A stretch of 64,000 nt of DNA, from contig JAPOPC010000081.1 in assembly GCA_026713105.1 (NCBI GenBank), forward strand, positions 1-64,000. The letters run 5' to 3'. The notes under the pieces are model-generated. The model was given only the letters and a program-made list of their open reading frames with translations, had not been told where the DNA came from and ran no database searches. This document shows positions 1-64,000 of the stretch, in pieces; positions within the stretch are counted from its first letter, which is position 1, and each line of letters starts with the position of its first letter. A program made the translations under genes and the position numbers. This DNA is from Acidimicrobiaceae bacterium. GTDB lineage: Bacteria; Actinomycetota; Acidimicrobiia; Acidimicrobiales; Poriferisodalaceae.

Positions 1-127
1 CAACCTCGCCAAGCTCATCAAGCGAGTGTCGTTCGGGATCACCAACTTCGACCACTACCGAATCCGAGTCCTGCTCTATGCAGGCAAACCCGACTGGACC
101 CTCCTCGACACCCTCACTCCACGCTAA
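1..127 (+). CDS. ISL3-family transposase, C-terminal fragment
   Basis: Only the last 41 residues are in the window, read from base 2 to the TAA at 125-127. They contain SFGITNFDHYRIRVLLYAGK, which matches from memory the conserved tail of ISL3-type (IS204/IS1001/IS1096/IS1165) DDE transposases, where an NxxxYRxRxLLYAG segment ends the protein. The stop codon lies inside the terminal inverted repeat of the element, as is usual in this family. The rest of the gene lies to the left of the window, so I cannot say whether it is intact. The element ends at base 140, exactly where the first palindromic repeat is cut. Confidence 0.85.
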   Translation, partial: NLAKLIKRVSFGITNFDHYRIRVLLYAGKPDWTLLDTLTPR

Positions 128-140
128 AACGCGAAGAGCC
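117..140. repeat. Right terminal inverted repeat of the ISL3 element
   Basis: Read on the minus strand from base 140 the sequence begins GGCTCTTCGCGTTTTAGCG. The GGCTCTTC start followed by a GTTTTAG block is the typical tip of ISL3-family elements such as IS31831 (from memory). Base 141 then starts with AATATTCC, the 8 bases that would be one copy of the expected 8-bp target duplication. Confidence 0.8.
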
Positions 141-533
141 AATATTCCCCCTCCCTTTGTTGAGCGTGGGTGTGGGACGAAGACGATTGCTACTTCACTT
201 GCGACCTTGGAGGGGGAATATTCCCCCTCCCTTTGTTGAGCGATCACGAGACCGGTGAGGTTCGTGGACTGACCGCCGAAGCTTGGAGGGGGAATATTCC
301 CCCTCCCTTTGTTGAGCGGGCGGGATGCGGTCCTGGGTGGTGATGTCGGGAGTCTTGGAGGGGGAATTTTCCCCCTCCCTTTGTTGAGCGCGCTTGTAGC
401 TCTCGCTCGACGCGCCCACACGACGTCCGTTGCTTGGAGGGGGAATATTCCCCCTCCCTTTGTTGAGCGAAGGCGGAGGCAAGGTAGGCAAGGCAGCTAA
501 GGATGGGAATATTCCCCCTCCCTTTGTTGAGCG
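141..533. repeat. Six-copy regularly interspaced palindromic repeat array (CRISPR-like)
   Basis: A 37-base unit recurs at 206-242, 282-318, 354-390 and 433-469, with a half copy at 141-166 and a copy degenerate in its first 14 bases at 497-533. The unit begins CTTGGAGGGGGAAT, mirrors itself as ATTCCCCCTCC, and ends CTTTGTTGAGCG. Its core is a perfect 22-base palindrome; only the copy at 354 has one central change (AATTTT). The intervening sequences are unrelated to one another and about 39, 39, 35, 42 and 27 bases long. The uneven spacer length, the very long perfect palindrome and the absence of cas genes in the window argue against a functional CRISPR. Unique spacers and a degenerate last copy argue for one. 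It may instead be a REP/BIME-like intergenic family. Confidence 0.9.
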
Positions 534-683
534 TGGACTGGTTGCGGCGTCGTTTGGAGGATGATGCAGACCATTTGGCCGATCGATTGACCGGCCCTTC
601 ATTGTTCTTGTCGTCGTTGACGATGCCGCGTCTGCTTGCGCCTCGACCAGTCGCTTGTTTGCGGTCGAGATCGGAAGCGTGGG
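534..683. other. Intergenic tail after the repeat array
   Basis: No convincing gene is seen here. The segment lies between the last repeat and the stop codon of the leftward zeta-like toxin gene. Open frames crossing this area and the array are low-complexity translations of the repeats. Confidence 0.5.
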
Positions 684-1256
684 TCAGAGATTCACCAGTT
701 CCGCCGGCGCCCATGGGGGCCACGTCGGTTGTCGTACTAGCGATCCTGATCGGTAGACCGCGACGATCTTGTACGGATTCGCCGCTGAGGAGTTGTCGTA
801 GACGATGGTCTCGTCAGCGATTCCGGCTGCTTGCGCGACATAGCTCCAGAGGCGTCGGTGGCGAGACCGGATCTTGCCTTCGGGGACGAAGTGTCCTCCA
901 TTTGCCACTCGGTGCTCAACGCGTGCGACTGCAAGCGCCTCGGAGACGAGGATGACATGAAGCACCACGATGTAGCCCGCTTGGGACGCACGGCGGAGCA
1001 ACTCGACCTTCGACTCGTGGGAGAACACTGTCTCGGCCACGAACGACGTGCGCTCATCAAGCAGTTCCGCTCGCCGCTGCTCGGCAAGACGCGCTGCGTC
1101 ATACGCATGCTCTGCCTCCGCGCCGGGCCAACGCGCAGCCGCAATGTGGTCGGCGTTGACGAACTCGAGCGTGGACGGAGCGAGCACGCTGCGTTGGAAG
1201 GTGCTCTTGCCGGTGCCGTTCGGGCCAGCGATGACATGCAGGACCGGTGTGGGCAT
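684..1256 (-). CDS. Zeta-toxin family kinase-like protein
   Basis: A 190-residue protein with an N-terminal P-loop GPNGTGKST (K17, S18), followed by VNADHIA and FVAETVFSH, the order seen in zeta/PezT-type toxins. These phosphorylate UDP-N-acetylglucosamine or related small molecules in the cytoplasm. The length fits a stand-alone zeta domain. It lies 33 bases downstream of a ParD-like small protein on the same strand, so the pair reads as a toxin-antitoxin operon with the antitoxin first. An alternative is a zeta-fold small-molecule kinase without toxicity; sequence alone does not separate these. Confidence 0.8.
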   Translation of the reverse strand: MPTPVLHVIAGPNGTGKSTFQRSVLAPSTLEFVNADHIAAARWPGAEAEHAYDAARLAEQRRAELLDERTSFVAETVFSHESKVELLRRASQAGYIVVLHVILVSEALAVARVEHRVANGGHFVPEGKIRSRHRRLWSYVAQAAGIADETIVYDNSSAANPYKIVAVYRSGSLVRQPTWPPWAPAELVNL

Positions 1257-1289
1257 CGAAGGGCACCCGTATCAGCCGAACAGCGATAT

Positions 1290-1640
1290 TCAGGGCTGGT
1301 GTCGGATAATCGTGCCCTCGTCGTCCTGCTCGACATAGGACATCCCCGCTGCTTCGAACTCGGCGACGAGATCGAGGGCGCGTCGGCGCTGCTCGGTTCG
1401 CTCGGCCCACTCGGCCCGAACGATTGCCTGCTCGCGGCTGTTGAGACCGTCGTAGGAGGAATCGCAGGCGAGTACCTGCTCGATGTCACGGAGTGACACG
1501 TTGGGCGCCAGCTCGAATTCCTTGCCAATGCGAGCCCAGTGGCTGATCTGCTGCGCTGTGCTGCGGCTCATCGAGGGAGCCACAGCGGCAGCGCACGCGT
1601 GGATCTCCTCATCGATTCGGACGGGTGAACTCGTCGCCAT
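1290..1640 (-). CDS. ParD-like antitoxin
   Basis: A 116-residue protein whose first 50 residues contain VRIDEEIHACAAAVAPSMSR and STAQQISHWARIGKEFE, the ribbon-helix-helix-like pattern of the ParD_like antitoxin family (Pfam PF11903, from memory). The rest is acidic and helical and ends with a YVEQDDEGTI stretch. The ATG at 1640 has a GAGG Shine-Dalgarno just upstream and a 7-bp perfect inverted repeat 22 bases away that would suit autorepression. It precedes the zeta-like toxin gene, which would form the other half of the module. Confidence 0.75.
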   Translation of the reverse strand: MATSSPVRIDEEIHACAAAVAPSMSRSTAQQISHWARIGKEFELAPNVSLRDIEQVLACDSSYDGLNSREQAIVRAEWAERTEQRRRALDLVAEFEAAGMSYVEQDDEGTIIRHQP

Positions 1641-1661
1641 GCCTCAACCTCACGCACAAGC

Positions 1662-1676
1662 GTAGCAGACTGCTAC
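1662..1676. promoter_or_regulatory. Candidate antitoxin operator
   Basis: GTAGCAG-A-CTGCTAC is a perfect 7-bp inverted repeat around one base. It lies 22 bases upstream of the ParD-like start codon, where type II antitoxins usually bind to repress their own operon. Function is inferred from position and symmetry only. Confidence 0.5.
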
Positions 1677-1832
1677 AACCGGTCCCTCGCCCAGACAGCC
1701 CAAGACCGACAGATCAGGCAGAGCCCCCGAATGCCAAAGAACTCGGGGACGCCGTTGTGTTCTGAGCAGTTGCCTGACGCTGCTACGGGCTCGCCGAGAT
1801 GCGCGGTCTTGACCTGGTTTCAGCCGGATGGC

Positions 1833-2279
1833 TCACGATGCGAGCACGCGCGCGACGGCGTTGACGATGCGCTCGGCTACATCGGCTGCTGCGACGACAT
1901 GCTTGGCCCTGAGCTTCGTGGAAGCAAAGTCCCCGTATTCTGCGAGCGCCCGATCTTGGCGGATCTCGTTCGCATCAACGAGGTCACTTTGCGAGACGGC
2001 TCCTGCCAGTTCGCGCCTGGCGTAGTCAAGCGTGACGCGGTGGGCACCTTCGCCGACATGTATTCGGAGCCCTCTCGCCAACATGTGACCAACCACCGCC
2101 TTGCGGATGGCGTCGTGGCATGCGGACATCGCGAGGGTCGTGTCGCTCTCAGCGAGCTTGCGCGCAGACGCGACGTGGCGTCTGGCGTCGTTGATGCGTT
2201 CGCCCGCTGCTGCCATGTTGGCCTTGACCCGTTCAAGCCGGTGGGTAGCTATCGCTTCAGCGAGCCAGTCGGACGTCAC
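1833..2279 (-). CDS. HEPN-domain protein, putative toxin of an MNT/HEPN pair
   Basis: A 148-residue, mostly helical protein. Residues 54-70 include CHDAIRKAVVGHM, giving R59-x5-H65, a match to the R-x4-6-H motif that forms the RNase site of HEPN toxins. The start overlaps the end of the upstream nucleotidyltransferase gene by 23 bases, so the two are translationally linked in the order MNT then HEPN. In characterised pairs the MNT protein neutralises HEPN by nucleotidylating it. HEPN families are diverse, so the toxin role is inferred from the motif and the partner. Confidence 0.72.
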   Translation of the reverse strand: MTSDWLAEAIATHRLERVKANMAAAGERINDARRHVASARKLAESDTTLAMSACHDAIRKAVVGHMLARGLRIHVGEGAHRVTLDYARRELAGAVSQSDLVDANEIRQDRALAEYGDFASTKLRAKHVVAAADVAERIVNAVARVLAS

Positions 2280-2865
2280 CCTCGACTTCTAGCACGATCG
2301 GCGCCAAGGGCTGCTCTCGAATTTGGGCGACGAACGGTTCCGGCGACGGGGATCCCCAGCGCTCTCGGTCGATCACGATGGGGTTGACTTCCACCCGCAG
2401 ATCTTCTTCGACGACACGGCACGCCGCGCGAACAGCGCGCAACGGCGCTTCGCCGATCACAACGACATCGATGTCGTTCGGAAAGTGGCCCGGCTCGCCG
2501 ACAAAGCGGCGTGCCCATGAGCCGTAGACAAATGCGACCTCTACGCCCTTGACGCCACCCAGAACGTTGCCGAGGTGCCCCAGTACGCCGACAGTCTGGA
2601 GCAGGATGGAGCGAAGCTCCGGTGCCCACGGCAGTTCCCAATTTGGGCGGACAAGCCTGTTGCGGCCCAGCAGTCGGGTCACCAAGAGACCGTGCTCTTC
2701 GAGGCGGGCTACTTCCCTGCTCGCCGTCGCTTGCGCGACGCGTGCGCGTTCGGCAATCGCCCCGATGGTGAGTTCGTCTCCCGTGCCGGCGAAGAGAACC
2801 CCGAGTATCCGAAGCTGTTGATCGGACCTGAACAGCGGTGCCAGAGCGGGCGCAGACATACTCAC
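2257..2865 (-). CDS. Nucleotidyltransferase with N-terminal winged helix (MNT antitoxin)
   Basis: 202 residues from GTG 2865, or 200 from the in-frame ATG at 2859. Residues 15-75 look like an ArsR/MarR-type winged helix (ELTIGAIAERARVAQATASREV). Residues 108-140 carry the minimal nucleotidyltransferase signature GS(115-116)...D131-I-D133 in VYGSWARR and NDIDVVVIG. It is the first gene of an overlapping pair with the HEPN gene. The DNA-binding domain and the long inverted repeat over the start suggest that this protein represses its own operon. Confidence 0.8.
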   Translation of the reverse strand: MSMSAPALAPLFRSDQQLRILGVLFAGTGDELTIGAIAERARVAQATASREVARLEEHGLLVTRLLGRNRLVRPNWELPWAPELRSILLQTVGVLGHLGNVLGGVKGVEVAFVYGSWARRFVGEPGHFPNDIDVVVIGEAPLRAVRAACRVVEEDLRVEVNPIVIDRERWGSPSPEPFVAQIREQPLAPIVLEVEGDVRLAR

Positions 2866-2902
2866 ACTCTTGACAATATCATCGAGAGTGTGAGTATGTC
2901 TG
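2853..2902. promoter_or_regulatory. 18-bp perfect inverted repeat spanning the MNT start
   Basis: The arm CAGACATACTCACACTCT (2853-2870) is matched exactly by its reverse complement at 2885-2902, with a 14-base AT-richer centre (2871-2884). Both candidate start codons of the MNT gene (GTG 2865, ATG 2859) lie in the left arm. An operator for the MNT winged helix is the simplest reading. A strong 5' hairpin in the transcript that hides the start is another. Confidence 0.7.
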
Positions 2903-2985
2903 GCCGAGGATCCCTGAGCCTGAGCTGAACCTGAAGACAGCGCTCTCGCTAGAGCCCCGATTTCAGGCAGTTCTGGACTCTCGGG

Positions 2986-3993
2986 CTACCCGCCGCCCTC
3001 GAGCGCCGGAATGATCCGCTGGCCGTAGGCGTTGAGGGTCTCGTCGGGGGCGTCGTGCATCAAGTAGATGGCGAACTGGTCGACGCCGAGTGCTCGCAGT
3101 TCACGCAGGCGGGAGACATGGCTTGCGGCGTCGCCGAGGATGCAGAACCGATCGATGACGTCGTCAGGGACGAAGTCGGTATGGACGTTGCCGGCCTTGC
3201 CGTGCTCGGCGTAGTCGTAGCCCTCACGCCCGGAGATGTAGTCGGTGAGCGCTTGGGGAACGCCGCCGCCGCTGTCGCCGTAGCGCTGCACGAGGTCGGC
3301 CACATGGTTTCCGACCATGCCGCCGAACCAGCGGCATTGCTCGCGCTGGTGGGCGAGGTTGTCGCCCACGTACGCCGGCGCGGCCACGCAGATGTACACG
3401 TCGTCGGGATCTCGGCCCGCCTCCGCCGCGGCTCGACGAACGGCCGCCACGGTCCACTCGGTGATCTGCGGGTCAGCGAGCTGCAGGATGAAACCGTCAG
3501 CCTGTTCGCCGCAGAGCTGCAGAGCCCTTGGACCGTATGCGGCCATCCAGATGTCGAGCTGGCTGCCCGACGACCACGGGATCTGCTGTTTGGTGCCGTT
3601 GTATTCGACCTCGTGGCCCTCGGCCAAACCCTTGATGACCTTCATCGACTCGGCCAGCGTGGCGAGGTTGGCGGGTGCATGGCCCAGCACCCGCATGGCC
3701 GAGTCGCCCCGGCCGATGCCGCACACGGTCCGGTTTCCGAACATGTCGTTGAGCGTGGCGAACAGCGACGCGGTGACTGTCCAGTCCCGCGTGCCTGGGT
3801 TGGTCACCATCGGGCCGACGACCATGCGATCGGTGGCCGACAGCATCTGGCTGTAGATCACATATGGCTCTTGCCACAGCACGTGGCTGTCGAACGTCCA
3901 CCCGTAGGTGAATCCCATCGTCTCGGCTCGCCTGGCCAAGTCGACCGCTCGCCACGCAGGCGGATTTGTCTGAAGAACGATGCCGAAATCCAT
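2986..3993 (-). CDS. LLM-class F420-dependent oxidoreductase of the pyrimidine operon
   Basis: 335 residues from ATG 3993, chosen because an AGGAGG (plus-strand CCTCCT at 4003-4008) sits 9 bases upstream; a start at 4014 would add seven residues. The sequence MDFGIVLQTNPP, the ADGFILQLADP strand and the RELRALGVDQFAIYLM end fit the luciferase-like flavin/F420 fold. It resembles the CPS_4043-type subfamily (TIGR03842, from memory). It is the last gene of the leftward cluster with dihydropyrimidinase and a beta-ureidopropionase-like enzyme, so it may reduce or oxidise a related heterocycle. Substrate unknown. Confidence 0.8.
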   Translation of the reverse strand: MDFGIVLQTNPPAWRAVDLARRAETMGFTYGWTFDSHVLWQEPYVIYSQMLSATDRMVVGPMVTNPGTRDWTVTASLFATLNDMFGNRTVCGIGRGDSAMRVLGHAPANLATLAESMKVIKGLAEGHEVEYNGTKQQIPWSSGSQLDIWMAAYGPRALQLCGEQADGFILQLADPQITEWTVAAVRRAAAEAGRDPDDVYICVAAPAYVGDNLAHQREQCRWFGGMVGNHVADLVQRYGDSGGGVPQALTDYISGREGYDYAEHGKAGNVHTDFVPDDVIDRFCILGDAASHVSRLRELRALGVDQFAIYLMHDAPDETLNAYGQRIIPALEGGG

Positions 3994-4058
3994 GTTCACT
4001 GTCCTCCTGGCCATCCGGCGGGAGCTGCGTGTGGTCGAGCTAGGCCTGGCGTCGTCTC

Positions 4059-5474
4059 CTATTGCAGGTACTGGCAGAGCCCCCGGGGCAGGTACTGGCC
4101 GTCGCCGGCGCGTCCCAGGTACTGACCGTCGTTGACAATCTTGCGACCCCGAGAAAAAACAGTGTCGACATGACCCGTCACCTCGACACCCTCATACGCC
4201 GAGTGGTCGATGTTCATGTGGTGGTTGTCGACGCTGATAGTCCAGCGATGTTCGGGGTCATAGATCACGACGTCGGCATCGGAACCCGCCGCAATGATCC
4301 CCTTGCGGGGGTACATGCCCATCATGCGGGCTGGTGTGGTCGCGCACAGCTCCACCCAGCGGGCCAAGCCGATCTCGCCGGTGACCACACCCTGGAAGAT
4401 CAGGTCCATGCGGTGCTCGACGCCGCCGATGCCATTGGGAATCGCCCGGAAGTCGCCGAGCCCCAGCTCCTTTTGCTCCTTCATGCAGAACGGGCAGTGG
4501 TCGGTGGACACCACAGCCAGGTCGTTGGTGCGCAGCCCCTTCCACAAGGCGTTCTGGTGGCCCTCTTCGCGAGAGCGGATCGGTGTCGAGCACACGTAGG
4601 CCGCGCCCTCGAAGCCGGGCCGGTCGAGGTGCTCTTCGAGGCTGAAGTGCAGGTACTGCGGGCAGGTCTCGGCGAACACGTTCATGCCGGCGTCGCGCGC
4701 CAGCGCCACCTGCTCGAGGGCCTCCGCCGCGGACAGGTGCACGATGTACAGCGGCGCTGCACCCACCTTGGCGAGCTGGATGGCCCGATGGGTGGCTTCG
4801 GATTCGAGCTCTTTGCGCCGCACATAGCCGTGATTGACTGGGCCGGTCTCGCCCCGCTCGAACGCTTGCGCAGCCAGCACGTCGATGGCCAGGCCGTTCT
4901 CCGCGTGCATCATGATCAGGCCGCCGTTGCCGGCGGCTTGCTGCATGGCCCGCAGGATCTGGCCGTCGTCGGACAGCATGACGCCGGGGTAGGCCATGAA
5001 CAGCTTGAAGCTGGTGATGCCCTCGTTCACCAGCAGGTCCATTTCCTTGAGCGCGTCGTTGTCGACGCCGCCGAGGATCATGTGGAAGCCGTAGTCGACG
5101 GCGCAGTTGCCCTCGGCCTTGGCCATCCAGGCATCAAGGCACTCACGCACGTTCTGGCCCGCGGTCTGCACAGCAAAATCGACAATGGTGGTCGTGCCGC
5201 CCCACGCCGCGGCCCGGGTTCCCGTCTCGAAGGTGTCCGAGGCGAGGGTGCCGCCGAAGGGCAGCTCCATGTGGGTGTGCACATCCACCCCGCCAGGCAC
5301 CACCAGGCGTCCGGTGGCGTCGACGACCTCGGAGCCCCGCTCGGCGGCGACGGCGATGTCGCTGCCGGGCTGCAGAACGGCAGCGATCTGCTCACCGTCG
5401 ATGAGCACCTCGGCCGCATCCGCCCCGGTTGAACTGACGACGGTGCCACCTTTGATCAGCGTTGCCATCTTCAT
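4059..5474 (-). CDS. hydA: Dihydropyrimidinase / D-hydantoinase
   Basis: 471 residues of the cyclic amidohydrolase superfamily. It hydrolyses 5,6-dihydropyrimidines or hydantoins to N-carbamoyl amino acids. The metal-binding motif VDVHTHMELPFGG, the carbamylated-lysine segment SFKLFMAYPG, MMHAENG, YIVHLSA and STDHCPF appear in the expected order. The purine-rich GGGGGG ahead of ATG 5474 acts as ribosome site. It lies 52 bases after the nitrilase-type gene, whose reaction is the next step. The C-terminus is odd: three copies of a QYL peptide within 20 residues, encoded by a thrice-repeated CAGGTACTG. Confidence 0.92.
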   Translation of the reverse strand: MKMATLIKGGTVVSSTGADAAEVLIDGEQIAAVLQPGSDIAVAAERGSEVVDATGRLVVPGGVDVHTHMELPFGGTLASDTFETGTRAAAWGGTTTIVDFAVQTAGQNVRECLDAWMAKAEGNCAVDYGFHMILGGVDNDALKEMDLLVNEGITSFKLFMAYPGVMLSDDGQILRAMQQAAGNGGLIMMHAENGLAIDVLAAQAFERGETGPVNHGYVRRKELESEATHRAIQLAKVGAAPLYIVHLSAAEALEQVALARDAGMNVFAETCPQYLHFSLEEHLDRPGFEGAAYVCSTPIRSREEGHQNALWKGLRTNDLAVVSTDHCPFCMKEQKELGLGDFRAIPNGIGGVEHRMDLIFQGVVTGEIGLARWVELCATTPARMMGMYPRKGIIAAGSDADVVIYDPEHRWTISVDNHHMNIDHSAYEGVEVTGHVDTVFSRGRKIVNDGQYLGRAGDGQYLPRGLCQYLQ

Positions 5475-5526
5475 GCCCCCCTTGGTTGCGATATCTGAAA
5501 CCCGATCCGGTGCTGAACGGCCAGCC

Positions 5527-6369
5527 TCAGGGCGCCGTCAGCGGCCCGTACGACTCGGGGCGACGGTCGCGGTAGAACGCCCACTGGTTGCGTACCTCGT
5601 CGACCAACTGCAGATCGAGATCGCGCACGATCAGCTCATCGGCGCTGTCCGACGCCGCCCCCTCCACGATCTGGCCACGAGGGTTGGCGAAGTACGACGT
5701 CCCGTAGAAGTCGTTGTCGCCCAGCGGCTCGACGCCCACCCGGTTGATGGCCCCGACGTAGTACATGTTCGCCGCCGCAGCGGAGGTCTGTTCGAGCTGC
5801 CAGAGGTAGGCCGACAGTCCCCGGCTGGTGGCTGACGGGTTGAACACGATCTCCGCGCCGGCAAGCCCGAGGGCGCGCCAGCCCTCGGGGAAGTGGCGGT
5901 CGTAGCAGATGTACACGCCAACGGTGCCGACTGCGGTCTGAAAAACCGGGTAGCCGAGATTGCCGGGACGGAAATAGAACTTCTCCCAGAAGCCCTTGAC
6001 CTGCGGGATGTGGTTCTTGCGGTACTTGCCGAGATAGGTCCCGTCGGCGTCGATCACCGCAGCCGTGTTGTAGAGGAACCCCGCCTGCTCACGCTCGTAC
6101 ATGGGCACCACGAGCACCATCTCGTGCTGGGCGGCGAGCTCGCAGAAGCGGTCGGTGGTCGGTCCGTCGGGGATGGATTCGGCATAGGAGTAGTACTCGG
6201 CGTCTTGCACCTGGCAGAAGTAGGGGCCGTAGAACAGCTCTTGGAAGCACATCACCCGGGCGCCGGCGGCGGCTGCCTCAGCGACGTGTTTTTCGTGCAG
6301 CTCGATCATCGAGTCTTTGTCGCCCGTCCAGGCCACCTGGACGATTGCGGCGGTCACCGTGCGTGCCAT
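5527..6369 (-). CDS. Nitrilase-superfamily N-carbamoyl amidohydrolase (beta-ureidopropionase-like)
   Basis: 280 residues, the usual length of the carbon-nitrogen hydrolase fold. The catalytic triad is visible as E44 (CFQELFYG), K118 (YRKNHIPQ) and C155 (YICYDRHFPE). Members with this YDRHFPEGWR signature cleave N-carbamoyl-beta-amino acids or N-carbamoylputrescine to amine, CO2 and ammonia. Being first in the operon with dihydropyrimidinase favours beta-ureidopropionase. A GGAGG precedes the ATG. The dehydrogenase for the first reductive step is not in the window. Confidence 0.88.
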   Translation of the reverse strand: MARTVTAAIVQVAWTGDKDSMIELHEKHVAEAAAAGARVMCFQELFYGPYFCQVQDAEYYSYAESIPDGPTTDRFCELAAQHEMVLVVPMYEREQAGFLYNTAAVIDADGTYLGKYRKNHIPQVKGFWEKFYFRPGNLGYPVFQTAVGTVGVYICYDRHFPEGWRALGLAGAEIVFNPSATSRGLSAYLWQLEQTSAAAANMYYVGAINRVGVEPLGDNDFYGTSYFANPRGQIVEGAASDSADELIVRDLDLQLVDEVRNQWAFYRDRRPESYGPLTAP

Positions 6370-6521
6370 GTGCTGCCTCCTGTTGCCGGATACCCGATGC
6401 GCAGAGGTCCCCGATCCCCACCGCTGCGGTACTCAGCGAATGGAAAGAAGCGAGTCTAGATCAGGGCGCGAAGGGGCATTTTCACCGACGCGCAACGCCC
6501 CCGATCAGGCAGGATGTAACG
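6370..6521. promoter_or_regulatory. Divergent intergenic region, pyrimidine operon / MFS permease
   Basis: This 152-base gap separates the leftward nitrilase-type gene from the rightward MFS gene and must hold both promoters. I see no confident -35/-10 pair or strong palindrome. No regulator gene flanks it. Confidence 0.5.
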
Positions 6522-7823
6522 ATGTCCAAACGCACCACCACCTTCCGCGGATGGAGGGTGGTGGGTGCAGGGGCAGTGATCCAGGGGCTGCAGAGTGCAT
6601 TCGTCATGCACTCGCTGGGCGCCTATCTGGTGGAGATCGAGCGGGAGTACGGCTGGAGCAAGACGGCCTTGTCGGGCGCGTTTGCCGTCAACCGCGCCGA
6701 GACGGCGTTGCTGGGACCCGCACAGGGATGGCTGATCGACCGCTTCGGACCCAAGGTCATCACCCGAGTGGGCGCAGTCTTCATGGCCATCGGTTTTGTG
6801 TGGTTCAGCCAGCTGCACTCGCTGTGGCAGTTCTACGGCTCGTTCTTGGTCTTGGCCGTCGGCAGCGCGTTCTGCGGGTTCCTGACGGTCACCGTCGCGA
6901 TCGTGCGCTGGTTCGAGCGGCTGCGTGCGCGCGCCCTGGCGTTCGGCGGCATGGGCCTCGCCCTGGGCGGCGTGTGCGTCCCGCTCGTCGTCCTGTCATT
7001 CACCTGGTTCGGTTGGCGCACGACCGCCGCAGTTACCGGCGTCGCGGGTGCTGCAGTCGCGTGGTGGCTGGCCAAGTACCTCGACGGCAGCCCTGCTGAA
7101 TTCGGCGAAGAGGTCGACGGCGGGGCCAAGATCGTTGCCAACGGGAAGACGGTCCGCGCGGAAGGTCTCACCGATGTCCACTTCACGGCGAAGGAGGCGA
7201 TGCGCACAAAGGCGTTCTGGACGATCTCGTTCGGTCACCTGAGCGCCCTGTTCGTGGTCGGCGCCGTGATGGCGCACTTGCAGCTCTACCTCACATCGGA
7301 GCGGGGCTACACGCTGCAGCAGGCCAGCTTGTTCGCCGCTGCGCTGCCGCTCATGCAGCTCGCCGGAATGGCGGTGGGCGGCTGGCTGGGAGACCGGGTC
7401 AACAAGCGACTCATCGCGTCGGTGGCCATGTTCGGCCACGCGGGCGGCATCTTGTTGCTGGCCTGGGCCCCCAACGTGTTCGTGGTGGTGCTGTTCGTCG
7501 TCTTCCACGGTCTCGCGTGGGGCGCGCGCGGCCCGCTCATGCAAGCCTTGCGCGCCGACTACTTCGGTTCTTCGGCGTTCGCTGCGATCATGGGCGTGAG
7601 TTCGCTCATCGTGATGATCGGTCCGATCGTCGGTCCGCTCGCCGCTGGCTGGCTGGCTGATACGACCGGCAGCTACGTCACCGGATTTGTGGCGCTCGCT
7701 GTGGTCACTGCCACTGGGATGCTGTTCTTCGTGATCACCAAGCCGCCGACACCTCCACAGCGGGCGGCCGAGACTCCAGCGGGCTCAGGCACCCTGCAGC
7801 CCCAACAGGAGATGGCAGGCTGA
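6522..7823 (+). CDS. MFS transporter
   Basis: 433 residues from ATG 6522, chosen for the AGGA at 6511-6514; a longer frame to 6345 exists but lacks membrane character. About twelve hydrophobic helices in two halves, separated by a polar loop near residues 190-225. The loop after the second helix has the MFS-like GPAQGWLIDRFGPKV, and the second half has GGWLGDRVNKR. Homologues belong to the monocarboxylate/oxalate:formate-antiporter-like branch (inference). It is divergent from the pyrimidine operon and leads a five-gene run with a P450, so it could import substrate for either. Confidence 0.85.
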   Translation: MSKRTTTFRGWRVVGAGAVIQGLQSAFVMHSLGAYLVEIEREYGWSKTALSGAFAVNRAETALLGPAQGWLIDRFGPKVITRVGAVFMAIGFVWFSQLHSLWQFYGSFLVLAVGSAFCGFLTVTVAIVRWFERLRARALAFGGMGLALGGVCVPLVVLSFTWFGWRTTAAVTGVAGAAVAWWLAKYLDGSPAEFGEEVDGGAKIVANGKTVRAEGLTDVHFTAKEAMRTKAFWTISFGHLSALFVVGAVMAHLQLYLTSERGYTLQQASLFAAALPLMQLAGMAVGGWLGDRVNKRLIASVAMFGHAGGILLLAWAPNVFVVVLFVVFHGLAWGARGPLMQALRADYFGSSAFAAIMGVSSLIVMIGPIVGPLAAGWLADTTGSYVTGFVALAVVTATGMLFFVITKPPTPPQRAAETPAGSGTLQPQQEMAG

Positions 7824-7828
7824 GTCCC

Positions 7829-9259
7829 ATGCCCGCCATCGGCTCCGACGCTGGGCTCGATTCTGGGCTCGAGCCGGGTCTTGACGCTGGGCTCGAGCCG
7901 GGTCTTGACCCGGTGCCGCTGTTCGACCCGCGCACGTTTGTGGGTGGCGTGCCGCACGATCTGATCGCTGACCTGCGCGCACACGCACCGGTCCAGTGGG
8001 TGCCCGAACCTGAGCTCATGGGGTGGGAGGCCGGTCCAGGCTTCTGGGCGGTGCTCACCCATGAGCTGATGAACCGGGTGCTGCGCGATCCGGGGACGTT
8101 CTCGTCCCATCTCGGCGGGACGCAGATTCGCGACCCCCAGACCGCTGCCATGCTGGAGTTCGTCCAGCGGATGATGCTGAACCAGGACCCACCGCAGCAC
8201 ACGAGGCTGCGTCGCCTGCTCATGCGCTCGTTCACGGCGAGTGCAGTGGCTTCGCTGGAGGCCACAATTTCGGCTCGTGCCGAAGGACTCGTCAGCGCGG
8301 TCGTCGACCGGGGCAGGGCCGACTTCGCCAAGGAAGTCTCCGCCGAGCTGCCGCTGCTGACGCTGGCCGACATCATGGGCGTGCCGACCGAGGACCGGAT
8401 GCTGCTGTTCGACTGGTCCAACCGGGTGATCGGCTACCAGGACGCCGAGTATGCGGGCTCTGACGCGTTCGATCCGGCGACGGGAACGCAGATGGCCCGG
8501 CGCTCGCTAGAAGTGCGAGCCCAGATTCGTCCTGGACCCGACGGCCGCATGCCCGACCCCCGCTCCCGCGAAGGTCTCGCGGACATGTACGCCTACGCGC
8601 ACGATCTGGCCACCTACACGCGGGCCAACCCGGGCTCCGACGTGGTCTCGATTCTGCTGGCGGCCGACGACGCCGAGGGCGGCATCACCAACGAAGAGTT
8701 CGAGACCATGTTCTTCCTCTTCGCCGTGGCTGGCAACGAGACGCTGCGCAACGGCATCCCCGGCGGCCTGTGGGCGCTGCTGCAGCACCCCGACCAGCTC
8801 GAACGGCTGCTCGCCGCGCCTGAGCTGCTGCCCGGCGCCATCGAGGAAATGCTGCGATTCATCCCGCCGGTGGTGCACTTCCGTCGCACGGCGACCCGTG
8901 AGGTCTCCCTCGGCGGCCGCTTGATCGGGGCCGGCGACAAGGTGGTGGTCTTCCACGTGGCGGCCAACCGCGACCCCGCCGTGTTCGCCGAGCCCGACCG
9001 GTTCGATATCGAGCGCAGCCCGAACGACCATCTCACCTTCGGGGCCGGCCCGCACTTCTGCCTGGGTGCGCACCTGGCGCGCCGCCAGATGTCCGCCATG
9101 TTCACTGAAGCGCTGTGGCGCATGCCGAACCTGCGGCTGGATCCGGCCAAGCGGCCAGAGCGCCTGCTGTCGAACTTCCAGCACGGCTTCAAGCACCTGC
9201 CGGTGCTCTGGGACGTGCCCGCTGCCGCCCCCACCCCACCGTCAGGAACTGCCGCATGA
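7829..9259 (+). CDS. Cytochrome P450
   Basis: 476 residues with the class I bacterial P450 signatures: I-helix AGNET near residue 301, the ExxR of the K-helix in EEMLRF, and the heme loop FGAGPHFCLGAHLAR with ligand C411. The motifs place it in the broad group that includes CYP125-like and terpene-oxidising enzymes; the substrate is not predictable. It starts five bases after the MFS stop and is followed at once by an LLM oxidoreductase. Ferredoxin and reductase partners are not adjacent. The first 30 residues are an unusual Gly-Leu-Glu-Pro-Gly-Leu-Asp repeat. Confidence 0.93.
   Translation: MPAIGSDAGLDSGLEPGLDAGLEPGLDPVPLFDPRTFVGGVPHDLIADLRAHAPVQWVPEPELMGWEAGPGFWAVLTHELMNRVLRDPGTFSSHLGGTQIRDPQTAAMLEFVQRMMLNQDPPQHTRLRRLLMRSFTASAVASLEATISARAEGLVSAVVDRGRADFAKEVSAELPLLTLADIMGVPTEDRMLLFDWSNRVIGYQDAEYAGSDAFDPATGTQMARRSLEVRAQIRPGPDGRMPDPRSREGLADMYAYAHDLATYTRANPGSDVVSILLAADDAEGGITNEEFETMFFLFAVAGNETLRNGIPGGLWALLQHPDQLERLLAAPELLPGAIEEMLRFIPPVVHFRRTATREVSLGGRLIGAGDKVVVFHVAANRDPAVFAEPDRFDIERSPNDHLTFGAGPHFCLGAHLARRQMSAMFTEALWRMPNLRLDPAKRPERLLSNFQHGFKHLPVLWDVPAAAPTPPSGTAA
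7863..7909 (+). repeat. 24-bp tandem repeat in the P450 N-terminus
   Basis: Two identical 23-base blocks (7863-7885 and 7887-7909, period 24) encode the octapeptide GLEPGLDA/P twice. A degenerate half copy precedes them at about 7850-7862. The period is a multiple of three, so copy-number change would keep the frame. Confidence 0.85.
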
Positions 9260-9269
9260 GGTTGCCAGC

Positions 9270-10295
9270 ATGAGTTCGCCAGAGCACCCCGCCGTACCGC
9301 CCATCCGGGTTGGGGTCACGCCTGATGTGAAGCTGTGGTCGCGCCCGTGGGACGAGCGCCGCCGCACGGTGGAGCTGGTCGCCGATGCGGGCATCGACTG
9401 CATGTTCTTTGCCGACCATGTCAGCTTCCGCATCGGGCACGGCAATGACGGCATGGTCACCGCAGCGGCGCTTGCCAATCTCCACCCGAGCCTGGGCGTG
9501 TACCTCGGCGTGTACCTGCTGCCGCTTCGTCACCCGGTGCCTGTCGCCCGCCAGCTCGCGAACCTGGCCGAGATGGCGCCGGGGCGCATCAGCTTCGGCG
9601 TCGGCATCGGCGGCGACGACCGCCACGAGGTCGAGCTGTGCGGCGTCGATCCGCGCACCCGAGGCCGGCGCACCGATGAGTCGCTCGAGATCGTGCTGCG
9701 ACTGCTGGGTGGCGAGACGGTCGATCACCACGGCGAGTTCTTCTCGATGTCACAGGCGCGCATCATCCCGGTGCCCGATCCGCCCATCCCGACGTACGTC
9801 GGCGGGCGATCCGATGCCGCCATCCGCCGCGCCGGCCGTTTTGCCGACGGCTGGCTGGGCATCTGGTGCACCGTTGAGCACTATCAAGCGGCGCTGCGCC
9901 TCTATGCGGAAACGGCCGCGACGCAGCGGGCCGTGCCGGGCGCGGCTCCCGACGTCCCCGACCATGGCATCCAGCTGTGGGTGGGCATCGGCGACAGCCG
10001 CGAGCAGGCCGCGGCGTGCGTCGCTCCCGAGCTCGAACGCTTCTACCGCGTGCCGTTCAAGGCCTTCGAGAAGTACACGCCCTGTGGCACGGTCGATGAC
10101 ATCGTGGAGTTCTTCGTGCCGTTCATCGAGGCGGGCTGTCGACACGTGAACATGACACCGTGTGGTTCAGACCCCAATGAGGCGATACTTGCTGCGGGGG
10201 AAGTTGCACGGCGACTGCGGCAAGCAGATCCGCTGGCGGCCGCCGCGGCTGCGGGAGTGTCCCGCGGAGCGCAGCAACCGAGCCCGACCCGATGA
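9270..10295 (+). CDS. LLM-class F420-dependent oxidoreductase
   Basis: 341 residues from ATG 9270, ten bases after the P450 stop. The frame runs open further left inside the P450 gene, but that is shadow. VGVTPDVKLWSRPWDERRRT, FFADHVSFR, GRISFGVGIGGDDRHE and PIPTYVGGRSDAAIRRAGRFADGW (shown in parts) are typical of the luciferase-like fold that uses reduced F420 or FMN. Its place between a P450 and an Fe(II)/2OG dioxygenase suggests a redox step in degradation or tailoring of one compound. Substrate unknown. Confidence 0.82.
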   Translation: MSSPEHPAVPPIRVGVTPDVKLWSRPWDERRRTVELVADAGIDCMFFADHVSFRIGHGNDGMVTAAALANLHPSLGVYLGVYLLPLRHPVPVARQLANLAEMAPGRISFGVGIGGDDRHEVELCGVDPRTRGRRTDESLEIVLRLLGGETVDHHGEFFSMSQARIIPVPDPPIPTYVGGRSDAAIRRAGRFADGWLGIWCTVEHYQAALRLYAETAATQRAVPGAAPDVPDHGIQLWVGIGDSREQAAACVAPELERFYRVPFKAFEKYTPCGTVDDIVEFFVPFIEAGCRHVNMTPCGSDPNEAILAAGEVARRLRQADPLAAAAAAGVSRGAQQPSPTR

Positions 10296-10305
10296 GGACG
10301 GTCCG

Positions 10306-11232
10306 ATGAGCACAACTGTGTCGCAGGGAATTCAGCCGGCATCTGGCCAGTCCGATCCAGTCCAGCCCAGATCAGGCCTGCTCGATGTCCAACCGCTTGC
10401 GGGCGCACTCGGCGCTGAGCTGCGGGCGGCTGGGGGCAGCCCGCTCGATCTGAACGCACTCGATGACGCGCACGCTGTATCGATCCGCGAAGCGTTGTGT
10501 GCCTACCACGTGGTCGTCATCCGCGACCAGCACATGGATGCCAGCGACGTCGCGCGCTTCGGCCGCCGTTTCGGTGAGCTGGAGCGTCACCCCTACCTCG
10601 GCGGCACGGCGGTCGAGCCCGAAGTGGTGCCCGTCATCAAAGAGCCCCACGAGACGGTCAACTTCGGCGGCGGCTGGCATTCGGAGATGTCGTTCCTGGA
10701 GTGCCCCCCGATGGCGACGGCGCTGTATGCGGTGGAGGTGCCGAGCTTCGGCGGGGACACGCTGTTCGCCAACCAGCAGGCGGCCTACTTGGGGCTGTCC
10801 GACACCATGAAGCGCTTCGCTGAGAGCCTCAGCGCGGTGCACTCGGCGGCCCGACAGTACGGCAGGGGCGGCGACTCGGACCGGCACTCCGGCCGGCGCG
10901 GCTCGATGACCGTCAACGTGTCCGACGACGCCCATGCCAAGTTGACCCATCCGGTCGTGCGGACCCATCCCGAAACCGACGCAAAGGCGCTGTATGTCAA
11001 CCGGGCCTTCACCGAGGCCATCACGGGCATGCGCCGTCACGAGTCCAAGGCACTGCTCGAGATGCTGTGGAGCCATGCGGTCGACGAGCAGTTCACCTGC
11101 CGGGTCCGCTGGGAGCCGGGAACGGTGACCATGTGGGACAACCGCAGCGTCCAGCACTATGCACTGAACGACTACCACGGTCAGCGCCGGCACATGCTCC
11201 GCGTGACCATCGCCGGCGATCGGCCTCGTTGA
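10306..11232 (+). CDS. TauD/TfdA-family Fe(II)/2-oxoglutarate dioxygenase
   Basis: 308 residues from ATG 10306, with GAGGAC ahead of it. The TauD fold is recognised by LCAYHVVVIRDQ, GGWHSEMSF, FGGDTLFANQQAAY, HPVVRTHPETDAKALYVN and DNRSVQHYALNDY. The metal ligands are read as H125, E127 and H284, with R299 for 2-oxoglutarate. The usual H-x-D is H-S-E here, as in clavaminate synthase, so activity is plausible. The family hydroxylates taurine, alkyl sulfates or aryloxyalkanoates; the substrate is not assignable. It is the fourth gene of the rightward run. Confidence 0.88.
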   Translation: MSTTVSQGIQPASGQSDPVQPRSGLLDVQPLAGALGAELRAAGGSPLDLNALDDAHAVSIREALCAYHVVVIRDQHMDASDVARFGRRFGELERHPYLGGTAVEPEVVPVIKEPHETVNFGGGWHSEMSFLECPPMATALYAVEVPSFGGDTLFANQQAAYLGLSDTMKRFAESLSAVHSAARQYGRGGDSDRHSGRRGSMTVNVSDDAHAKLTHPVVRTHPETDAKALYVNRAFTEAITGMRRHESKALLEMLWSHAVDEQFTCRVRWEPGTVTMWDNRSVQHYALNDYHGQRRHMLRVTIAGDRPR

Positions 11233-11257
11233 GCGCCATTGAGTTGAGAGTCGCCGA

Positions 11258-12469
11258 ATGAAACCGCTGGCAGGCATCCGCGTGGTCGACATGAGCCGCG
11301 TTCTGGCAGGTCCGTTCGCCGGGCGGATTCTCAGCGATCTCGGAGCCGACGTCGTGAAGGTGGAGCCGCCCGAGGGCGACATCTCGCGCCTGTGGGGTGT
11401 CAACCGGGCCGGGCTCGCCGGCTTCTACACCCAGCAGAACGTCGGCAAGCGCAACGTCTGTGTCGACCTGCGTGCCGAGGGCGGGCCCGAGACGGTGAAG
11501 CGGCTCGTCGCGCACGCCCACGTGCTCGTCGAGAACTTCCGGCCCGGCGTCATGGCGCGCCACGGTCTGTCGTTTGCCGAGCTGAGCGAGGTGAACCCAG
11601 CGCTGGTGATGCTGTCGATCAGCGGCTTCGGACAGGAGGGACCAGATTCGCAGCGGGCCGCCTATGCGGCGGTGCTGCACGGCGAGTCGGGCTGGATGGC
11701 TCGCACCGCCCGCATACACCAGCAGCCGCTCCAAGAGCCGTACCTGGCAGTGGCAGACACCAACGCAGCCCTGCACGGATCCATCGGCGTCCTCGCGGCG
11801 CTGCGGGTCGCCGAGACGACCGGGCACGGCCAGCACATCGACATTGCGATGCTCGAAGCGTTCCTGGCGACCGATGAGGGAAGCCAAAGCGGGCTTGACG
11901 GCGGGAGCTACACCTCCCAAGGCGGGCTGGTGTGGGATGGCGTCGACGGGCCCGTGCTGACCGCGGGCGACTTCCGGTGGATCTGGCGTCAGCTCAGTCA
12001 AACCCACAGGCTGGCTGACCCGTCGCCCCCAGACGCCGACATCTCGACGAAGCGGGCGTGCCGGACCGACGCGATCAATGCGTTCCTGAGCTCGTTCGCT
12101 ACCCGCGCAGAGATGCTGGCGGCCCTCGACGCGGCCAATCTGGCCTGGGGAGACATTCGTACGACCGCGGAAGCGCACACCTCGCCGACGGCGCTCCATC
12201 GAGGCTCATCGGTGGAGATCGACGCTCGCGACGGCGGCACGCGCCGGGTGACACAGACGCCGTACCGGTTCTCGGGCGCTTCCGCGCAGACCTCGGCAGC
12301 CTCCGGCGTCACGGCTGAGGCGCTGGCGCCTCACCTCGGCGAGCACAACGGCGAGGTGCTCACCGAGTGGCTGGGCGCTGGGCGCGCAGAAATTGAGGCG
12401 CTGCGCGAGGCCGGGGTGCTCGTCGAAGACGCGCTGGCGGCCGAAGGGCGCGCCCGCGGGCAGCCGTGA
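11258..12469 (+). CDS. CaiB/BaiF-family (class III) CoA transferase
   Basis: 403 residues. The start GIRVVDMSRVLAGPFAGRIL, then LGADVVKVEPPEGD, NVGKRNVCVDL and VLVENFRPGVMARHGL are hallmarks of family III CoA transferases such as formyl-CoA or carnitine CoA transferase. The aspartyl-CoA catalytic residue lies in the DIAMLEAFLATDE region. These enzymes move CoA between carboxylic acids by a ping-pong mechanism in the cytoplasm. Following a dioxygenase and P450, it probably activates the acid product of the pathway. Confidence 0.9.
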   Translation: MKPLAGIRVVDMSRVLAGPFAGRILSDLGADVVKVEPPEGDISRLWGVNRAGLAGFYTQQNVGKRNVCVDLRAEGGPETVKRLVAHAHVLVENFRPGVMARHGLSFAELSEVNPALVMLSISGFGQEGPDSQRAAYAAVLHGESGWMARTARIHQQPLQEPYLAVADTNAALHGSIGVLAALRVAETTGHGQHIDIAMLEAFLATDEGSQSGLDGGSYTSQGGLVWDGVDGPVLTAGDFRWIWRQLSQTHRLADPSPPDADISTKRACRTDAINAFLSSFATRAEMLAALDAANLAWGDIRTTAEAHTSPTALHRGSSVEIDARDGGTRRVTQTPYRFSGASAQTSAASGVTAEALAPHLGEHNGEVLTEWLGAGRAEIEALREAGVLVEDALAAEGRARGQP

Positions 12470-12562
12470 CCGCCAAACATGACGTTCCTGCAACGAACTT
12501 CATGGAACCGAAACACTCAGGCGGGAGTCTGAAGGGGCAGGCAGTTCTCGTGGGGACTTGGA

Positions 12563-13267
12563 ATGGCCGGCGCGCTCATGGCATTGACACATCTGGCATC
12601 GATCAGCCGGGATCTGCCGTTCGGTGCTGCGCTGATGGACGTCCCGCTGGTGGGTCCCAGCACGATGGGCCCAGGCTCGATCGGCCCAGGCACGATTGGC
12701 ACAGGCACGATCCGCACAGGATTGACGGTGAGCGCCGCTGACGGCGCGGCCCCGGCCGGGGCTACCCCCGTCGATGCGGTAGCGATCCGGTTCGAGGACT
12801 TCTATGCGGCCCACCGCGACGAGCTGGCGCGCGCACTCGGGCTGGTGCTGCGTGACAGCGCGCTCGGCGCCGAAGCAGCCGACGAGGCGTTCGCGCGGGC
12901 ATGCCAACGCTGGGGACAGGTCAGCGCTTACTCGAACCCGCAGGGCTGGGTGTATCGCGTCGGCTTGAACTGGGCGCGGTCATGGCTGCGACGGGTCAGG
13001 CGAGAACGCGAGCGCCGGCCTCTGCTGGCTCAGCCCTATGCCACCGAGGACCGGGCACACGATGTCGACCTCGAGCGCGCGCTCGAGACGCTCAACGATG
13101 CACACCGGGCGGTGATCGTGGCCCGCTTCTACCTCGACTGGTCGGTGGCCGAGACCGCAGAGGCGTTGGGCGTCGCGGCGGGCACCGTCAAGAGCCGGCT
13201 CAGCCGCGGCCTTGAGCAGCTGCGCGAAGTGCTGGAGGCGGCACCTGGCCCCGAGGAGGGGTCGTGA
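12563..13267 (+). CDS. RNA polymerase sigma factor, ECF-like
   Basis: 234 residues if started at ATG 12563; a GTG at 12728 would give about 180. Region 2 is seen as FEDFYAAHRDELARALGLVL with WGQVSAYSNPQGWVYRVGLN, and region 4 as LNDAHRAVIVARFYLDWSVA followed by EALGVAAGTVKSRLSRGLEQ. The stop overlaps the GTG of the next gene by four bases, the usual sigma/anti-sigma coupling. The first 55 residues, if translated, are a GP-G-[ST]-I pentapeptide repeat with no sigma homology, so the start is uncertain. Confidence 0.85.
   Translation: MAGALMALTHLASISRDLPFGAALMDVPLVGPSTMGPGSIGPGTIGTGTIRTGLTVSAADGAAPAGATPVDAVAIRFEDFYAAHRDELARALGLVLRDSALGAEAADEAFARACQRWGQVSAYSNPQGWVYRVGLNWARSWLRRVRRERERRPLLAQPYATEDRAHDVDLERALETLNDAHRAVIVARFYLDWSVAETAEALGVAAGTVKSRLSRGLEQLREVLEAAPGPEEGS
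12655..12720 (+). repeat. 15-bp tandem repeat ahead of the sigma domain
   Basis: About 4.4 copies of a 15-base unit near CCCAGGCACGATTGG, with one to three differences per copy. It is in frame with the sigma factor and would encode GPGSI/GPGTI-like pentapeptides. It lies between the two candidate starts, so it is either a flexible N-terminal tail or untranslated leader. Confidence 0.8.
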
Positions 13268-14661
13268 CCGCCGAAGACCGCCTCCGCGACCGGCTGCGCG
13301 ATGCAGCGGCGACGATGCCGGTGGGCTCTGGCTCGCTCACGGGCGTTCAGGTGCGCGCAGCCCAGCTGCAGCGGCGCCGCAACGCGGTACGCGGCGGAGC
13401 GGGCGCGTTCGCGCTCGCCGCGGTTGCTCTGGTGGGTTTCGCGTCGCTGCGTGGCACCGGCATCGACGACTTCTCGACGACTGTCGAAGGGGAGACACAG
13501 AGTGACGCCGCGGGGATGCCCGCAACCACTGAGACGAGCGCCCTAGCGATCGCTGCTGACGAGGAGATGGCCGACGAGGCAGACGAAGCCATGGACGACG
13601 GCGCCGCCTTCGAGTCTGTCGAGGCGGCGTCGGTCAGTGAGGAGGCAGCCGAAGAGGAAATGGGGGGCGCTGCCTCCGAGGACAGCCTCGCGCTGGGACA
13701 AGAGGCGCTCGACGACAGCGAGCAGCAGGAAGACGAGCCGCCGCTGCGTGACGATTCGCAAGGCGCGTCGTTCGCCACAGCGGTGTCGATCGTGAAACCG
13801 CCCCCCGAAGTCGAGGGCGTTGCCATGAGCTATTCGTTCAGCGGCGGCCATGCTGTGGCCCGCGCTGACGACAACTGGTACGCGTACGACGGGTCGGAGT
13901 GGCAGTCGGTCGGCATGCCCGACGACATCGAAGTGGTGGCCGTGGACCTGTCGGGGCCTGGACGCCTCGCGATCCTGGGCGTCGTCCGGCCGCTGGCATG
14001 CGTCATCGAACACATTGTTGGTGTTCAGACCGCAGACGGCTGGAGCTTCGCACGGATCGACGACGAGACCCCGCCGATCGTGGATTCCGAGTTGGTCCAT
14101 GCGCGCGTGCGGATCACCGATCGGGCGGTCGAGGTGGAGCGAACGGAGCGGCTGCGGCTCAACGATGACTGCGCCGATGCTCCGGGCTCGTCCGAGCTGA
14201 CCCCCGAGGCCGCCGAACTCGTGGCAGAGCTCGCCGATCTCGACGAGGTGCAGCGGCAGAGTTGGCTCGTCGCGTCCTTCGAGCCCGACTTCGGCACGCA
14301 CTGGCCGAGCGTTGCCAGTGATGACGCCCACGGTGCAGTCGCGCAGCGCTCGGACCTGTCGTGGGCACCGGTCTCGAATCCGCTCTACACGGTGGCGGCA
14401 CGCGAGCTCGCCCCCGCCCGCAGTCCTGAAGACGAGGCGCTCTCGGTCGAGCTGCACCGCACGACGATGCTTGACGTGGATACGACCGTCGAGGTGTCCG
14501 CGGGCATGGCGATGCTGAAGCACGGCGATCAGAGCTGGGAGGTCTGCCCGATCCCCGATGTGGAGCAGGCGAACGGCGAGGTCGGCTGGGCGGGCGAGCA
14601 CCTCGCGGTCGTCGTCGGCAAGCCCGAGCAGACGCTGTTCGTCATCCAGCGCGCCGAGTAG
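13264..14661 (+). CDS. Membrane-anchored anti-sigma-like protein
   Basis: 465 residues from GTG 13264, overlapping the sigma gene by GTGA. The N-terminal ~35 residues are charged and cytoplasmic-like. One membrane helix follows at about residues 42-62 (GAFALAAVALVGFASL). Then comes a very acidic, Ala/Glu/Asp-rich linker to about residue 165 and an extracytoplasmic globular part with two to four cysteines (PLACVIEHI, NDDCADA, WEVCPIP). No zinc-binding ZAS HxxxCxxC motif is visible. The role as anti-sigma is inferred from coupling and topology; the outer domain is unrecognised and could sense envelope conditions. Confidence 0.65.
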   Translation: MTAEDRLRDRLRDAAATMPVGSGSLTGVQVRAAQLQRRRNAVRGGAGAFALAAVALVGFASLRGTGIDDFSTTVEGETQSDAAGMPATTETSALAIAADEEMADEADEAMDDGAAFESVEAASVSEEAAEEEMGGAASEDSLALGQEALDDSEQQEDEPPLRDDSQGASFATAVSIVKPPPEVEGVAMSYSFSGGHAVARADDNWYAYDGSEWQSVGMPDDIEVVAVDLSGPGRLAILGVVRPLACVIEHIVGVQTADGWSFARIDDETPPIVDSELVHARVRITDRAVEVERTERLRLNDDCADAPGSSELTPEAAELVAELADLDEVQRQSWLVASFEPDFGTHWPSVASDDAHGAVAQRSDLSWAPVSNPLYTVAARELAPARSPEDEALSVELHRTTMLDVDTTVEVSAGMAMLKHGDQSWEVCPIPDVEQANGEVGWAGEHLAVVVGKPEQTLFVIQRAE

Positions 14662-14667
14662 CCGCGG

Positions 14668-14700
14668 CACTATCGGGCTGGCGGCACAGCCGCCCTAGTG
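14668..14700. terminator. Hairpin after the anti-sigma-like gene
   Basis: GGCGGC-ACA-GCCGCC (14680-14694) with an outer CACTA...TAGTG pair (14668-14672, 14696-14700). A compact GC-rich stem seven bases after the stop suits an intrinsic terminator, although no U-tract follows. Confidence 0.5.
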
Positions 14701-14708
14701 TGACCCCG

Positions 14709-15767
14709 ATGTCGGATCGTGTGAACAACAGCCAAGAGTTTCCCGAGCTGGGCTTCTACCTGCTGCCCGGCGACGCACAGGACTCATCCGATGCCGTCGC
14801 GGAGGTTCGCGCAGCCGAAGCAATGGGGCTCGGGCGGGCCTTCCTCGGCGAACGACCCAATCGCAAGGAGGCGGGTGCTATCTGTGGCGCTGCTGCCGCG
14901 GTGACCGATTCCATCGGTATCACGCTGGGGGTGACCAACATCAATACGCGCCACCCGACGCTGACCGCGGGTCTCGCGCTGACCGTGCAGAGCCTGGCAG
15001 GCGGGCGATTCACGATGGGCTTCGGGCGCGGCGTTGCTGTGGCACAGGAGATCATGGGCCTGCAGCCAGTGACCACGGCGCAGCTGGAGGATTTTGCCCT
15101 GGTGATGCGCCGGCTGTTCCGGGGCGAGATCATCTCGGACTACGACGGCCCGACTGGTCGTGTCCCGATCCTGCTGCTCGACCCGGAGCTCGACGAGCAC
15201 CTGCCGATGGCGCTCGGGGCGATGGGCCCCCAGTCGCTGGCACTCGGCGGTCGCTGTTTCGACGAGGTCATCCTGCACCCGTTCTATTCCGACGAGACTC
15301 TCGTGCGATCAGTAGACGCGGCCAAGACGGCGGCCAGCGGGGCCGGACGCGATCCGGGCGAAGTAAACGTGTGGTCTTGCTTCGTTGTGGTGAGCGACGA
15401 CGTGCCGTACGAATTGCGGTTGCGCAAGACGATCGGCCGCTTGGCCACCTACCTGCAGTACTACGGCGACGTGCTCGTGCGTGTGAATCGCTGGGACCCA
15501 GATGTGCTGGCGCGATTCCGCGCCGATTCAGTGGTGGCCAAGTTCCTTGCTCCGATCGACGGCACGGCCACGGTTTCTGAGCTTGAGCACATCGGCACGC
15601 TGCTTCCCGACGAGTGGCTGGCCCCGATGGCGGCGGGGACTCCCGCTGCGTGTGCTGCGGCAGTCAAACGTCAGATCGATCTCGGGTGCGATGCCGTGCT
15701 GATGCACGGTGCAACACCGACCGAACTTGCACCGGTCATCGAGGCCTACCGGCAGATCGCCGGGTAA
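14709..15767 (+). CDS. LLM-class F420-dependent oxidoreductase (MSMEG_2249-like)
   Basis: 352 residues from ATG 14709 (a GTG at 14700 would add three residues inside the hairpin). ELGFYLLPGD, GLGRAFLGERPNRKEAGAIC, TNINTRHPTLTAGLALTVQS and GGRFTMGFGRG mark the luciferase-like fold. The arrangement resembles the TIGR03857 group (from memory), common in F420-producing actinobacteria. There is a 38-base gap from the preceding gene and an amidase downstream. Substrate unknown. Confidence 0.82.
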   Translation: MSDRVNNSQEFPELGFYLLPGDAQDSSDAVAEVRAAEAMGLGRAFLGERPNRKEAGAICGAAAAVTDSIGITLGVTNINTRHPTLTAGLALTVQSLAGGRFTMGFGRGVAVAQEIMGLQPVTTAQLEDFALVMRRLFRGEIISDYDGPTGRVPILLLDPELDEHLPMALGAMGPQSLALGGRCFDEVILHPFYSDETLVRSVDAAKTAASGAGRDPGEVNVWSCFVVVSDDVPYELRLRKTIGRLATYLQYYGDVLVRVNRWDPDVLARFRADSVVAKFLAPIDGTATVSELEHIGTLLPDEWLAPMAAGTPAACAAAVKRQIDLGCDAVLMHGATPTELAPVIEAYRQIAG

Positions 15768-15883
15768 ACGCCTCCGCGCTCTTCGACACGATTGCAACGC
15801 CCGAACCAGAATCGGCCTTCGACGTCAGAACTAACGTCGGCGCAGCATCGGGCCGCGGCAGCGGCTGGGAAACGGGGGACGAG

Positions 15884-17257
15884 ATGGCGCACGACGACCT
15901 AGGACTGAGGAGTGCGACAGAACAAGCGGCAGCCATCGCGGCGGGGGTGCTGTCGAGCCGCGAGTTGACTGCCCACGTCATCGACCGCGTTGAGCGGCTC
16001 GACGGCGACATCAATGCCGTGGTGACGCGCGATTTCGAGGGAGCGCTCGGGCGCGCTGCAGCCGCGGATGCCGCGCAAGCCCGCGGCGACGCGCTCGGGC
16101 CCTTGCACGGTGTGCCCTTCACCGCCAAGGACGCTCTGATGACCGCCGGAATCCGTTCCACCGGTGGGGCGCGCGAGCTGGCCGGCAACGTTCCCGACAC
16201 GGATGCGGCCGTGGTGGCTGCCTGCCGTGCTGCGGGGGCGATCGTGATCGGCAAGACGAACCTGCCGCGCTGGTCTGCAGACAACCAGTCGTTCAATGAC
16301 CTGTTCGGCACCACCAACAATCCCTGGGACCCCTCGAAGGTGCCTGGCGGCTCGTCGGGTGGTGCGGCTGCGGCCGCGGCGATGGGTTTCACCAGCTTCG
16401 AGATCGGCACCGACATCGGCGGCTCGATCCGCTTCCCGGCGTCGTACAACGGCATCTGGGGTCATAAGCCGAGCTTCGGGCTGATCCCCACCACCGGCTA
16501 TCTGGATCACGTGCGCGGCGGCACCACCGAGCCGGACATCAACGTCTTCGGTCCGCTGACCCGCAGCTGCGACGACCTCGAGCTGCTGTTCGACGTGCTG
16601 GTGCGCCGCGAAGCGCCCTGGGTGCCACAACTGCCGCCGGCGCCCGATGACGTGGGGTCGCTTCGTGTCGCTGCGTGGCTCGACGACGAGTACTGCCCGG
16701 TCGACGGCGATGTGCTGGGCGTGATGAGAGCGGCTGTCGAGGCACTTGAGGCCAGCGGCGTGCAGGTCGATCACGAAGCGAGGCCCGACATCGATCCGCT
16801 GCCGGCGTGGGAGACCGGTATGCGGTTGGTGCGCGCAGCGATGGCATTGGCGGGCCGGAGCGAGGGGCCAAGCCATCGCGAGTGGCTCGAGAACCACATG
16901 GAGCGGGAGGAATGCCGCCGCAAGTGGGCGGAATTCTTCACCGGCTACGACGCGATCCTCATGCCGGTGAGCTTCCACCAGCCCTTCGACCACATGCAGG
17001 AGGGCACCTTTGCCGAGCGTCGCATCCCCGCAAATGGCGTCGAGCGGCCGTACATCGAGATGACGCGTTGGACGATCCTGACCGGCATGTCGTACCTGCC
17101 CGCCACGGTCCCCCCGCTGGGCCTCACACCGCAGGGCCTGCCGGTCGGCTTTCAAGTGGTCGGCCCCTACGGCGGCGATCGCACCACGATGGCGCTCGCC
17201 CGCCGCATCGGCGAGCTCACCGGCGGCTACCAGCCCCCACCCCGCGCGCTCTGCTGA
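15884..17257 (+). CDS. Amidase-signature family hydrolase
   Basis: 457 residues from ATG 15884, preceded by GGGGGAC; the same frame is open further left in the LLM gene as shadow. The Ser-cisSer-Lys triad is read as K82 (GVPFTAKDALM), S157 (PGGSSGGAAAA) and S181 (TDIGGSIRFP). Cytoplasmic amidases of this type hydrolyse carboxamides or carbamoyl compounds to acid and ammonia. It faces the AddA-like gene tail to tail, three bases apart. Substrate not predictable. Confidence 0.9.
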   Translation: MAHDDLGLRSATEQAAAIAAGVLSSRELTAHVIDRVERLDGDINAVVTRDFEGALGRAAAADAAQARGDALGPLHGVPFTAKDALMTAGIRSTGGARELAGNVPDTDAAVVAACRAAGAIVIGKTNLPRWSADNQSFNDLFGTTNNPWDPSKVPGGSSGGAAAAAAMGFTSFEIGTDIGGSIRFPASYNGIWGHKPSFGLIPTTGYLDHVRGGTTEPDINVFGPLTRSCDDLELLFDVLVRREAPWVPQLPPAPDDVGSLRVAAWLDDEYCPVDGDVLGVMRAAVEALEASGVQVDHEARPDIDPLPAWETGMRLVRAAMALAGRSEGPSHREWLENHMEREECRRKWAEFFTGYDAILMPVSFHQPFDHMQEGTFAERRIPANGVERPYIEMTRWTILTGMSYLPATVPPLGLTPQGLPVGFQVVGPYGGDRTTMALARRIGELTGGYQPPPRALC

Positions 17258-17260
17258 CTC

Positions 17261-20200
17261 TCAGACTGACAGCCCCGAGAGCTCGGCTGCGACGCCACCC
17301 ACCGCATCGACGGCGGCATGCAGGGCATCGCCGGCGAGCGAGTCGGCGGTTGCGGGCGAACCGTCTCCCTGCAGATACAGCAACACCACTCGGCCGACCG
17401 GCTTGTCGGTGGCGCGCGCGAGGCACCAGGCATACGCAGCGCACTGTTGGCGGTACTGCTGAGCTCTTTCGCTGTCTGCGTCGGGCATCGCTCCGAGCGC
17501 ATCGGTCTTGTAGTCGACCACGACAAGACCGCCCGTAGCAGGGTCCTCGTACATCAGGTCGACGAAGCCCTCGACGACCGTCGGGGGCGATGCCGCCACA
17601 TCGGCATCGCTGAGCGGCGCGGCGACGTACACCTCCTTCCAGTGGCGCGTCCGCGCTGCGTCTTTGACCTCGTCGCTCGCGAGCGCTGAGCGCACGAATG
17701 CCTCGATGACGTCCTGGCGGCCGGCGATGCCTTCTGCAACCGCTTGCGCTGCTGCAAGCGGTCCGAGCCCGTCGCCGCTTTGCAGGTCGATCGACTGCAG
17801 CACGCCATGCACGGCCTTGCCGGTGGCGGTTGCGCCGCGACCGCGCCGTAGCGGGGCGCGTCCGCCGCCGAGGTGGTCGTCGGGTGTGTCCTTGTTTGGC
17901 GCTTGCGGAGGTGCGGCGAATGCCTCGATGGCGTCGTTCGCTGCGTGCGCAACGCCGGTGGCGCTCAGCGCAGGCCGGTGCGTTGACGATTCCGCAGCCC
18001 GGTCGCGTCGATCCAGCCACTCAGTCCGATCGGGGCGCTCGGGGTTGCGACGCGAGAGGCTGCCCGCTTGCCGTTGCAGTACAGATGCCTCGACATCGGA
18101 GTCGCGGCCGGATCGGCAGTCCCACCGATGCGCGGCAGCTGCATCGCCTCCAGTGTCGTCAGTCATCGACAATGCGTCGTCGATGACCTGCGCGTGACTT
18201 CGATTGAACAGCTCTCCAGATTCCGCGGGCGTTTCGCGGTGCAGTGATACGACCATGTGGTCGCGGGCGCGCGTGCAGGCCACATACAGCAGCCGGATCC
18301 GTTCGTGGTGCTCCGCCCACCGTTCAGCATCGGACCAGGCTGCATACGTCGACGTTTCCGCACCCTTGCGCAGGCGCACCGCCGCAGCGCCGCCGTACTC
18401 GTTCGTTGAGACCTCACCGGATCGTTCGTCGACGAAGATCGCTCGCGTCGCGGCCGGACTCGCACCGTTGCCTTGCAGGCCGGCGACGATCACGATGGGA
18501 AACTGCAGGCCCTTCGACGCGTGCACGGTCATCACCCGAACTGAGTCGTCGTCTGACTCGGGCAGGATTGCCTCGGTGACCTTGGCACGCTCGGCACCCT
18601 GCATCTCCACCCAGCGGAGGAATTTGCGAAGACCGCCGTGCTGGCTCTCGGACCACGCGCGCGCCTGGTCGATCACGAAGCGCACATGCCGCCAGACATC
18701 GCGCGTCCGAGGCCCCGCAGCGGCCTGCTCGAGGACACGGCGCTCGCGCACCAAACGCTCGAGCAGCACTGAGGGCGCGACCAGGCTGTGATCGTCGTAC
18801 AGCGCCCGGAGATGCTCCATGGCCGACGCGACCCGATGGTGCTCGGCGTGGAGCGACGTGACCTCGGCAGCGAAGTAGCTCCACGACCCGACGGCTTGGT
18901 AGTAGGCGTAGAGGTCGTCGTCGCCGCAGCCGTACATGGGGGTCCGCAGCGCGCTGACCACTGCGAGGGCGTCGTCGGGGTCTGCTGCGGCCCGGAGGCA
19001 CATCATCAGGTCTCGCACGGTGCGGCTACGCCAGACGAACTCCGATGCTTCGAGCCGGTACGGCACCGATGCTGCCGAAAGGCCAGCTTCGAGCTGGGGC
19101 AGGCACGTGCGGGTCGGCACCAGGATCGCGATGTCGCCGAGGCGTGCGGGCCTGGTGCCGTTGAGGTGACGGTCATGCACGTCCCAGCCGTCGTGAATGA
19201 TCTCGCAGATGACGTCGGCGACATCTGCGGCCTCGACGGTTCGGATGCCTTCGGCGTTCAGGCCCGATTCCTTCTTGTCGTGCGCGTCACGGCCGAGCAC
19301 GGTGACTGCCGGCCCCGTGCCGATGTCGGCTCGGTTTGCCGTCAACGCCGCATAGGGGGCTTGCAAGCGGCGCGCAGCGGTGTCTCCCTCGCTGTGGTCG
19401 CCCGCGCCGCTCATCAGCGAACCGAACACCGCGTTGACCCACGCCATGATCGATGCTGTCGATCGGAAGTTGACGTGCAGGCTGGCCGACTCGCCGCGCT
19501 CGAAGCCGAATCGCTGCCGCGCGTCGCCGTACAGCTCGATGTCGGCCCGCCGGAACCGGTAGATGGACTGCTTCGGATCGCCGACGAAGAACAGCTGGCC
19601 AGGCGTCGTCTCGAGCCGGTCCCAGGTCGCGACGCGATCTGTGGCGCTTGGCGGATCGGTCGGCAGGCCCTGCTCGCCGGCGGCGAGGAGCACGGCGATT
19701 TCGATCTGGATGGGGTCGGTGTCCTGGAACTCGTCGAGCAGTAGGTGGCGATACCGGCGGTGCAGAGATGCACGCGCCTCGGGCGAGATGCGCAGCAGGT
19801 CGCGCGCCCGCACCAGCAAGTCATGGAACTCCAAGCGCCCCGCCGCCCGTCGTTGATTGGCTGCATCCAAGGTGAAGCGGGCGATCCGGTCGCACACCGC
19901 CGCAATCGCGTTGTCGATGACCTCGGTGGCCGCGGCGGCGCATCGCTCTCGCAGCTCGACGAGACCTGCGCGCATCGGTGCCCAGTCGTCGCCCCGGAAA
20001 ACCCCGCCGCCCTTCGGCACGCCGCGGCCGTCGAGGTTGGACTCGTTCAGCACGGCGAAGCGCTCGACATCGGTGGTTGCAGCGTGAAGGCGCGCGAGGT
20101 ACTCGCCGAGCTTGCCCAGCAGCTCCGTGGCTTTCGCCGTGAAATCTCTCGTTGCATGCCGCCACTCGAGCAGCGACGTTCCTTGCTGGATGATGCCGCT

Positions 20201-20827
20201 CGCATCGAAAGCCACCGCTTGCGGCGCCGCATCGGCCACGCGCACCCGGTCCCAATTCGCATTGAACGCCGCGCCGATGTCGCGAAGCGACCCGGGGTCA
20301 ACGCCCGCGGCGTCGACGAGCCCGACGGCCCAGGCGATGCCGACGTCGGACAGCAGATCGTCGATGAAGCGATGCCACCGTTCGTCGAACTCGACGTCGC
20401 TCGAAATCTGATCGAGCGCCTCGAAGCGGGGTGGCAGCCCGGCCTCGATGGGGTGCTCGGCCAGAATCCGACGAGCGAATCCGTGCAGCGTGGAGATGGC
20501 GGCGCTATCGAGCCCGTCGAGCACGCCGGTCAGCTCCGCCTTGTCGTGCTCGCTCGAGGTTGATGCGAGGCGCTCGTTCAGCCTGGCGCGGACCCGGTTG
20601 CGCAGTTCGGCGGCGGCCTTGTCGGTGAAGGTGATCGCGGCAATCGAACCGATCGCCGTGGCGCCCGGTCCGGTGACGAGTTCGAGCATCCGATTGACCA
20701 GCGCCGTGGTCTTGCCGGTGCCGGCGCCTGCCTCGACGAACATGGTGGTGCCGGTCTGCCGGTAGACCCGATCGCGGTCGGCTTGGTCGGCCCGCTGCAA
20801 TGCCGCGACGGCCTGCGGCGGACTCAC
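17261..20827 (-). CDS. UvrD-type helicase with C-terminal nuclease, AddA-like
   Basis: 1,188 residues from GTG 20827, which overlaps the upstream stop by four bases; an ATG-type start at 20950 would lie inside the upstream gene. Superfamily 1 motifs are clear: Walker A EAGAGTGKTT (K39), LLLDEFQDTDP, FFVGDPKQSIYRFRRAD, VRVMTVHASKGLQFP and LLYVACTRARDH. The C-terminal ~200 residues have EGFVDLMYEDP and VVVDYKTDA, a PD-(D/E)XK nuclease. With the adjacent gene it would form a RecBCD-type complex that resects double-strand breaks. Confidence 0.9.
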   Translation of the reverse strand: MSPPQAVAALQRADQADRDRVYRQTGTTMFVEAGAGTGKTTALVNRMLELVTGPGATAIGSIAAITFTDKAAAELRNRVRARLNERLASTSSEHDKAELTGVLDGLDSAAISTLHGFARRILAEHPIEAGLPPRFEALDQISSDVEFDERWHRFIDDLLSDVGIAWAVGLVDAAGVDPGSLRDIGAAFNANWDRVRVADAAPQAVAFDASGIIQQGTSLLEWRHATRDFTAKATELLGKLGEYLARLHAATTDVERFAVLNESNLDGRGVPKGGGVFRGDDWAPMRAGLVELRERCAAAATEVIDNAIAAVCDRIARFTLDAANQRRAAGRLEFHDLLVRARDLLRISPEARASLHRRYRHLLLDEFQDTDPIQIEIAVLLAAGEQGLPTDPPSATDRVATWDRLETTPGQLFFVGDPKQSIYRFRRADIELYGDARQRFGFERGESASLHVNFRSTASIMAWVNAVFGSLMSGAGDHSEGDTAARRLQAPYAALTANRADIGTGPAVTVLGRDAHDKKESGLNAEGIRTVEAADVADVICEIIHDGWDVHDRHLNGTRPARLGDIAILVPTRTCLPQLEAGLSAASVPYRLEASEFVWRSRTVRDLMMCLRAAADPDDALAVVSALRTPMYGCGDDDLYAYYQAVGSWSYFAAEVTSLHAEHHRVASAMEHLRALYDDHSLVAPSVLLERLVRERRVLEQAAAGPRTRDVWRHVRFVIDQARAWSESQHGGLRKFLRWVEMQGAERAKVTEAILPESDDDSVRVMTVHASKGLQFPIVIVAGLQGNGASPAATRAIFVDERSGEVSTNEYGGAAAVRLRKGAETSTYAAWSDAERWAEHHERIRLLYVACTRARDHMVVSLHRETPAESGELFNRSHAQVIDDALSMTDDTGGDAAAAHRWDCRSGRDSDVEASVLQRQAGSLSRRNPERPDRTEWLDRRDRAAESSTHRPALSATGVAHAANDAIEAFAAPPQAPNKDTPDDHLGGGRAPLRRGRGATATGKAVHGVLQSIDLQSGDGLGPLAAAQAVAEGIAGRQDVIEAFVRSALASDEVKDAARTRHWKEVYVAAPLSDADVAASPPTVVEGFVDLMYEDPATGGLVVVDYKTDALGAMPDADSERAQQYRQQCAAYAWCLARATDKPVGRVVLLYLQGDGSPATADSLAGDALHAAVDAVGGVAAELSGLSV

Positions 20828-23800
20828 GACGGCACCCCGACAGGCTCGACAAGTTCTGCGAACGCCGCCAGCGCCGGATCGCCTCGCTTGAGACGCCATG
20901 AGTGCCCCACGTCGGCGGTGCCGAGCCCGTCGGGGTCGCAATAGGGGCACACGCAGTACGGGAGGCGGTCGTCGCCGGGGCGGGCGAAGCCGACGAACAC
21001 GCCGCTGCGGATCCCCGCCACGATGGTGCCGACCACCTCGGCGAAGCGAGCCATGACCGCGTCGTCAACCGGCAGCTCCAACCAGTGCCAGCGCCCTCGG
21101 TCCGAGGAGATGAACCAGTACGCGCTCAGCACCGTCGCGGCGTTTGGGGTTGGGGATCCAAAGTGTGCTGCTGCGGCAAGCGCGTAGACCGGCAATTGCA
21201 GCCTGGTGCCGCCGAGGGTCGGGTCGGCGGCCCCGCCGCGCTTGACGATGCCCTTGTAGCTGTCGGTGCCGCCGGTCTTGTAGTCGATGACGACGAGTCC
21301 GCCGTCGTTGGTGCGCTCGACCCGGTCGATGATTCCCCGGAAACGGATCTCGCTGCCGTCATCGAGGCGATAGGAGACGGCCGGCGCGGAATCGTCGAAG
21401 CCGAAGCGGAATTCCGAGCTCTCGATGTCGCCGCGAGAGCGCGAGTCGCGCTGATCGTCGCGATCGAGCAGTTCGCCGAGATCAGCCAGCAGGGTTTCGC
21501 AATCTCGTTGCCACAGCAGCGGCAGGCCTGTCAGCCCGCGCTGTTCGGCAGCATCGGCAAGCTCGCGGCCCAGCCGGATGAGTTCGTCGCGGTCTTCGTC
21601 GGTGGGGGAGCGGCTCGGCCCCGGCGGGGGTCGGCCCGCCCCGTCAGCAGGCATCGGCTGTTCCGACGCCCACGCGTCGCGGTTGGCGATGAGCGGTTGG
21701 TAGAAGCGATCGATCGCCTCATGGACCAGGCTGCCTCGCTCGAGCGCGCTGAGGCGGAGGATCTGCTCGGGCTCGGTGACGGCGCTCACCTCGAGGAGCT
21801 GCTCGAACAAGTACTTGCGCGGGCATGTCGCCCAAGCTTCGAGCCGAGTCGGGGACACGACAGCGGCCACGGCACTGTCGCTGTCGATGACCCCCGAAAG
21901 ATTGCCGTCAAAGCGCGTGAATGCCGCGCTGTTCCGGGCAGCCGAGAGCTCGACGCCGCAACGGAACGCCGGGTCGGCGAACATCGGATGCTGCCGCCGG
22001 CCCAGCTCGGGGCGGCTTGCCGCAAGCAGGCTCGCCGAGTCGTATTCCCACGGCATGGCAGGGAATTCACATGAGCGCACGGCACCCAGGAACGACGGCT
22101 GCTCGACGATGCCGGACACCTTGTCGTCGAGCGCAGCGGCCCGCAGGTTCTCCGCGTCGAGGTAGCCGTCCGCGAAGTAGCGCCCAGTGACATCGAGGCG
22201 GCGCGCCGTGTCTGCGAGCCAGCGGGAGGGCACGTAGTCGGCATTGCGGCGCAGGTTCCCCCGCGGCGCCAGCAGGGTGCAGCGCTCACGGGTGGCGGCA
22301 ATCGCAGCGAGCAGGGTCCGGTGGCTCTCGGCTGAGTCGTCGGCATGCAGCCGGAGCGCGCCGCCCAACGACCGCCGCTCGTCGTCGTTGACGAGACTGT
22401 CTGGCTGGGGCCGTGGGGGGACGATGCCTTCGGCCATCCCGACGATGTAGCTGCGGTCGGGGGTGACATCGAGTGCGCCGGCGAGCGGGCCGACATAGAC
22501 GCCCTTGCCTTCGGTTCCGCTGCGGCCGTGCGGCTGCGCGAGTTCGGCCTCCAGCGCTTGGTACATGGTGTCGAAGCTGACGCGCGGCTCGATAGCGCCA
22601 AGGTCCGAGAGTCGTTCGAGGACGCCCTCGACACGTTCGGCGGCAGTGATCTCCCACTCGGGCCAGTCCTGAACCCACCGCGCGTGGCCTGCTGCACCCA
22701 GGTAGCGATGCAGCGATGACAGCATCCAGGCGCACAGGCTCCGCCAGGTGTGCCGATTGCGGCCGTTCATGAGGCGCTCGCGCATCTCTGCCATGAACGC
22801 CGAGGTTGCGTCGCACTCGTCAGCTTCGTGCTCGAACCACCTGCATCGGGCGAGGCTGGGATCGTCGCCGGACCGTTCGAGCGCAGCGTGCTCACGCTTC
22901 TCTGCGGCATAGCGCCTGAGCCGCGACGTCCAGTCGTCGCCGCCGACGACACGGGCAGCCCGAGCGAGACGCTCCCATGCAGAGTCGGGCACGAAGAACC
23001 GGCGGTCGGTGGCCACTTCGATGTTGCGCTCGCCGAGGCGGTGCTGGGGAATCTGCGCGCCGGCGAGCAAGTCGAAAACATCTCGGCGCTCGAGGCGAGG
23101 CTCGTCGAGATGGGAATCGGCGAGTGCGGCAAGGCCCAGCGCGAATCGGCCGTAGATCGACTCGGCGAGCGTCCGGGCGGTGTTGCCGTACGTGGCGACG
23201 CCAGCGGCCCCGAACTGATCTTCGAGCGTGCGGCCGTACGGCTCGCTCGCACCGAAGAACACAGCGATCCTGCCCGGCGGGACGCCTGCGTCGAGGTCGG
23301 CCAGCACGTCGCGCACCACCGTGCGGGCTTCGGTGTCGGCATCGGAGACGCTCACGATCCGGTCACCGCAGGACATGCGGCGCAACTCGTCACGGCGCCT
23401 TTCGTCGAGGACCGGCAGCTCGACGCGGAGACGCTTGCAATTGCTCCTCGCCACCGCGTCTGCGCTGTCGTTGCCGGTGATTCCGACGACTACCTCAACC
23501 GGCGCATCTGTCGCTGCTCGACCGAGCGCACGCAGCAGCCGCCCCTCGTGCTGGTTCAGCCGCCGTGGCAGGTACACGCACATGCGCCCGAGCGCGGGAG
23601 GAAGGGCGCTGAGCGAGCCGAGTTGATCCGCGGCGGCGGACATGAGGTCGAATTCGTCATACCAGTCGTTTCGCAGTGACGCCCGCACTCGCCTGCAGAT
23701 GTCCATCACTCCGGCGGCCCTCAGTGACATGCCGGAAACGTCGTCGAGTTGGGACGCCGACAGATCACGCAGCTCTAGATAGGTACGACCGAGTGCACGA

Positions 23801-24195
23801 GCGGTCTGATGATGTTCGGCGACAGGTCCGAACGGACCAGGATCTTCGCTGAGGGCGATGCGCACCGCCGCCGCGATCGCCATGTCACTCAATGGCCGCT
23901 GCCCGCCGCGCTGCAGCGACGAACCACCAAGGCGGTCGGCCAGCTCGGAGATGGTGAGCGTCTCGAGCACGGCGACACCGCCACGGCGACCGCCCAGCTC
24001 ACGTCGCAGCGACAGCCCCGTGTAGTTGGAGGGCACCACCACCGTGACCGCAGCAAGCGGATCGCCGGATTTGGTCCGCGTCACGAAATCGGCGAGTGCC
24101 TCACGGGCTGCGGCCCCGAATCCGACGCCGACGGGCACCAACCCGCTGCCCCTTTCGGAAGGCTCGGCTATCGCTGCACCTGCTGGTTCGGTCAC
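20824..24195 (-). CDS. AddB-like nuclease subunit of the helicase-nuclease
   Basis: 1,123 residues. The N-terminal helicase-like part lacks a good Walker A. The C-terminal third has FRGIIDRVERTNDGG and LVVIDYKTGG of the PD-(D/E)XK nuclease. WATCPRKYLFEQLL before it and YCVCPYCDPDG after it give the four-cysteine pattern of an AddB-type Fe-S nuclease. It is the first gene of a two-gene unit, with its stop overlapping the helicase start. AdnAB of mycobacteria has motor domains in both subunits, so the AddAB label fits better. Confidence 0.8.
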   Translation of the reverse strand: MTEPAGAAIAEPSERGSGLVPVGVGFGAAAREALADFVTRTKSGDPLAAVTVVVPSNYTGLSLRRELGGRRGGVAVLETLTISELADRLGGSSLQRGGQRPLSDMAIAAAVRIALSEDPGPFGPVAEHHQTARALGRTYLELRDLSASQLDDVSGMSLRAAGVMDICRRVRASLRNDWYDEFDLMSAAADQLGSLSALPPALGRMCVYLPRRLNQHEGRLLRALGRAATDAPVEVVVGITGNDSADAVARSNCKRLRVELPVLDERRRDELRRMSCGDRIVSVSDADTEARTVVRDVLADLDAGVPPGRIAVFFGASEPYGRTLEDQFGAAGVATYGNTARTLAESIYGRFALGLAALADSHLDEPRLERRDVFDLLAGAQIPQHRLGERNIEVATDRRFFVPDSAWERLARAARVVGGDDWTSRLRRYAAEKREHAALERSGDDPSLARCRWFEHEADECDATSAFMAEMRERLMNGRNRHTWRSLCAWMLSSLHRYLGAAGHARWVQDWPEWEITAAERVEGVLERLSDLGAIEPRVSFDTMYQALEAELAQPHGRSGTEGKGVYVGPLAGALDVTPDRSYIVGMAEGIVPPRPQPDSLVNDDERRSLGGALRLHADDSAESHRTLLAAIAATRERCTLLAPRGNLRRNADYVPSRWLADTARRLDVTGRYFADGYLDAENLRAAALDDKVSGIVEQPSFLGAVRSCEFPAMPWEYDSASLLAASRPELGRRQHPMFADPAFRCGVELSAARNSAAFTRFDGNLSGVIDSDSAVAAVVSPTRLEAWATCPRKYLFEQLLEVSAVTEPEQILRLSALERGSLVHEAIDRFYQPLIANRDAWASEQPMPADGAGRPPPGPSRSPTDEDRDELIRLGRELADAAEQRGLTGLPLLWQRDCETLLADLGELLDRDDQRDSRSRGDIESSEFRFGFDDSAPAVSYRLDDGSEIRFRGIIDRVERTNDGGLVVIDYKTGGTDSYKGIVKRGGAADPTLGGTRLQLPVYALAAAAHFGSPTPNAATVLSAYWFISSDRGRWHWLELPVDDAVMARFAEVVGTIVAGIRSGVFVGFARPGDDRLPYCVCPYCDPDGLGTADVGHSWRLKRGDPALAAFAELVEPVGVPS

Positions 24196-24241
24196 GAAGG
24201 TGACACTACGCAGGGGGTGTCACAGCCAATATTGGTGAGAC

Positions 24242-24619
24242 TCAGTGCGCGGCGAGCGCCTTGAGTCGCACGGCGGACAGGCGCTTGAGTTGCTGGTTGC
24301 GCGGATCCACTTCAATGCCTGCCGACTCCAGCGCAGTGAGGCCCAATAGCGGTTCGACGTCGTCGTCGACGAACACCACCACGCCGCCGACGATCTCGTC
24401 CATGACTTCGAACTCGGCAAGCCCGATGTCGTATGGCATCCGGCTGCCGTCCGCCAGTTCGTAGGTGCGAGAGCCGATCGGCTCAATGCCGATGGCCTCG
24501 AGGTGTTGGCGCGGCACCAGCGAATCTATGGCGCCGGTGTCCACGAGGAATTCGGACTGCCAGGCACGATCGCGTGCTGCAGGGTTCTTGACGGTGACGG
24601 TGACATGCGTGGCGCCCAT
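24242..24619 (-). CDS. Retropepsin-like aspartic protease family protein
   Basis: 125 residues from ATG 24619, with AGAGG seven bases upstream; the frame stays open to 24745, which would add 42 basic residues with no family similarity. FLVDTGAIDSLVP is the single-domain aspartic protease motif (D-T-G), and PLLGLTALESAGIEVDP matches the second hydrophobic-hydrophobic-Gly signature. Small bacterial proteins of this clan AA type are often encoded near toxin or regulatory genes, and their substrates are mostly unknown. It lies 46 bases beyond the start of the AddB-like gene on the same strand. Confidence 0.75.
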   Translation of the reverse strand: MGATHVTVTVKNPAARDRAWQSEFLVDTGAIDSLVPRQHLEAIGIEPIGSRTYELADGSRMPYDIGLAEFEVMDEIVGGVVVFVDDDVEPLLGLTALESAGIEVDPRNQQLKRLSAVRLKALAAH

Positions 24620-24798
24620 GGGAGGCCTCTTTCTTCGCGCGGGACGCAGGGACGGCAGCCGGTGGCTGCGCCGGTGAGCCTCGCGCACGTCGCGGGTCAC
24701 ATCACTCTCATTTTCTGGTGCGGAATTTTGATGCGTAGCAGTCATGGGTTCATTGTGGCAGTGCTGCCGCGTCGGGTGCGCCGCTCCCGGCGACGGGC

Positions 24799-25728
24799 TC
24801 AGGTGCCTGCCAGCCGTGCCACAACCGGCGCCATCGCGTCGACCTCGGGGTCGTGGATCACGATGTAGCTGGCGCCGTACGCCTCACGGTGGTGATGCAG
24901 CTGCTCGCAGATGTCGTCGACCGTGCCGGCCAGCACCAGCGGCACCTCGCGGGCCTCCTGCGGCGTCAACCCGAAACCCGGTGCGAACTCCGCGAGGATG
25001 CTGTCAGCGTCGTCGGTCACCAATGCCATGAACGTGTTGAGCTGGATCTCGATGTCGCCGAATCGGTCACCGGCCGCATCGGCAATCCACTGGCGCCGCT
25101 CTGCGAACTTGGCCGCCACCGAACTGCGCGCCGCATCGGGCCCCACGGTGCCTGAGCGCAGGTTCGGGTTCAGGCTGATGATGTCCGCCAGGCGCGCCGC
25201 CTCAGTCAGCACGCGCTTGCCGCCGCCACCGATGATGACCGGCGGCCCGCCCGGCGCATACGGCAGCGGCCGCCCCACCATGCCGGAGATCTGGTAGTGC
25301 TCGCCGTCGTAGTGCAGTGGCTCGCCGCTCCACAGTCCCTTGATGACCTCCAACGCCTCGATCATGCGGTCGATGCGTACCCCGGGCCGGTCGAGCGGTA
25401 TGCCGGCCTGGGTGTAGTCCTCGGTCAGCCAGCCGGCGCCGATGCCGAACTCGGTGCGGCCCTCGGCCAGCAGATCCAAAGTGGCGAAATCTTTCGCCAG
25501 CACGGCGGGGTGCCGGTAGTCGGCCGCATACACCAGCGTGCCGACTCGCAACGTCGTGGTGATTTCCGCCGCGACCGCGGGATGCACGATGGGCGACCAG
25601 CTGTCCCAGAAGTGGTCGTGACAGAACAGTGACGAATAGCCCAGGTCCTCCGCCTTGCGGGCCATCTCGCGGAACGCGGCCGGGCTCTCGGGCTTGCCGT
25701 ACTGGACACCGAATCTGAACGGATGCAC
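24799..25728 (-). CDS. LLM-class F420-dependent oxidoreductase (MSMEG_2516-like)
   Basis: 309 residues from GTG 25728. FRFGVQYGKPESPAAFREMA, YSSLFCHDHFWDSWSP, GRTEFGIGAGWLTEDYTQAG and PPVIIGGGGKRVL are typical of the TIGR03621-type luciferase-like subfamily (from memory). About 120 bases separate it from the TRAP binding-protein gene on the same strand, so it may be transcribed with that transporter. Substrate unknown. Confidence 0.85.
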   Translation of the reverse strand: MHPFRFGVQYGKPESPAAFREMARKAEDLGYSSLFCHDHFWDSWSPIVHPAVAAEITTTLRVGTLVYAADYRHPAVLAKDFATLDLLAEGRTEFGIGAGWLTEDYTQAGIPLDRPGVRIDRMIEALEVIKGLWSGEPLHYDGEHYQISGMVGRPLPYAPGGPPVIIGGGGKRVLTEAARLADIISLNPNLRSGTVGPDAARSSVAAKFAERRQWIADAAGDRFGDIEIQLNTFMALVTDDADSILAEFAPGFGLTPQEAREVPLVLAGTVDDICEQLHHHREAYGASYIVIHDPEVDAMAPVVARLAGT

Positions 25729-25849
25729 AGCGGCACACTACGCGCAGCCCGACAAGACCACCTCACGCATAATGAGGTGCCCGCCCGGCGTCGTCGCGTA
25801 ACGACGCCGACGAGACACGCCAGCCAGCGACGCCTGTCGAACCAGGCGC

Positions 25850-27082
25850 CTAGATCTGTGTCTGCTGCGTCAGGAAGGAACGCTCGGCGAGGCCGTGCCA
25901 CTCGGCGATGCCGTCACGGAACTCCCGCCACGGCGCCAAGATGGCGGCGAAGCGAGCATCGTCCGCAGCCACCGCATCCAACACGTTCTCGGTTTCTTCC
26001 TTGAATGCCGCCATCAGCTCGGCCGGGAACTCCCGAATGCTGGCGAATTCCTTCACCCGCTGCAGGTCCGTCTGGTTGCGTACGTCGTAGTCGGCGATCG
26101 TGTTGATGTTGGCTGACGCCGCAGCGATCTCGATGGCAGCCTGATACTCCGCAGGCAGGTCGTTCCACAGCGACAGCGGGAACTGCACCTCCACCGCCGT
26201 GCCGGGCTCCCACCAACCGGGGTGGTAGTAGAACAGCTCGCCGGCGAACTGGTCGAGACCCAGAATGAGGTCGTCGGTGGGTCCCACGAACTCGGCGCCG
26301 TCGATCGCACCCTGCTGGATCGCAGGCAGGATCTCGCCGCCTGCCAGGGTGACCTGCTCGCCGCCCAAGCTCTCGAGGACACGTCCCGCAAGACCGGGAA
26401 TGCGCATCTTCAGGCCCTGCAGGTCACTGACTGAATTCAGCTCCTTGGTGAACCAGCCGCCCATCTGGCAGCCCGTGCCGCCGGCGGGGAAGGCAATCAC
26501 CCCATGCTCCTCGGCGTAGAACTCGTTGAGCATGTCGAGGCCGCCGCCCTTGTACAGCCAGGCGTTCTGCTGACGCTGCGTCAGCCCGAACGGGACAGCG
26601 GTGCCGAACTGCTGCACGGGGCTGAGACCCACGTAGTAGTACGACGCCGTGTGGCCGGCCTGCACGCCGACGTCACGCACGGTGGGCAGAACCTCGAGGC
26701 CGCCCACGATCTCGCCAGCCGGTCGAGGATTGATCTTGAATTTGCCGCCCGTCAGCCGGCTCACCTGCTCAGCGAAGAAATTGGCCGAGCCGAACAAGGT
26801 GACCAGCGCTGCGGGCCAGCTCGTCGCCATGTCCCACTCGATCTCGGGCCCGTCCTGGGTGAGCGCAACCGAAGTGGCCGGTGCGTCGGTGCCGGCGGGA
26901 CCTTCAGAGGTGGTCGCCGCGGTGTCACCGTCGTCAGAGGTGCAGGCGTTGAGCAGCGTCGTGGCCGCGGCGAACCCGGCTACGCCGAGCCCGGCCTTGA
27001 GGAATGATCGCCGGTCGAAACCGCCGTCTTCGATGCCGTCATCGTGGGCAGTCTCGGGACTGCCCACGTCTTGCATGGTCAT
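25850..27082 (-). CDS. TRAP transporter substrate-binding lipoprotein, DctP/TakP-like
   Basis: 410 residues from ATG 27082, chosen for the GGGGGAGG eight bases upstream. It begins with a twin-arginine signal DRRSFLKAG (R24-R25) and a lipobox ending LLNAC (C47), so it is probably a Tat-exported lipoprotein. IEWDMATSWPAALVTLFGSA, GLSPVQQFGTAVPFGLT and GGTGCQMGGWFTKEL fit the TakP group of 2-oxo-acid-binding TRAP proteins. It is the last gene of the Q-M-P operon. The ligand is likely a 2-oxo-acid or other carboxylate; the exact one is unknown. Confidence 0.9.
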   Translation of the reverse strand: MTMQDVGSPETAHDDGIEDGGFDRRSFLKAGLGVAGFAAATTLLNACTSDDGDTAATTSEGPAGTDAPATSVALTQDGPEIEWDMATSWPAALVTLFGSANFFAEQVSRLTGGKFKINPRPAGEIVGGLEVLPTVRDVGVQAGHTASYYYVGLSPVQQFGTAVPFGLTQRQQNAWLYKGGGLDMLNEFYAEEHGVIAFPAGGTGCQMGGWFTKELNSVSDLQGLKMRIPGLAGRVLESLGGEQVTLAGGEILPAIQQGAIDGAEFVGPTDDLILGLDQFAGELFYYHPGWWEPGTAVEVQFPLSLWNDLPAEYQAAIEIAAASANINTIADYDVRNQTDLQRVKEFASIREFPAELMAAFKEETENVLDAVAADDARFAAILAPWREFRDGIAEWHGLAERSFLTQQTQI

Positions 27083-27176
27083 AGGAATTGCCTCCCCCAA
27101 AGACGCGCATAAACGCGCCTACTACTGGGAGCGAAATTAGCACGTACCCGAAAATCGGCCCGACAGAATGGCGCAG

Positions 27177-28745
27177 CTAACTGAACAGCTCGAGCGACGT
27201 GTACACGATGCCCGGAAACACACCCAGGATGACCAGCGCGATCGACTGCAATCCCATGAACGGGATGGCGCCCTTGTGGATGTCGGCGGTGCGCACTTCG
27301 GGCGGCGCCACGCTTTGGAGGTAGAACAGCGAGAAGCCCACCGGCGGCGAGATGAACGCCATGTTCAGGTTCACCGCCATCATCACGGCAAACCAGATCT
27401 TCTCGTCTTGGGTGAAGCCCAGCACCTCCATGGCGGGAACGAAGATCGGCACCACGATGAAGGTGATCTCGAGGAATTCCAGGTTGATGCCCAGCAGGAA
27501 CACCGCGACCATCGCGATGAGGACGAAGCCGAGCTTGCCGCCGCCGATGGAGGTGAGCCATTCGGAGGTCTGATCGGAGCCGCCGAGCTGGAAGAACATG
27601 GCGCTGAAGAAGGTGGAGCTGAACAGCAGCGTCATCACCAGCACCACCACGCTGGTGGTCGACTTGCCGGCCTGCACTACAGCAGCCCGGCCGAGGCGCC
27701 ACTGGGGGGTGATGTGGGCGGCGCCTTCGCGCAGCAGCAGGCGATCAAAAAGCCAGTTCAGGCCCGTGAGCGCCAGCGCCCCGAACACTCCGACAGCGCC
27801 CGACTCGGACGGCGTGGCGATGCCCTGGAAGATCGACACCAGCACGCCCAAGATGAGCACCACGATCGGCACGATCGCGATGAGCACCTCACACGCCAGC
27901 ATCCGGGTGAACGCCATGATGGCGAAGCTCGCGATCATCACCAGCACCGCGGCGATCAGCGCAACGCGGAAGTTGGCCAGCAGCATCACGCACCCGACCA
28001 TGAAGCCCAGCAGCGCGGCGATCAGCAGTTTGGTTTGGATCGACGGGTTGCCTGCCAGCTTGCGTTCCTCGATGGGCATGGCCGGGCCCATGTCGGGCTT
28101 CCACCACGACACGGCCAGCACGTAGGCCACATACAGGCCGCTGAGCAGCAGGCCGGGCAGCAGCGCACCGGCGAACAGGCCCAAGATGCCCACGCCCATC
28201 TGCTGGGCCAGCAGGATCAGCACGATGCTGGGCGGCAAGAGCTGCGCGAGCGTGCCCGAGGCGGCGATGGCACCGGTCGAGAGCTTGTTGTCGTAGCCGA
28301 GCCGCACCATCGCTGGCAGCGACAGCAGGCCCATCACGATGACGGTGGCAGCCACCACGCCCGTCGCGGCCGCCAGCAGCGTGCCCACCAGCACCACCGC
28401 AGCAGCCACGCCGCCGCGCAGCGCGCCCATCAGCATGCCCACGGCGTTCAGCAGCCGCTCGGCCATGCCTGATCGCTCGAGGATCGCGCCCATCAGCACG
28501 AATAGCGGCACCGCCAGCAGCACCGGGTCGCTGATGGCCACGAACCAGCGCGCCGGCAGCGTGTTGAGCGTGGCGGTGTTGAACGAGCCGGTGATGTCGC
28601 CGATGAATGCGAACGCCAAGGCCGTGGCGGCGAACGAGAACGCGACGTTGTAGCCAGTGAGGATCATCGCCATGAAGACGATGAACATCGTCAGGGCCAG
28701 AAAAACGCCCGTGTCCATGCCGAGTATCGCCAGAAGATGACTCAT
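27177..28745 (-). CDS. TRAP transporter large permease, DctM-like
   Basis: 522 residues with about twelve to thirteen membrane helices. VPLFVLMGAILERSGMAERL, LYDNKLSTGAIAASGTLAQLLPPS-type (read as LGYDNKLSTGAIAASGTLAQ) and MVAVFLLGINLEFLEITFIV are typical of the DctM ion-coupling subunit. It lies seven bases after the small-permease stop and precedes the binding-protein gene by 94 bases. The middle is longer than in simple DctM proteins, as in many TakP-linked permeases. Confidence 0.9.
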   Translation of the reverse strand: MSHLLAILGMDTGVFLALTMFIVFMAMILTGYNVAFSFAATALAFAFIGDITGSFNTATLNTLPARWFVAISDPVLLAVPLFVLMGAILERSGMAERLLNAVGMLMGALRGGVAAAVVLVGTLLAAATGVVAATVIVMGLLSLPAMVRLGYDNKLSTGAIAASGTLAQLLPPSIVLILLAQQMGVGILGLFAGALLPGLLLSGLYVAYVLAVSWWKPDMGPAMPIEERKLAGNPSIQTKLLIAALLGFMVGCVMLLANFRVALIAAVLVMIASFAIMAFTRMLACEVLIAIVPIVVLILGVLVSIFQGIATPSESGAVGVFGALALTGLNWLFDRLLLREGAAHITPQWRLGRAAVVQAGKSTTSVVVLVMTLLFSSTFFSAMFFQLGGSDQTSEWLTSIGGGKLGFVLIAMVAVFLLGINLEFLEITFIVVPIFVPAMEVLGFTQDEKIWFAVMMAVNLNMAFISPPVGFSLFYLQSVAPPEVRTADIHKGAIPFMGLQSIALVILGVFPGIVYTSLELFS

Positions 28746-28752
28746 GGAGCGG

Positions 28753-29577
28753 CTACTCGACCCGCAGCGGCGACTCGTGTTCGACGATGTCGCCCTTCTC
28801 CTCGTTGCCGATCATCACGAAGCCGGTCTTGATCAGCTCCGCGATGACTTGCAGCCCGAACAGCACGAAGGCGATGAGGATCATCACCTTGATCGGGCCG
28901 ACAGGCAGCCCGCCGGCGTCGACCGCTTCCTCCCAGGTCTCCCACACCCGCCAGCTGCTCGGCCATTCGCCGTTGTGCCGGCGGCCCAGTGAGGTGGCCG
29001 CGTAGCCCTTGAGGATCCGGATGGCCATGACGATGAAGGGCAGCAGCAGCGCGGAGTGAATGACGAAATCGAGCCAGGCCTTGCGCTTGGGGCTGAAGTT
29101 GGCCCACCAGAAGTCGATGCGCGGGTTCACGCCATCACGCACGCCGAAGTTGATGGCGATGAGGAACATCAGCCCGAACGACTGCCACGCCAAGCTGGTG
29201 GTTTCGCCGAAGAGGATGTCGGTCTCGACGAGGTCGTTGCCGTAGCGGGTGATGACGTTGAACAGCTGCAGCCCGAAGACCAGCCAGGCGAGGATCCACG
29301 ACACGTTCAAGCTGAAGGTGGAGATGGTCTCCACGCCCCGGCGCAGCCGGTCGAGCCCGTCGTGCCAGAACCCCATCGCCAGTGCGCCTGCCAGCACCAG
29401 CCAGTTCCACCACAGCAGGTTGCCGATCCAGTACTCGGTGTCCCACAACAGCCGGGCGACGATCGCAACGACGATCGTGGTGCCGGCGAGCCAGCCGAGG
29501 GGATGCAGTCGCGCCCACCAGGGCATCGCCGTCGCCACCGGCGGTGCTTGGGGGGCGGCCGTGGCTGTGTCGGTCAC
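28753..29577 (-). CDS. TRAP transporter small permease, DctQ-like
   Basis: 274 residues with four to six predicted helices and the DctQ features WNWLVLAGALAMG, LNVSWILAWLVFGLQLFNVI, FGETTSLAWQSFGLMFLIAI and GVRDGVNPRIDFWWANFSP. It is longer than the typical ~170-residue DctQ because of an extra N-terminal helix pair, as in the TakQ-type. It is first in the operon. Its start is 83 bases from a divergent thioesterase-like gene. Confidence 0.85.
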   Translation of the reverse strand: MTDTATAAPQAPPVATAMPWWARLHPLGWLAGTTIVVAIVARLLWDTEYWIGNLLWWNWLVLAGALAMGFWHDGLDRLRRGVETISTFSLNVSWILAWLVFGLQLFNVITRYGNDLVETDILFGETTSLAWQSFGLMFLIAINFGVRDGVNPRIDFWWANFSPKRKAWLDFVIHSALLLPFIVMAIRILKGYAATSLGRRHNGEWPSSWRVWETWEEAVDAGGLPVGPIKVMILIAFVLFGLQVIAELIKTGFVMIGNEEKGDIVEHESPLRVE

Positions 29578-29660
29578 GTCGCCCCTTCCCCCTGTCGCTT
29601 GCCGGTGCCGCTCGAACGCGGAAACAGGCGATTCAACATCCTGCCACCTAGCTTGTCGCC

Positions 29661-30602
29661 GTGGCGAACATCATCTCCGACAACAGCACTGCCGCCCACG
29701 GCAGCCCTGACGGACCCCCAATGAACCCGATGCCGCCAGCGCTGTTCGTCTCAGAACCGGGCGGCGTGCGCGCCACCGAGCTGACGCGTGGCCCATGGGC
29801 TCACCAGGTGATGCACGGCGGTGCCATCTGCGGCCTGCTGGGCTGGGCAGTCGAGCGCGAACAGCAACGGCTCGGCATCAATCAGGTGTGCAGCCGGCTG
29901 ACAGTCGAGATCCTCTCGGGCATGCCGATGGCGACCTACGAGGTCACGGCCGCCACCGTCAAGGCGGGCAAGAGGACAGCGCTCGTCGACGCCGAGGTGC
30001 GGGCCGTGCCGACCGAGGGCGGAGCGCCACCGAGCGGACGCCTGGTGGCGCGAGCGACCTCGCAGTGGCTGACGCCGACGAATCCGACGGCGGCGCCGGC
30101 GCGCGACGGGCAGTCGCTGCCGCCGATTCCCGCGGAACGGGCCGATCCCGGCGCAAATCCCGACATCGAGTACCCGCGCCCCGGTTTCAATGCCGACGCC
30201 GTCGATCTGCGATTCGTGGGCGGCTCCACCGAGGAGCCGGGCCCCGGCCGCACGTGGCTGCGATTGGACCACAGGCTCATGGCGGGCGAGAAGACGTCGC
30301 CCTTGGTCCAGATCGCGGCGCTGGCCGACCTCGGAGCGGCCATCGGCTGGGATTTCTCGCCCTCAGGCGGCGCGTATATCAACACCGACGTGACGCTGCA
30401 GCTCCTGCGCGTCCCGCTGGGGGAGTGGTTCTACTTCGACGCGGCCACCATCGGCACGGCGCAGGGTCTGGCCGGCACCCACACGGCGATCTGGGATCAG
30501 CACGGCCAGCTCGGCTGGGTGCTGCAGAGCCAAGTCGAGGCCCCGGCCGAGATCGGCTTCCCCGGCGGCATGGCGGCCGCCCGTGAGGGCGCTGATCGAT
30601 AG
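29661..30602 (+). CDS. Thioesterase-superfamily (hot-dog) protein
   Basis: 313 residues from GTG 29661; ATG 29721 is an alternative with similar support. Two hot-dog-like halves can be seen: GPWAHQVMHGGAICGLLGWA with VCSRLTVEILSGMP, then LVQIAALADLGAAIGWDFSP and YINTDVTLQLLRVPLGEWFY, and finally TAIWDQHGQLGWVLQSQVE. This order fits acyl-CoA thioesterase-like proteins of the TesB/4HBT_3 type that hydrolyse acyl-CoA in the cytoplasm. It is divergent from the TRAP operon and converges on the receiver-domain gene. Confidence 0.78.
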   Translation: MANIISDNSTAAHGSPDGPPMNPMPPALFVSEPGGVRATELTRGPWAHQVMHGGAICGLLGWAVEREQQRLGINQVCSRLTVEILSGMPMATYEVTAATVKAGKRTALVDAEVRAVPTEGGAPPSGRLVARATSQWLTPTNPTAAPARDGQSLPPIPAERADPGANPDIEYPRPGFNADAVDLRFVGGSTEEPGPGRTWLRLDHRLMAGEKTSPLVQIAALADLGAAIGWDFSPSGGAYINTDVTLQLLRVPLGEWFYFDAATIGTAQGLAGTHTAIWDQHGQLGWVLQSQVEAPAEIGFPGGMAAAREGADR

Positions 30603-30606
30603 CGAC

Positions 30607-30672
30607 CCGGCGTCGTGTCTGATGATCGCCGGTCAGCCGGCGTCGTGTCAGATGATCGCCGGTCAGCCGGCG
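30607..30672. repeat. 30-bp tandem repeat between convergent genes
   Basis: Two nearly identical 30-base units (one T/A difference) plus six bases of a third. Each unit junction contains GCCGG-TCAG-CCGGC, so the block can form two hairpins and may act as a bidirectional terminator for the thioesterase and the receiver-domain gene, whose stop codon lies inside it at 30663-30665. Confidence 0.85.
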
Positions 30673-31508
30673 ACTTCGGCCAGCAGGTCGTCGATGACGT
30701 GGGCCATCTGGCTGTAATCGGGTCGCTTCATCACGAATGCGTCGGCGCCGAGGTCGTAGGCGCGGGCGCGGTCTTCGGCAGCTTCGTCGGTGGTGAGCGC
30801 AACCATCATGACCTTGTCGAACTCGTCGGCTGCGCGGACCTCGGCGAGCAGGTCGAACCCGCTCACGATCGGCAGTTTGAGGTCGAACAGCACTAGGTCG
30901 ATCTCCGACGGACCTATGGCGCGCATGAACGCCAATGCGTTCGCACCGTCGTGGGCAACACGGAGTTGGTTGCGTGTACCTGCCTCGGCCAGCGCCATGG
31001 TGATCACGTCGACGTCGTGCTGGTTTTCTTCGGCCAGCAGCACGTGCACGGTGTCGTCGGGGGTATGGATGACGGGCGGCTCGAACGTGCCAGCACGATC
31101 GACAGTCTGTGTTTCGGCCGTGACGTGCTCGACCGGTACGCCGAAGCGTCGTTGCAGGCGGTGCGGCAGGTCGAGGTGCAGCCACCTGCTGGCCCCTGCG
31201 GGCAGCGTGCTCAACACGATGAGGTCGGGGCTCAGCCGGTCGATCGCCAAGTTGACTGCCACCACCGGGTGCGCGGGACCCACCTCGCCGGTGACCCGGG
31301 CGCCGATGTCGTCGAGTGCCTCGAACGCCTGGCTGAGCCGGCGACGTGCGCCGGCAAGCGCCCGAGCAGGATCAGGGCCGTTGGCGCCCGTCGCAGGCAC
31401 CACGATGTGGAACCGCGTCTCCGGGTCGACCGCCAAGATGTGCTCCACCCGCTCATGCAGGTGACTGCCGACCAGCGTCTGGTTCGCCACGATCAAGACA
31501 TGTCGCAT
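30663..31508 (-). CDS. Universal-stress-like domain fused to a response-regulator receiver
   Basis: 281 residues from ATG 31508, with GGAGG eight bases upstream. Residues ~1-135 (MRHVLIVANQTL...LIVLSTLPAGASRWLHLDLP) look like a USP-type alpha/beta domain. Residues ~150-281 form an Rcp1-like receiver: VHVLLAEENQHDVDVITMAL, phospho-acceptor in LVLFDLKLPIVSGFDLL, T in VALTT and K in FVMKRPD. There is no output domain, so it would act through protein contacts. No histidine kinase is adjacent. The USP half is judged by pattern only. Confidence 0.72.
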   Translation of the reverse strand: MRHVLIVANQTLVGSHLHERVEHILAVDPETRFHIVVPATGANGPDPARALAGARRRLSQAFEALDDIGARVTGEVGPAHPVVAVNLAIDRLSPDLIVLSTLPAGASRWLHLDLPHRLQRRFGVPVEHVTAETQTVDRAGTFEPPVIHTPDDTVHVLLAEENQHDVDVITMALAEAGTRNQLRVAHDGANALAFMRAIGPSEIDLVLFDLKLPIVSGFDLLAEVRAADEFDKVMMVALTTDEAAEDRARAYDLGADAFVMKRPDYSQMAHVIDDLLAEVAG

Positions 31509-31590
31509 TCCGAGCACCTCCGCAGTGAGCGGTCCGTATAGGTGAACTTAGACGCGGCGCTCACGAGCGGGTTGCGCAGAGCAGCGTCAC

Positions 31591-31752
31591 TTATCGAGCG
31601 ATTGGCGGTTTCGCTCCCGGCACTCGCTTCAAGCATGCGCGCTCAACCCAGATGTTGCGATTGCCGTAGAACACTAATTTGCATTGGTCCAAGGGAACAC
31701 GCTCTCGGCAGACATAGCACGTGCGCATGTTTGGATCTCTCGCCACGGTCAT
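31591..31752 (-). CDS. Small four-cysteine (zinc-ribbon-like) protein
   Basis: A 53-residue frame from ATG 31752 to TAA 31591-31593. The start overlaps the stop of the CoA transferase gene as ATGA, a strong sign of translational coupling. It contains MRTCYVCRERVPLDQCKLVF and ends WVERACLKRVPG: cysteines at 12, 15, 24 and 40, so C-x2-C-x8-C-x15-C. The protein is basic. I do not recognise the family. It could be a treble-clef or ribbon-type nucleic-acid or partner-binding protein. An internal ATG (residue 9) is a possible shorter start. Confidence 0.6.
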   Translation of the reverse strand: MTVARDPNMRTCYVCRERVPLDQCKLVFYGNRNIWVERACLKRVPGAKPPIAR

Positions 31753-32981
31753 CTCTTGCTTTCGTCGGCTTCACGCACCGCACCGTCGGCAATGAGGCTG
31801 TCGATTTCGTCGTCGGACACGCCCGCGGCAGCCAGCACTTCACGCGTGTCTTCGCCCAATTTCGGCGACGGCCCGCGCGGGCCGACATCGGCGTTAGCGA
31901 ACCGCATCGGGATGCCCACGCTGCGGTATTCGCCGATGTCGGGGCTGTCGAGCGTGGGGAACAGGCCCAGTGCCTCGGCCTGGGGATCGTCGGCTACTTC
32001 GTGCAACCCCAGCACCGGGCCCCAGATGATCCCCTCGTCGTCGAAGATCTTGCCCCACTCGTCGCGGGTGCGGTGTGCCAGCGCCTCGTCGATGCCGGCC
32101 ACGATCTCGGGCATGTGCGCGAAACGGCCGCGGATGTCGCCGAAACGATCATCTTCCAGCCAGTCGAGACGCTCGATCACCCGGCACAGCAGCGGCCAGG
32201 CGCTGTCTTGGGGCATGTTGAACACCACCCACTTTCCATCGCCGCAGGGGTAGCGGTTGGCGGTGGGGATGATCATGTTCTCGCGGGCACGCTGGCGCAG
32301 CGGCGCCTTGTCCATGGCGGTGATGGCGTAATCGGACGCCTGGGTCCACACCGCTGTCTCGTACAGCGAGGTCTCCACCACCTGGGCCTCGCCGGTGCGC
32401 TCGGCCAGCCGCAGCGCTGCGAGCACGGCGCCCACGAGTGCGAGGCCGGTGGTGTGGTCGCCCTGGGCTGGGCGGGCCATCGGCACCGCGCCGTCGGGGC
32501 CTTCCCGCATGGCGTCGTAGATGCCCGAGCGGCCGAAGAACGCGGTCACGTCGTATCCCGGACGCCACGCCTCAGGGCCCGTGGTGCCGTAGCCGGTCAG
32601 CGTGGCGTGGACGATGCGCGGATTGACCGCCGTCACAGTGTTGGGGTCGAGCGCGAATCGCTCCTGGCGGTGCACGAGCAGGTTGCACATGAACACGTCG
32701 GCGTCCGCGATGAGCCGGTGGACCACCGCTTGGCCCTGTGCGGAGGCCAGATCCACGGCAATCGAGCGCTTGCCCCGGTTGTCCACGTCGAACTGGAAGT
32801 CGTAGTCCTTGATCTCGGGCGGCAGCTTGGCCGGGCGGCTGAAGCCCCGGGCGGGGTCGCCCTCGAGCGGTTCCACCTTGATGACATCCGCGCCGAGGTC
32901 GGCCAGGATCGCCCCCGCCGACGGCGTGGCCATCCAGCTGTCCACCTCGATCACCTTCACATCGTCCAGCGGAGCTGCCAC
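31749..32981 (-). CDS. CaiB/BaiF-family CoA transferase
   Basis: 410 residues from GTG 32981, with GGAGG before it; the frame is open to 33248 across the divergent SDR start, which is shadow. VKVIEVDSWMATPSAGAILA, LGADVIKVEPLEGDPARGF, DVDNRGKRSIAVDL and VFMCNLLVHRQERF fit family III CoA transferases, with the catalytic Asp replaced by Glu in the VVETSLYETAVWTQ region (as aligned by eye). It is divergent from an SDR gene by 52 bases and overlaps the small cysteine protein gene. Likely cytoplasmic acyl-CoA metabolism; substrate unknown. Confidence 0.88.
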   Translation of the reverse strand: MAAPLDDVKVIEVDSWMATPSAGAILADLGADVIKVEPLEGDPARGFSRPAKLPPEIKDYDFQFDVDNRGKRSIAVDLASAQGQAVVHRLIADADVFMCNLLVHRQERFALDPNTVTAVNPRIVHATLTGYGTTGPEAWRPGYDVTAFFGRSGIYDAMREGPDGAVPMARPAQGDHTTGLALVGAVLAALRLAERTGEAQVVETSLYETAVWTQASDYAITAMDKAPLRQRARENMIIPTANRYPCGDGKWVVFNMPQDSAWPLLCRVIERLDWLEDDRFGDIRGRFAHMPEIVAGIDEALAHRTRDEWGKIFDDEGIIWGPVLGLHEVADDPQAEALGLFPTLDSPDIGEYRSVGIPMRFANADVGPRGPSPKLGEDTREVLAAAGVSDDEIDSLIADGAVREADESKR

Positions 32982-33033
32982 GGAACCTCCAAGCCAGCGT
33001 CGAGTCGGAGTCGCGAGATTACGCTGCCCGGCC

Positions 33034-33870
33034 ATGGAACTTGCAGGCAAAGTCGCTGTCGTCACTGGCGGCGCAAGCGGGATCGGGGAAGCGCTCGCTG
33101 AGCGCTTCACGGCTGAAGGAGCGCGGGCGGTGGTGGTCGTCGACCGAGACGGAGCCGGCGCGCAGGCGGTGGCTGACCGGGTGGGCGGTACGGCCGTCGG
33201 GCTCGACGTCACCGACGAGGAGGCCATCAAGACGGTGGTGGCCGACACGGTGGCTGCTCACGGTGCGCTCGACGTGTTCGTGTCCAACGCCGGCTACGTG
33301 ACCCAAGGTGGGCTCGAAGTCGCGAACGACGAGATCCAGCGCATGTGGGAGGTACACGTGATGTCTCACGTGTATGCGGCGCGTGCCGCGGTTCCGGTCA
33401 TGGTCGAGGGCGGTGGCGGCTACCTGCTGAACACGGCCTCCGCGGCGGGCCTGCTGACGCAGCTCGGCTCGCTGCAGTACGCGGTCACCAAGGCCGCAGC
33501 GGTGTCGCTGGGGGAGTTCCTGTCGATCACCTATGGCGACAAGGGCATCGTGGTGTCGATGCTGTGCCCGCAGGCCGTTGAGACCAACATCTTGGCCAAC
33601 AGCCCCGACCGCACCGGCAACGGCAACCAGGAACGCGGCACCCCCGGGGCCGCAGCAGGCGACGGCGTCTTGCAGCCCTCGCAGTTGGCCGACACGGTCA
33701 TCGAAGCCATGGCCGAAGAGCGCTTCTTGGTGCTGCCCCACCCTGAGGTGCAGACCTACCGCGAGCGCAAGGCGTCGGACATCGACCGCTGGCTGTCGGG
33801 CATGCGCCGCTTCCAGTCGCGCCTGTTCGCCGACTCCGACATCACCCCAGCCGACTGGCTGCTCAGCTGA
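33034..33870 (+). CDS. Short-chain dehydrogenase/reductase
   Basis: 278 residues, a classical SDR length. The NAD(P) motif TGGASGIG is at 11-18, the SNAG motif follows near residue 88, and the catalytic Y149-x3-K153 is in LQYAVTKAA, with SAAG before it. VVVVDRDG after the second strand has Asp, favouring NAD(H). The C-terminal ~40 residues (RERKASDIDRWLSGMRRFQS) are an extension. It is divergent from the CoA transferase, so the two may share a pathway. Confidence 0.9.
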   Translation: MELAGKVAVVTGGASGIGEALAERFTAEGARAVVVVDRDGAGAQAVADRVGGTAVGLDVTDEEAIKTVVADTVAAHGALDVFVSNAGYVTQGGLEVANDEIQRMWEVHVMSHVYAARAAVPVMVEGGGGYLLNTASAAGLLTQLGSLQYAVTKAAAVSLGEFLSITYGDKGIVVSMLCPQAVETNILANSPDRTGNGNQERGTPGAAAGDGVLQPSQLADTVIEAMAEERFLVLPHPEVQTYRERKASDIDRWLSGMRRFQSRLFADSDITPADWLLS

Positions 33871-33920
33871 CGCTCGTGCTTGGCGCTGCGGGCGTGCGCC
33901 GCTTGCAAACAGCCGCCCTC

Positions 33921-33952
33921 GAAAGTTTCAACTAGCCGAAGCAGAAACTTTC
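33921..33952. terminator. Hairpin between convergent SDR and methyltransferase genes
   Basis: GAAAGTTTC (33921-33929) and GAAACTTTC (33944-33952) form a 9-bp perfect inverted repeat with a 14-base loop, placed where the two genes converge. The second arm reaches the methyltransferase stop. AT-rich for this genome. A terminator role is inferred. Confidence 0.5.
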
Positions 33953-34532
33953 AATCAGTCGTACCTCGGCGGGCCACTAGGCGAGCCTCGTGGCGGTGGC
34001 CGAACCAGCCCTCTTCGAAGCTGATCGGCTCGAGCCCATGGCACAGACCGGGTAACTCGCCGCGCTCGACGAGAAATGGGCGGCCCGGGCGCGCGTTGTA
34101 CAGCAGGTTGTCGACCGTGGCGATCAGCACCAGCGCGATGCCACCGGGCACGAGCAGGCTGCCCAGAGCGCCGAGCATCGGCCGGTACAGGAAGTTGGTG
34201 CACACCGCTGCGTGCCATCCGCCGTTGCCGCCGAGATCGGCGACCGTCGGCAGCGGCACGGATTCCAGATCGGCCTGCACGGTTCGCAGTCGCAGGCTGC
34301 GCTCGCCGGCGGCGGTGCGGGCGATCTCGAGGGCCCGCTCGGAGACGTCGACGAGGGTTGTGTCGATTCCCTGCGCAGCCAGCCAGAGCGCCGTGCCGCC
34401 TGCGCCGCCGGCGAGATCGACGGCCGTCGGGCAATCGGCGAGCATGTCCGCGCAGCCGGTGACGAATTCCGAGGGCAGCCCAGGCTCCTCCCACTCGGCG
34501 TACTTCGCGTCCCAGCGGTCGGCGGCACTCAC
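33951..34532 (-). CDS. SAM-dependent methyltransferase
   Basis: 193 residues from GTG 34532, overlapping the LivM-like stop by GTGA. Motif I is VDLAGGAGGTALWLAAQG, followed by TTLVDVSERALEIAR, LRTVQADLESVP and AAVCTNFLYRPML, the order of class I methyltransferases. The glycine-rich loop begins DLAGGAGG rather than the commoner DLGCGxG. The end, SFEEGWFGHRHEARLVARR, resembles TehB/thiopurine-type enzymes. Tight coupling to two permease genes is unusual; the substrate is unknown. Confidence 0.82.
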   Translation of the reverse strand: MSAADRWDAKYAEWEEPGLPSEFVTGCADMLADCPTAVDLAGGAGGTALWLAAQGIDTTLVDVSERALEIARTAAGERSLRLRTVQADLESVPLPTVADLGGNGGWHAAVCTNFLYRPMLGALGSLLVPGGIALVLIATVDNLLYNARPGRPFLVERGELPGLCHGLEPISFEEGWFGHRHEARLVARRGTTD

Positions 34533-35527
34533 GCGTCGTAGGACCTGACTGCGCGCGCACGGCGGCTGCGTGCGTACGCGGCCACCAGCAGCAGCGCCGC
34601 ATAGAGGAAGAATTCGGACTTTACGAAGCCGATCCAACCGCCCTGGGTCACCCAGCCGGGCCGATCGACGAGCCACACCGGCAGCAGCACGAGTACGGCC
34701 GCCGCTGGCACCGTCATGATGAGTCGGCTGCCCCCGATCGCTGTGCTGCCGAAGGCGATCGTGAGAGCGAACAGCTTGATCGACAGTTCCTCGGGATACA
34801 GCGACTGATCGTTGAAGTTCACCGGCACCAGCATGAGAGCGCCTGCAAGGCCGGCGAGACCGCTGCTGAGGCTCACCCCCGCCAGGCGCAGTCGGTACAC
34901 CGAGACGCCGAATGTCGCAGCGGCGGTCGGCTCGTCGCGGGTGGCGACCAGTGCCCGCCCGATCGGTCCGCTGAGCAGGCCGCGCAGCAGCCAGAAGGCG
35001 ACCGCCACCCACACCGCCACCACCCAGAACTCCCAGATGTGCTCATCGTTGGGCGCAATGCCCGTCCATGCAGGCGGAATGAACTCACTGTCCAGGGTCA
35101 CCGGCAGCGGGCCGTCGAGCTGGCGCAGCACGATGGGAAATGCCACGGCGGCAGACAAGGTGAGCAACGCCAAATAGGCCTTTGGCAAGCGCAGTGCGGG
35201 GACGCCGAGCAGCGCGCCGACCGCACAGCCCGCCACAAAGCCGGCCAGCGGCATCAGCATCGGCGGCAAGCCGAAGTCGTTGACCGCGTGCAGCGCTGCA
35301 TAGGCGCCGACGCCTGTCAATGCTCCATGGCCGACCGACAGCAGCCCCATCCGGTGCGTCAGCAGCCAGAGCCCGGCGAAGACCAGGCAGAACGCTGCGA
35401 GCTGCGTGAAGTCGGTGACAAAGGTCGACGACGCCTGCAGCGGCACCACGACGACCAGCGCCGCAATCACGAGGAGCGACGCAGCCGTCGCCAGAGCGGG
35501 CCACGGTGCCGATTCGCGGTCCGTCAC
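34529..35527 (-). CDS. Branched-chain-amino-acid-type ABC permease, LivM-like
   Basis: 332 residues from GTG 35527, overlapping the LivH-like stop by GTGA; the frame runs open to 36688 antisense-like through LivH, which is shadow. Eight or more helices, and the LivM landmarks GLLSVGHGALTGVGAYAALH, RDEPTAAATFGVSVYRLRLA, SLSSGLAGLAGALMLVPVNF and FGSTAIGG. It forms a pair with LivH. No binding protein or ATPase genes accompany them here. Confidence 0.88.
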   Translation of the reverse strand: MTDRESAPWPALATAASLLVIAALVVVVPLQASSTFVTDFTQLAAFCLVFAGLWLLTHRMGLLSVGHGALTGVGAYAALHAVNDFGLPPMLMPLAGFVAGCAVGALLGVPALRLPKAYLALLTLSAAVAFPIVLRQLDGPLPVTLDSEFIPPAWTGIAPNDEHIWEFWVVAVWVAVAFWLLRGLLSGPIGRALVATRDEPTAAATFGVSVYRLRLAGVSLSSGLAGLAGALMLVPVNFNDQSLYPEELSIKLFALTIAFGSTAIGGSRLIMTVPAAAVLVLLPVWLVDRPGWVTQGGWIGFVKSEFFLYAALLLVAAYARSRRARAVRSYDA

Positions 35528-36486
35528 GATCGGATGCCTCCGCGAGCTGCCTTGCCCCTCAGCAACCCCGACGGGCGCACCGACAGCACCACTATGAGCA
35601 CCGCCAGCGCCCACACCAGCGTGACCTGGCTGTCGATGAAGCCGACGTAGCCCGACATCATCGTTTCGGCAAAGGCGAACAGGTACCCCCCCGCCAGCGC
35701 CAGCGCCGGGCTGCGCAGGCCGCCGAGGGTGGCGGCTGCAAGGCCGAAGACCAAGAGGCGTTCCATCATGTCGGGGCGGACGTTGAATTCGCCCGCGATG
35801 AGCCCGCCGGCCAGCCCGCCCAAGGCTGCTGCGACGGCCCATCCGCCCATCACCACCGACTCGACTCTGATGCCCACGAGCGCAGAGCTGTCTCGATTGG
35901 AGGTGATCGCCCGGAACGCGAGGCCCACCTTGGTCGTGCGCTGAATGAGCGCGAGCAGGCCGATGGCGGCCAGCATGGCGAGCGTCAGCCCGATGGTGTC
36001 GAACCACAGCCGCGCCCCGCCGATGATGAACCGGTCGGTGTGCTCTTGGGGGAACGGCGAACCGAGGAACCTCTGGCGGCCGCCGAAGTGCTTCACGACG
36101 AACACGCCGATGAGCAGGTAGAGCCCCAGCGTCGCCCCGATGGTCGGCACCGGGTCGCCGCCCATGGGTCGGATGATCGTGTACTCCAGCAGCGCCCCCA
36201 CGACGGCGGACACGATCACCGCTCCCGCGACCGCAGCCCAGATCGGCCACGGCGTCGCGAACGGCGTCAGCCAGCCCGAGAAGGCCACCGAGGGGTCTGC
36301 ACCTGCCGCGAACACCACCGCGATGTAGGCGGACAGCATCGCCATCTGGCCCTGCGCGAGGTTCAGCACCCCCGTCGAGCGGAACACCATCGAGATCGCC
36401 ACCGCCAAGGCCGCATACGCGGAACCGTTGGCGAACGAGTCGAACACCCGCTGCAGGAACAGGGTCACGGCCGCAGATTGTGTCAC
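35524..36486 (-). CDS. Branched-chain-amino-acid-type ABC permease, LivH-like
   Basis: 320 residues with about eight helices from GTG 36486. GSAYAALAVAISMVFRSTGV, LNLAQGQMAMLSAYIAVVF, RAITSNRDSSALVGIRVESV and ALGGLAGGLIAGEFNVRPDM match LivH. First of three overlapping genes (LivH, LivM, methyltransferase). It is divergent from the amidohydrolase gene by 48 bases. The missing periplasmic and ATPase partners must be elsewhere or shared. Confidence 0.88.
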   Translation of the reverse strand: MTQSAAVTLFLQRVFDSFANGSAYAALAVAISMVFRSTGVLNLAQGQMAMLSAYIAVVFAAGADPSVAFSGWLTPFATPWPIWAAVAGAVIVSAVVGALLEYTIIRPMGGDPVPTIGATLGLYLLIGVFVVKHFGGRQRFLGSPFPQEHTDRFIIGGARLWFDTIGLTLAMLAAIGLLALIQRTTKVGLAFRAITSNRDSSALVGIRVESVVMGGWAVAAALGGLAGGLIAGEFNVRPDMMERLLVFGLAAATLGGLRSPALALAGGYLFAFAETMMSGYVGFIDSQVTLVWALAVLIVVLSVRPSGLLRGKAARGGIRS

Positions 36487-36534
36487 GGGCTGCCGCGTTG
36501 ACCCCCCGCCGCGCCCCGGTGCGAAGATGAGGCC

Positions 36535-37881
36535 GTGCCGAACGGATCAGATGGCTCTTCGATCGACATTCGCTACCTCGCCGATGTCGTGCTGACCTGC
36601 GACGAGGACTTCGCGATGATCGAGCGCGGGGCGGTGGACGTGCGAGCGGACGGGCGCATCGCGTGGGTGGGCGCTGCCGCCGACGCATCGACGACCGATG
36701 CGCCGGTGATCCGCCTGGGCGGCCTGCTGATGCCGGGCTTGATCAATACACATGCGCATACGCCGATGACGCTGGTGCGCGGCGCGGGCGACGGGTTGCC
36801 GCTGATGGCCTGGCTCGAAGAGGTGATGTGGCCCCGCGAAGGTCGCCTGCGTTCCGAAGACGTGTGGTGGGGCATGACGCTGGGCTCGGTGGAGATGCTG
36901 CGCTCGGGAGTGACGACCACCTGCGAGATGTATGCCTTCGAACACGAGGTGATCGACGCGGGCCATCAGGCGGGCATCCGACAGGTCATGTGTCCGGGGG
37001 TGCTGTCGGTGGCGCACTTGGATGGTTCGGGAAGCGTCGCCGATCGCATCGGTGAGATCGCTGCCGTGCACGACGCGGTGAACGATCCGTCGGGCCTTGT
37101 CACGATCGGGTTTGCGCCGCACTCGGCGTACGACCTCGGCGTGGACGCCTGCGCGGAAATCGCAGCCGCGGCCCGTGAGCACGACGCCCTGCTGCACATC
37201 CATGTCGCGGAGACCGCCGGTGAAGGCAACGCGCTGGCCAAAAAGCACGGCGGAGCCAGCGTGCCGCGTTTGCTGGCCGATGCCGACGTGTTCGACGGGC
37301 GCGTGCTCGCGGCGCACAGCGTCTGGCTGGACGACGCTGACTTGGACATCTACGCCTCGGCCGGCGTTGCGGTGGCTCACTGCCCGGTCAGCAACATGAA
37401 GCTCGGCTCAGGCGTCGCCAGGGTGCCCGAGATGATCGAGCGCGGCATCACCGTGTCGCTCGCCACCGACGGTCCGGCGTCCAACGACGACTTGGACCTG
37501 TGGGAGGAGATCAAGATCGCATCGCTGCTGGCGAGAGTGACCGCGCTCGACCCCACGCTGATGAGTGCGCAGCAAGTGATTTCCATGGCGACGCACGACG
37601 GCGCAGAAGCACTGGGCCTGCACACCGGTGTGCTGGAGCCCGGCCGCTGGGCCGACATGATCCGCCTCGACATCGACGATCCGGCCTTCGTGCCGGTGAC
37701 TTCGCCCAACGAACTCGTCGCCCATGTGGCGTGGGCGGGCGGCAGCCGTCACGTCACCGATGTGTGGGTGGGCGGTGAGCGAGTGGTGGCAGATCGGGTG
37801 TGCCTCACCGTTGACGAGGCACGGGCTCGCTACGAGGTGCAGCATCGAGCGCAGCGTCTGGCACGGGAGTCGGGAACATGA
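36535..37881 (+). CDS. Amidohydrolase, methylthioadenosine / S-adenosylhomocysteine deaminase family
   Basis: 448 residues from GTG 36535. The metal site is read from NTHAHTPMTLVRG, HIHVAET, AHSVWLDD and ATDGPASND, with MPGLINTHAH as in the MtaD/SsnA/TrzN family. These enzymes deaminate adenine-type nucleosides such as methylthioadenosine to the inosine form, or chlorohydrolyse triazines. The stop overlaps the start of an MTAP-family phosphorylase by ATGA, which strongly favours methylthioadenosine deamination. Confidence 0.85.
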   Translation: MPNGSDGSSIDIRYLADVVLTCDEDFAMIERGAVDVRADGRIAWVGAAADASTTDAPVIRLGGLLMPGLINTHAHTPMTLVRGAGDGLPLMAWLEEVMWPREGRLRSEDVWWGMTLGSVEMLRSGVTTTCEMYAFEHEVIDAGHQAGIRQVMCPGVLSVAHLDGSGSVADRIGEIAAVHDAVNDPSGLVTIGFAPHSAYDLGVDACAEIAAAAREHDALLHIHVAETAGEGNALAKKHGGASVPRLLADADVFDGRVLAAHSVWLDDADLDIYASAGVAVAHCPVSNMKLGSGVARVPEMIERGITVSLATDGPASNDDLDLWEEIKIASLLARVTALDPTLMSAQQVISMATHDGAEALGLHTGVLEPGRWADMIRLDIDDPAFVPVTSPNELVAHVAWAGGSRHVTDVWVGGERVVADRVCLTVDEARARYEVQHRAQRLARESGT

Positions 37882-38654
37882 GCGACGCAAACGAACACGG
37901 CGACGCAGCGGCGACTGCCGAGCGGGCCCCGGTCGGGATCATCGCCGGAACGGGTTTCTACGAGCTGCCCGGCCTGAGCGAGGCCGAGCACCATGAGGTG
38001 CAGACCGACTGGGGCGAGGCCTCCGCGATGACCGGCCGCTGGCACGGGCGGCGGATCGTGTTCGTGCCTCGTCACGGCGGCGATCACTCGATCCCGCCGT
38101 CGGCCATCAACTACCGGGCGAACATCGCTGCGATGCGCGACCTCGGTGCGACGGCGATCCTGGCGGTGTACGTGGTCGGCTCGATGGTGCCTGAACGCCC
38201 GACGGGATCGTTCCTGCTGCTCGACGATTACCTGGAATTCACGACCGGCCGGGCGGCGACCTTCTTCGATCAGCCGGGCCACGTCGTGCACACCGACATG
38301 TCCACGCCGTACGACCCGTCGCTGCGGGCAGCGCTGGCCGCAGCAGCACAGGCCGTGGGCATCGACGTGGCGCCCACCGCCACCTACGTCTGCACCAACG
38401 GACCCCGCTTCGAGACGCCCGCGGAGATCCGCATGTACGCGCAGATGGGCGGCAGCGTCGTCGGCATGACCGGCTACCCCGAGGTTGCCTTGGCACGAGA
38501 GGCCGCCATTCCCTACGCCGGAATAGCTGTGGTAGCGAACATGGCCGCAGGAATGTTCGACGGCGAGATCTCTCACGAAGAAGTCTCGGCAGCGCTCGAA
38601 GCCACCAAGGAGCCGCTGTTCGCCCTGCTGGGCCGCACTGTCTCGATGATCTGA
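37878..38654 (+). CDS. MTAP-family phosphorylase, probably S-methyl-5'-thioinosine phosphorylase
   Basis: 258 residues, coupled to the deaminase gene by ATGA. GIIAGTGFYELPGL, VFVPRHGGDHSIPPSAINYR, TNGPRFETPAEIRM and VVGMTGYPEVALA are diagnostic of methylthioadenosine phosphorylases. Where adenine-specific MTAP has a D-Y-D motif (human D220/D222), this protein reads VANMAAG with N221. Asn at that site is typical of 6-oxopurine phosphorylases. With the deaminase it predicts the route MTA to MTI, then phosphorolysis to hypoxanthine and methylthioribose phosphate, as described in Pseudomonas. Confidence 0.85.
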   Translation: MSDANEHGDAAATAERAPVGIIAGTGFYELPGLSEAEHHEVQTDWGEASAMTGRWHGRRIVFVPRHGGDHSIPPSAINYRANIAAMRDLGATAILAVYVVGSMVPERPTGSFLLLDDYLEFTTGRAATFFDQPGHVVHTDMSTPYDPSLRAALAAAAQAVGIDVAPTATYVCTNGPRFETPAEIRMYAQMGGSVVGMTGYPEVALAREAAIPYAGIAVVANMAAGMFDGEISHEEVSAALEATKEPLFALLGRTVSMI

Positions 38655-38683
38655 AAATCATGCGGGCTGCCGAGGTGCGAGGT

Positions 38684-38699
38684 GGGATGCTGCCATCCC
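38684..38699. terminator. Possible hairpin after the phosphorylase gene
   Basis: GGGATG-CTGC-CATCCC, a 6-bp stem with a four-base loop 30 bases after the stop. No U-tract is present, so this is a weak terminator call. Confidence 0.35.
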
Positions 38700-38819
38700 C
38701 TACCCGCAGACTGGCGAGAAATAGAGTCCGGCATGATGCCTGCACTGACGCATTTTGGATCGCTCAGCGGGCTGCACCGACGGTTTTGGGGCGGCTCTCG
38801 CACACCTACGGGGCGGCTG

Positions 38820-41800
38820 ATGCGCACCCGGCCCGCGCTGGGCCGGAGGCTGCGCGGCGGCACGGTGATGTTTGCCGTGCTCGCGCTGATCGCAGCCGTG
38901 CTGGCCCCCACGGCGTCGGCGCAGAGCCGGACCATTGGCACCGTGGTCCTTGCGAACGGCTGGAGTTCTGCCGACTCGGCCGTCGCCTCGGCGCTCGCAG
39001 CCCTCGAGAGCGACGACGACTCCGATGCGGTGGTGCTGTATGCGAGCAGGAGAGCGCTGTCGCAGGGCACCGCAGACTTCATCGAAGATCACCAGCCATC
39101 GGAGGTGATCCTGATCGGCGGCACCGCTGCGCTGTCCAGCGGGGTCGAAGCTGATGTGATCGAGCTGGTCGGCAGCGGATCGGTCAGGCGGGTTGAGGGT
39201 TCGGACCGCTTCGACACGGCTGCGAAGGCGGTTCCCTCCACCGCGACCACGTTTATCGTGGCGAACGGATTCAGCGCCGCCGACACGGGCGTGGCGGCTG
39301 CGTTGGCAGCAACGAGGACCGATGCAGCGGTGCTGCTGGCGACCACCGACAGCCTGACCGAGCCGACCGAACGCATCATTCTCGAGCAGCAACCGCTGGC
39401 GGTCGAATTCGTCGGCGGCACTGCGGTGCTCGCAGAATCGCTCCTCGCTCGCGTCGGCGAGCTGGCGCCGGCGATCCCGGCCTTTCCCCGTCACAGCGGC
39501 ACGTCGCGCACGGCGACGGCGGCTGCTGCTGCGCCAAACAGGTCCACCACGTTGGTGATTGCCAACGGGTGGAGCCCAGCCGACATGGGCGTGGCCGCTG
39601 CCTACGCGGCCATCACCAGCGGTGCCGCGGTCCTCTACTCCCAGACGACCATGCTGACCACGCCCACCGAAGATCGCATCCGGGCGCTGCAGCCGCGCGC
39701 CATCGTGCTGATCGGCGGCAGCGCGGCGCTCGACACCAGCCTGCATGCCCGGCTGCGCGAGATTGCCCCTGCGGCGACGATCCAACGCATCAGCGGGTCA
39801 GACCGCATCGACACCGCGGTGCGCGCCGCTGACGGCGCGCTGACCGACGTCGCAACCGACCCGCCCGCTGCACCCACAGCAGTCAGCGTGGCGTCCCGGA
39901 ACGCCGGTCTGGCAGTGTCGTGGAACCCGCCCACGACCACCTCGGATACGACGAGCAACGACGATCCTGAAGTCACCGGCTATGCCGTCCAGTTTCGGGC
40001 CTGCACGGCCGCCGACACCACCTGCTCGGTCAGCCCGAGCTGGGGCATCTGGAGATCGCACAGCCACACGGGCATCCGGACCACCACGACCATCTCCGGG
40101 CTGACCAACGGCACCAGGTATCAAGTGCAGGTCAGGGCTCGCAACAGCGCCGGCCTCGGGGCGTGGTCGCTGACCGAATCCGGCACGCCGTTGGCGCAGA
40201 CGGCGAAGCCCTCGGTGCCGTCGGGGGTGACCGTGGAGGCGGCGAACCGACTGCTGAAGGTGTCGTGGGCGCAGTCGATTCCCCCGAAGGACGGGACGGT
40301 CGACGGTTACGAAGTGGAGTACCGGACCTGTCCGACGACTTCGACCTGTGGAGGCTGGACCGACCACAGCCATTCGGGCACTGACACCTCCACCACGATC
40401 ACGGGGCTGACTAACGGCATCAATCACGAGGTGCGGGTGCAGGCCACGAGCACGAGGGGCGTCAGCGGCTGGTCACCTGCCAAGTCGGGGACACCTGCGC
40501 AGTTGCCAAGTTTCCTGCTTCTCCCGGATCTGACGCCAGGCGACCGGCAGATCGAGGTGCGATGGAACGAGCCCGCCGACTCCGGGTCGGACATCCGCGA
40601 CTACGACGTGCAGTATCGGGCCTGCACCGCAACCGACGACGACACGACGGTTCTGACCTGCGAGCCTGACGAAGACGCGACGTGGGGCGCCTGGAGAGCG
40701 CGCAGCCATTCGGGTACCGCCCAGGTTTCGACGATCACCGGGCTGACCAACGGCACCACGTACGAAGTGCAGCTACGGGCCAGCAACTCCAACGGCGCAG
40801 GGCCATGGTCGGACGCCGCGACGGCCACGCCGATCTCGGTGCCGGCGAAGCCGAGCACCCCCACCGTGGAGCCCGGCAACACGAAGTTGGTGGTGACCTG
40901 GACGGCTCCGTCGGACAACGGTTCCGACATCATCGGCTACGACGTCGAGCGCTGCACCGGCACGTGTGCCAACGACTCAGATTGGTCTCCCACTCGCGCC
41001 AGGGTCACCACGACAAGGCACGAGTTCACCACTCTGGCCAACGGCACGGCCGTCAAGGTGCGCGTCCGAGCCGTCAATGCCGTGGGCGACGGCCCGTGGT
41101 CTTCGATCAGGACCGGCACGCCCAAGGCCGTGCCTGATGCTCCCGCCGCACCGGGACTGACGGGCGGTGACCGCAAGATCATCGTTACGTGGGGTGCGCC
41201 AAGCCCCAACGGCACGACGATCAGCAGCTACGAGATCCAGTACCGGGCGTGCACGGCGACACCGCGAGACTGCAGCTCGAACCCACGGTGGGGGAGCTGG
41301 CGCTCGAGGAGCCATTCGGACCTCAGCGACCTCGAGTCGACGATCCCCAGCCTCACGAATGCCACGGAGTACGAGGTGCGGGTGCGGGCTCGCATCTCTG
41401 GTGGCTCGGGGCCATTTTCGCTAGCCGCAGAAGCAACGCCGCTCGGCAAGCCGTCGAAGACGCCGACACCCTCGGTGACCGCGGGCGACGGGCTGCTGAT
41501 GCTGACCTGGACACCGCCGGCGGACAACGGTTCAGACATCACCGGCTACACGGTGCAGCGCTGCGAGAGCACGGCCGATTGCACGGTCGACGGCGACTGG
41601 TTTGAAGTCAGCCCATCGGGAACCCCGACACCGGACGAGGTCACCGGCGAGGTCACCCACACGTTGAGCAGGTTGACCAATGGCACGACTTACCGGGTGC
41701 GCGTCCTCGCCACGAACGGTGTTGGCGCCGGCCCGTGGTCTTCGACGGTGTCGGGCACACCCTCGGTGCGGCCCGACGCTCCCACCGGTCTGACCATGAA

Positions 41801-43691
41801 CGTGGCCGACCGGCAGGTCGGTCTGTTGTGGAATGCGGCCAATGACAAGGGCGTGACGATCACCGGCTACGACGTCGAGTACCGGGCCTGTGAGGCGACC
41901 GGCTCCGACGAGACGGTGCTGACGTGCGCCTCCGACCCGACGTGGGGCGACTGGAAGACGCACCCTCACTCGGGCGTCGGCATCACCACGACGATTACCA
42001 GGCTGACCAATGGCACCAGGTACGAAGCACGCGTGCGGGCCCGCAACACCAACGGCCCCGGTCCGTGGGCGGGACCGACAGCGCCATCATCTGGCATCCC
42101 GCTGGCAGCCGCGTCGACGCCGACTGGTCTCACCGTGGAAGCCGCGTATCAGCGGCTGAGCGTGTCGTGGAATGCGTCGGCTCCGCACGGTTCGACCATC
42201 ACCGGCTACGTCGTGGAGCACCGGGAGTGTGAGACAACGCCAACGACCTGCACGTTGAGTCCGCGATGGGGTGAATGGATGGCGCACAGCAATAGCGGCA
42301 CCACCACAGCAAGAATCATCTCCGGCCTGACCAATGGCACCAAGTACCAAGTGCGGGTGCAGGCCACGAGCAGCATCAGCGGCGATAACCGAGTCAGCGG
42401 CTGGTCGCAGATCAAGTCCGCGACACCGGCAGCGGTGCCTGAACCTCCCAGCACGCCGACGCCGACGCCCGACGATCGCCAGATCAGCATTATGTGGTCT
42501 GAGCCGGACAATCGCGGTGCGGCCATCACCGACTACGACGTCGAGTACCGGGCCTGCACCGCGACGCCGAGAGACTGCAGCGGCCCCGACCCGGCATGGG
42601 GGGCCTGGCTGTCGCATGGCCATTCGGGCGCCAGCCGATCCACGATCATCACCAGCTTGACCAATGGCACCAGGTATCAGGTGCGGGTGCGGGCTACCAA
42701 CGCCAACGGCATCGGGCCGTGGCTGACCAACCCAGCGGAATCGACGCCGGTAGGCGCACCGGCGATGCCCGCGACGCCGAGGGTGACCACGGGCGACGGC
42801 CAGTTGACCGTGGATTGGATCGAACCGCGATCCAACGGATCGGACATCGACGGCTACGACGTGGAGTACCGGGCCTGCGAGGCGACCAACTCCGACGAGT
42901 CGGTGCTGACCTGCGCATCCAACCCCGCATGGGGTGGCTGGGGATCGGCCGGCGTCTCGATCAGCGGCACCATGGCGACGATCGCCGACTTGACCAATGG
43001 CACGGCGCACCAAGTGCAGGTCCGTGCCAAATCCGGCAGCCTCATCGGCCCGTGGTCGTCGCCGGTCACCGAAATGCCGAGGGGCGCGCCCGACGCGCCC
43101 AAGATGACGCTCACCTCGGGGAACCGGAAGCTGATCGTGTCGTGGCCGACGCCCAATGCGAAGGGGTCGACGATCACGAGCTTCACCGTGCGGTACTGCG
43201 ACACTGCCGATGCCTCGAAGAATTGCAGCGACTACGCCGACTGGGTGACTCGGACTGGGATCAGTGCGCGAGCGACGAGCTACACCATTCAAAGTCTCAG
43301 CAACGGCGACGAGTACCGCGTGGAAATGCGTACCAACAGCAGCAGCCATGGCGCCAGCGAATGGCCGAGTTACGAAACTGCGACGCCTGGAGCGCCGAAT
43401 GCGCCCTCAACGCCTCGACTGACGGCCGGCAACACAGAGATCTCCGTGACGTGGTTCGCACCCGCCAAGAATCACTCCGACATATTCGACTATGAGGTCG
43501 AGCACTGCCTGACCACGCTTGACTGCACGGTGGACACCAATTGGACAGACACCAGCCATTCGGGAGTCACGACTTCATTCGTCATTACCGGGTTGGACAA
43601 CGACAAGAGCTACAGAGTGCGAGTCCGGGCCCAGAACAACCAAGGGTGGGGTGCGTGGTCGGTGATGGCTTCCGCCACGCCTACGACGTGA
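38820..43691 (+). CDS. Secreted protein with three CWB2 repeats and twelve FN3 domains
   Basis: 1,623 residues from ATG 38820. That start gives a clean Sec signal (RRLRGG, hydrophobic core to ~30, cleavage after TASA at 34); upstream ATGs at 38733/38736 would put 29 extra residues ahead of it. Residues ~37-330 hold three cell-wall-binding-repeat-2 units, each with an ANGWS-x-AD motif and a V-x-[LF]-[IV]-GG-[ST]-AAL or GGTAVL core. From ~345 to the end are twelve FN3 domains, marked by LTNGT-x-Y-x-V-x-VRA repeats. Many contain a disulphide-like pair (EYRACTAT...C). No LPXTG or C-terminal membrane anchor is visible. Likely an S-layer-like or adhesive surface protein. Confidence 0.88.
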   Translation: MRTRPALGRRLRGGTVMFAVLALIAAVLAPTASAQSRTIGTVVLANGWSSADSAVASALAALESDDDSDAVVLYASRRALSQGTADFIEDHQPSEVILIGGTAALSSGVEADVIELVGSGSVRRVEGSDRFDTAAKAVPSTATTFIVANGFSAADTGVAAALAATRTDAAVLLATTDSLTEPTERIILEQQPLAVEFVGGTAVLAESLLARVGELAPAIPAFPRHSGTSRTATAAAAAPNRSTTLVIANGWSPADMGVAAAYAAITSGAAVLYSQTTMLTTPTEDRIRALQPRAIVLIGGSAALDTSLHARLREIAPAATIQRISGSDRIDTAVRAADGALTDVATDPPAAPTAVSVASRNAGLAVSWNPPTTTSDTTSNDDPEVTGYAVQFRACTAADTTCSVSPSWGIWRSHSHTGIRTTTTISGLTNGTRYQVQVRARNSAGLGAWSLTESGTPLAQTAKPSVPSGVTVEAANRLLKVSWAQSIPPKDGTVDGYEVEYRTCPTTSTCGGWTDHSHSGTDTSTTITGLTNGINHEVRVQATSTRGVSGWSPAKSGTPAQLPSFLLLPDLTPGDRQIEVRWNEPADSGSDIRDYDVQYRACTATDDDTTVLTCEPDEDATWGAWRARSHSGTAQVSTITGLTNGTTYEVQLRASNSNGAGPWSDAATATPISVPAKPSTPTVEPGNTKLVVTWTAPSDNGSDIIGYDVERCTGTCANDSDWSPTRARVTTTRHEFTTLANGTAVKVRVRAVNAVGDGPWSSIRTGTPKAVPDAPAAPGLTGGDRKIIVTWGAPSPNGTTISSYEIQYRACTATPRDCSSNPRWGSWRSRSHSDLSDLESTIPSLTNATEYEVRVRARISGGSGPFSLAAEATPLGKPSKTPTPSVTAGDGLLMLTWTPPADNGSDITGYTVQRCESTADCTVDGDWFEVSPSGTPTPDEVTGEVTHTLSRLTNGTTYRVRVLATNGVGAGPWSSTVSGTPSVRPDAPTGLTMNVADRQVGLLWNAANDKGVTITGYDVEYRACEATGSDETVLTCASDPTWGDWKTHPHSGVGITTTITRLTNGTRYEARVRARNTNGPGPWAGPTAPSSGIPLAAASTPTGLTVEAAYQRLSVSWNASAPHGSTITGYVVEHRECETTPTTCTLSPRWGEWMAHSNSGTTTARIISGLTNGTKYQVRVQATSSISGDNRVSGWSQIKSATPAAVPEPPSTPTPTPDDRQISIMWSEPDNRGAAITDYDVEYRACTATPRDCSGPDPAWGAWLSHGHSGASRSTIITSLTNGTRYQVRVRATNANGIGPWLTNPAESTPVGAPAMPATPRVTTGDGQLTVDWIEPRSNGSDIDGYDVEYRACEATNSDESVLTCASNPAWGGWGSAGVSISGTMATIADLTNGTAHQVQVRAKSGSLIGPWSSPVTEMPRGAPDAPKMTLTSGNRKLIVSWPTPNAKGSTITSFTVRYCDTADASKNCSDYADWVTRTGISARATSYTIQSLSNGDEYRVEMRTNSSSHGASEWPSYETATPGAPNAPSTPRLTAGNTEISVTWFAPAKNHSDIFDYEVEHCLTTLDCTVDTNWTDTSHSGVTTSFVITGLDNDKSYRVRVRAQNNQGWGAWSVMASATPTT

Positions 43692-43843
43692 CCTAGCGAG
43701 CCGCGCCGACACACACCAGCGTCTGCGAGCCGCTCATTTGCCGGACCGCCCTCGTGCCTCCGCGTCGGCTCGCGACAGCGGTGTGGCACTATGTGTGAAC
43801 AGATATTGACTCACAGTCATCTCTCGACAGTGCGGGCGCGCTC
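43692..43843. promoter_or_regulatory. Intergenic region upstream of the ArsR-type regulator
   Basis: 152 bases between the FN3 gene and the ArsR-type gene. It contains TGTGA-N12-TCACA at 43794-43815, a 5-bp inverted repeat around ACAGATATTGAC that could be a regulator site. No other gene is seen. Confidence 0.45.
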
Positions 43844-44206
43844 ATGACCGATCCCACCAGCGATGCCACTTTCTCTGCTCTGGCCGACCAGACGCGTCGG
43901 GCCATCTTGGGCTTGATCGGGGAGCACGGCGAGCTCACGGTGGGGGAGATCGCCTCACGATTCGACGGAGTCGGCCGGACGGCAGTCTCCTCGCACCTGC
44001 GCATCCTGCGTCTCGCCGGTTTGATCACCGAACGCCGAGACGGCCGCTACCGGCACTACTCGCTCACCTCGACGCCAGCCGACACGGTCGTGGCCTTCCT
44101 CGCTTCGGTGTACCAGAACTCGCTCGACCAGCTCTCCGCGGCGATGACCGAGGCGGTGGCGGCAGCCGGCAACACGGTCCAGCAAGACGACGAGCTGAGC
44201 GCTTAG
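43844..44206 (+). CDS. ArsR-family winged-helix transcriptional regulator
   Basis: 120 residues. FSALADQTRRAILGLIGEHG, ELTVGEIASRF, GRTAVSSHLRILRLAGLITE and RRDGRYRHYSL are the ArsR/SmtB DNA-binding fold. The metal-binding ELCVCDL motif is absent, so it is not a metal sensor. It precedes by ten bases an SRPBCC-ligand-binding fusion. ArsR-SRPBCC pairs are common, and here the ligand domain probably informs the repressor. Likely targets are its own promoter and the transporter promoter at 45,677-45,725. Confidence 0.88.
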   Translation: MTDPTSDATFSALADQTRRAILGLIGEHGELTVGEIASRFDGVGRTAVSSHLRILRLAGLITERRDGRYRHYSLTSTPADTVVAFLASVYQNSLDQLSAAMTEAVAAAGNTVQQDDELSA

Positions 44207-44216
44207 CCGCTCTGGC

Positions 44217-45656
44217 ATGGCTGAGCTCGTTCTCCGCAGCGAGGCCCGCCTCGAGGCGGGCCCGAGCGAGCTGTTCGCGCTATTCGGCTCGGGCGACCCG
44301 TCGCTGGGCTGGCTGTTCGGCTCGGAAGCCGACGCCCTTCGACCCGGTGCTCTCGTGCGACTCACGCTCCCGATCGGCGAGGGGGCACGTGCGCCGGGAA
44401 CGGCGAGAGTCCAGCGCTGCATGCCCGGGCGCCGGATCGATCTTGTGCACGAGACTCCATGGGCAGGCCGTGTGGTGTGTCAACTCGATGCGCTCCCCGA
44501 CGGCGGCACTCGCCTTCGCATCCGCGTCACCATCGACGATCGGGAACTCGTGCGACTCGGCGCCGACTTCGGACTCCATTCCTGGGCCGATGTGGAGGAC
44601 TGGGAGGTACCCCTCGGCCTGCTGACGTCGCTGTCGGGCAGCGCCGGAATCCTGGGGCGCTCCACGGTGAACTGCGCGCAGCTCGCCGTCGACGAGATCA
44701 ACGCCGACGGCGGAATGCTGGGTCGTGACGTACGGCTCGTCGTGGCAGACGATGCCACCGATCCCGGCATCGGCGTGATCGCGATGAGCCGCCTCTGCGG
44801 GGTGCCGGGCCTGGCGGCGGTCGTCGGCATGCACTCGTCTGCGACCTATGCCGCCACCTCGCCGATGGCCGTCGCCAACGCGATCCCCTACCTCTACACG
44901 CCGACCAGCGAAGCAGCCGCCCCCCATCCGCTGCTGGTTCGGTTCGGCGAAAGGCCCCTCGACCAGCTCCACCGGGCCCTGCCGCTGATGGCCGAGGCAA
45001 CCGGCGGTACCCGCTGGTTCCTCACCGGGAACGACTACTCGTGGCCCCGGGCGATCGGGGCTTCCGCACGCGAGGTGATCGAGCGCATGGGCGGCACGGT
45101 CACCGGCGAGGGCTACGTTCCACTGGGCACCCAGGAATTTGCACCGGTGATTGCCGCTATTGGTGAACGCGGTACCGACCACATCGTCTCGAGCTTCGTC
45201 GGGCAGGACCACGTCCGCTTCGAGAGCGAATTCTCGGCATCGGGACTGCGCGGCACGACCCGCACGTTCGCGCCGCTCATGGACGACGCCGTCGTCGAGC
45301 ACTTGGGCCCGTCGGGGGTGGGCATCTGGAATGCCCTCGGGTACTTCGCTGCGATGGACACCGCCGAGAACCATGAGTTCCTGCGGCGCTATGAAGCGCG
45401 CTTCGGTCGGTGCTCGCCACCTGTTTCCGCGGCAGCAGAAGGGGTGTACGAAGCCATCCACACGTGGGCCAGCGCATGCCGCTCCGGCGGCGGCATCGAG
45501 CCGAGCGCTTTCCTCGGAGGGCTTCGCACGTCTGGCTTCCGTGGCCCGAGGCGCTGCGGCCGCGGCGGAACGCTGGAGTCGTTGCTGCTGGGGGAGGCGA
45601 CGCCGTCCGGCATCAAGGTGCTGGACGAACTTCCCGTGGCAGGCCCTTCTCCTTGA
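44217..45656 (+). CDS. SRPBCC domain fused to a cytoplasmic AmiC/FmdD-like ligand-binding domain
   Basis: 479 residues, no signal peptide or membrane helix. Residues ~1-132 resemble an SRPBCC/AHSA1-type domain (LRSEARLEAGPSELFALFG, ARVQRCMPGRRIDLVHETPW, GGTRLRIRVTI). Residues ~136-470 are a type I periplasmic-binding fold: VPLGLLTSLSGSAGILGRST, AVDEINADGGMLGRDVRLVV, ADDATDPGIG, ATGGTRWFLTGNDYSWPR and GYVPLGTQEFAPV. The last three match the downstream lipoprotein almost word for word, so the two are paralogues. AmiC of Pseudomonas is a cytoplasmic amide sensor of this fold. I infer a soluble ligand sensor acting with the ArsR protein. Confidence 0.8.
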   Translation: MAELVLRSEARLEAGPSELFALFGSGDPSLGWLFGSEADALRPGALVRLTLPIGEGARAPGTARVQRCMPGRRIDLVHETPWAGRVVCQLDALPDGGTRLRIRVTIDDRELVRLGADFGLHSWADVEDWEVPLGLLTSLSGSAGILGRSTVNCAQLAVDEINADGGMLGRDVRLVVADDATDPGIGVIAMSRLCGVPGLAAVVGMHSSATYAATSPMAVANAIPYLYTPTSEAAAPHPLLVRFGERPLDQLHRALPLMAEATGGTRWFLTGNDYSWPRAIGASAREVIERMGGTVTGEGYVPLGTQEFAPVIAAIGERGTDHIVSSFVGQDHVRFESEFSASGLRGTTRTFAPLMDDAVVEHLGPSGVGIWNALGYFAAMDTAENHEFLRRYEARFGRCSPPVSAAAEGVYEAIHTWASACRSGGGIEPSAFLGGLRTSGFRGPRRCGRGGTLESLLLGEATPSGIKVLDELPVAGPSP

Positions 45657-45676
45657 CCGCGCTTGACCCGGACCCT

Positions 45677-45698
45677 GTTGACAAGACAATATGTCAAC
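45677..45698. promoter_or_regulatory. Candidate operator/promoter of the amide transporter operon
   Basis: GTTGACA and TGTCAAC form a 7-bp perfect inverted repeat with an 8-base AT-rich spacer (AGACAATA), the geometry of an ArsR-type operator. The left arm contains a consensus TTGACA -35 box. The start of the binding-protein gene is 27 bases beyond. Repressor binding here would block the transporter promoter. Confidence 0.6.
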
Positions 45699-45725
45699 AA
45701 CTACTCACATATAGGGGGCCGGGAC

Positions 45726-47081
45726 ATGGGACAGCGACGGAGCCGACTCACGCGGTCATCGGGGCGCACGGCGGTCATGTTGATTGCGCTGATCTCGATG
45801 ATCGCTGCCGCTTGCGGTACGAGCGACGACGATCCTGCCGAGGCCGAGCCGGCGAGCGCCACGGCCGCGCCCGCTGCCGACGACGGCCCCGCCAGCACAG
45901 AGCCGGCGACCGAACCCGAACCCGACTCGGCGCCGGCGACGACCGAAGCGGCTGACGCGGCGGAGCCCGATGAGCCGGCGGCACCGTCGGGGGAGCCCGT
46001 GCGCATCGGGATCCTGTTCTCCAACAGCGGGCCGGCGGGCATCTTCGGCCAGCCCACCGCCAACATCGCAGAGTTCATCGAAGAGGACATCAACGCCGCC
46101 GGCGGCATCAACGGTCGCCCTGTCGAGACCTATCTCGCCGACGACGCCACCGATCCTGCGATCGGCCGCCAAGCGATGGAGCAGCTCATCGAATCGGACG
46201 GTGTCGACGTGGTGCTCGGCACCCATTCCAGCGCCACGCGCGAGGCCGCCAAGCCGCTCGCGGAGGATGCCGGCGTGCTGTACATCTATGCGGCGCTGTA
46301 CGAGGGCGGTGAGTGCTCGGCGGTGATGTTCAACACCGGTGAAGTGCCGAGCCAACAGCTCGCACCGGTCATCCCGTGGATGATGGACGAGACCGGCGGC
46401 AGCAAGTGGTTCCTGCTCGGCAACGACTACGTGTGGCCCCGCCGCAGCTTCGAGCTCGCACGCCAGTACATCGAAGCCGCAGGCGGCGAGGTTGTGGGCG
46501 AGGAGTACGTGCCGCTCGGAACGCAGGATTTCTCCTCGGTTGCGCAGCAGATCGCGGGTTCCGGCGCCGAGTTGATCTTCCCGGCCCTCGTGGGCGGCGA
46601 TGCGATCGCGTTCGAGACCCAAGCGGTCGACTTCGGCATCGGCCAGGACGCCATCGGCCGCCTGGCGAACATTTATGAGGAGAACGTCCTCGGAGTGATG
46701 GGGCCGTCGGTCACGGCTGGCATGCGGGTCACGCTGGGCTACTTCAAAGAGGTCGACAACGCTGCGAACAGCGAGTTCGTCAGCCGCTACTACGAGCGGT
46801 TCGGCGCCGATGCACCGCCGCACATGACCTTCAGCTCGCACATCTACGACGCTGCCCTGCTCTACGCAGCAGCGGCGAATGCGGCGGGCACCACCGAGAC
46901 AGCGGCCGTCGCCGCGGCGCTCGAAGGGCTGACGCTGTCGACCCCGACCGGAGACATCGCGATCACCGGCAGCCGCCACCTGTCCCAGCCGATCTACGTG
47001 GCGGAGATCCAATCCGATGGCTCACAGCTGATCGTGCAGTCGTTCCCGTCGGTTGAGCCAGACGAGACCTGCACTCCCTAG
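45726..47081 (+). CDS. Amide/urea-type ABC transporter substrate-binding lipoprotein
   Basis: 451 residues from ATG 45726, with GGGGG ahead of it. Signal peptide with lipobox IAAAC (C30), then a low-complexity Ala/Glu/Pro linker to ~95. The Peripla_BP_5-type domain reads VRIGILFSNSGPAGIFGQPT, YLADDATDPAIG, GTHSSATREAA, ETGGSKWFLLGNDYVWPR and EYVPLGTQDFSSV. This group includes FmdD (short-chain amides), UrtA (urea) and AmiC. It is followed by the permease and ATPase genes and an amidase, so an amide ligand is likely. Confidence 0.87.
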   Translation: MGQRRSRLTRSSGRTAVMLIALISMIAAACGTSDDDPAEAEPASATAAPAADDGPASTEPATEPEPDSAPATTEAADAAEPDEPAAPSGEPVRIGILFSNSGPAGIFGQPTANIAEFIEEDINAAGGINGRPVETYLADDATDPAIGRQAMEQLIESDGVDVVLGTHSSATREAAKPLAEDAGVLYIYAALYEGGECSAVMFNTGEVPSQQLAPVIPWMMDETGGSKWFLLGNDYVWPRRSFELARQYIEAAGGEVVGEEYVPLGTQDFSSVAQQIAGSGAELIFPALVGGDAIAFETQAVDFGIGQDAIGRLANIYEENVLGVMGPSVTAGMRVTLGYFKEVDNAANSEFVSRYYERFGADAPPHMTFSSHIYDAALLYAAAANAAGTTETAAVAAALEGLTLSTPTGDIAITGSRHLSQPIYVAEIQSDGSQLIVQSFPSVEPDETCTP

Positions 47082-47205
47082 AAGATGCGCGGATAGGTGA
47101 ACCTTGCGGCTGTCGCACCAGTTGTTTCCCGCTCTTGTTCGCTGTCGCTCACGGGCCGCTCGGGCCACGGCTTTGCCTATCGGCTCAGCCTCTTAGCGCA
47201 ATCCG
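47082..47205. other. Gap between the binding-protein and permease genes
   Basis: 124 bases with no frame of note. The direction and function of the flanking genes suggest one transcript, so the gap may hold an attenuating structure that lowers permease expression. No strong hairpin is clear by eye. Confidence 0.4.
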
Positions 47206-48060
47206 ATGGACGCGCTGACACTCGAGCTTCTTAACGGTCTGAGCACCTTCGCGACGCTTGGGGTCGTCGCGCTTGGACTGGGGATCGTTTTCGGGCTGAT
47301 GGGGATTATCAACCTCGCGCACGGCGAGTTCGTGATGATCGGTGCGTATGTCTCCTACGTGGTGCATGCGAACGGCTTCAGCCACTGGCTCTCGGTGCCG
47401 CTGGCCGCCGTGGTCCTGTTCGTGCTGGGCGGGGCCATCGAGCTCACGCTGATCCGTCGCATTCACCGCCAGCCGGAAGTCACGATCCTGGCCACCTTCG
47501 GGCTGTCGGTCTGCCTTCGGCAGGTGGCCGAACTGGTCTTCACCAAGGACTTCCGAGGTGTGCCCAATCCCGTGCCCGGCGCGACGCGGGCCTTCGGTGT
47601 CCTTTTCCCGACCTACCGCTACGTGCTGATCGGCATTGCCGTCGCAGTCGTGGTGGCGACGCTGCTGGCATTCACGAAGTCGCGTTTCGGCTTGACCGTC
47701 CGGGCAATCGTCGCCGACCGCGATCTCGCGGAGGCATCCGGCATCCGCACCGGCATTGCCAACCTGTGTGCCTTCGGCATCGGCGCGGCCACTGCAGGAA
47801 TCGCCGGCGCGCTGGTGGCCCCGCTCGGAGCGATCGAGCCCCAGGCGGGTCTCGCGTACTTGCCGGGGGCGTTCCTGGTGGTGATCGTGGGCGGGTTCAA
47901 CAAGCTCTGGGGCGTCGTCGTCGGAGCGCTCATCGTTGCCGGCGTTCAGACCGGCGTCATCCACTTCTACGACGCCGTGTGGGCGCAGATCGCGTCACTG
48001 GGTCTCGCCGTGGCAGTGCTGCAGTTCCGGCGAGTGTCTGTCGAGGGAGCCTCCGCATGA
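47206..48060 (+). CDS. ABC transporter permease, LivH/UrtB-like
   Basis: 284 residues with eight helices. LGLGIVFGLMGIINLAHGEF, VMIGAYVSYVVHANG, TILATFGLSVCLRQ, FGLTVRAIVADRDLAEASGI and AIEPQAGLAYLPGAFLVVIV are typical of the first permease of urea/amide/branched-chain systems. Its stop overlaps the start of the fused permease-ATPase gene (ATGA at 48057). Forms the channel with that protein's membrane half. Confidence 0.9.
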   Translation: MDALTLELLNGLSTFATLGVVALGLGIVFGLMGIINLAHGEFVMIGAYVSYVVHANGFSHWLSVPLAAVVLFVLGGAIELTLIRRIHRQPEVTILATFGLSVCLRQVAELVFTKDFRGVPNPVPGATRAFGVLFPTYRYVLIGIAVAVVVATLLAFTKSRFGLTVRAIVADRDLAEASGIRTGIANLCAFGIGAATAGIAGALVAPLGAIEPQAGLAYLPGAFLVVIVGGFNKLWGVVVGALIVAGVQTGVIHFYDAVWAQIASLGLAVAVLQFRRVSVEGASA

Positions 48061-49802
48061 GACGCGCACTCGCCGCCGGTGCGCTCGCTGCGGTCGCGGT
48101 CGTTGCGATGAGTGTCGCGCTGGGCGGCTTCCGAGCCGGTCAGCTCTCGCTGTTTCTGGTGTTCGCTGCCCTCGCGGTCAGCCTCGACTTCGTCTGGGGA
48201 TACGCGGGCATCCTCTCGTTGGGCCAGCTGCTGCCCTTCGGCATTGCCGCGTACGCGTCGGCCAAGATCACCCTTGCCGCGCCGTCGCTCAGCGTCGGGG
48301 CGCTCATCGTGGCGGCGCTTATCGGGGCCGCTGTCGCCGCGGGCATCGGCGTGGCCATGCTCCGGCGGCGGCCCACGGCGGTGGTCGTCGGGCTCCTGAC
48401 GCTGGTGCTGTCGCTCACCGCGGAGCAGATCGCCGAACAGTGGCGCGACATCACCGGCGGCTTCAACGGCCTGACCGGCGTGCCTCGCATCGGCGCGTTC
48501 GGAACCGAGCTCAGCGACACCGCCGGGGACATCGTGATCTCGGTGCTCGCACTGGCAGCGATCACTGTCGTCGGCGTCGGGGTCAGCCGCCCGATCGGCG
48601 CCGTGCTGATCGGCATCCGGTCCAACGAGCGCCGCATGGAGGCACTGGGCTACGACACCGTCCGCTGCAAGATCTGGGCGTTCACCGTCGGCGGCGCTGT
48701 CGCGGGATTTGCCGGTGCGCTCTACGTGCACCGCACGGGCTTCGTGTCGCCTCAGATCTTCGGGTTCACGCTCGCGACCAGCGTGGTGCTGTGGACCCTC
48801 GTCGGGGGTCGAGGCACGATCGTGGGGCCAGTTGTCGGCGCATTGGCGATCAACTTCGCTTCGGCGACGCTCGCCGATGTCTGGCTGCAGTACTGGACGC
48901 TCGCGACCGGCGTGATCTTCGTGGTCGTCGTGGTCGTGATGCCCGACGGCGTCGTCCCGAGCCTGCAACGCCTCGCCGGGCGCTCCGCGGGTCGCCGCCG
49001 CCAGCCCACGTTGCTCCCCGCCGACGCAGAGCCCTCGGGTGCCCCTCCACACGACGGGGCGATCTTCGAGGCCATCGACGTTCGCAAGAGCTTCGGGTTC
49101 TTTCGCCTGATCGACGGTCTCACACTCCGGATGGACGAGCCGGAGCTGCGGTGCCTGGTCGGTCCCAACGGTGCCGGCAAGTCGACGCTGCTCGACATCC
49201 TGTGCGGTCAGCAGGGATGCCAGGCAGGCACCGTTCGCATCTTCGGCCAGGAGTGCACGGGCAAGCCTTCCTGGGAGTTCGCGAGGAACGGCGTGAGCCG
49301 CAAGTTCCAGTCGCCGCAGCTCGTCGACGACCTCTCCGTCGCGACCAACGTCGCCATCGCCGCGTGGGGAGCTGATTCGTCGCCGTGGGGCCTCGCGCGA
49401 AGGAGCTGGAACGCTCCCATCCCGCCGGCGGCGTCGGAGATCCTGGAACGAACCGGGCTCGGGGAGCGGCTCGGGGCCCGAGCAGGGGACCTGTCCCATG
49501 GCGACAAGCAGTGGCTTGAAGTCGCAATGGCGTTGGCGGGCAATTGCCGGCTCCTGCTGCTGGACGAACCCACCGCGGGCATGACGGTCGCGGAGAGCCT
49601 GGAAGCGGCAGCGCTGCTGCGCGATCTGCACGCTCGCCACGGCCTCCCCATCGTGATTGTCGAGCACGACATGACGTTCATACGGGCTGTTGCAGACCGG
49701 GTCACGGTGCTGGCGCGTGGCGCGGTGCTGGCCGACGGCGACGTCGCCGAGGTGGAGGCCAACCCGCAGGTGCGCGCCATCTACTCGGGGGTGGACACCT
49801 GA
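48057..49802 (+). CDS. Fused ABC permease-ATPase, LivM-LivG type
   Basis: 581 residues from ATG 48057. Residues ~1-310 are a LivM/UrtC-like permease (VWGYAGILSLGQLLPFGIAA, IGIRSNERRMEALGYDTVRC, VAGFAGALYVHRTGFVSPQI). Residues ~335-581 are the LivG/UrtD ATPase: Walker A GPNGAGKST near 370, signature LSHGDKQWLEVAMAL, Walker B LLLLDEPTAG near 500 and the switch IVEHDM. Such fusions are known for some amide and urea systems but most genomes keep two genes. The stop touches the LivF start (TGATG). Confidence 0.9.
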   Translation: MRRALAAGALAAVAVVAMSVALGGFRAGQLSLFLVFAALAVSLDFVWGYAGILSLGQLLPFGIAAYASAKITLAAPSLSVGALIVAALIGAAVAAGIGVAMLRRRPTAVVVGLLTLVLSLTAEQIAEQWRDITGGFNGLTGVPRIGAFGTELSDTAGDIVISVLALAAITVVGVGVSRPIGAVLIGIRSNERRMEALGYDTVRCKIWAFTVGGAVAGFAGALYVHRTGFVSPQIFGFTLATSVVLWTLVGGRGTIVGPVVGALAINFASATLADVWLQYWTLATGVIFVVVVVVMPDGVVPSLQRLAGRSAGRRRQPTLLPADAEPSGAPPHDGAIFEAIDVRKSFGFFRLIDGLTLRMDEPELRCLVGPNGAGKSTLLDILCGQQGCQAGTVRIFGQECTGKPSWEFARNGVSRKFQSPQLVDDLSVATNVAIAAWGADSSPWGLARRSWNAPIPPAASEILERTGLGERLGARAGDLSHGDKQWLEVAMALAGNCRLLLLDEPTAGMTVAESLEAAALLRDLHARHGLPIVIVEHDMTFIRAVADRVTVLARGAVLADGDVAEVEANPQVRAIYSGVDT

Positions 49803-50482
49803 TGCGCCTTGAAGCGCATGAGCTGCGCTCGGGTCACGGCGGTGTGCCGGTCCTGCACGGCGTCAGCTTCTGCGTGGGCGGCGGCGAGATCGTGGCGCTG
49901 GTGGGCCGCAACGGTGCTGGCAAGACAACGCTGGTCAAAACGGTCGTGGGACTCCTGCGGGCGACTGGCGGGCAACTGCTGCTCGACGGCGAGCAGATCA
50001 CCCGCCATCCGCCGTCCCGCCGCATTCGAGCGGGCCTTCGGGCCGCCTTTCAGGAACGCCCGCTGTTTAGTCAGCTCTCGGTGGCTGACAATTTGCGTCT
50101 GAGCGGGCACCCCGTGCCCGAGCACGTCCTGGCCGTGTTCGGCGACTCGTTGGCGGGGCGTTCAGCCCAGCGGGCGGGCACCCTGTCGGGCGGCGAGCAG
50201 AAAATGCTCGCGGCGGCCTCGGCGCTCGCGTCGACTGCGTCCATCTTGTTGATGGACGAGCCGACCGAGGGTCTGCAGCCCTCAAATGTCGAAGTGCTCG
50301 GCGACCGTCTCGACGCGGCGCGGAACTCGGGTCGCGGGATACTGCTGGTCGAGCAGCACCTGGCGCTCGCGACGCGACTTGCCGACCGCTTCATCGTGCT
50401 CTCCAAGGGCGAGATCGTCGACAGCGGTTCAGCAGGAGAACGCGATCTTGCCGACCGGCTGAGCCGGCACCTCGCGATATGA
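49802..50482 (+). CDS. ABC transporter ATP-binding protein, LivF/UrtE-like
   Basis: 226 residues. Walker A GRNGAGKTT (K41), signature TLSGGEQKMLAAASAL, Walker B ILLMDEPTEGLQPSN and switch LLVEQHLALA. The start overlaps the fused gene's stop by one base. It would pair with the ATPase half of the fusion to power uptake. A little shorter than typical LivF (~235). Confidence 0.9.
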   Translation: MRLEAHELRSGHGGVPVLHGVSFCVGGGEIVALVGRNGAGKTTLVKTVVGLLRATGGQLLLDGEQITRHPPSRRIRAGLRAAFQERPLFSQLSVADNLRLSGHPVPEHVLAVFGDSLAGRSAQRAGTLSGGEQKMLAAASALASTASILLMDEPTEGLQPSNVEVLGDRLDAARNSGRGILLVEQHLALATRLADRFIVLSKGEIVDSGSAGERDLADRLSRHLAI

Positions 50483-50509
50483 GAAAAAACAGCACAAGGG
50501 GAAACAGCT

Positions 50510-51874
50510 ATGACAGAACTGACTCAGATGAGCCTCGCCGAAGCGGCGCGAGCAGTGCGGGCACGAGATGTCACCGCCGTCGAGCTGCTCGACGCCTGCC
50601 TGGCAAGGATCGAACAGACCGAGCCCGCCATCAGCGCGTTCGCGTCCACCCAAGTGGCTGCAGCACAGACCGCTGCTGCCGAGCTCGACGCGGGGGAGAT
50701 CACGGGCCCGCTGCACGGTGTCCCCATCGCCCTCAAGGACCTCTTCTTCACCGAGGGAGTGCCGGCCGAGGCGAACTGCGAGGCCCTGAGGGGATTCGTC
50801 CCCACCCACGACGCGACGGTCGTCGGGCGCCTGCGCGCGGCCGGGGCGGTCATCGTGGGCAAGACGAACACCCATGAGCTGGCTTTCGGTGTCTCCTGCC
50901 CGGCCTCGCGCAATCCATGGGACACGCGGCGCTCGACGGGGGGCTCCTCAGGAGGCAGTGCTGCAGCCTTGGCGGCGCGGCAGGTGTTCGGGGCGCTCGG
51001 CACCGACACGGGCGGATCGGTCCGCATCCCGTCGAATTGCTGCGGCACGACCGGCATCAAGACCACGCGTGGTGCGGTGCCGCGTGACGGGGTCCACCTG
51101 ATCTCGTGGACCTACGACACGGTCGGCCCGATGGCGCGCAGTGCCGAAGACTGCCGGATCCTGCTCGAGGTCATTTCCGGCGCGTCGCGGGCCGATCCGT
51201 ATTCGGGCCCCGAGCCGTTGAGCGACGTGCGGGCTCCGGGCGAGCTCACGCTGGGCGTGCCCACCGACGGGTTCTTCGACGGCATCGACACCGATCCGCA
51301 GGTGCGCGCGGTGATGGACGCAGCGATCGAGGTAGTGCGCACCGTCGTGGGAAACGTGGCTCCAGCAGACGTGCCCAACAGCGCTGAGCATGCCGAAATC
51401 GGCTTGGCGATCGTCGTGTCAGAAGCGGCTGCGCTGCTCGAGGGTTTGCGCAACGAGCACGACGACCTGATCGGGCCCGAAGTGCGGGAGATCCTGGGTG
51501 CCGGCGCCGAGATTCCGGCAACGGCGCTCGCGTCGGCCCTGGCGCAGCGGGTGTCGTTCGAACGGGCCTGTCTCGATGTCTTCGACGATCAGGACATCGA
51601 CCTGATCATCGCCCCGGTGAACCCCAACCAGGTGGTCCCCCACGGGGCTGGCGAGCTGGGCGGGGTGCCGCTTATTCCGGCGACGACGCAGTTCACATTT
51701 CCTGTCAACGGTGCCGGGCTCCCCGCGATCGCCCTGCCGGGCGGGTTCGCCGCCGACGGCCTGCCCATTGGTTTCCAGCTGATCGGCCGGCCGTTCGCCG
51801 AGCGGACGCTCGCCGCCGTCGGCGAGGCATTCCAGCGAGAGACCGACCATCACCTGCGCGTTCCGCAGTTGTGA
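50510..51874 (+). CDS. Amidase-signature family hydrolase
   Basis: 454 residues from ATG 50510. The triad is read as K76 (GVPIALKDLFF), S146 (STGGSSGGSAAAL) and S170 (GTDTGGSVRIP). It lies 27 bases after the LivF gene with ACAAGGGGAAA ahead, so it belongs to the transporter operon and probably hydrolyses the imported amide to ammonia and a carboxylate in the cytoplasm. GatA-like but without GatB/GatC neighbours, hence not a tRNA amidotransferase. Confidence 0.9.
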   Translation: MTELTQMSLAEAARAVRARDVTAVELLDACLARIEQTEPAISAFASTQVAAAQTAAAELDAGEITGPLHGVPIALKDLFFTEGVPAEANCEALRGFVPTHDATVVGRLRAAGAVIVGKTNTHELAFGVSCPASRNPWDTRRSTGGSSGGSAAALAARQVFGALGTDTGGSVRIPSNCCGTTGIKTTRGAVPRDGVHLISWTYDTVGPMARSAEDCRILLEVISGASRADPYSGPEPLSDVRAPGELTLGVPTDGFFDGIDTDPQVRAVMDAAIEVVRTVVGNVAPADVPNSAEHAEIGLAIVVSEAAALLEGLRNEHDDLIGPEVREILGAGAEIPATALASALAQRVSFERACLDVFDDQDIDLIIAPVNPNQVVPHGAGELGGVPLIPATTQFTFPVNGAGLPAIALPGGFAADGLPIGFQLIGRPFAERTLAAVGEAFQRETDHHLRVPQL

Positions 51875-51958
51875 CATCGTACGACCAGCGACGCGTCGTC
51901 GGCGTCACCCCCCTCGGGCGTAGCATTCGAACCGATACGAGGCAGCAGGGAGCAGTCG

Positions 51959-52879
51959 ATGCGCAGCTGGGACTCGATGGACGACTTCGAGGCGTTTCTC
52001 GATGACGGCGGCTTGGTGGAGCCCGGCGACGCCATGCCCGATACGTACCGCGAGGCGGTCTTCCGGTTCATCGAATTGCATGCCAACAGCGAGTACATGG
52101 GAGGGCTGACCGAGCGTGACTGGATCGCGAAGGCGCCGGGCCTCGCCAACAAGCTGACGGCGCTGGCCAAGACCCAGGACGAGATCGGTCACGCGCACCT
52201 GCTGTACATGGTCGCTGCAGACATGGGCATCAAGACCCGTGACGAGATGACCGTCGATCTGCTCGCCGGCCGCACCACCTTCCACAACGTGTTCCACTAC
52301 CGGGCCTACACCTGGGGCGATCAGATCGCGATCGCGTATCTAGTCGATGCTGCGGCGCTCGCCAGCCAGCAGGCCGTGTTCAAGAACTGCAGCTACGGGC
52401 CCTACAAGCGCATCCTGCGGCGCATCATCGCCGAGGAGGGCTTCCACATGCGCAACGGCGAGGAGCTGTTGCTGAAAATGGCCAAGGGCACCTCCCAGCA
52501 GCACGACTTGATGCAGGAAGGCATCGACCGGTGGTGGTGGCCGTCGGTGCAGCTGTTCGGTCCTGACACCCGGCCCGATGACGTGCTGCTGCGCTGGCAC
52601 ATCAAGTCTGAGCGCAACGAGGTGCTACGCGACCGGTTCGTGCAGAAGATGGTGCCTCAGCTGACTGCAGCGGGATTCACGATTCCCGACCCTGACCTGC
52701 GCCAAGATCCTGATACCGGACGCTGGATCAGCGGCAAGATCGACTGGGATGCCCTCAAGGCAGCGATCGCAGGCCGGGGGCCCGACAGCGAACGACGTTT
52801 GCGCGATGCGCGCAACGCCTGGGACGGCGCGGCATGGGTTCGCACCGCGCTCGACGAAGCAGCGGCGGTGCCTGCGTGA
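51959..52879 (+). CDS. paaA: 1,2-phenylacetyl-CoA epoxidase, catalytic subunit PaaA
   Basis: 306 residues. The di-iron ferritin-like fold shows MGGLTERDWIAKAPGLANKL, KTQDEIGHAHLLYMVAADMG, FHYRAYTWGDQIAIAYLVDA and IIAEEGFHMRNGEE, in the order of PaaA; the iron ligands lie in LTERD, DEIGH and EEGFH. PaaA epoxidises phenylacetyl-CoA with PaaC, PaaB and the reductase PaaE. Its stop overlaps the start of paaD (GTGA). AGCAGGGAGCAG precedes the ATG. Confidence 0.95.
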   Translation: MRSWDSMDDFEAFLDDGGLVEPGDAMPDTYREAVFRFIELHANSEYMGGLTERDWIAKAPGLANKLTALAKTQDEIGHAHLLYMVAADMGIKTRDEMTVDLLAGRTTFHNVFHYRAYTWGDQIAIAYLVDAAALASQQAVFKNCSYGPYKRILRRIIAEEGFHMRNGEELLLKMAKGTSQQHDLMQEGIDRWWWPSVQLFGPDTRPDDVLLRWHIKSERNEVLRDRFVQKMVPQLTAAGFTIPDPDLRQDPDTGRWISGKIDWDALKAAIAGRGPDSERRLRDARNAWDGAAWVRTALDEAAAVPA

Positions 52880-53421
52880 GTGACGCAGCCACAACGACCA
52901 CGGCGACGACGAGCCCAGCCCCCATGGAGGCGGCGGTCTTGGAGGCAGCGGTTTTCGACGCGGTGTCGTCGGTGTGCGATCCCGAGTACCCCGACGTGAC
53001 GATCGCCGAGCTGGGCATTCTGGAGAGCGTCTCGATGGCCGACAACGGCTCGGTTGTGCGCATCGAGCTGGTGCCGACCATGCTCGGCTGCCCAGCCCTC
53101 GATGTGATCCGGCGCGACGTTGCTGCTGCGGCGCAGTCGGCGTGCGTAGGCGCCAAGGCTCGAATCGAGGTGGTGTTCGTGGCCGACCCGGTGTGGACGC
53201 CCGACCGAATCGCGCCGTCGGCCGTGGCTTTCATGGCCCGCGAATACTCCGTGGCAGTCCGCAGCGCCCTGACCGATGCGACGTGCCCCATTTGCGGCAA
53301 CGCGGCACTGGAGCACCGCTCTGATTTCGGGCCGACACCGTGTCGCAGCGTGGAGTGGTGCCCGAACTGTCGCAACCCGATCGAGGTGGTCGGCAGGGTC
53401 GACATCGCGGTGTCGGCGTGA
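52876..53421 (+). CDS. paaD: Phenylacetate pathway Fe-S maturation protein PaaD
   Basis: 181 residues from GTG 52876. VFDAVSSVCDPEYPDVTIAE and ELVPTMLGCPALDVIRRDV are the MIP18/DUF59 (SufT-like) fold with its conserved DPE and catalytic-type Cys. A C-terminal zinc ribbon follows (CPICGN, then WCPNCRNP). PaaD is thought to mature Fe-S centres of the epoxidase system. Located between paaA and paaB instead of after paaC. The first 15 residues are a Thr/Ala-rich tail. Confidence 0.92.
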   Translation: MSDAATTTTATTSPAPMEAAVLEAAVFDAVSSVCDPEYPDVTIAELGILESVSMADNGSVVRIELVPTMLGCPALDVIRRDVAAAAQSACVGAKARIEVVFVADPVWTPDRIAPSAVAFMAREYSVAVRSALTDATCPICGNAALEHRSDFGPTPCRSVEWCPNCRNPIEVVGRVDIAVSA

Positions 53422-53690
53422 AGACCTACGAGGTGTTCCTCAAGCGCCCCGGCAAGGATCCGTTCACTCACGTCGGAGCACTCGAAGCGCCCGACGACGA
53501 ACTGGCGCTCAGCTTCGCTCGCGACTGCTACGCACGGCGATCCGAGGGGGAGCAGATGTGGGTGGTGGCGCGCTCTGAGCTGCTGGTCGCCGATTCCGTC
53601 GAGCTGGAAATGGCTGATCGGTCCCACCGCCACAATGACGGTGCGCTGCTGCGGGATCTGCGCAAGGCAGGAGACTCGCCCGCCTCATGA
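53418..53690 (+). CDS. paaB: Phenylacetyl-CoA epoxidase subunit PaaB
   Basis: 90 residues from GTG 53418, coupled by GTGA on its left and ATGA on its right. KTYEVFLKRPGKDPFTHVGA, ALSFARDCYARRSEGEQMWV and VVARSEL are typical of PaaB, which bridges PaaAC heterodimers. Normal length. Confidence 0.93.
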   Translation: MKTYEVFLKRPGKDPFTHVGALEAPDDELALSFARDCYARRSEGEQMWVVARSELLVADSVELEMADRSHRHNDGALLRDLRKAGDSPAS

Positions 53691-54460
53691 GCGACGTGAA
53701 CAGACCAGACCCAAGCGACGCGCGCCAAGTGGTGCTCGCGCTTGCCGACGACGAGCTGTGCGTCGGCCAGAACCTCGCGTGGTGGATTGCTGTCGGTCCG
53801 TTCCTCGAGGAGGACTTGGCGCTGACCTCCATCAGCCAGGACGAGTTGGGCCACGCTCGGGCGCTGTACGGCCTGCTCGGAGACGACATCGACGCGTTGG
53901 CATACGGCCGCCAGCCCCATGAGTACCGCAGCGCCCATCTCACCGAGCTGCCGTGCCGCGACTGGGGCGAGACCTTGGTCCGGCACTTCCTGTACGACAC
54001 TGCCGAGAGCATCCGATGGCAGGCGTTCGCAGATTCGTCGTGGGAAGCCCTCGGCGCAGTTGCGCGCCGAGCCCTGGCCGAGGAACGGTCGCACTTGCGT
54101 CACGCCTCTGGGCTGCTCTCGCGGCTGCTGCGCACTGAGTCGGGCTGTTCCCAACTGCTCCCGCTGTTCGATCAGTTCGCGCCAATGGCGTGCGAGCTGT
54201 TTGATGTGCCGTCGGGATGTTCTTCGGATGACCTCGTTGCAGGCGGCGTGATGTCCAGTCCCTTGGGCGATCAGCGCGCCGAGTGGCAGGCAACGGTTGA
54301 CGAGGCTCTCGCTCAGGTCGGGTACCAGCCCAAGTGGCCCGACCACAAAGAGCTGGGTTCACCGGCGAGCGGTCGAGACGGCCAGCGCTCGCCTCACTTT
54401 GCGACACTGCACGCCGAGATGGTCGAGGTGCTCACGATCGATCCTTCCGCGGTCTGGTAG
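53687..54460 (+). CDS. paaC: Phenylacetyl-CoA epoxidase structural subunit PaaC
   Basis: 257 residues. LADDELCVGQNLAWWIAVGP, FLEEDLALTSISQDELGHAR, LLGDDIDALAYGR, RDWGETLVRHFLYDTAE and AEERSHLRHASGLLSRLL fit PaaC, the ferritin-like partner that stabilises PaaA but lacks the metal site. Last gene of the A-D-B-C run. No paaE or paaK follows; the next gene is an unrelated molybdenum hydroxylase. Confidence 0.93.
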   Translation: MSDVNRPDPSDARQVVLALADDELCVGQNLAWWIAVGPFLEEDLALTSISQDELGHARALYGLLGDDIDALAYGRQPHEYRSAHLTELPCRDWGETLVRHFLYDTAESIRWQAFADSSWEALGAVARRALAEERSHLRHASGLLSRLLRTESGCSQLLPLFDQFAPMACELFDVPSGCSSDDLVAGGVMSSPLGDQRAEWQATVDEALAQVGYQPKWPDHKELGSPASGRDGQRSPHFATLHAEMVEVLTIDPSAVW

Positions 54461-54479
54461 GGCGAACCCGTCAATTCGT

Positions 54480-54507
54480 CACGGCCCGCCACGATCTTGG
54501 CGCCGTG
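54480..54507. terminator. Possible terminator after paaC
   Basis: CACGGC (54480-54485) and GCCGTG (54502-54507) form a 6-bp GC-rich stem about 20 bases past the paaC stop, in the 123-base gap before the CoxL-like gene. No U-tract. Confidence 0.35.
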
Positions 54508-54583
54508 GACACCTGTGAGCAGGGCACGGACCTGCCACAATCGCCGGGGTTTGGGACCGCTGAGGGGCAATCGGAGTCGATTC

Positions 54584-56884
54584 ATGGCATTGCGAGGAAC
54601 ATCTGTCGTCCGGCGCGAGGACGAGCCGCTGCTGCGCGGGCAGGGACAGTTCGTCGCCGACCTCACCGCCGATGCGGACTGGGACGGCTTGGCGCATGCC
54701 TGCTACGTGACCTCGACGGTTCCCCACGCCCGCGTCACCGGTTTGGATGTGAGCGAGGCACGCAACGCTCCCGGCGTTATCGATGTCGTCACGGCCGCCG
54801 ACGTCAACCTCGAGCCGTACCCGTCGCCGAGCCCAGCGTTCGATGGCGCCATTGTGCGCCCGATGCTGGCCACCGATCGGGTGCGGTTCGTGGGCGAGCC
54901 CGTCGCCGTCGTGGTGGCAGACACCCCGGCTGCCGCGATCGACGCAGCCGAGATGGTTGTGGTCGACTACGAGCCGCTGCCGGCGATCGTCGATCCTGAA
55001 GCGGCGCTCGACGGCCCCGCTCTGTTCGAGGGCATGGCCGAACCGAACGTCGTGGTCCGCATGTCGCTCGAAGACTCAGAAGCCGATTTCGAGGGGTGCG
55101 AAGCCGTCGTGGAGGTGCGCACGGTCAACAACCGCATCGCGCCGTGCCCGCTGGAGCCGCGCGTTGCCGCGAGCCGCTGGGCCGATGACGGGCGCCTGCA
55201 CCATGTCAATGCCGGCCAGGGCCCCCACCCGGTGCGCGCCGGTCTCGCCAAGATCCTCGACCTCGATCGTTCCCAGATGCGCGTGCTTTCGCGTGACGTG
55301 GGCGGCAGCTTCGGTGCCAAGGCTCGGCCCCATCCCGAGGAAGCGTTGCTGGGCTGGCTGGCGGCGCGTGTCGGCCGGCCGGTCATGTGGGTGCCCTCGC
55401 GCACCGATGACATGGTGGGGCTCGTCCACGGGCGGGGGCAGATCCAGTACTGCCGAATCGGCGGCACCCGCGCGGGCCGCATCACCGCCTTTGGAGTGCA
55501 CGTGGTGCAAGAAGCGGGGGCCTACGGGAACATGGGTGCGGCATTGCCGAACAATGTCAAGGCGATGCTGGCGGGCTGCTACGACATCGCCTCACTCGGC
55601 TTCACGTCGGTGTCGGTGCTCACCAACACCACGCCGACCGGTCCCTACCGGGGTGCCGGCCGGCCCGAAGCCGCCGCCGCCATCGAGCGCGCCGTAGACG
55701 CGTTCGCCGCCGAGATCGGCATGGATCCCGCCGAGGTGCGCCGGAAGAACTTCCTGGCGCCCGAAGTCTTCCCGCTCACCACCCGCACCGGCATGCCGTA
55801 CGACACCGGCGCCTACGAGGCCAGCCTCGACGCTGCACTCGAAGCGGCCGACTACCGCTCACTGCGCGCCGAGCAAGCCCGCCGCCGCGCTGACGGCGAC
55901 GACAAGCTGCTCGGCATCGGCCTGGCGACCTACGTCGAACGCACCGCTGGCGTGGGGCGGTCCGAGTACGGAGCGGTGGAACTCGTCGGGGGCGGTCGCA
56001 TCGTGGCCCGCACCGGCTCATCGCCCTACGGGCAAGGACACCACACCTCGTGGGCGATGCTGATCTCTGACCGCACCGGCGTGCCGATGGGAGACATCGA
56101 CATCATCCACGGCGACACCGACGAGGTGCCTCGCGGCGAGGTGACCGGTGGCTCTCGTTCGGTGCAGCTTGCCGGCACTGCGATCTGGGAGGCCTCTGCC
56201 ACGCTGGTGGACCAGGCCCGAGAGGTGGCGGCGACGCTGCTCGAAGCCGACCCTGCCGACATCACGCTCGACACTGAGGCCGGCGCATTCCACGTCGTCG
56301 GCACCCCGGCGGTGTCGGTGGACTGGGCTGCCATCGCCCAGCACCTCGCCTCGGCCAATGGCGAGGCGGGTCCGCGCCTGCTGCACGCCGAAGAGGTGTT
56401 CGACTCCGAAGCACCCACGTTTCCCTTTGGCACCCACGTGGCCGTCGTGGAGGTCGACCGCTACACCGGAGAGGTGGAGCTGGTCCGCCTCGTCGCCTGC
56501 GACGATGCCGGCACCATCCTCAACCCGCTGCTGGCGGCCGGGCAGGTGCACGGGGGCCTGGCCCAAGGCGCAGCCCAGGCGCTGTACGAGGAATTCGTCT
56601 ACGACGACGACGGCAACCCGCTCACCGGCAACTTCGCGGATTACCCGGTCATCTCGGCCGCGGAGCTGCCGTTCTTCGACCGTGTGGTGCTCGAGACGCC
56701 CACGCACATCAACCCGCTGGGTGCCAAGGGCATCGGCGAGGCGGGCACGGTCGGTTCCACGCCCGCGGTCCAGAACGCGGTGATCGACGCTGTCGCCCAC
56801 CTCGGCATCCGCCACATCGACATGCCGCTCACACCCCAACGAGTCTGGCACGCAATCACCGACGCCACTGCCGAGGCACCCTGA
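54584..56884 (+). CDS. CoxL-like large subunit of a molybdenum hydroxylase (form II)
   Basis: 766 residues from ATG 54584 with GGAG upstream; the frame extends left as shadow. [48 protein letters not shown], the active-site loop [11 protein letters not shown] near 352 and [10 protein letters not shown] with the catalytic Glu at about 719 mark a xanthine dehydrogenase-family molybdopterin subunit. The loop lacks the AYXCSFR motif of true form I CO dehydrogenase, so CO oxidation is not implied. CoxM and CoxS partners are not in the window. Confidence 0.9.
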
Positions 56885-56897
56885 GCTCCAGATCTGA

Positions 56898-58226
56898 CTA
56901 GTCCTCGCCGGAACTCAGCTCAGGGGCGCTGACGTCTTGCACATCCAGTACGACGGGCGCAGGCTCGCCGAGTTCTTCGCCCGCGGTCACTGAACCCAAT
57001 TCGCGGAAGCGTCGGGCCTGGGGAAGCACCCGGCGCTGAAACGAACCGACACCATCGTTGAAGGCACCGACAGCGGTGCGCAAGCCTCGCCCCATTTTGT
57101 CTACGTGCTCGATGTAGGTCGAAAGTCGGGAGTACAGCTCACTCCCCAAGTCGGCGACCTTCTCCGCATTGCGGGCGATGTCCTGACGCTGCCAGGCCAG
57201 TGCCACTGTCCGTAGGAAGGCAATCAACAGGCCGGGGGTCGCGATCAGCACTCGGTGTCGGTGCCACGCGTTCTGCCACACTTCGCCGTCGGCGTCCATG
57301 GCCACATCGAGCATCGGGTCGGTCGGCACGTACATGAGGACGAAGTCGGGAGATCCTGACACCCACCGGCCGTAATCGCGATCGCCGAGCTCCTTGGCGC
57401 GCTCACTCAGGGCTGCCGCATGCTCTGCGAGGGCCTGCTGCTGTTCCGCTTCGTCCGATGCCTGCACCGCCCGGTCGTAGGCGGCAAACGGCGTCTTGGC
57501 ATCGATCACGACGCTCGCCCCGCCTGGCACCTTGACCACCACATCGGGCCGCAAGCGTCCCTCGGCGCCGATTTCACCGACTGTGGCCTGCTCGACGTAG
57601 TCAATGTGTCGGCTCATGCCAGCCGCCTCGATGACATTGCGGAGGTGCTGCTCACCCCAAGCACCGCGCATTTTTGAGTCGCGCAGGATCTGACGCAGTC
57701 CGCTCGTCTCTGATACGAGCTTGTCGACACTCTGAGAAACCTTGGCGGTGTCTTCGGCCCGCGCAGTGTCGGCCGTGTTCACGTACTTCTGCAGTTCCGC
57801 CAGCCGTTCACGCATCGGTTCAACCAGCTCTTTGACGGTTTTGCCTGCGGTCTTCGTCTGCTCGGTGGTGAGGTCTCGGAACTCCTTCATGAAGGTGTCG
57901 CGCGTCGTCTCGCTGACCTGGGCGGCGATCTCCTTGAAGCGTCCCTCGATCTCGGCCTGCTTCTTCGTCATCTCCTCGACGCGCGCGTCCCGTTCTGCCT
58001 CAGCAGACGCCAACTTGACGCGCAGGTCTGCAGCGGCGTCGCGTTGCTGATCCGCTTCGGCACGCGCTGTGTCTCGTTCACCGACCAGCTCGCTGTTGCG
58101 GTGCGAGCGGTCGTCGCGCTCTGCGGTGACGGTGGCCAGTCGCCGAGACAGCACAGCCCACACGGCACCCGCGCCGGCGCCAAGACCGACCAACACTGCG
58201 AGCACGACGGCAAGACCAGTGGACAT
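56898..58226 (-). CDS. rmuC: RmuC-like DNA recombination protein
   Basis: 442 residues from ATG 58226, with GAGGAG eight bases before; GTG 58235 is too close to that site. One N-terminal membrane helix ([20 protein letters not shown]), a long coiled coil to ~180, then the RmuC domain: [59 protein letters not shown]. RmuC restrains inversions at short inverted repeats and resembles restriction-type nucleases. Convergent with the CoxL-like gene. Confidence 0.92.
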
Positions 58227-58235
58227 ACGGTTCAC

Positions 58236-58552
58236 TCCTCGGTGACGGCAGGCAAGCGCCTCTTCCCGACGCGCCGGGTCAACCAGCGCTGCTCACTGTC
58301 TAGCGAGGTATGGCGTCGCTGCCCTTGATGTCCGGCCGCGCAATTTCCGCCCGGGCGAGGGCGTGGATGTCAGCATCGCTTCCCAGAGAGGGTGGGTGCG
58401 CTGGCGGCCCGCGGCTCGACATGTGAGAACCCATACACATTGAGGATCAATCGCGGTATCTTCATGCGAATGCACATCCCCCCCCCCCGGATTTTCGCAA
58501 CGTAGACCCGACCTCCCAGGGTCCTGCACCTTCCTCGCACGGGGCTGATGGC
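58236..58552. other. 317-base divergent intergenic region with an 11-C tract
   Basis: Lies between the leftward rmuC and the rightward secreted-protein gene. Besides the C11 homopolymer at 58478-58488, it holds ATGs at 58464 and 58470 that read into the C tract and stop at TAG 58503. GAGGA at 58442-58446 is too far from them to be a good ribosome site. Nothing else is recognised. Confidence 0.6.
58478..58488 (+). repeat. Homopolymeric C11 tract upstream of a surface-protein gene
   Basis: Eleven consecutive C residues 65 bases before the GTG start of the secreted repeat protein. The downstream frame is open through the tract. With one C gained (or two lost), the ATGs at 58464/58470 would be in frame with the secreted protein. 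This is the layout of a slipped-strand contingency locus, although the exact tract length may also be a sequencing artefact. Confidence 0.75.
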
Positions 58553-61396
58553 GTGAGGACTTCGAAGAGGCCCTTATTCGCGCGACCGCGTTCATTGCTT
58601 GCGGTCGTGGTGCTGATCGTGCTGGCCACGGTGCTGGCCGGCCCGGTGTCGACGTCGGCGCAGACCGCCGCGCCGACGGTGACCGGAGTGGAGGTGACCT
58701 CCGACGCCGGCGACGACAACACCTACGCCATGGGCGACACCATCCTCATCGCCGTCAACTTCAGCGAAGCCGTCCTCGTGACCGGCACGCCGCAACTGGC
58801 GATCGACATGGACCCGGCCCACTGGGGCACCAAGTGGGCCAACTACGTGCGCGGCACCGGCTCCGCCAGCCTGACCTTCAGCCACAGGGTCATCGAGCCG
58901 AACTACTCGACCAGGGGCATCGCCGTGCTGGCGAACACGCTGAGGCTGAACGGCGGCACGATCTCGGCCGCTGCCTCGCCCACCGACGCCGACCTCGCAC
59001 ACGCCGGGCTGGGCCACGACGCGAAGCACAAGGTCGACTGGCACCTCGCCCCGACCACGCCGACCGTCAGCGCCGTCGCCGTCACTTCCCACCCCGGCGG
59101 CGACAAGACCTATGCCAAGGACGACGTCATCCGCATCACGCTCAGCTTCAGCGAAGCGGTCGATGTCACTGGCACGCCGCAATTGGCGATCGATATGGAC
59201 CCGGCCTTCTGGGGCACCAAGTGGGCCAACTACCTCAGCGGGACCGGCTCCACCAGCCTGACCTTCACCCACACGGTCGTCCAACCGAACTTCTCGTCGC
59301 AGGGCATCGCCGTGCTCGCCGACACGCTCAAGCTGAACGGCGGCACGATCAATTCCACATCGTCGCAGACCAGCGCCGATCTCTCACACTCGGGACTGAG
59401 CCACGACGCCAACCACCAGGTCAACTGGGAACACGTACTGCCCACCAACCCGGATTGCGCGCTGACCGCGCCCTCCTCGGTCGAGGCCCTCACCATCGGC
59501 CAGGGCGCCGTCGTCTCCTGGACCGTGCCCAGCGATCAGGACGACGCCTGCGTCGTGACCGGCTTCGTCGTCAGCGCCACCGGCACGGGCGAACTTCGCC
59601 TCAGCCTCGAGGACGTCGTGACCGACCCCGCCGCCCGCACGCACACCCTGCGCGGTCTCACCCCCGGCGACTACGTCTTCTCCGTCCGCATCCAGTACGC
59701 CGAGGGCGACTCAGAGGACCTCGAGACCGCCTACGCCAACACCGTGGCCGACGCGTGCATCACCCTTGCCGTCAGGCCCTGGGACCACAGGGCCATCGCC
59801 GGCAAGATCACCAGCGTCAGCGGCACCGGCTGCCTGGCCCGCGAGGAGTTCGAGTTCGAGATCAAGCGCAAAGATGACGACTACTGGTCCTCCTACGGCA
59901 GGTTCCCCTGGACGCTCTTGCGGCCTGGCAGCGGAACCGGCCCGCCTGGGCGGCCCGCTTGGGCGTTACCCACCGACCCGAATCAGGCCAATGACTTCAT
60001 CTTCTACGGGATGAAGCCGTACGTCGGCTACGACTTCAGGATCTCCGCCTACGACGCCTCCGGCGACAAGTACACGACCTCCGATCAGCGCACCACGATC
60101 CTCAAGAACGATCCCTCCGACGCCGCCGCCGAAGCCAACAGCCCCGGCGACGTCCGCCTTTATGACCACAACAACAGCAACGCCTACCTCAGCTGGGGCG
60201 AGCCCACCGTCGAGAGCGGACGGACGCTCAGCGCCTACGTCATCCAGTGGAAGACGGAGACCGGCGCTGTGATGTCGAGCGAGCTGGCATCGAACGCCAC
60301 ACCTACCAGCGATTTCCAACAACGCCGCTTCCATATCAGCGGGCTGACCGACGGTCTGCTCTACACAGCCCGCGTTGCAGCCCGCACGCACCCCGACGGA
60401 AACTCTTCGAACACCCGCGACCGCTGGTCGGTCTGGGCGCCGGCCATCCGCGCCTGGTCCGAGCCGACTCAGTTCTGGTTCAGTGAAACCACGCCCAACA
60501 ACAATCCAACAATCGGCCGCGTCTTCATGTGGGTCGAGGCCAACAAGGCAAATGCGTCCGTAAATTGCTTCCTCCGCGGCCCCAGCTTCACCGATGCCGA
60601 GATCAACTGCCCACCGCGAACCCTGGTCAGTCTGGATGGAATTGGAGCGATCACAGCCTCAGGCACAGGATCGTGGAGCGGGCAGGTGTCGCCCTCGGAA
60701 GGAACCGTCGGCGGTCCAACCGGATTCAAGGTCTACGGATCCGGCGGCGCCGGCCAGATCGCCGTCGCCTGGGAGGCCGCAGGCGAGCCTGGTGTCGGCA
60801 ATCTCGACGCCTACATCGTCCAGCGCCGCTCCGGCACCAGCGGCGCATGGACAGATACCGTCTTCACGAACACGGACACGGCCTTTACCTCGCGTACCGC
60901 AACCATCAGGGGCCCATCTAATGCAGCTCTCGCCGACGGGACCTGGCAGGTCCGCGTCCGGGGCCGCAGCGACGGCGACGACAGCGACCCGATGACTACC
61001 GACTCGCCGATCCTCGGCTTCACCTCCGAGATCCTGACCGTCACCGTGGATGCGGACAGCACCGTGGTCCCCTGGGGCGTCGAGTACAGCGTCACGCCGG
61101 GCGACAGCAAGTCGCTGACCCTCGAGTGGGAGCTGCCCGACAGCGGCTCGAGGCCCTTCGCCTACCAGGTCCGCCACCGTGTCAGCGGTACAGCGAACTG
61201 GACCACCAGCGACACCCAGTTTGTGCGCCACATGCAGCGAAATTGCGGCCTGAGCTCAGGGTTTGCGTGCCTGAACCCCAGGAGCTACACGATCAACGGC
61301 CTCACTGGCGGCGCCTTGCAGGAGGTCGAACTCCGCATCCAGAACGCCAACGGCTGGAGCGTCTGGTTCCCCACCACCGGACGCCCCAACAACTAG
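58553..61396 (+). CDS. Large secreted protein with two Ca-type adhesion-like repeats and FN3-like domains
   Basis: 947 residues from GTG 58553, with GGGG nine bases before. A Sec signal with cleavage after STSA (residue 36). Two ~120-residue repeats start near 42 and 168, each with D-x-TYA-x-[GD]D, NFSEAV/SFSEAV, VTGTPQLAIDMDP and GTKWANY, a unit found in many marine bacterial surface proteins (SwmB/Ig-like, from memory). The rest (300-947) has several beta-rich FN3-like stretches such as YVFSVRIQYAEGD, YTARVAARTHPDG and QVRHRVSGTANW. No anchor at the C-terminus. Probably secreted or loosely surface-bound. Confidence 0.8.
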   Translation: MRTSKRPLFARPRSLLAVVVLIVLATVLAGPVSTSAQTAAPTVTGVEVTSDAGDDNTYAMGDTILIAVNFSEAVLVTGTPQLAIDMDPAHWGTKWANYVRGTGSASLTFSHRVIEPNYSTRGIAVLANTLRLNGGTISAAASPTDADLAHAGLGHDAKHKVDWHLAPTTPTVSAVAVTSHPGGDKTYAKDDVIRITLSFSEAVDVTGTPQLAIDMDPAFWGTKWANYLSGTGSTSLTFTHTVVQPNFSSQGIAVLADTLKLNGGTINSTSSQTSADLSHSGLSHDANHQVNWEHVLPTNPDCALTAPSSVEALTIGQGAVVSWTVPSDQDDACVVTGFVVSATGTGELRLSLEDVVTDPAARTHTLRGLTPGDYVFSVRIQYAEGDSEDLETAYANTVADACITLAVRPWDHRAIAGKITSVSGTGCLAREEFEFEIKRKDDDYWSSYGRFPWTLLRPGSGTGPPGRPAWALPTDPNQANDFIFYGMKPYVGYDFRISAYDASGDKYTTSDQRTTILKNDPSDAAAEANSPGDVRLYDHNNSNAYLSWGEPTVESGRTLSAYVIQWKTETGAVMSSELASNATPTSDFQQRRFHISGLTDGLLYTARVAARTHPDGNSSNTRDRWSVWAPAIRAWSEPTQFWFSETTPNNNPTIGRVFMWVEANKANASVNCFLRGPSFTDAEINCPPRTLVSLDGIGAITASGTGSWSGQVSPSEGTVGGPTGFKVYGSGGAGQIAVAWEAAGEPGVGNLDAYIVQRRSGTSGAWTDTVFTNTDTAFTSRTATIRGPSNAALADGTWQVRVRGRSDGDDSDPMTTDSPILGFTSEILTVTVDADSTVVPWGVEYSVTPGDSKSLTLEWELPDSGSRPFAYQVRHRVSGTANWTTSDTQFVRHMQRNCGLSSGFACLNPRSYTINGLTGGALQEVELRIQNANGWSVWFPTTGRPNN

Positions 61397-61585
61397 CCCC
61401 GTCGCCAGACATGGCGGGCCGGGCAACGGTGCGCTTGGGCGCGCCACGCCACGCGGCAGCCGTGACCGGCTTCATCGGCGCGGCTCGGGCCGTCAGGTGC
61501 ATTGCCGGCGCCATCTGCTCCGAGATGGAACAACCAACCGTCTAGCGTCGGCGTCAATGCGCGGCACACACGGCGACCTCTGCGA
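61397..61585. other. Gap between the secreted protein and the solute-binding gene
   Basis: 189 bases, GC-rich, with no supported gene or clear terminator. The next gene's frame is open from 61502 but lacks a plausible start before 61586. Confidence 0.4.
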
Positions 61586-63421
61586 ATGCGCCATGAGCGG
61601 CAAGGACTGGGGCTCCTGAGGCCGCGGCGCGCCGCGGTGGCGGCCTCCCTCACGGTCCTGCTGCTCGCGGGGGCCTGCAGCACGGGCACCGACCAGGCTC
61701 CCGAGCCCGCCATTGCCTCGACAACAACGGTCGCCGCCGCTGTTGGCACGGCGGGTGTCGCGACGACGACCAGCGAGGCCTCGCAGATCACGGCGCCCAC
61801 AACGCAGGCGCCGGCGGACACGGGGCCGCGCCGCGGCGGCACGCTGCGCGTGCTGCTGGCCGCGGACCCCACGCCCATCACCGGCTGGACACCGTGGGAT
61901 CACGTGTGCGCATGGTCGTGCCGCAACGTGCTGGACCATGTCGTGGAGACGCTCATGGTCGTGCTCCCCGACGGAACCGTCGTGCCCTGGCTGGCGGAGT
62001 CGGTCTCGGTCGACGCGTCATTGCAGCGCTGGACCGTGACGCTGCGGCCGGGCATCACCTTCACTGACGGCGAGCCCTTGGATGCGCTCACCGTCAAGAC
62101 TGGCATCGACGACTACCTGCGCTCAGGTCGAGCCAGCGGCGGCCACCTGCGAGACGCCCGCATCACATCGGTCATCGTCGTCGACGATCTCACGCTGCTC
62201 TTCGAGCTGAGCGAGCCCAATGCCGGCCTGCCCGCTGCGCTGGCGGGCCCGGTCGGGCGCGTCTTCTCCATCGTCGCCGCCGACGCCGACCCGGACCTCT
62301 TTGCCAGAGCGCCGGTCGGCACCGGTCCGTTCGTCTTCCGGCGCTGGTCGGCCGGCGAGCCGGCGGTCCTGCAAGCGAACCCTGGCTACTGGCGGACCGC
62401 CGCGGACGGTTCGACACTGCCGTGGGCCGACGAGATCGTCTTCACCGAACTCGCCGACGAGCGGGAGCGGCTCGAGGCACTGCTCGACGGCCGCGGCGAC
62501 ATCCTGATGTCGAGATCGGCAGAGCTCACCACAGCCGTGGCCGCTGCGACCGACAGCGTTGGCCGCTCGCTCACCACAATCCAACGGCACGACGACAACG
62601 CCGGAGTCGTGCTGTTCAACCTGCTCCGTGCCCCGCTCGACGACATCCGGGTACGGCGCGCGCTGATCAGTGCGGCCGATCAGGAACAGCTCATCTCCGC
62701 ACTCGGGCCCGATGTCGACCGGCTGGCGGCAACCCAGTGGTGGTCGCCCCACAGCATCTGGTATTCGACCGAAGCTGCCGCGGCCTGGCCCGACCATGAC
62801 CTTGAGCGTGCCCGGTCGCTGCTGGGTGAGTACATCGAGGATCCTGAGCGCTCCGACGACCGGGATCCCGGCGAACCAGTGCGCGTCCGGGTGCTGTGCA
62901 CCGACGATCTCTCGCTCTCGCGGATGACTGCGGAACTCGAGCGTCAATGGGAAGACACCGGCCTCGTCGATGTCGACGTCGAGACGGTGGCGCGTACCGG
63001 ACTCATCAGCCGTGTCATGGGCTCGGTCGTCCAGAGCCCGTCGTTTGCCGGTGACTTCGGAGCCACCTGCTGGCGTGTCGGCGGCGAGTCCGATCCGGCT
63101 CTGCTGGCGTCTGCTGCTGTGGGCCCGGTGCGCACCACGCCGCTGAACGTGTCCAACTTCACCGGAGAGCACTTGGCGTCGCTGGCGAGCCTGATCAAGT
63201 CGACGGACGCAATCGACGAGCGGCGTCAAGCCGTCGCGCAATTCATGGCAGAACTCGCGAACGAGGCCCCCTACGTGTTCCTGTCCTACGCATCGAGTGT
63301 CGTAGCGGCCACCGCAGATGTCGGTGGGCTCGGGAGGGCGACGCTTCCCGACGGCAGAGTGGCGGAAGGCCAGCGGCTCGGTGTCGGCCGTTACGACGAG
63401 GTGTGGCTGCGCCGTGAGTGA
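61586..63421 (+). CDS. ABC transporter family-5 (peptide/opine/nickel type) substrate-binding lipoprotein
   Basis: 611 residues from ATG 61586, which places a basic n-region (RPRR) and the lipobox LLLAGAC (C31) correctly; starts further left would bury the signal. A Thr/Ala-rich linker leads to the SBP_bac_5 fold: GGTLRVLLAADPTPITGWTP, TLRPGITFTDGEPLDALTVK, PVGTGPFVFRRWSAGEPAVL, VLFNLLRAPLDDIRVRRALI. This class binds peptides and many other solutes. No cognate permease genes follow. It overlaps the rsgA start by eight bases. Confidence 0.9.
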   Translation: MRHERQGLGLLRPRRAAVAASLTVLLLAGACSTGTDQAPEPAIASTTTVAAAVGTAGVATTTSEASQITAPTTQAPADTGPRRGGTLRVLLAADPTPITGWTPWDHVCAWSCRNVLDHVVETLMVVLPDGTVVPWLAESVSVDASLQRWTVTLRPGITFTDGEPLDALTVKTGIDDYLRSGRASGGHLRDARITSVIVVDDLTLLFELSEPNAGLPAALAGPVGRVFSIVAADADPDLFARAPVGTGPFVFRRWSAGEPAVLQANPGYWRTAADGSTLPWADEIVFTELADERERLEALLDGRGDILMSRSAELTTAVAAATDSVGRSLTTIQRHDDNAGVVLFNLLRAPLDDIRVRRALISAADQEQLISALGPDVDRLAATQWWSPHSIWYSTEAAAAWPDHDLERARSLLGEYIEDPERSDDRDPGEPVRVRVLCTDDLSLSRMTAELERQWEDTGLVDVDVETVARTGLISRVMGSVVQSPSFAGDFGATCWRVGGESDPALLASAAVGPVRTTPLNVSNFTGEHLASLASLIKSTDAIDERRQAVAQFMAELANEAPYVFLSYASSVVAATADVGGLGRATLPDGRVAEGQRLGVGRYDEVWLRRE

Positions 63422-64000
63422 CGGCGTCGATCCGCACCGCGCCGACTCGCTGCAAACCCCTGCGCTCGCGCAACTCGGTTGGCTCCGGCGGCCAGGCCCG
63501 GGTCCGCGGGTCCCACCGGATCACGGCGTGAGCCGCGTCGCGGTGGAGCACCGCGGCGCCTACGAACTCGTCGACGATGGGGGCCTGGCGACCGGTGCAT
63601 TGGATGCAGCGGTACGCGACGCCGCCGAGACTCCGTTCGATTACCCGACGGTCGGCGACTGGGTCGTTCGCTCGCTCGAAGCCCGACACAACCAACGCGT
63701 CGTGATCACTGAGGTGCTCGAACGCAGCTCCGTGCTGTGCCGGCGCGCTGCTGGGCCACGGGCGCAGCCGCAGCTCGTGGCGGCGAACGCGGATGTCTTG
63801 GCGGTCGTCACCACGCCCGGGCCAGCCGGCGATGGTTCTTCCGCGGCAACGGCCGGCGCTGGCCACCGGATCGAGTGGTATCTGACGGCGGCATTCGGCG
63901 GGGGAGTTCGCCCGGTGATCGTCGTGAACAAGATCGACACGGTGTCCCACGCCGAGTGCGAGGCGACCGTCGACGCCTTGCGCCGACGCCTCGGCGCGGC
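63414..64000 (+). CDS. rsgA: Ribosome small-subunit-dependent GTPase RsgA, N-terminal part
   Basis: 195 codons from GTG 63414, running off the window. After an OB-like N-terminal region (LAQLGWLRRPG, PTVGDWVV) it has ERSSVLCRRAAGPRAQPQLV, AANADVLAVV and the G4 motif VVNKID before any P-loop. This is the circularly permuted GTPase order of RsgA/YjeQ, which helps mature the 30S subunit. The Walker A and the zinc-binding tail would lie beyond 64,000. Confidence 0.9.
   Translation, partial: MSDGVDPHRADSLQTPALAQLGWLRRPGPGPRVPPDHGVSRVAVEHRGAYELVDDGGLATGALDAAVRDAAETPFDYPTVGDWVVRSLEARHNQRVVITEVLERSSVLCRRAAGPRAQPQLVAANADVLAVVTTPGPAGDGSSAATAGAGHRIEWYLTAAFGGGVRPVIVVNKIDTVSHAECEATVDALRRRLGA

Follow-up and report, generated by a model that had tools for sequence, protein, structure and literature searches.

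In a 64,000-nucleotide stretch of DNA from Acidimicrobiaceae bacterium (contig JAPOPC010000081.1; hereafter the window), we describe a conserved system in which an ArsR-family repressor and a cytoplasmic protein, combining an SRPBCC domain with a ligand-binding domain of the AmiC/UrtA type, probably switch on amide uptake and breakdown. The system is real and conserved, its role is probably regulatory, and its two proteins are most likely regulators of the NhlD-NhlC type known from Rhodococcus nitrile-hydratase clusters, an assignment based on gene order and domain architecture, with relatives from strains BX2 and BAA-870 standing in for strain J1. The combination of SRPBCC and binding domains is thus not unique to the window, whose branch most likely couples the regulator pair to an ABC importer in place of nitrile hydratase.

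The genes of the locus, all of them borne out at the positions given in an initial annotation made from the sequence, are compiled in Table 1 together with the candidate regulatory elements. Conservation of this neighborhood in related genomes was observed in five of ten congeners, which share the same operon with a fusion protein about 80% identical and a substrate-binding protein (SBP) 84–86% identical to those of the window. The SBP scores 247 bits against a UrtA cutoff of 492.75, and the amidase carries Lys76, a GGSSGG motif and a DTGGS region, as located by motif positions in its sequence.

Table 1. Features of the regulator and amide-uptake locus (window coordinates)
Feature	Position	Strand	Basis
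Putative -10 element CACTAT of arsR-fusion promoter	43787..43792	+	Sequence; also in several congeners; putative assignment
Candidate operator 1, TGTGAACA-GA-TATTGACT (TGTSA-N8-TSACA, 1 mismatch), after likely arsR -10	43794..43811	+	Motif search
ArsR-family repressor, 120 aa, no cysteine, NhlD-like	43844..44206	+	Pfam HTH_20, NCBIfam HTH_metalloreg, Cys count
Cytoplasmic SRPBCC - type I periplasmic-binding-fold fusion, 479 aa, NhlC-like putative amide sensor	44217..45656	+	AF2 model; 54 loci
SRPBCC (helix-grip) domain, aa 1-128 of fusion	44217..44600	+	Relatives' Pfam matches, predicted fold
AmiC/UrtA-type ligand-binding domain, aa 129-479 of fusion	44601..45653	+	Sequence and structure comparison
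Putative transport-operon promoter: TTGACC (45663-45668), 18 bp, CAATAT (45687-45692)	45663..45692	+	Sequence; putative
Candidate operator 2, TGTCA-ACAACTAC-TCACA, adjoining/overlapping transport-operon -10	45692..45709	+	Motif search
Substrate-binding lipoprotein (SBP), UrtA/FmdD-like, of ABC importer	45726..47081 (start ATG 45726)	+	Peripla_BP_6 317 bits; hydrophobic leader ending in Cys
LivH/UrtB-like permease	47206..48060	+	BPD_transp_2 124.6 bits
LivM-LivG-like permease-ATPase fusion	48057..49802	+	BPD_transp_2 and ABC_tran
LivF/UrtE-like ATPase	49799..50482	+	Profile matches
Amidase-signature-family amidase	50510..51874	+	Amidase 327.6 bits

Several observations concern the surroundings of these genes. 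The gene directly upstream of arsR (38682-43691) encodes a 1669-aa protein in which cell-wall-binding (CWB2) repeats are combined with about 12 fibronectin type III domains. The phenylacetyl-CoA epoxidase genes paaA, paaD, paaB and paaC (51959-54460; PaaA and PaaC exceed their NCBIfam cutoffs) follow the amidase gene, which paaA adjoins in congeners too, hinting at arylacetamides as substrates. An interspersed repeat fills the interval between the SBP and permease genes (47082-47205); 42 matches to it are listed for the genome, and its ends are imperfect 18-nt inverted repeats (47080-47097 / 47176-47193). The corresponding gap is merely ~30 bp in one congener (L035), and in two other loci (L039 and L041) it contains a strong GC-rich hairpin (arms GAGCCGGTGCGGGCGC ... 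GCGCCCGCACCGGCTC in L039), which perhaps limits transcription beyond the SBP gene.

The initial annotation had read the second gene as a cytoplasmic fusion of an SRPBCC domain with a periplasmic-binding fold, and structure prediction, matches of relatives and the leaderless start all agree with this reading. The whole protein was modelled by AlphaFold2 with pLDDT 91.4 and pTM 0.91, and the N-terminal domain alone with pLDDT 89.4, its secondary structure running strand, two helices, five strands, helix. The predicted fold of this half is a helix-grip fold, all matches listed (Foldseek, VIA) are of the SRPBCC type, and AHSA1, START and Bet v 1 structures are its solved neighbors (Foldseek E ~1e-6, VIA Z up to 10.5). 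SRPBCC folds usually end in a long helix, but the final helix of this domain is short (aa 108-117). P81, W82 and G84 of the segment P81-W82-x-G84 are invariant in the fusion family. Pfam detected the binding-protein domain alone in the window fusion, its N-terminal half being unmatched at E up to 10; among 35 fusion relatives, Polyketide_cyc2 (PF10604) was matched by 10 (best 1.2e-5) and AHSA1 (PF08327) by four. Taken from the model and from these matches, an SRPBCC/Bet v 1/AHSA1 fold of the N-terminal half is supported. A profile-profile comparison (hhalign) with ArsR-linked AHSA1 proteins gave a match too weak to establish descent from such a partner (34% probability, 42 columns). A missed signal peptide was not found in the fusion: its maximum 15-residue Kyte-Doolittle mean is 0.92 vs. 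2.65 in the SBP, and a protein with no such leader is not a transporter component. The fusion also gave no HTH match in Pfam, unlike single-chain regulators of the LacI/GalR type that join an HTH to a periplasmic-binding fold.

Structure comparison of the C-terminal domain gave Z ~44 for both periplasmic urea-binding proteins and AmiC, and the likeness to AmiC that had been proposed extends over 344 residues (Z 44.4). Residues S208, Y274 and W276 of the fusion align with AmiC S85, Y150 and Y152, pocket residues of AmiC, and all three are invariant in 35 relatives. The fusion shares 41% identity over 284 aa with the neighboring SBP, and the three motifs noted at the outset as common to both proteins are indeed present in each. 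The further suggestion that the ligand pocket had been copied from the transporter fared differently. In a tree of 65 binding domains, including 26 fusions and locus SBPs, the fusions are separated from all other domains by a single branch (SH-aLRT 99) and form a clade that spans Acidimicrobiia to Rhodococcus, apart from the locus SBPs, which make up another group. A topology forcing the Acidimicrobiia fusions to group with their SBPs was rejected (p-AU 0.003), and therefore the fusion was not copied from its own transporter within the Acidimicrobiia lineage. A constraint holding all fusions with the Acidimicrobiia locus SBPs gave p 0.215 in the same test, a value compatible with a deeper ancestry that fusions and locus SBPs may share.

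The partner of the fusion carries a winged-helix ArsR domain, with Pfam and NCBIfam matches above cutoffs (HTH_20 44.1 bits, cutoff 27; HTH_5 34.7, cutoff 22; HTH_metalloreg 74.9, cutoff 55). Within the ArsR/SmtB family, a thiolate metal-binding motif is a feature of thiol-based metal sensors only; this motif is absent from the window ArsR, which has zero cysteines (0–2 across 52 relatives) and is therefore not a thiol-based metal sensor. Among HTH_20 and AHSA1/Polyketide_cyc2 matches, no further adjacent ArsR-SRPBCC pairs were seen in the same genome.

A search with the N-terminal domain followed by a scan of genome contigs (~50 fusions), with plasmids adding more, yielded 54 usable loci from Acidimicrobiia, Pseudonocardia, Nonomuraea, Streptomyces, Rhodococcus, Gordonia and others, nearly all actinobacterial. 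The proposed pairing with ArsR holds almost throughout: an ArsR gene lies directly upstream on the same strand in 52/54 loci, with gaps of -19 to 178 bp and often overlapping. An amidase is nearby in 51 loci, nitrile hydratase is adjacent in 32, and aldoxime dehydratase occurs in eight. A LivH-type permease is present in 10/54 loci, nearly all of the Acidimicrobiia group. The N-terminal domain is confined to such fusions in 296 sampled genomes of the phylum, of which two are positive, so that the family appears sporadic. The second fusion to be retrieved with the N-terminal domain, from another family of the phylum, again has ArsR upstream and lies beside an AraC gene and a gene that, judging by sequence, is a putative aldoxime dehydratase. 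In R. rhodochrous BAA-870 and BX2, the plasmid-borne ArsR and fusion genes are followed by nthB, nthA and genes for an accessory protein, a cobalt transporter and an amidase, in this order. Two records stand somewhat apart. A contig titled Acidobacteria (L044) carries a fusion and an SBP that closely resemble their Acidimicrobiia counterparts and is possibly a mis-binned or misnamed MAG contig, and a Thioclava plasmid (L121 879-3801) presents a parallel pairing with a repressor of a different family, in that an AmiC-like gene and an amidase gene come after a MarR gene.

A conserved 18-bp dyad, TGTSA-N8-TSACA, was detected in the arsR promoter as well as in the promoter of the gene that follows the fusion. 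In the window and congeners it takes the form TGTGAACA-N2-TATTGACT after the likely arsR -10 and TGTCAACA-N2-TACTCACA at the transport-operon -10, with an additional TGTTGACA half-site at 45676-45683; TTGACC and CAATAT recur in relatives with 17-bp spacing, and the coordinate 43794 at which the initial annotation began the operon is the first base of the candidate arsR operator. Within 130 bp upstream of arsR the dyad (1 mismatch) occurs in 22/51 loci vs. 26/5903 background tiles (0.44%), counts that derive from related loci, in some of which the motif was first seen, and that are not independent events. A spacer of 8 bp is almost the only one enriched (21/50 arsR upstream regions and 26/52 regions after the fusion gene, vs. 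0–6 for other spacers). Upstream of arsR the dyad is unrecognizable in over half of the loci, and the loose 18-bp pattern with one mismatch occurs in the window no more often than expected by chance (4 vs. 5.0 expected), so that its weight comes from position and conservation. Dyad sites recur in distant genera, and in one locus (L040), where the transport operon has the opposite orientation to arsR, both promoters retain their sites. Only one perfect match to the extended motif occurs in the 3.96-Mb genome, namely at the SBP promoter, and the reversed control was unmatched.

The window cluster lacks nitrile hydratase genes; those of the same genome are on another contig (L155 609-2425, G000 contig 44) and comprise an alpha subunit with a CTLCSC motif and beta-like and accessory-like frames. 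No operator was found within this 3.5-kb locus at up to two mismatches, and nitrile hydratase as a second ArsR target was rejected for lack of such a site.

The computational analysis thus established the domain architecture, the conserved operators at both promoters, the near-constant gene pairing and the conserved pocket positions. In the model that we consider rather probable, ArsR would bind the dyad adjoining or overlapping the -10 of its own promoter and of the transporter-amidase promoter and would repress both promoters. The fusion would serve as a cytoplasmic receptor whose AmiC/UrtA-type domain binds amide already inside the cell, and its SRPBCC domain would dock on ArsR and relay the amide signal, lifting repression so that importer and amidase are made. 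Repression by ArsR is argued from the two candidate operators at or beside -10 regions, and a co-sensor role of the fusion from the constancy of a partner with an amide-receptor fold. We infer that the SRPBCC half contacts ArsR, that the molecule bound is an amide and that the effect of the fusion is to relieve repression, not to assist it. For the contact, this half is the natural candidate since an ArsR gene adjoins 23/30 AHSA1 genes sampled in the phylum, although the domain could bind a ligand of its own instead. Overall, the amide-responsive switch anticipated in the initial annotation is supported as likely.

The direction of the effect might be the reverse. Amide-free AmiC holds AmiR, and amide releases AmiR. 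By analogy, a ligand-free fusion could help ArsR to repress, with amide binding breaking the complex; AmiC is known to regulate negatively and to form a complex with its partner (titles of 1pea and 1qo0), and a stable complex would fit the tight coupling of the arsR and fusion genes. However, ArsR proteins generally bind DNA with no partner, and the genetics reported for the Rhodococcus system, with nhlC positive and nhlD negative, favor relief of repression, so we regard a co-repressor as fairly unlikely. The nature of the ligand offers a second choice. By sequence, the binding domain is nearer to UrtA (about 1e-50 to 1e-48) than to AmiC (2e-38), and being at least as close to a urea-binding protein it may sense urea or another small molecule (e.g., an amino acid or an aromatic acid), with the amidase incidental or inducer-making, a reading for which the phenylacetyl-CoA epoxidase genes after the amidase also speak; yet the constant neighbor is an amidase, often accompanied by nitrile hydratase, and we judge a non-amide ligand unlikely. 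That the fusion instead carries amides or nitriles in the cytoplasm or assists an enzyme, with ArsR acting alone, is very improbable: SRPBCC domains elsewhere do bind hydrophobic ligands and some are enzymes, but the pairing with ArsR persists although the surrounding enzymes vary, and the fusion resembles a receptor, AmiC.

Relief of ArsR repression by an amide-bound fusion can be placed among known systems. The nhlD and nhlC genes of the R. rhodochrous J1 cluster for low-molecular-mass nitrile hydratase (L-NHase) were reportedly characterized by Komeda, Kobayashi and Shimizu in 1996 (J Biol Chem 271:15796) as a negative and a positive regulator, respectively, of L-NHase formation. NhlD is ArsR-like, NhlC is AmiC-like and the J1 cluster is amide-induced, and the gene order of the BAA-870 and BX2 plasmids matches that of the J1 cluster. 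By extension from these gene-order relatives, NhlC is assumed to carry an SRPBCC domain as well; we know of no description of an SRPBCC half in NhlC. The initial statement that no described system was known to combine these parts is accordingly not supported, in view of the Rhodococcus nitrile-hydratase relatives. As with NhlD/NhlC, an ArsR-type gene adjoins an AmiC-like gene in an amidase cluster; unlike in the J1 cluster, an ABC importer takes the place of nitrile hydratase in the window operon, and the amidase is a distant one (32–33% between Acidimicrobiia relatives and the Rhodococcus AmdA-type enzyme). The window system is therefore most likely not without precedent but a rewired form of the NhlD-NhlC type.

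Other comparisons are more partial. With AmiC/AmiR of Pseudomonas aeruginosa the fusion shares a leaderless cytoplasmic type I receptor fold and an amidase operon, but it has an extra SRPBCC domain and its partner is a DNA-binding ArsR rather than an RNA-binding ANTAR antiterminator; the adjacent gene is ArsR, not an ANTAR-domain AmiR, in the window and in 52/54 loci. The UrtA urea-binding and FmdD-type amide SBPs belong to the same binding-domain family and are nearest by sequence, but they differ from the fusion, which carries SRPBCC in a chain devoid of a signal peptide. As in ArsR-AHSA1 gene pairs, an ArsR gene lies directly beside an SRPBCC gene; here, in contrast, the SRPBCC domain is joined to a ligand-binding domain, and its sequence likeness to AHSA1 is weak.

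ArsR-SRPBCC gene pairs are common in Actinomycetota. Since the partner in the fusion system comes with a ligand-binding domain and a candidate operator, the three-part switch is directly testable. With somewhat less than even confidence, we propose that docking on ArsR is the dedicated task of the SRPBCC domain and that the fusion may reveal the job of these pairs in general, i.e., a ligand-sensing partner that removes ArsR from DNA. As the same regulators lie beside nitrile-hydratase genes of biotechnological strains, the operator and sensor described here could help to explain and tune amide induction.
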